DNA from: Oscillospiraceae bacterium
Lineage (GTDB): Bacteria; Bacillota; Clostridia; Oscillospirales; Ruminococcaceae
Direction: 5' to 3'
Length of the DNA: 11,122 nucleotides
NCBI GenBank assembly: GCA_017848155.1
Contig: JAGAKC010000250.1
Span: 1 to 11,122, forward strand
Positions 1 through 11,122 of the stretch are shown here, one piece after another. Both the position numbers and the translations under genes were made by a program. The notes under the pieces were generated by a model. The model had not been told where the DNA came from, did not search any database, and worked only from the letters and a program-made list of their open reading frames with translations. Each line of letters starts with the position of its first letter. Position 1 is the first letter of the stretch.

Positions 1-102
1 CCCCTGAAGCAGGCGGAGGACGCTGTGCTTGCGGACACGTCAGAGCCTGATTTCGTGCAGTCGTGTGCGCTGATATGCGACATAATAAAGGAGAGGGTGT
101 AA
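1..102 (+). CDS. cmk: Cytidylate kinase, C-terminal end (partial)
   Basis: An open frame enters at base 1 and ends at the TAA at 100-102, leaving 33 residues that begin PLKQAEDAVLADTS. This resembles the C-terminal segment of cytidylate kinase, where a PL(K)xAxDAxxxDTS stretch follows the catalytic core. Cytidylate kinase phosphorylates CMP and dCMP with ATP in pyrimidine nucleotide metabolism. The stop codon shares one base with the start codon of the next gene (TAATG), so the two are probably translationally coupled. Gene order cmk-plsC-ispH/rpsA is common in Clostridia and supports the call. Only the tail is visible, so the identification rests on a short motif and on context. Confidence 0.6.
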   Translation, partial: PLKQAEDAVLADTSEPDFVQSCALICDIIKERV

Positions 103-713
103 TGTTATACGCATTCCTCCGTAAATGCGCAAAGCTGTTTTACGTGATAGTGTACAACATCACGGTCATCGGCAGGGAGAACATCCCGAAGGAAAAGGGC
201 GGCTACATAATAGCCTCCAACCATGTTTCAAACAATGATCCGCCCGTTGTGGGCATTACCTTTAAAGGAAAGTACACCTTCATGGCGAAGGAGGAGCTTT
301 TCCATAAAAACAAGATATTCACCTGGCTCATCACGAAGCTGGGCGCTTTCCCCGTAAAGAGGGGCGCAAAGGACGGCGCACAGGCGATACAGAAGGCGCT
401 GGACAGCCTCAAGGACGGACGCATCTTCGTCATATTTCCCGAGGGCACACGTTCAAAGGACGGAACGCTCGGCAGGGCGAAGAGCGGTGTGACGCTCATT
501 GCGGCACAGGCAAAGGCTCCCGTCGTACCTGTGTTCATCAAATACGGGCGTAAGAGGAAGTTCCGCCGCCGTATCCAGATCTCCATCGGAGAGATGATAC
601 CTGCGGAGAGGTTCGATGTGGATATCGAGGACAAGCGAGTGCTGAAGCAGGTCAGCTCGACGATAATGGATGAGATCGCAAAGCTGCAGGAGAGAGCACC
701 CGATGTTGATTGA
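102..713 (+). CDS. plsC: 1-acyl-sn-glycerol-3-phosphate acyltransferase
   Basis: A 203-residue protein of the PlsC acyltransferase family, which transfers an acyl group to lysophosphatidic acid to make phosphatidic acid at the membrane. The catalytic HX4D motif is at His41-Asp46 (SNHVSNNDP). The substrate-binding block FPEGTRS is at about 112-118. A hydrophobic stretch near residues 9-22 fits membrane attachment, and the tail is rich in Arg and Lys. Length is typical of short clostridial PlsC proteins. I chose ATG at 102 because AAAGGAGAG at 87-95 sits at the right distance; a GTG at 63 in the same frame has no good ribosome binding site. The gene overlaps the next one by 11 bases, which implies coupled translation in one operon. 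Confidence 0.9.
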   Translation: MLYAFLRKCAKLFYVIVYNITVIGRENIPKEKGGYIIASNHVSNNDPPVVGITFKGKYTFMAKEELFHKNKIFTWLITKLGAFPVKRGAKDGAQAIQKALDSLKDGRIFVIFPEGTRSKDGTLGRAKSGVTLIAAQAKAPVVPVFIKYGRKRKFRRRIQISIGEMIPAERFDVDIEDKRVLKQVSSTIMDEIAKLQERAPDVD

Positions 714-2658
714 GATTGCTGAAAGATCCGGCTTCTGTTTCGGGGTCGAGAGGGCGATACGGCTGACCGAGGAGGCGGCGGAAAGATACGGCGAGGTTTA
801 CACGCTGGGACCGCTGATCCACAACCGCATCGTTACGGACTCCTTACAGGAAAAGGGTATCCATATAGCCGACGGAGTGGAACAGGCTGCGGGCAGACCG
901 CTGGTCATACGCTCCCACGGTGTTGACAGGGAAACAGAGGAAAGAGCGAATGCGGAATGCTCCGTCTGCATCGACGCAACCTGTCCGTTTGTGAAGAAGA
1001 TACACAATATCGTATCGGAGCAGCCGACAGACGGCGCAGTGGTGATACTTGGCGACAGGGATCATCCCGAGGTCATCGGCATAAAGGGTCATGCACGTTG
1101 CCGTGCGTATGTGTGCGGAGATCTTGATGAGATCGAGGCGCTCTTTCGTGACGGTGTGCTTTCAGAGGACGGGAATGTGGCTCTCGTCATCCAGACGACC
1201 TTCGACCGCAGCAGGTTTCTTGAATATTCCCGTGTTATCGGGGAACGATACCGCTGTGTAAAAATATATGACACGATATGCAATGCAACGTCCGAGCGTC
1301 AGAAAAACGCTGAGGAGCTTGCAAAAAGAGCTGCGCTGATGATCGTTGTCGGAGGAAAAAGCAGCTCGAACACAGGGAAGCTTGCTGAGATATGCAGAAG
1401 GCACACCGTGACCGTGTTTACGGAGAACGCCGAAAGCCTTCCCGGGCAGCTTTTACAAGGGCTGCGCTCCGATAGTATTATCGGAATTACGGCGGGAGCT
1501 TCGACCCCTGCCTACACTATAAAGGAGGTTCATGAGAGAATGAACGAAGAGATCAAAAACATCAATGAAAATGAGGAGGACTTCGCTGCTCTGCTCGACC
1601 AGTCTTTTAGAAGAGTATATACCAACAACAGAGTTAAAGCTATAGTTGTAGGCATCAACAAGAATGAAGCTGTAGTTGAGCTCGGCACGAAGCAGACGGG
1701 TTACATACCCCTCGACGAGCTGACAAACGATCCCAACGCTGCTGTTGCTGACGTTGTAAGCATCGGTGACGAGATCGAGGCTATCGTAACCAAGGTCGAC
1801 GATTCCAACGGCGTTATCTTCCTTTCCAAGAAGAAGGTAGATTCCGCACTGGGCATGGAGAAGATCGCTGCTTCCAAGGAAGCTAACGAGACTCTCGAGG
1901 GCGTTGTTACTGCTGCTGTTAAGGGCGGTATCATCGTTATCTACAATGGCACACGTGTATTCATCCCCGCTTCCCAGACAGGCGTTCCCCGTTCCGGCAA
2001 GCTTGAGGATCTGGTTAAGAAGACAGTTCCCTTCAAGGTTATCGAGATCAACGAGCAGCGTGGTCGTGTTGTAGGCTCTATCAGACAGGCTACAAAGGAA
2101 GTTCGTGACGCTGAGAAGGCTAAGTTCTGGGAGTCCATCGAGGTTGGTCAGAAGTTCGAGGGCGAGGTTCGCTCCATCGAGGATTACGGTGTATTTGTTG
2201 ACATCGGCGCTGTTGACGGTCTTGTTCGCACAAGCGAGCTGACATGGAACAGAGTTGGTCATCCCAAGGACATCGTTAAGGAAGGCGATAAGATCACTGT
2301 TATCGTTAAGTCCTTCGATCCCGAGAAGAAGAGAGTTTCCCTCTCCGCTAAGGATCCCGACGAGAATCCCTGGACAAAGTTCGTTGCTGACTACGCTATT
2401 GATGATGTTATCAAGGCTACTATCGTTAGCATCACAGAGTTCGGTGCTTTCGCTCAGATCATCCCCGGCGTTGACGGTCTGATCCACATTTCCCAGATCT
2501 CCACAGAGAGAGTTACAAACATCGCTAACGTTCTCTCCGTAGGTCAGGAAGTTGACGTAAAGATCATCGACATCGACACAGACAAGAACAGAGTTTCCCT
2601 TTCCATGAAGGCTCTCATGGAGGACGCTGCTCCTGCTGACGACGCTGACGCTGAGTAA
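703..2658 (+). CDS. ispH-rpsA: IspH (HMBPP reductase) fused to ribosomal protein S1
   Basis: A 651-residue fusion typical of Clostridia. Residues 1 to about 280 are IspH, the iron-sulfur enzyme that reduces HMBPP to IPP and DMAPP in the last step of the MEP pathway. The three cluster cysteines are Cys12 (SGFCFGV), Cys94 (DATCPF) and Cys193 (ICNATSERQ). His40, His72 and His121 and the HPEVIG segment with Glu123 form the substrate pocket. Residues from about 300 to 640 hold four S1 RNA-binding repeats, at about 305-385, 395-465, 478-550 and 565-640; the last two are the most canonical (GVFVDIG, GAFAQI). The tail is acidic. ATG 703 is preceded by AGGAGAG at 688-694; an in-frame ATG at 670 lies inside plsC and lacks a comparable site. 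Codon use changes sharply at about base 1560, from a mixed pattern to a GTT/GCT/ATC/AAG-rich one, as if the S1 half were tuned for high expression. Confidence 0.95.
   Translation: MLIEIAERSGFCFGVERAIRLTEEAAERYGEVYTLGPLIHNRIVTDSLQEKGIHIADGVEQAAGRPLVIRSHGVDRETEERANAECSVCIDATCPFVKKIHNIVSEQPTDGAVVILGDRDHPEVIGIKGHARCRAYVCGDLDEIEALFRDGVLSEDGNVALVIQTTFDRSRFLEYSRVIGERYRCVKIYDTICNATSERQKNAEELAKRAALMIVVGGKSSSNTGKLAEICRRHTVTVFTENAESLPGQLLQGLRSDSIIGITAGASTPAYTIKEVHERMNEEIKNINENEEDFAALLDQSFRRVYTNNRVKAIVVGINKNEAVVELGTKQTGYIPLDELTNDPNAAVADVVSIGDEIEAIVTKVDDSNGVIFLSKKKVDSALGMEKIAASKEANETLEGVVTAAVKGGIIVIYNGTRVFIPASQTGVPRSGKLEDLVKKTVPFKVIEINEQRGRVVGSIRQATKEVRDAEKAKFWESIEVGQKFEGEVRSIEDYGVFVDIGAVDGLVRTSELTWNRVGHPKDIVKEGDKITVIVKSFDPEKKRVSLSAKDPDENPWTKFVADYAIDDVIKATIVSITEFGAFAQIIPGVDGLIHISQISTERVTNIANVLSVGQEVDVKIIDIDTDKNRVSLSMKALMEDAAPADDADAE
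1521..1542 (+). promoter_or_regulatory. Internal ribosome binding site before the S1 half
   Basis: AAAGGAGG at 1521-1528, a near-perfect Shine-Dalgarno sequence, lies inside the fusion gene exactly where the IspH domain ends. An in-frame ATG (Met280 of the fusion) starts at 1540, 11 bases downstream. A closer ATG at 1532 is out of frame and stops after three codons. The site could allow independent translation of a roughly 372-residue S1 protein. Confidence 0.5.
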
Positions 2659-2675
2659 TCAATACCAGACACAAA

Positions 2676-2704
2676 GACCTCCCTGTTAAAGGGAGGTTTT
2701 TTTA
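2676..2704 (+). terminator. Terminator of the cmk-plsC-ispH/rpsA operon
   Basis: ACCTCCC (2677-2683) pairs with GGGAGGT (2691-2697) around a 7-base loop and is followed by a run of seven T. It lies 18 bases after the stop codon of the fusion gene and is a textbook intrinsic terminator. Confidence 0.93.
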
Positions 2705-2810
2705 TTGTATTTAGTTCTGTTATACATAGGCTTTATATTACGATTTGTAATATAATATTTATCTACAAATTGTGATATCTGGCGTCAGGATAACAAATAG
2801 TATTACAGAA

Positions 2811-2857
2811 TATGCAGCTGATCCTGTACCTGCCGACAGGAAAGAAGCAGCTGCATA
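2811..2857. repeat. Two-stage hairpin, possible structured RNA
   Basis: TATGCAGCTG (2811-2820) is perfectly complementary to CAGCTGCATA (2848-2857). Inside it, TCCTGT (2822-2827) pairs with ACAGGA (2836-2841) around an 8-base loop. The structure lies in a non-coding gap and just before another hairpin at 2875-2908. It could be a small RNA or a dyad repeat; the sequence alone does not decide, and no protein frame explains it. Confidence 0.5.
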
Positions 2858-2873
2858 GTTTGCTCATATACAG

Positions 2874-2908
2874 AAAAACCACTGTGTAACTATACAAACA
2901 GTGGTTTT
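2874..2908 (-). terminator. Probable terminator of the cysteine desulfurase gene
   Basis: AAAACCACTGT (2875-2885) pairs perfectly with ACAGTGGTTTT (2898-2908) around a 12-base loop. On the minus strand it ends in five T and lies about 75 bases after the desulfurase stop codon. On the plus strand it ends in four T, so it may work in both directions. Confidence 0.65.
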
Positions 2909-2982
2909 ATATGTTGATATAACAAATTGTAATAGTGAATTATGCGGAATAATGTGAGATATTGTAATATTATATCGAAAAA

Positions 2983-4107
2983 TTACAAAGAGTATATGAT
3001 ATCCCTGATGGCTGACAGGACAGCTTCCACCTCATCTGCTGTGCTTAACGCAGACAGCGACAGACGTAATGCGCCCTTTGCAAGTTCAGTGCTCCTGCCT
3101 ATGGCAAGCATGACACGGCTCGGCTCGGACATGCCTGAGGAGCAGGCGGAGCCGCTGGAAGCGCAGATGTCCCGTCTGCTAAGCTCATACACCAGCCTCT
3201 CGCCTGTGATATTACCGAAGCAGAAGCTGACGTTGCCGCACAGCCTGTCGTAACGTGGACCGTTGAGGTAGGTGTCAGGCAGTGCGGCTATCCCCTCGAT
3301 AAGAGCGTCACGGAGCGCCGCAGTCCTTTCGGTGGCTATCGGCATTATGGACACGGCGTCCGCAAGTGAGGCTGACATTCCCATTATGGCAGGCAGGTTT
3401 TCCGTGCCGCCACGACGTCCACGCTCCTGCGTGCCGAAAATGAGCTGCGTTACAGGCACACCTGTGCGCACGTACAGCGCACCTGCACCCTTTGGTCCGT
3501 GGAATTTGTGAGCGGACAGGGTCAGCATGTCACGGCACAGCTTCTTCACATCCAGCGGAAGCACTCCTGCTGCCTGGACAGCGTCGGTGTGGAAAAGCAC
3601 TCCCTTTTCACGGCATAGCTGCCCAATCGCTGAAACGGGCTGGATGGTGCCTATCTCATTGTTGGCGGTCATTATGCTCACAAGCGCCGTGTCAGACCGT
3701 ATAGCAGCCGAAACATCACCGACCGAAACACGACCCTCGCTGTCCACGGGGAGCAGTGTCACTTCAAACCCACGTCTTTCGAGGGACTTAAGACATTCAA
3801 GCACCGAGTGGTGCTCGGTCTGCTGGGATATGATGTGCCGTTTTCCCTGTGAGCCACCGTATTCTGCGGCAGATATCAGCGCCATTGTGTTTCCCTCGCA
3901 GCCGCCCGATGTGAAGAATATCTCGTTTGCAGCTGCGCCGAGAATGGAAGCTACCTTTCTGCGTGCGGCGAAGAGAAGTCCTGCGGCAGACTGCCCTGCG
4001 GAGTGCTGCGAGGAGGGATTTCCGTAGTCATCCCGAAGCACTGACAGCATCGCCGAGATAGCGTGCTCGGACGGTCTGGTGGTGGCGGCATTATCGAAAT
4101 ATATCAT
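2983..4107 (-). CDS. nifS: Cysteine desulfurase, NifS/IscS type
   Basis: A 374-residue PLP-dependent enzyme that removes sulfur from cysteine as a protein persulfide for iron-sulfur clusters or other thio-cofactors. It starts MIYFDNAATT, the family signature. PLP-binding landmarks are His99 (TEHHS), Asp175 (HTDAVQ) and the Schiff-base lysine Lys201 in LSAHKFHGPKG. The catalytic cysteine is Cys322 in ASSGSACSSG. Length is normal for the family. ATG 4105-4107 is preceded by AAAGGAG (complement of 4115-4121) seven bases away. No scaffold gene (iscU) or thiI is adjacent in this window, so the sulfur acceptor is unknown. The nifS symbol indicates the family; iscS would be an equal choice. Confidence 0.93.
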   Translation of the reverse strand: MIYFDNAATTRPSEHAISAMLSVLRDDYGNPSSQHSAGQSAAGLLFAARRKVASILGAAANEIFFTSGGCEGNTMALISAAEYGGSQGKRHIISQQTEHHSVLECLKSLERRGFEVTLLPVDSEGRVSVGDVSAAIRSDTALVSIMTANNEIGTIQPVSAIGQLCREKGVLFHTDAVQAAGVLPLDVKKLCRDMLTLSAHKFHGPKGAGALYVRTGVPVTQLIFGTQERGRRGGTENLPAIMGMSASLADAVSIMPIATERTAALRDALIEGIAALPDTYLNGPRYDRLCGNVSFCFGNITGERLVYELSRRDICASSGSACSSGMSEPSRVMLAIGRSTELAKGALRLSLSALSTADEVEAVLSAIRDIIYSL

Positions 4108-4134
4108 GTGCGTGCTCCTTTACTGAAATAGCTA

Positions 4135-4163
4135 CTGAAATTATATCATGCTGCCCGTATAAT
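4135..4163 (+). promoter_or_regulatory. Possible asnB promoter
   Basis: CTGAAA (4135-4140) and TATAAT (4158-4163) are 17 bases apart. The boxes overlap those of the divergent desulfurase promoter, so the two may compete for RNA polymerase. A second TATAAT at 4197-4202, within a repeated TATAATGTC, lacks a recognisable -35 box and is less likely. Confidence 0.4.
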
Positions 4164-4168
4164 GTCAA
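4140..4168 (-). promoter_or_regulatory. Consensus sigma-A promoter for the cysteine desulfurase gene
   Basis: On the minus strand TTGACA (complement of 4163-4168) and TATAAT (complement of 4140-4145) are both perfect and 17 bases apart, with an extended TG before the -10 box. It lies 33 bases upstream of the start codon and overlaps the putative asnB promoter on the other strand. Confidence 0.85.
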
Positions 4169-4235
4169 GAAACGTAACCATCACGGCGCAGCTGCATATA
4201 ATGTCGGAGAGAGCTATCGGGAAAGGAGCGATACT

Positions 4236-5384
4236 ATGTGCGGAATAGCAGGACAGATAGGCTTTGACCGTGATATGCGTGGTCAGGCAGAGGTGATGGC
4301 GGCAATGAGCGCCGCTCTTGCGCCGAGAGGCCCTGACGCAAAGGGCGAATACAGCGACACTGCGGCATACCTTGTGCACAGACGGCTGATAGTGGTAGAC
4401 CCCGAAAACGGCAGGCAGCCGATGACCGAGGGCAGCTACACCATCGTGTACAACGGCGAGCTGTACAACACAGCGGAGATACGTGAGCAGCTTCAGAGGG
4501 ACGGCATGACCTTTGACGGGCACAGCGATACGGAGGTCGTGCTGAAAGCGTTTATCAGGTATGGCGAGGATTGTGCAAGGCTCTTCAACGGGATATTTGC
4601 GTTTGCGGTGTGGGACAGCCGCAGGCGGCGGCTTTTCCTGTGCCGTGACAGGATAGGCGTAAAGCCGCCCTTTTACTCCTTTGCGGACGGCGGTATAATT
4701 TTTGCGAGCGAGATAAAGGCGCTGCTTAAGAATCCTGCGGTGAAGCCTGTGATAACACGTGAGGGAGTTATGGACATAATGCTCATCGGCCCTGCAAAAC
4801 GGGTCGGCGGCGGAGTATTCCGTGATATTGCGGAGATACCGCCTGCGCACTATGCGTATTTTGATGAGGACGGCTTCACGATGATGAGATACTGGGAGCT
4901 GAAGGCGGCTCCGCATACGGAGGGCTTTGAGGATACCGCCCGTCATGTGAGGGAGCTTATCACCGACGCTGTGAAGCGGCAGCTGGTCAGTGACGTGCCG
5001 CTTTGCTGCTTCCTTTCGGGCGGACTTGACAGCAGCGTGATATCCGCAATAGCGGCAGAGGAATTCAGAAAACGGGGAGAGCAGCTCTGCACCTGGTCGA
5101 TAGACTACCGTGACAATCACAGAAACTTCACCGCAAGCAGCTTTCAGCCTGACGAGGACGCTCCGTGGATAGTGAAGATGGCGGAATATATCGGCTCCGA
5201 CCATACTGACGTGGTGCTGGATACGCCTGCGCTGACTGATGCGCTGGATGACGCAGTGCTTGCACGTGACCTGCCCGGTATGGCGGATGTGGACAGCTCG
5301 CTGTACCTTTTCTGCAGGGAGATAAAGAAGCGTTTTCCCGTGGCGCTGTCGGGGGAGTGTGCGGATGAGTATTTACACACATGA
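4236..5384 (+). CDS. asnB: Asparagine synthetase, N-terminal part, interrupted by the element
   Basis: The 5' part of a glutamine-hydrolysing asparagine synthetase, which makes asparagine from aspartate, glutamine and ATP. Cys2 (MCGIAG) is the nucleophile of the class II glutaminase domain (about 1-190), with NGELYN at about 73-78. The synthetase domain begins after it, with the ATP pyrophosphatase loop SGGLDSS at 261-267. Native sequence ends at Glu378 (base 5369) within SGECADE; four foreign codons (YLHT) follow, then a TGA inside the element. The remaining 231 codons resume at 9621. The piece keeps the glutaminase half but lacks the C-terminal part of the synthetase domain, so asparagine synthesis from it is unlikely. 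AAAGGAG at 4222-4228 supports ATG 4236. Confidence 0.93.
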   Translation: MCGIAGQIGFDRDMRGQAEVMAAMSAALAPRGPDAKGEYSDTAAYLVHRRLIVVDPENGRQPMTEGSYTIVYNGELYNTAEIREQLQRDGMTFDGHSDTEVVLKAFIRYGEDCARLFNGIFAFAVWDSRRRRLFLCRDRIGVKPPFYSFADGGIIFASEIKALLKNPAVKPVITREGVMDIMLIGPAKRVGGGVFRDIAEIPPAHYAYFDEDGFTMMRYWELKAAPHTEGFEDTARHVRELITDAVKRQLVSDVPLCCFLSGGLDSSVISAIAAEEFRKRGEQLCTWSIDYRDNHRNFTASSFQPDEDAPWIVKMAEYIGSDHTDVVLDTPALTDALDDAVLARDLPGMADVDSSLYLFCREIKKRFPVALSGECADEYLHT

Positions 5385-5392
5385 CCTAACAC
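5345..5392 (+). other. attL, left junction of the element
   Basis: The left half is asnB sequence up to ATGAG (5365-5369); the right half is element DNA with CACATG (5378-5383) and AACAC (5388-5392). The only exact match at the crossover with the right junction is ATGAG, shared with 9616-9620. The GA at 5367-5368 is the inferred two-base crossover. Confidence 0.85.
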
Positions 5393-5406
5393 CTTGCATA
5401 TCCCTG

Positions 5407-5444
5407 AAAAAAATGTCCCCGCATATCCTGCGGGGACATTTTTT
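5407..5444. terminator. Bidirectional terminator just inside the left end
   Basis: AAAAAATGTCCCCGCA (5408-5423) pairs with TGCGGGGACATTTTTT (5429-5444), a 16-bp perfect stem with a 5-base loop and T runs on both strands. On the plus strand it would stop transcription arriving from the interrupted asnB. On the minus strand it lies 35 bases after the 14-codon ORF and would end its transcript. Confidence 0.92.
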
Positions 5445-5479
5445 GATCATATGCTGTTTCAGCCGTCATGGCATACACA

Positions 5480-5524
5480 TTATAATCCCAGAATGTATCT
5501 GAAGAACATTTCCCAGAAATCCAT
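5480..5524 (-). CDS. 14-residue hydrophobic peptide, divergent from the response regulator
   Basis: A short minus-strand frame encodes MDFWEMFFRYILGL. Its ATG is preceded by GGAGG (complement of 5532-5536) with 7 bases between, an in-frame stop lies shortly upstream, and a promoter and a terminator flank it, giving a transcript of about 145 bases. The peptide is rich in Phe, Trp, Tyr and Leu with Asp, Glu and Arg interspersed, so it could form an amphipathic helix. It has no Gly-Gly leader and no Cys for an AgrD-like thiolactone. I do not recognise it. Possible roles are a signal peptide for the adjacent kinase, a small membrane-active product, or just a leader on a small RNA. The full set of expression signals is what makes it credible; the function is unknown. 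Confidence 0.6.
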   Translation of the reverse strand: MDFWEMFFRYILGL

Positions 5525-5556
5525 CTCTACACCTCCAAAAGCTGTTTAATGAATTA

Positions 5557-5585
5557 AGGATAGCTTATCGGAAAGCGTATATCAA
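5557..5585 (-). promoter_or_regulatory. Promoter of the small peptide transcript, possible LytTR site
   Basis: On the minus strand TTGATA (complement of 5580-5585) and TATCCT (complement of 5557-5562) are 17 bases apart, about 33 bases before the ATG. TCCGTTGAT (complement of 5581-5589) overlaps the -35 box and matches the LytTR-type half-site pattern [TA][AC][CA]GTTN[AG][TC]. I see no clean second copy one helical spacing away, so binding by the neighbouring regulator is only suggested. Confidence 0.55.
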
Positions 5586-5621
5586 CGGATTTGCTACGTA
5601 AGGTATGAAAATCGTGACGAC

Positions 5622-5650
5622 TTGATAATTTTTCGAAACAATGGTATAAT
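5622..5650 (+). promoter_or_regulatory. Promoter of the response regulator-kinase operon
   Basis: TTGATA (5622-5627) and TATAAT (5645-5650) are separated by 17 bases, close to the sigma-A consensus, 31 bases before the response regulator ATG. An odd palindrome, TCGTGACGA, sits directly upstream at 5612-5620 and could be an operator. Confidence 0.8.
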
Positions 5651-5681
5651 GGGATAAACAAACTGTCAAAGGAGAGTGGCC

Positions 5682-6392
5682 ATGCATATTGCGATTTGTG
5701 ATGATGAAAGAGTATGGCACGAGGTGCTGCTGAAGCTTCTCAGGGAATACTCTGGAAAAAGACAGCTGGATATATACACGCAAAGCTTCGCAAACGGAAG
5801 GGCGCTTGCGGAATCAAACAAGAAATTCGATATCATCTTCATGGATTACAGAATGAAGGGCATAAACGGGATAGAAACGGCACGGCGGATACGTGAGGTG
5901 TCGCCTGAAAGCGTCATCATCTTTGTAAGCTCACATACGGATGTTGCGATAGATACTTTTGAGGTAAAGGCATACCGCTTCCTTGCAAAGCCTATCAACC
6001 GCTCAAAGCTGTTCAAGGCACTGGACGACTATCGTGCGGAGATAGACCTTGACAGCTTTCTTATCTATAAGACCCATGACATGACGCTGAGGATAAGGAT
6101 ATCCGACATCATCTATGTGGAGGCCGCAAAAAACCACGCAATAATACATACCGCAAGCGAGGCTCATGAGGTGGTAAAGAATCTGAAACAGGTGTACAAT
6201 GATCTTCCTAAGGATAAATTCTACCGCTGTCAGAAGTCATATGTCGTGTCCTTCCTTCATATCCGTGCCCATGATAAGGAGGAGATCTATCTGGACGACG
6301 GCCGCAGCGTAAAGATCAGCCGTAATTCCATAAGGGACTTCAGAAACTCATTTCAAGAATATATACTGAAATACAACACGGGAGATGTATAA
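5682..6392 (+). CDS. LytTR-family (AgrA-like) response regulator
   Basis: A 236-residue protein with an N-terminal receiver (about 1-120) and a C-terminal LytTR DNA-binding domain (about 128-232). Receiver landmarks are Asp7-Asp8 (IAICDDE), the phosphoacceptor Asp55 in IIFMDYRM, and Lys103 in FLAKPI. The LytTR part carries the family's DIIYVEAAKNHAIIHT and FYRCQKSYVVSF segments. The family binds promoter DNA as a dimer after phosphorylation by a GHKL kinase. ATG 5682 lies six bases after AAAGGAGA (5668-5675); the in-frame GTG at 5676 touches that site and is rejected as the start. The kinase gene follows without a gap, so they form an operon. Likely targets are the divergent peptide promoter, its own promoter, and perhaps the recombinase region; this is inferred. 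Confidence 0.9.
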   Translation: MHIAICDDERVWHEVLLKLLREYSGKRQLDIYTQSFANGRALAESNKKFDIIFMDYRMKGINGIETARRIREVSPESVIIFVSSHTDVAIDTFEVKAYRFLAKPINRSKLFKALDDYRAEIDLDSFLIYKTHDMTLRIRISDIIYVEAAKNHAIIHTASEAHEVVKNLKQVYNDLPKDKFYRCQKSYVVSFLHIRAHDKEEIYLDDGRSVKISRNSIRDFRNSFQEYILKYNTGDV

Positions 6393-7724
6393 ATGGAATT
6401 ACTGCTGATAATTGCAGAGATGGCGGCAGATATCATCCTGCTGCTTGCCGTGTTTTCGGTGCTTGCCACTGTGGGCGGTACGTCATCGAGGGCAGGCAAG
6501 GGTGTAATGATCGCAGCTATGGCGGCTTTCTGCCTGGTGGGCGCAGTCACTTATGCGAACATCGCATCACAGAGCTTTATCGTGAAGCTGGTCATGACGG
6601 CGCTGAATCTGCTGAAATATCTGGTGGCTGCGGCGGTGGTGTACAGGCGGTGCGACCTTAAGCTCATATGCATCGTGCTCATCGTGCAGTTCGTGTGCAA
6701 TATGCTCACCTCTGCGGTGAATCTGTGCCTTGCGACAGAGTTTACGGAGCAGCATCGCTGGGTGGATATGGTCGTGCTTCTGGCAGTGCGGAGCGTTGTG
6801 CTGCTTATCATGACTGCAATAAGACGAAGAACACAGAACGTTTACACAAACAACGCCCTTGACCTTGTACCGAAGCATATTTTTCTGCTGATCCTTGCTT
6901 GCTGCTTTTTTGCGAGCGGTCTGATACACTCTGCGGATATAGATACCTCGCAGCTTGCTTCAAAGCTTACGCTCATAAAGTTCTTTTCGATGGCCGTGAT
7001 GCTGTGCATATCGGCTGTTGCGATATCGCTGCTGACGAACGTGCTGGGAAAGCGGTACTACAGCGATATCAGCCGCATCCTTGAGCAGCAGGTGCAGACC
7101 CAGCTTGCGCATTATGAGCAGCGTGAGAGAGCCAATACCGAGATAAGAAGCTTCAGGCATGATTATAATAACCATATAAGCTGCATCAGGGCGCTGCTGG
7201 ATTCGGGCAGATACGAGGAGGTGGAGGAGTATCTCGGGAAGCTGTCTGAAAGGCTTCCGTCGGGCAGCTTTAACTACAGCACGGGAAACTACCTTTCGGA
7301 TGCGATACTCTCCGACAAGCAGGAGAGCGCAGGAAAGGACGGCGTGGAGATAGCTTTCAGCGGAACTATACCCACCTCCATAAACAATACCGACCTGTGC
7401 ATAATCCTGACAAATGCGCTTGACAATGCCATCGAAGCGTGCAGGGCATATAACGGCGAGAGAAGGATAAGCGTATTCGGCGGCTTCAGGCACGGATATT
7501 TCATACTGATCGTAAAAAATCCCACCGTGAACTCCATGACCGGTTCCGCACTGCCTGCGACCACGAAGCAGGACAAGCAGCACCACGGGTTCGGACTTCT
7601 CAATATCAGCGCTGTTGTGGAGAAGTACGACGGCTTTATAAAGCACGAGATAAGCGACGGTCAGTTCGTGCTGAGCCTTACCTTCAACAGCGTCACGGAG
7701 GCCGCCTGTAATACGGGCGCTTAG
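6393..7724 (+). CDS. GHKL sensor histidine kinase (AgrC-like)
   Basis: A 443-residue membrane kinase. Residues 1-220 contain six or seven hydrophobic segments (around 3-25, 37-57, 62-83, 90-113, 124-142, 161-178 and 192-217). The phosphorylated histidine is His256 in SFRHDYNNH, a form typical of the AgrC/FsrC/ComD kinase class. The ATPase domain has the N box with Asn341 and Asn345 (TNALDNAIEAC) and the G box GFGLLN at 399-404. Members of this class usually sense secreted peptides. No AgrB-type processing protease or AgrD-type precursor is present on the element, so the ligand is unknown; the divergent 14-residue peptide is a candidate. The start directly follows the regulator stop (TAA-ATG), with GGGAG at 6380-6384. 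Its stop codon overlaps the stop of the convergent 68-residue gene in the four bases TTAG. Confidence 0.9.
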   Translation: MELLLIIAEMAADIILLLAVFSVLATVGGTSSRAGKGVMIAAMAAFCLVGAVTYANIASQSFIVKLVMTALNLLKYLVAAAVVYRRCDLKLICIVLIVQFVCNMLTSAVNLCLATEFTEQHRWVDMVVLLAVRSVVLLIMTAIRRRTQNVYTNNALDLVPKHIFLLILACCFFASGLIHSADIDTSQLASKLTLIKFFSMAVMLCISAVAISLLTNVLGKRYYSDISRILEQQVQTQLAHYEQRERANTEIRSFRHDYNNHISCIRALLDSGRYEEVEEYLGKLSERLPSGSFNYSTGNYLSDAILSDKQESAGKDGVEIAFSGTIPTSINNTDLCIILTNALDNAIEACRAYNGERRISVFGGFRHGYFILIVKNPTVNSMTGSALPATTKQDKQHHGFGLLNISAVVEKYDGFIKHEISDGQFVLSLTFNSVTEAACNTGA

Positions 7725-7927
7725 CTGTCTATACAAGTTAAAGCCGTATCGGTATCGTCCGTGCGGCTTTTCTGCTGTGCGGAAAGGTGCTCGTAAAGCA
7801 GATGTGCAGCGCTGTCCAGTATCCTTTCCGTTTCCTCGGGCGAAGCAACTCTGTCGTCTGCGACAGCGCCGATGCGCCTGCCGCTGCTGTCATATATCAC
7901 CCTTGCGATGTGCGGTTGTTTTTCCAT
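7721..7927 (-). CDS. Hypothetical 68-residue protein beside the recombinase; candidate excision factor
   Basis: A small protein starting MEKQPHIARVIYDSSG, mostly hydrophilic and without a membrane segment. It has a beta-like N-terminal half, an Asp/Glu-containing helix (PEETERILDSAAHLLYEHL), and an acidic, Thr-rich tail. I do not recognise a family. The ATG at 7925-7927 is preceded by GGGGGTGAT, a near-complete match to the 16S anti-Shine-Dalgarno, which rules out the longer in-frame start at 8008 that has no such site. The gene is divergent from the recombinase with about 125 bases between them and convergent with the kinase, whose stop it overlaps by 4 bases. Recombination directionality factors for serine recombinases are often small and encoded beside the recombinase, so this is a candidate by position only. 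Its ribosome binding site lies partly in a hairpin. Confidence 0.7.
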   Translation of the reverse strand: MEKQPHIARVIYDSSGRRIGAVADDRVASPEETERILDSAAHLLYEHLSAQQKSRTDDTDTALTCIDS

Positions 7928-7935
7928 GATATCAC

Positions 7936-7972
7936 CCCCTGTAAAGCATATGCGCAGGGGTCGTCTTTTTTT
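7936..7972. promoter_or_regulatory. Hairpin: possible kinase-operon terminator and ribosome-site sequestration
   Basis: CCCCTG (7936-7941) pairs with CAGGGG (7955-7960); the 13-base loop contains the palindrome GCATATGC (7946-7953). On the plus strand it is followed, after TCGTC, by seven T, and could end transcription from the regulator-kinase operon. On the minus strand the same stem covers half of the Shine-Dalgarno of the 68-residue gene. Both readings are sequence-based; neither function is proven. Confidence 0.5.
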
Positions 7973-7984
7973 CGCAGTGCGCCC

Positions 7985-8013
7985 GAATCCGTCGGAATAT
8001 GCGCTCATATAAT
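7985..8013 (+). promoter_or_regulatory. Weak possible promoter of the recombinase
   Basis: A perfect TATAAT at 8008-8013 lies about 40 bases before the recombinase start. The matching -35 position (7985-7990, GAATCC) is poor, so the promoter would be weak or need an activator. Confidence 0.3.
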
Positions 8014-8053
8014 CTGATATACCGTAGGACTAAGGCTTTGGAAAGGGATAATG

Positions 8054-9619
8054 ATGAGCTACTGTATCTATTTGAGAAAATCACGGTCGGATATCGAAGC
8101 GGAGCAGCGTGGAGAGGGTGAAACGCTGTCACGGCACCGCACGGCGCTTCTACAGTATGCACAAAGGCATGCGCTTCATATAGGCGCTGTATACGAGGAG
8201 ATAGTGTCGGGAGAGAGCATCGCAGCACGTCCTGTCATGCGGCAGCTTCTGACAGAGGTGGGTGAAAGGAGATGGGACGGCGTACTTGTTATGGAGGTGG
8301 AGCGTCTTGCAAGAGGAGATACCATGGACCAGGGAGTAGTCGCCCAGGCTTTCAAATACTCCGAAACGCTCATAATCACTCCGTTAAAGACCTACGACCC
8401 CAATAACGAATACGATGAGGAGTATTTTGAATTCGGCCTGTTTATGAGCCGCAGGGAATACAAGACCATCCGCCGCCGTCTGCTGCGTGGCAGGGAGGCT
8501 GCAGCGAGAGAGGGGAAATGTCTTGGTCGGGCGCCTTATGGCTACAGAAAGGTGAAGCTCACGGGGGATAAGGGCTATTCGATGGAGATAGTCGGGCAGG
8601 AGGCGGACACGGTGCGCATGATATATGACTGGTACATAGACGGCATCCTGACCTGTGACGGGCGCAGACGGCTCGGGATACAGGCGATAGCAAAGCGCCT
8701 TAACCGGCTTTCGGTGCCTGCCATAAGGCATGACTACTGGCAGAAGGAAACGGTGCGTGACATCCTGACGAATCCTGCCTATGCAGGTCTTATCCGCTGG
8801 GGCTACAGAAAGCAGCAAAGGCGCATCGGCAGTGACGGAAGGCTGATATCCCGTCTGGAAAGGAATGAAAGCTGCATCGTAAGCGAGGGACTTCACGAGG
8901 CGATTATTCCACGTGAGCGCTGGGAGAGGGCGCAGCAGCTGTTTTCACAGCAGCCGCCTGCGCCTGTCGGCTACAGAAGTGCCGTGAAAAATCCGCTTTC
9001 GGGTCTTGTGGTGTGCAGCAGCTGCGGCAGGAGGATGGCTATGCGCAAAGGCTCGGGCGGTCGTCCCGATTACCTTGTGTGCGGCAGGCGAGGCTGTGAT
9101 ACGGTCAGTGCGCCGCTGCATCTTGTGGAGAAAAGGCTGCTGGATATACTTGGGGAATGGACGGGGGGATATCGTGTGGCTCCGAAAGAGCACGCTTCGG
9201 CTGATGCGGAGGATGTCGGAGCTGCCATAAGCCGCAGGGAAAAGGAGCTGTTTTCATGCGAAAGGCGGCTTGAAAGGGTGCAGGAGCTGACCGAGCTTGA
9301 TGTGTATTCCGCAGAGGAATACGTTTCACGGCGTGCGGCGATAGCTGCGGAGATGGAATTGATACGGCAGGAGCTGCGGCGGCTGACGGAGCAGGGCAAA
9401 AAAACAGCGCCCCTGCCTGTGGCAAGGACGCTTGTTGAGATATACTGTGAGCTTTCCTCCGCTGCGGAAAAAAACCGTCTGCTTAAAGAGATAGTTGCCC
9501 ATGCCGAATACAGCAAGACGGTGAGCGCACGCTTCAGGGGGCAGCGTGCAGACGCTTTTGACCTTGTCGTTTACCCACGGCTTGCGGAAAAGCGTGTTGC
9601 GGCATGTGATGAAGCATGA
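8054..9619 (+). CDS. Large serine recombinase (site-specific integrase)
   Basis: A 521-residue protein that integrates and, with a partner, excises DNA through a 5' phosphoserine link at a two-base core. The N-terminal resolvase domain (about 1-150) begins CIYLRKSRSD, with Ser10 the likely nucleophile and Arg8; Arg84 and Arg87 lie in VERLARGD. The recombinase domain (about 155-300) includes APYGYRK and ILTNPAYAGLIRWGY. A zinc ribbon follows with Cys321, Cys324, Cys343 and Cys348. A long helical, heptad-like region (about 385-450) matches the coiled-coil arm that controls direction in this family. ATG 8054 sits six bases after GAAAGGG (8041-8047); the ATG at 8051 is too close. The stop codon TGA (9617-9619) lies inside the crossover core, so the frame ends at the same codon in integrated and excised forms. 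It appears intact. Confidence 0.95.
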   Translation: MSYCIYLRKSRSDIEAEQRGEGETLSRHRTALLQYAQRHALHIGAVYEEIVSGESIAARPVMRQLLTEVGERRWDGVLVMEVERLARGDTMDQGVVAQAFKYSETLIITPLKTYDPNNEYDEEYFEFGLFMSRREYKTIRRRLLRGREAAAREGKCLGRAPYGYRKVKLTGDKGYSMEIVGQEADTVRMIYDWYIDGILTCDGRRRLGIQAIAKRLNRLSVPAIRHDYWQKETVRDILTNPAYAGLIRWGYRKQQRRIGSDGRLISRLERNESCIVSEGLHEAIIPRERWERAQQLFSQQPPAPVGYRSAVKNPLSGLVVCSSCGRRMAMRKGSGGRPDYLVCGRRGCDTVSAPLHLVEKRLLDILGEWTGGYRVAPKEHASADAEDVGAAISRREKELFSCERRLERVQELTELDVYSAEEYVSRRAAIAAEMELIRQELRRLTEQGKKTAPLPVARTLVEIYCELSSAAEKNRLLKEIVAHAEYSKTVSARFRGQRADAFDLVVYPRLAEKRVAACDEA

Positions 9620-9641
9620 GATATTCGGTGGCTACCCGTGG
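9594..9641 (+). other. attR, right junction of the element
   Basis: Element DNA with GTGTT (9594-9598) and CATGTG (9603-9608) leads into ATGAG (9616-9620), followed by asnB sequence from ATA at 9621. The inner half consists of the last codons of the recombinase. The GA at 9618-9619 is the inferred crossover dinucleotide matching 5367-5368. Confidence 0.85.
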
Positions 9642-10316
9642 TATCACAGGGAGGATGTGCTGTTTTACGACGGCTTTCCGTGGAGCACTGCCGTGCCCGA
9701 GCGTGCCGCACTGATGCGCATGAAGCTGACGGCGGCGGAGGCGGAGGAATTCGTCCGCACCGCATATGACGAAACTATATCACATACGGACTATCTTGAC
9801 GGCGAGAGCGTCACAGACCGCCGCATGCGTGAGATGTATCTGCTGAATCTGGAGTATTTCATGGCGACGCTGCTGGACCGCAAGGACAGGATGTCCATGG
9901 CGAATGGTCTTGAGGTGCGTGTGCCATTCTGCGATTACAGGATAGTTGAGTATGCATACAACATTCCATGGGACATGAAAGCCTACCGTGGCAGGGAAAA
10001 GGGACTTGTCCGATATGCGATGGAGGGCATACTTCCCGAGGATGTGCTGTGGCGGAAGAAGAGTCCCTATCCAAAGACCCACAATCCCGATTATCTGAGG
10101 CTGCTTGAAACGAAGCTGCGCAGGGTGCTTAGCTCCCCCGACTGCCGCATTACCGAGATAGTTGACAGGGATAGGCTCTGTGAGATGCTGGACAGCGGCG
10201 GCAGGAGCTTCGGAAAAAACTGGTACGGACAGCTTATGACCGTCCCCCAGATATATGCTTATCTCCTCCAGACGGAAAAGTGGCTGCGTGCATATGACGT
10301 TACCGTTACGGACTGA
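9621..10316 (+). CDS. asnB: Asparagine synthetase, C-terminal part, separated by the element
   Basis: The remaining 231 codons of asnB, beginning IFGGYPWYHRED, the second half of the conserved SGExADEIFGGY motif of the synthetase domain. Downstream blocks such as LLNLEYFMATLLDRKDRMSMANGLEVRVPFCD and WRKKSPYPKTHNP are typical of the family's C-terminal region. There is no start codon with a ribosome binding site at the junction. In-frame GTG (9606) and ATG (9609) codons inside the end of the recombinase gene could at best give low expression. Joined to the fragment ending at 5369 it gives 609 residues, the usual AsnB length. The frame is undamaged through to its stop, which argues that the split is recent or that excision keeps it under selection. 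It ends two bases before the convergent mntP stop. Confidence 0.93.
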   Translation: MFGGYPWYHREDVLFYDGFPWSTAVPERAALMRMKLTAAEAEEFVRTAYDETISHTDYLDGESVTDRRMREMYLLNLEYFMATLLDRKDRMSMANGLEVRVPFCDYRIVEYAYNIPWDMKAYRGREKGLVRYAMEGILPEDVLWRKKSPYPKTHNPDYLRLLETKLRRVLSSPDCRITEIVDRDRLCEMLDSGGRSFGKNWYGQLMTVPQIYAYLLQTEKWLRAYDVTVTD

Positions 10317-10318
10317 GG

Positions 10319-10894
10319 TCAGCCGCTGAGAAGGCTCTGTACAAAGGTCTTTATGCCTATTGCGACCAGCACTGCGCCGCCGAGAAGCGAAGCCTTTGCG
10401 CCGAGAAGCTGACCGAATCTGACACCGCCGAAAACTCCCACAAGGCTTATCACAAAGGTGACCACACCGATAAAGCTTACCGCAGGCAGTATGTCCGCAC
10501 CGACAGCGGCAAAGCTGACCCCGACGATAAGTGCGTCGATGCTGGTCGCCACAGCCTGTATCATTATCGTGCCGATACCCGGCTCTTTTATGAGAGTGTC
10601 GCCGCTGTCGCTGCCTTTGGAGCGAAGCTCGGCGATGCTTTCGACTATCATCTTTCCGCCGATTATACCCAGCACTCCCAGTGCGATGAGCGGCGCATAG
10701 CTTTTTATAAGCTCCGCAAACGCTGCGCCCAGAAAGTAGCCGATAAGCGGCATTCCTGCCTGAAAAACGCCGAACATCAGCGCCGCAAATACCGCTTTCC
10801 GCCTGCGTTTTATCACTGTACCGTTTCCTATGGATACGGCGAATGCGTCCATTGATAGTCCGACTGCGATAAGAAACAGCTCTGCAAATGTCAT
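10319..10894 (-). CDS. mntP: Manganese efflux pump MntP
   Basis: A 191-residue inner-membrane protein of the MntP family, which exports Mn(II). Six hydrophobic segments are visible in two repeated halves. Each half carries a conserved aspartate motif: Asp16 in LSMDAFAVSIGNG and Asp120 in TSIDALIVGVSFA. Glycine-rich membrane helices (GYFLGAAF, LGVLGIIGGKMIVE, GGVRFGQLLG) fit the family, and the length is standard. ATG 10892-10894 is preceded by GGAGG (complement of 10903-10907) eight bases away. The gene is convergent with asnB, with two bases between the stop codons. I looked for the yybP-ykoY manganese riboswitch upstream and did not find its conserved core; a terminator-like hairpin lies about 65 bases upstream. 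Confidence 0.93.
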   Translation of the reverse strand: MTFAELFLIAVGLSMDAFAVSIGNGTVIKRRRKAVFAALMFGVFQAGMPLIGYFLGAAFAELIKSYAPLIALGVLGIIGGKMIVESIAELRSKGSDSGDTLIKEPGIGTIMIQAVATSIDALIVGVSFAAVGADILPAVSFIGVVTFVISLVGVFGGVRFGQLLGAKASLLGGAVLVAIGIKTFVQSLLSG

Positions 10895-10959
10895 TGTATT
10901 ATCCTCCGTTCGGGACAGCTGCGCAGATGCGCCCTTGCTATCCTATGCTTGTCTGCAAT

Positions 10960-10991
10960 AAAAAAGACCCCGGTGCACATATGCACAAGTC
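10960..10991 (-). terminator. Terminator-like hairpin upstream of mntP
   Basis: Read on the minus strand, GACTT-GTGCA pairs with TGCAC-GGGTC around a TATG loop, with a two-base bulge and two U-G pairs, followed by six T. It lies 65 bases upstream of the mntP start. It may end a transcript arriving from the right or act as an attenuator in the mntP leader. Confidence 0.5.
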
Positions 10992-11018
10992 CAGTAAAAA
11001 CGGACAATAGAAAAAACA

Positions 11019-11059
11019 CCCCCTTTATGGTAGAATTAAAATAGCTACCGTAAAGGGGG
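11019..11059. repeat. 15-bp hairpin covering the transposase ribosome binding site
   Basis: CCCCCTTTATGGTAG (11019-11033) pairs with CTACCGTAAAGGGGG (11045-11059) over 15 positions with one G-U pair and an 11-base loop. The right arm contains AAAGGGGG, the only ribosome binding site for the gene starting at 11067, so plus-strand RNA entering from outside would hide it. On the minus strand the hairpin is followed by TGTTTTTT and would act as a terminator. Confidence 0.75.
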
Positions 11060-11066
11060 ATTTTGT

Positions 11067-11122
11067 ATGGCAAGAGAATACAGACATATCAAACAGTACG
11101 AAAAAGAAATATTTGAATTAAA
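11067..11122 (+). CDS. Probable insertion-sequence transposase, N-terminal start (partial)
   Basis: Eighteen codons, MAREYRHIKQYEKEIFEL, run off the end of the window. The sequence resembles the start of helix-turn-helix OrfA proteins of IS3-like elements in Clostridia, which open with a basic stretch followed by YEKEI and then the helix-turn-helix. AAAGGGGG (11052-11059) precedes the ATG by seven bases and is locked in a hairpin, a common way for insertion sequences to limit translation from outside transcripts. The left end of the element is not certain; it could lie around 10976-11016. The family call rests on few residues. Confidence 0.45.
   Translation, partial: MAREYRHIKQYEKEIFEL

Follow-up and report, generated by a model that had tools for sequence, protein, structure and literature searches.

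An asnB-type gene split at codon 378 by a small serine-integrase element predicted to excise precisely

What divides asnB in this genome, and could the gene be made whole again? The window, meaning the whole stretch of 11,122 nucleotides analyzed here, is the entire contig C178 of a MAG, estimated as 77% complete and spread over 498 contigs, from a bacterium that likely belongs to the Ruminococcaceae. Read from the letters, positions 5370–9620 form an element of 4,251 bp, with ATGAG standing at 5365–5369 and again at 9616–9620. In translation, joining the flanking asnB halves gives 609 codons, including ...SGECADEIFGGYPWY, with no internal stop. As the sequence stands, the N-half reads through four further residues (YLHT) to reach 382 aa, and the C-half has 231 codons. 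Pfam Asn_synthase matches the N-half up to model position 131 and the C-half from 131 onward. Both halves are open, and sequence comparison indicates that exact excision would restore the reading frame, as expected of a gene-intervening element. The proposal of the initial annotation, that asnB is split by an element and would be whole again if this were cut out exactly, is thereby borne out. Gene neighborhood was considered as proof that the halves belong together and was dropped: in the 1.5-kb asnB flanks of the relatives checked, nothing matched MntP, and cysteine desulfurase was matched weakly (59% at best, at one locus). The argument for the halves therefore rests on protein continuity and on the att sites. 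The features of the locus are as follows.

4236–5369, plus strand: asnB codons 1–378, with the GATase and the first part of the synthetase domain; this half alone passes TIGR01536 (glutamine-hydrolysing asparagine synthetase) at 349.6 bits, cut-off 267.1
5340–5400: attL, with the asnB-side half of attB, core TGA(G), predicted exchange dinucleotide GA at 5367–5368 and attP right arm TATTTACACACATGACCTAACACC
5405–5447: terminator-like hairpin, −25.3 kcal/mol (z −7.65)
5480–5524, minus strand: ORF of a leaderless 14-aa peptide, MDFWEMFFRYILGL; its ribosome-binding site is strong
5525–5681: region of divergent promoters for the peptide and the response regulator; of all LytTR-box-like pairs in the element, the top-scoring one lies here (minus strand, from 5665)
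5682–6392, plus strand: response regulator, receiver and LytTR domains (PF00072, PF04397)
6393–7724, plus strand: sensor kinase, AgrC-like though scoring far under the AgrC cut-off, GHKL ATPase and Spo0B-type helix (Pfam, NCBIfam)
7721–7927, minus strand: 68-aa protein, likely a recombination directionality factor, judged by co-occurrence with the integrase clade
8051–9619, plus strand: large serine integrase, 522 aa (Pfam, PHROGs, alignment, structure relatives)
9590–9650: attR, with the left arm of attP, GTGTTGCGGCATGTGATGAAGC, the core (GA at 9618–9619) and the asnB-side half of attB
9621–10316, plus strand: asnB codons 379–609 and stop (translation, Pfam, comparison with relatives)

The junctions are those of a site-specific recombination system. 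When the attP arms are rebuilt from the two junctions, they form an inverted repeat centered on the same GA of codon 378 in all seven loci, window included. The window's palindrome is the weakest of the seven, with 15 of 25 positions paired, a value that 12 of 2000 shuffles attain; at the remaining six loci 16–20 of 25 are paired, which 0–6 of 2000 shuffles attain. The ATGAG repeat first noticed at this locus stands at both window junctions, but only TGA plus a purine is common to every junction, G004 having GTGAG. We predict that exchange takes place at the GA inside ATGAG. Inverted repeats around a fixed core dinucleotide, together with a short direct core repeat at attL and attR, are the hallmarks of large-serine-integrase att sites. 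One codon and one core recur in seven of seven loci; this is therefore more than a chance split.

The integrase itself combines Resolvase, Recombinase and Zn-ribbon domains (Pfam) with a YLRKSR motif that is invariant in eight of eight aligned sequences, that is, the three domains and catalytic serine motif of a large serine integrase. It matches the phrog_95 integrase at 5e-92, its stop codon TGA falls inside the att core, and its nearest solved structure is YokA, which we take to be SprA of SPbeta. In a tree of 57 of 61 sequences (four that were too short or broken were left out, L026 and L154 among them), a single clade (SH-aLRT 99) holds eight codon-378 integrases and eight others. The codon-378 label requires two changes on this tree, not one. 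At least six of the eight others adjoin, by eye, pieces of a LysM/glycosyl-hydrolase-18 gene, as would be expected of phage-type integrases with changing targets; Pfam was run on these neighbors at L013 and at a more distant copy in the window's own genome.

Of the 15 genomes that have a clade integrase, 14 encode the 68-aa protein, vs. two of the 28 others (Fisher 2e-8), where the 28 include G022, whose integrase fragment is too short to place. In 13 of the 14 genomes both genes share a contig, the 68-aa gene always lying upstream and divergent, at a gap of 118 bp in the window and 1.1–5.1 kb elsewhere. Two genomes (G002 and G012) have the protein with no clade integrase detected, and G026 has a clade integrase without the protein, on contigs that end inside the element. 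Since the protein tracks the integrase clade, it is likely the directionality factor of that clade. Comparison with Pfam, NCBIfam, PHROGs and PDB sequences and by fold gave nothing significant; the protein was found in none of 80 IMG/VR and 38 genome_contigs loci, and was not confirmed in two scans of viral contigs. Its structure model (mean pLDDT 77) is a hairpin plus helix, with no fold match at E 0.001. No solved chain matched it significantly, including the fusion of YokA with YotN, the latter presumably SprB of SPbeta.

It is useful to place this locus among its relatives. Across 43 congeneric genomes, asnB is full-length and uninterrupted in 22. It is split at codon 378 in seven, six of them other, related species, and at a second position (site B) in at least five; any split affects 12–13 of the 37 asnB-bearing genomes. 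Of 120 AsnB proteins listed, 14 (picked by a length of 378–388, the window's own included) end at SGECADE or SGECADE plus 4–10 residues. In the asnB tree, the site B label includes G008, for which no C-part was found, and G023, where the contig ends; by subtraction, site B needs three changes without them rather than five, and any split seven rather than nine. At least two of the codon-378 splits are due to full-size prophages carrying integrases of the same clade. The ∼46-kb element of G004 encodes terminase, portal, head protease, major head protein and tape measure; in the G011 element, also of ∼46 kb, a tape-measure gene is accompanied by a portal gene from a different family. Judged by eye or by homology, elements resembling prophages occupy codon 378 in G003, G010 and G019. 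All five of these genomes encode the 68-aa partner, four of them on the integrase's contig, and all five have the integrase next to the N-half; in the window and G026 it lies on the other side of attP. The window element shares their codon, core and integrase clade but has none of their phage genes: Pfam found no packaging, capsid or tail genes in it. Relaxase or conjugation genes of an ICE or IME are likewise missing (its four larger ORFs have other Pfam domains or none), and none of the four element proteins searched is a defense gene.

In our view the insert of 4.25 kb is probably a minimal element of the serine-integrase type, seated at the codon-378 att site, likely derived from a prophage and predicted to excise precisely. 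The integrase would have inserted the element into codon 378; together with the 68-aa protein it would be able to excise it precisely, making asnB whole; and asnB would be off while the element stays in. A laboratory version of SPbeta cut down to sprA and sprB, as described in PMC4191935, still excises, and its layout is close to the natural one seen here. How, then, might the host live with a split asnB? The suggestion that another asparagine synthetase compensates found no backing, as no other Asn_synthase locus was found in the window's own genome (77% complete). AsnA had no match, and AsnRS did not reach the cut-off, in any of the 43 genomes, and GatB is present in 42. Since AsnRS and AsnA are not detectable and GatB is present, Asn-tRNA is probably made by transamidation in this genus. 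The host would tolerate the split because of this route.

Within the element, the cargo is predicted to be a peptide-signaling module. The relatives of its two-component system mostly adjoin leaderless peptide ORFs of 8–14 aa. As in agr, a GHKL kinase, a LytTR regulator and a peptide gene adjoin one another; however, agr has AgrB and a precursor of AgrD length, whereas no ORF for an AgrB protease or AgrD precursor was found among those scanned in the window, the peptide ORFs are short and leaderless, and the kinase scores 30 bits, far from the 500 set as the AgrC cut-off. We found no description of leaderless peptide signaling systems of such kind in the literature, judged by titles and abstracts. 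A LytTR box model trained on 13 relatives scored 225 vs. 101–119 in eight shuffled sets (run with fewer restarts), and its best pair lies in the peptide promoter region. Direct control of the integrase by the element's LytTR regulator is unsupported, as the 15 best pairs all lie elsewhere than upstream of the integrase.

Several other explanations must be weighed against a precisely excising element. It is most improbable that the window is an assembly chimera of unrelated contigs: the MAG is indeed fragmented, but both junctions match the codon and core of six other genomes with matching inverted arms, and among the matches listed, a 99% identical integrase lies on a contig of 20 kb, which exceeds the window in length. 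It is possible, although we do not favor it, that the insertion was one-way, is fixed in the species, and has knocked out a dispensable gene that will decay. The window's split N-half represents a 90% cluster of seven sequences, and intact AsnB among the 120 AsnB proteins listed is at most 83% identical to the window's (87% over the N-half). Because the alleles listed near the species are all split, the inserted state may be fixed there. The closest species whose asnB is unsplit or edge-cut show 80–84% identity, which would allow for a young insertion. Six of the 43 genomes lack an asnB match at E 1e-20, and three of these (G009, G016 and G033) are at least 93% complete, which suggests that asnB can be lost. 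Decay was looked for in split relatives. None has a real internal stop, and most are conserved like intact genes, with G014 not quite so: split at site B, it changes 12 of 274 genus-invariant columns (two at the junction itself), more than the 0–7 of 274–281 seen across the 22 intact rows that are complete. Within the window's group, the end branch of G008 is the longest (0.18). (An apparent codon-460 stop and about five changed columns in G003 are artifacts of overlapping pieces at site B.) Against a decaying gene, the frames of the integrase and its partner are open, the window's AsnB changes two of 274 such columns, five of the six other codon-378 rows change 0–6, and the window's end branch of 0.13 compares with 0.12–0.14 in G005, G006 and G007. 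Moreover, in G003 and G027 the site B element (dS 0.29 and 0.46) has diverged at least as far as most of the asnB-flanking genes (dS 0.16–0.35), and their split asnB has a dN/dS of 0.045, within the 0.034–0.060 of seven unsplit pairs (pS 0.21–0.34). This split seems as old as the species pair, the alternative being independent insertions. For the sister pair G010/G011, a similar argument that a prophage has persisted at codon 378 was rejected: across 12 gene pairs, dS is 0.06–0.80 or saturated (integrase 0.15, host flank median 0.32), and with such mosaic genes two independent insertions are as likely.

The element might also be a switch adapted to the host, in which excision timed by a cue turns asnB on, as in sigK/skin and spsM/SPbeta. 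We regard such a switch as rather unlikely, although it has precedents as reported in PMC4191935, PMC5025042 and PMC5595907. It would fit purifying selection on split asnB across species divergence at site B, and Spo0A, present in 37 of 43 genomes including the window's own, makes a developmental cue possible. However, the placing of the best LytTR-box pairs, the near-complete genomes without an asnB match and the possibly independent site B insertions of G003 and G027 all speak against it. Less likely still is that the off state is itself beneficial, loss of an AsnB-type amidotransferase altering the wall and shielding the lysogen or element carrier from other phages. The nearest solved relative of this AsnB is a hydroxyamidotransferase (457 bits, vs. 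151 for E. coli AsnB), and in a remote alignment the window's AsnB has G and D at the aspartate-binding positions of E. coli AsnB that we take to be D320 and R325; its substrate is uncertain. Codon 378 is, in addition, used by two different prophages, but the choice of target may merely follow the conserved DNA of the SGECADEIFGGYPW motif. According to PMC8554201, AsnB homologs amidate diaminopimelate in peptidoglycan, but the tree given there spreads such enzymes over several clades; PMC3885529 reports asnH transposon hits among phage-J1-resistant Lactobacillus casei mutants. An unlikely combination of these ideas is that a minimal prophage became a communication-gated asnB switch, the hydrophobic peptide and the kinase/LytTR pair cueing excision to rebuild a wall-altering amidotransferase at a repeatedly colonized site.

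A precisely excising element would belong to the class of skin, SPbeta and gin, best known from sporulation genes. The class is thus already known, and what is new is a minimal, cargo-carrying version in an asnB-type amidotransferase gene. The likeness to skin-type elements drawn in the initial annotation holds in that an integrase, att sites and a restorable split gene are all present. In Clostridioides difficile skin, the large serine recombinase CD1231 works with the small CD1234, which sets direction, as we propose here; its target is sigK, with known regulation, whereas here it is asnB (PMC5025042). SPbeta uses a related integrase, SprA, and its exact excision rebuilds the split spsM, as is predicted for asnB; it is, however, a full prophage with the directionality factor SprB, whereas the 68-aa protein has no significant solved match (PMC4191935). 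Comparable, too, is gin, a 28.6-kb, nonphage element in gerE of Bacillus cereus with demonstrated excision, whose serine recombinase, extra factor (GirX) and inverted-repeat att sites restore a split coding gene, as described in PMC5595907. The gerE gene holds a prophage in another species, as asnB does in relatives of the window's species. In contrast, gin has three recombinases and lies in a sporulation gene; here one integrase, signaling cargo and an amidotransferase gene are found within or around 4.25 kb, and excision is predicted.

Overall, prophages of different kinds and small cargo-bearing elements interrupt asnB at two sites, and most of the split genes show no signs of decay. These splits provide a test case for how phages may become reversible gene interrupters. 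With an integrase and a likely directionality protein so close together, the window appears to hold a near-minimal natural version of such a system, and the matched set of integrase, att sites and partner could be used in genome engineering. Finally, the cargo points to a family of leaderless peptide signaling systems.

The window, contig C178 of a metagenome-assembled genome (2.39 Mb, 498 contigs, 77% complete), contains a genuine serine-integrase element with clear boundaries, inserted into a gene. As the initial annotation had claimed, asnB breaks off after codon 378, whose last base is 5369, and continues from 9621. The intervening element measures 4,251 bp, a size that includes one ATGAG copy. 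From left to right, its features are as follows.

Leftmost: attP right arm
Second from left, after the attP right arm: terminator-like hairpin
After the hairpin, minus strand: 14-aa ORF with a strong ribosome-binding site
After the 14-aa ORF, plus strand: LytTR response regulator and GHKL kinase
5480-6392: the peptide ORF and divergent response regulator just listed, members of a family beside LytTR/GHKL two-component genes, with relatives in loci L092-L096 and L119-L126
Between the GHKL kinase and the integrase, minus strand: 68-aa ORF
Plus strand: large serine integrase, 522 aa, its stop codon inside the right-hand att core

We rebuilt attP by joining the element-side sequences of the two junctions at each of the seven loci split at codon 378 (the window, G003, G004, G010, G011, G019 and G026). 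In all seven, the best palindrome centers between the G and A of that codon, with 15 of 25 pairs matched in the window and 16-20 in the other six. Since the predicted exchange dinucleotide GA is not self-complementary, the core should set the direction of insertion. The integrase gene adjoins the C-half of asnB in the window and G026 and the N-half in the other five loci; thus, it has changed sides of attP.

The 68-aa protein is a likely directionality factor, a function that its position and its pairing with the integrase both fit. A 9-row profile found it once each in 16 of 43 congeneric genomes: in 14 of the 15 that carry an integrase of the codon-378 clade versus two of the 28 others (Fisher 2e-8), counting among the latter G022, whose integrase fragment is too short to place. 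The exception, G026, has its element cut by contig ends. The two genes share a contig in 13 of 14 genomes (they lie on different contigs in G019), and in all 13 the 68-aa gene lies upstream of the integrase gene and points away from it. The window's pair is 118 bp apart; the other pairs are separated by 1.1 to 5.1 kb.

The remaining cargo looks like a putative peptide-signaling module, judging from sequence. A search of 297 family genomes gave kinase matches in 26, not counting the window's own (24-41% identity), and response-regulator relatives reach 50%. Of the 19 loci whose upstream DNA reaches 500 bp or more, 14 have a leaderless hydrophobic peptide ORF of 8-14 aa that diverges from the regulator; over all loci, window included, the count is 14 of 26. 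The window's peptide is MDFWEMFFRYILGL. The criterion, set after the peptides had been seen, admits 2.5% of 3,000 random pieces. By eye, about ten of 13 relatives have a pair of LytTR-like boxes, spaced 21 bp apart, ahead of the peptide ORF; none of the 15 best such pairs lies upstream of the integrase. The peptide ORF is duplicated in L124. In L119, L120 and L122-L126, the peptide ORF is followed (by eye) by a similar protein of about 140-167 aa, which the window's element lacks.

Splitting of asnB is a recurrent event. With the joined AsnB as query (E 1e-20), 37 of 43 congeneric genomes gave a match, and the search for intact copies proposed in the initial annotation found the gene complete and unsplit in 22. 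It is split at codon 378 in seven, including the window's; the two halves lie together on one contig in three cases (the window, G004 and G011) and on separate contigs in the other four. Both parts of a split near codon 464 were found in G003 (thus split twice), G014, G027, G035 and G038. In G008 the gene stops near codon 464 and gives way to other DNA, its C-part not found. The match is incomplete in G022 and runs into a contig end in G023 and G006. Six changes on the AsnB tree account for the codon-378 state; for any split, nine are needed as labeled, or seven by subtraction of two doubtful rows, so the splits are repeated, independent events. Outside the genus, an integrase of the window's kind lies beside an asnB half in one of 38 genome_contigs loci (L127, AsnB 44% identical) and in three of 80 IMG/VR loci kept from 277 relatives (44-49%; two of the three alike). 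Among the 120 N-half relatives in the matches listed, 14, including the window's own, either terminate at SGECADE or run on for another 4-10 residues. The literature matches listed contain no account of elements in asnB, judged by title and abstract.

The elements themselves are diverse. Those at codon 378 in G004 and G011 span about 46 kb each, from coordinates. Among the proteins tested, those of G004 match terminase, portal, head protease, major head and tape-measure families; those of G011 match a tape-measure family and a different portal family (phrog_21 versus phrog_12). Codon 378 is thus the insertion site of two or more kinds of tailed prophage, besides the window's 4.25-kb element. 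Second-site elements of G003 and G027, about 5 kb, each pair a single serine recombinase with a large secreted-looking protein, in which Pfam, applied to the G003 copy, detects BspA-type leucine-rich repeats. Such elements of about 5 kb lie at L073 6898-11934 and L080 4575-10043; the protein that accompanies their serine recombinase evolves fast (dN/dS 0.43) and has BspA-type leucine-rich repeats in L073. Small serine recombinases of 187-189 aa, resolvase-like by eye, lie inside second-site elements at L076 8399-8962 and L074 3616-4185, and L076 also contains a large recombinase.

Eight integrases of the codon-378 clade lie outside asnB on the integrase tree. By eye, pieces of a LysM/glycosyl-hydrolase-18 gene adjoin at least six of them, with several junctions at an Asp-Glu codon pair resembling GATGAATGG; such pieces also lie beside a more distant integrase copy on contig C79 of the window's genome. 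Pfam searches at L013 and C79 confirm the gene. On C79, phage-like by eye, this second integrase (L118 3280-5314, 46% identical) lies directly against the C-terminal part of the glycosyl-hydrolase-18 gene, making it another case in the window's genome of a gene split in this way.

The split gene is largely conserved. Of the columns that do not vary among intact relatives, 22 of them complete and one partial, the window's AsnB alters two of 274, the codon-378 splits of G004, G010, G011, G019 and G026 alter 0 to 6, and G003 alters 11, about five being an artefact of overlapping pieces. Second-site rows alter one (G035), two (G038), six (G027) and 12 (G014, two at the junction). Complete intact rows, each left out in turn, alter 0 to 7. 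As for decay of either half in relatives, which the initial annotation took, together with a lack of excised molecules, as the mark of a dead insertion, no row has a real internal stop, but G014 exceeds the intact range. Compared with the nearest intact sisters, each half of the window's asnB has dN/dS of 0.08-0.12; dS is close to saturation in these comparisons. G003 and G027 share a second-site element whose two genes have dS of 0.29 and 0.46, beside 0.16-0.35 for four flanking host genes; their asnB has dN/dS of 0.045 versus 0.034-0.060 for seven unsplit pairs (pS 0.21-0.34). Two related elements inserted independently are an alternative explanation for this sharing. The window's element has no comparable species pair. 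The simplest reading of the sequences is that the split predates the two species and that asnB has been in use since, in which case excision would be needed.

The suggestion that the insertion is tolerated thanks to another asparagine synthetase found no support, as the window's genome (77% complete) yielded no second Asn_synthase locus. None of the 43 congeneric genomes has a match to AsnA or an AsnRS match that exceeds the cut-off; of 14 control genomes, 2 were positive for AsnA and 7 for AsnRS. GatB was present in 42 of the 43. Where AsnRS and AsnA are lacking and GatB is present, Asn-tRNA arises by amidation of Asp-tRNA-Asn, and gene content predicts this route here. Two AspRS genes of bacterial type occur in the window's genome. 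Downstream of one lie gatC, a short gatA-like gene and gatB (L116 1654-6445); the gatA-like ORF has only 399 aa and scores below the gatA cut-off (240 versus 481 bits). AsnB would then serve only needs other than Asn-tRNA supply. E. coli AsnB is a remote relative of the window's protein; some AsnB proteins amidate peptidoglycan (PMC8554201). Overall, the structure and origin of the window's element are well supported, and it is unusual in its small size, its target gene and its cargo.
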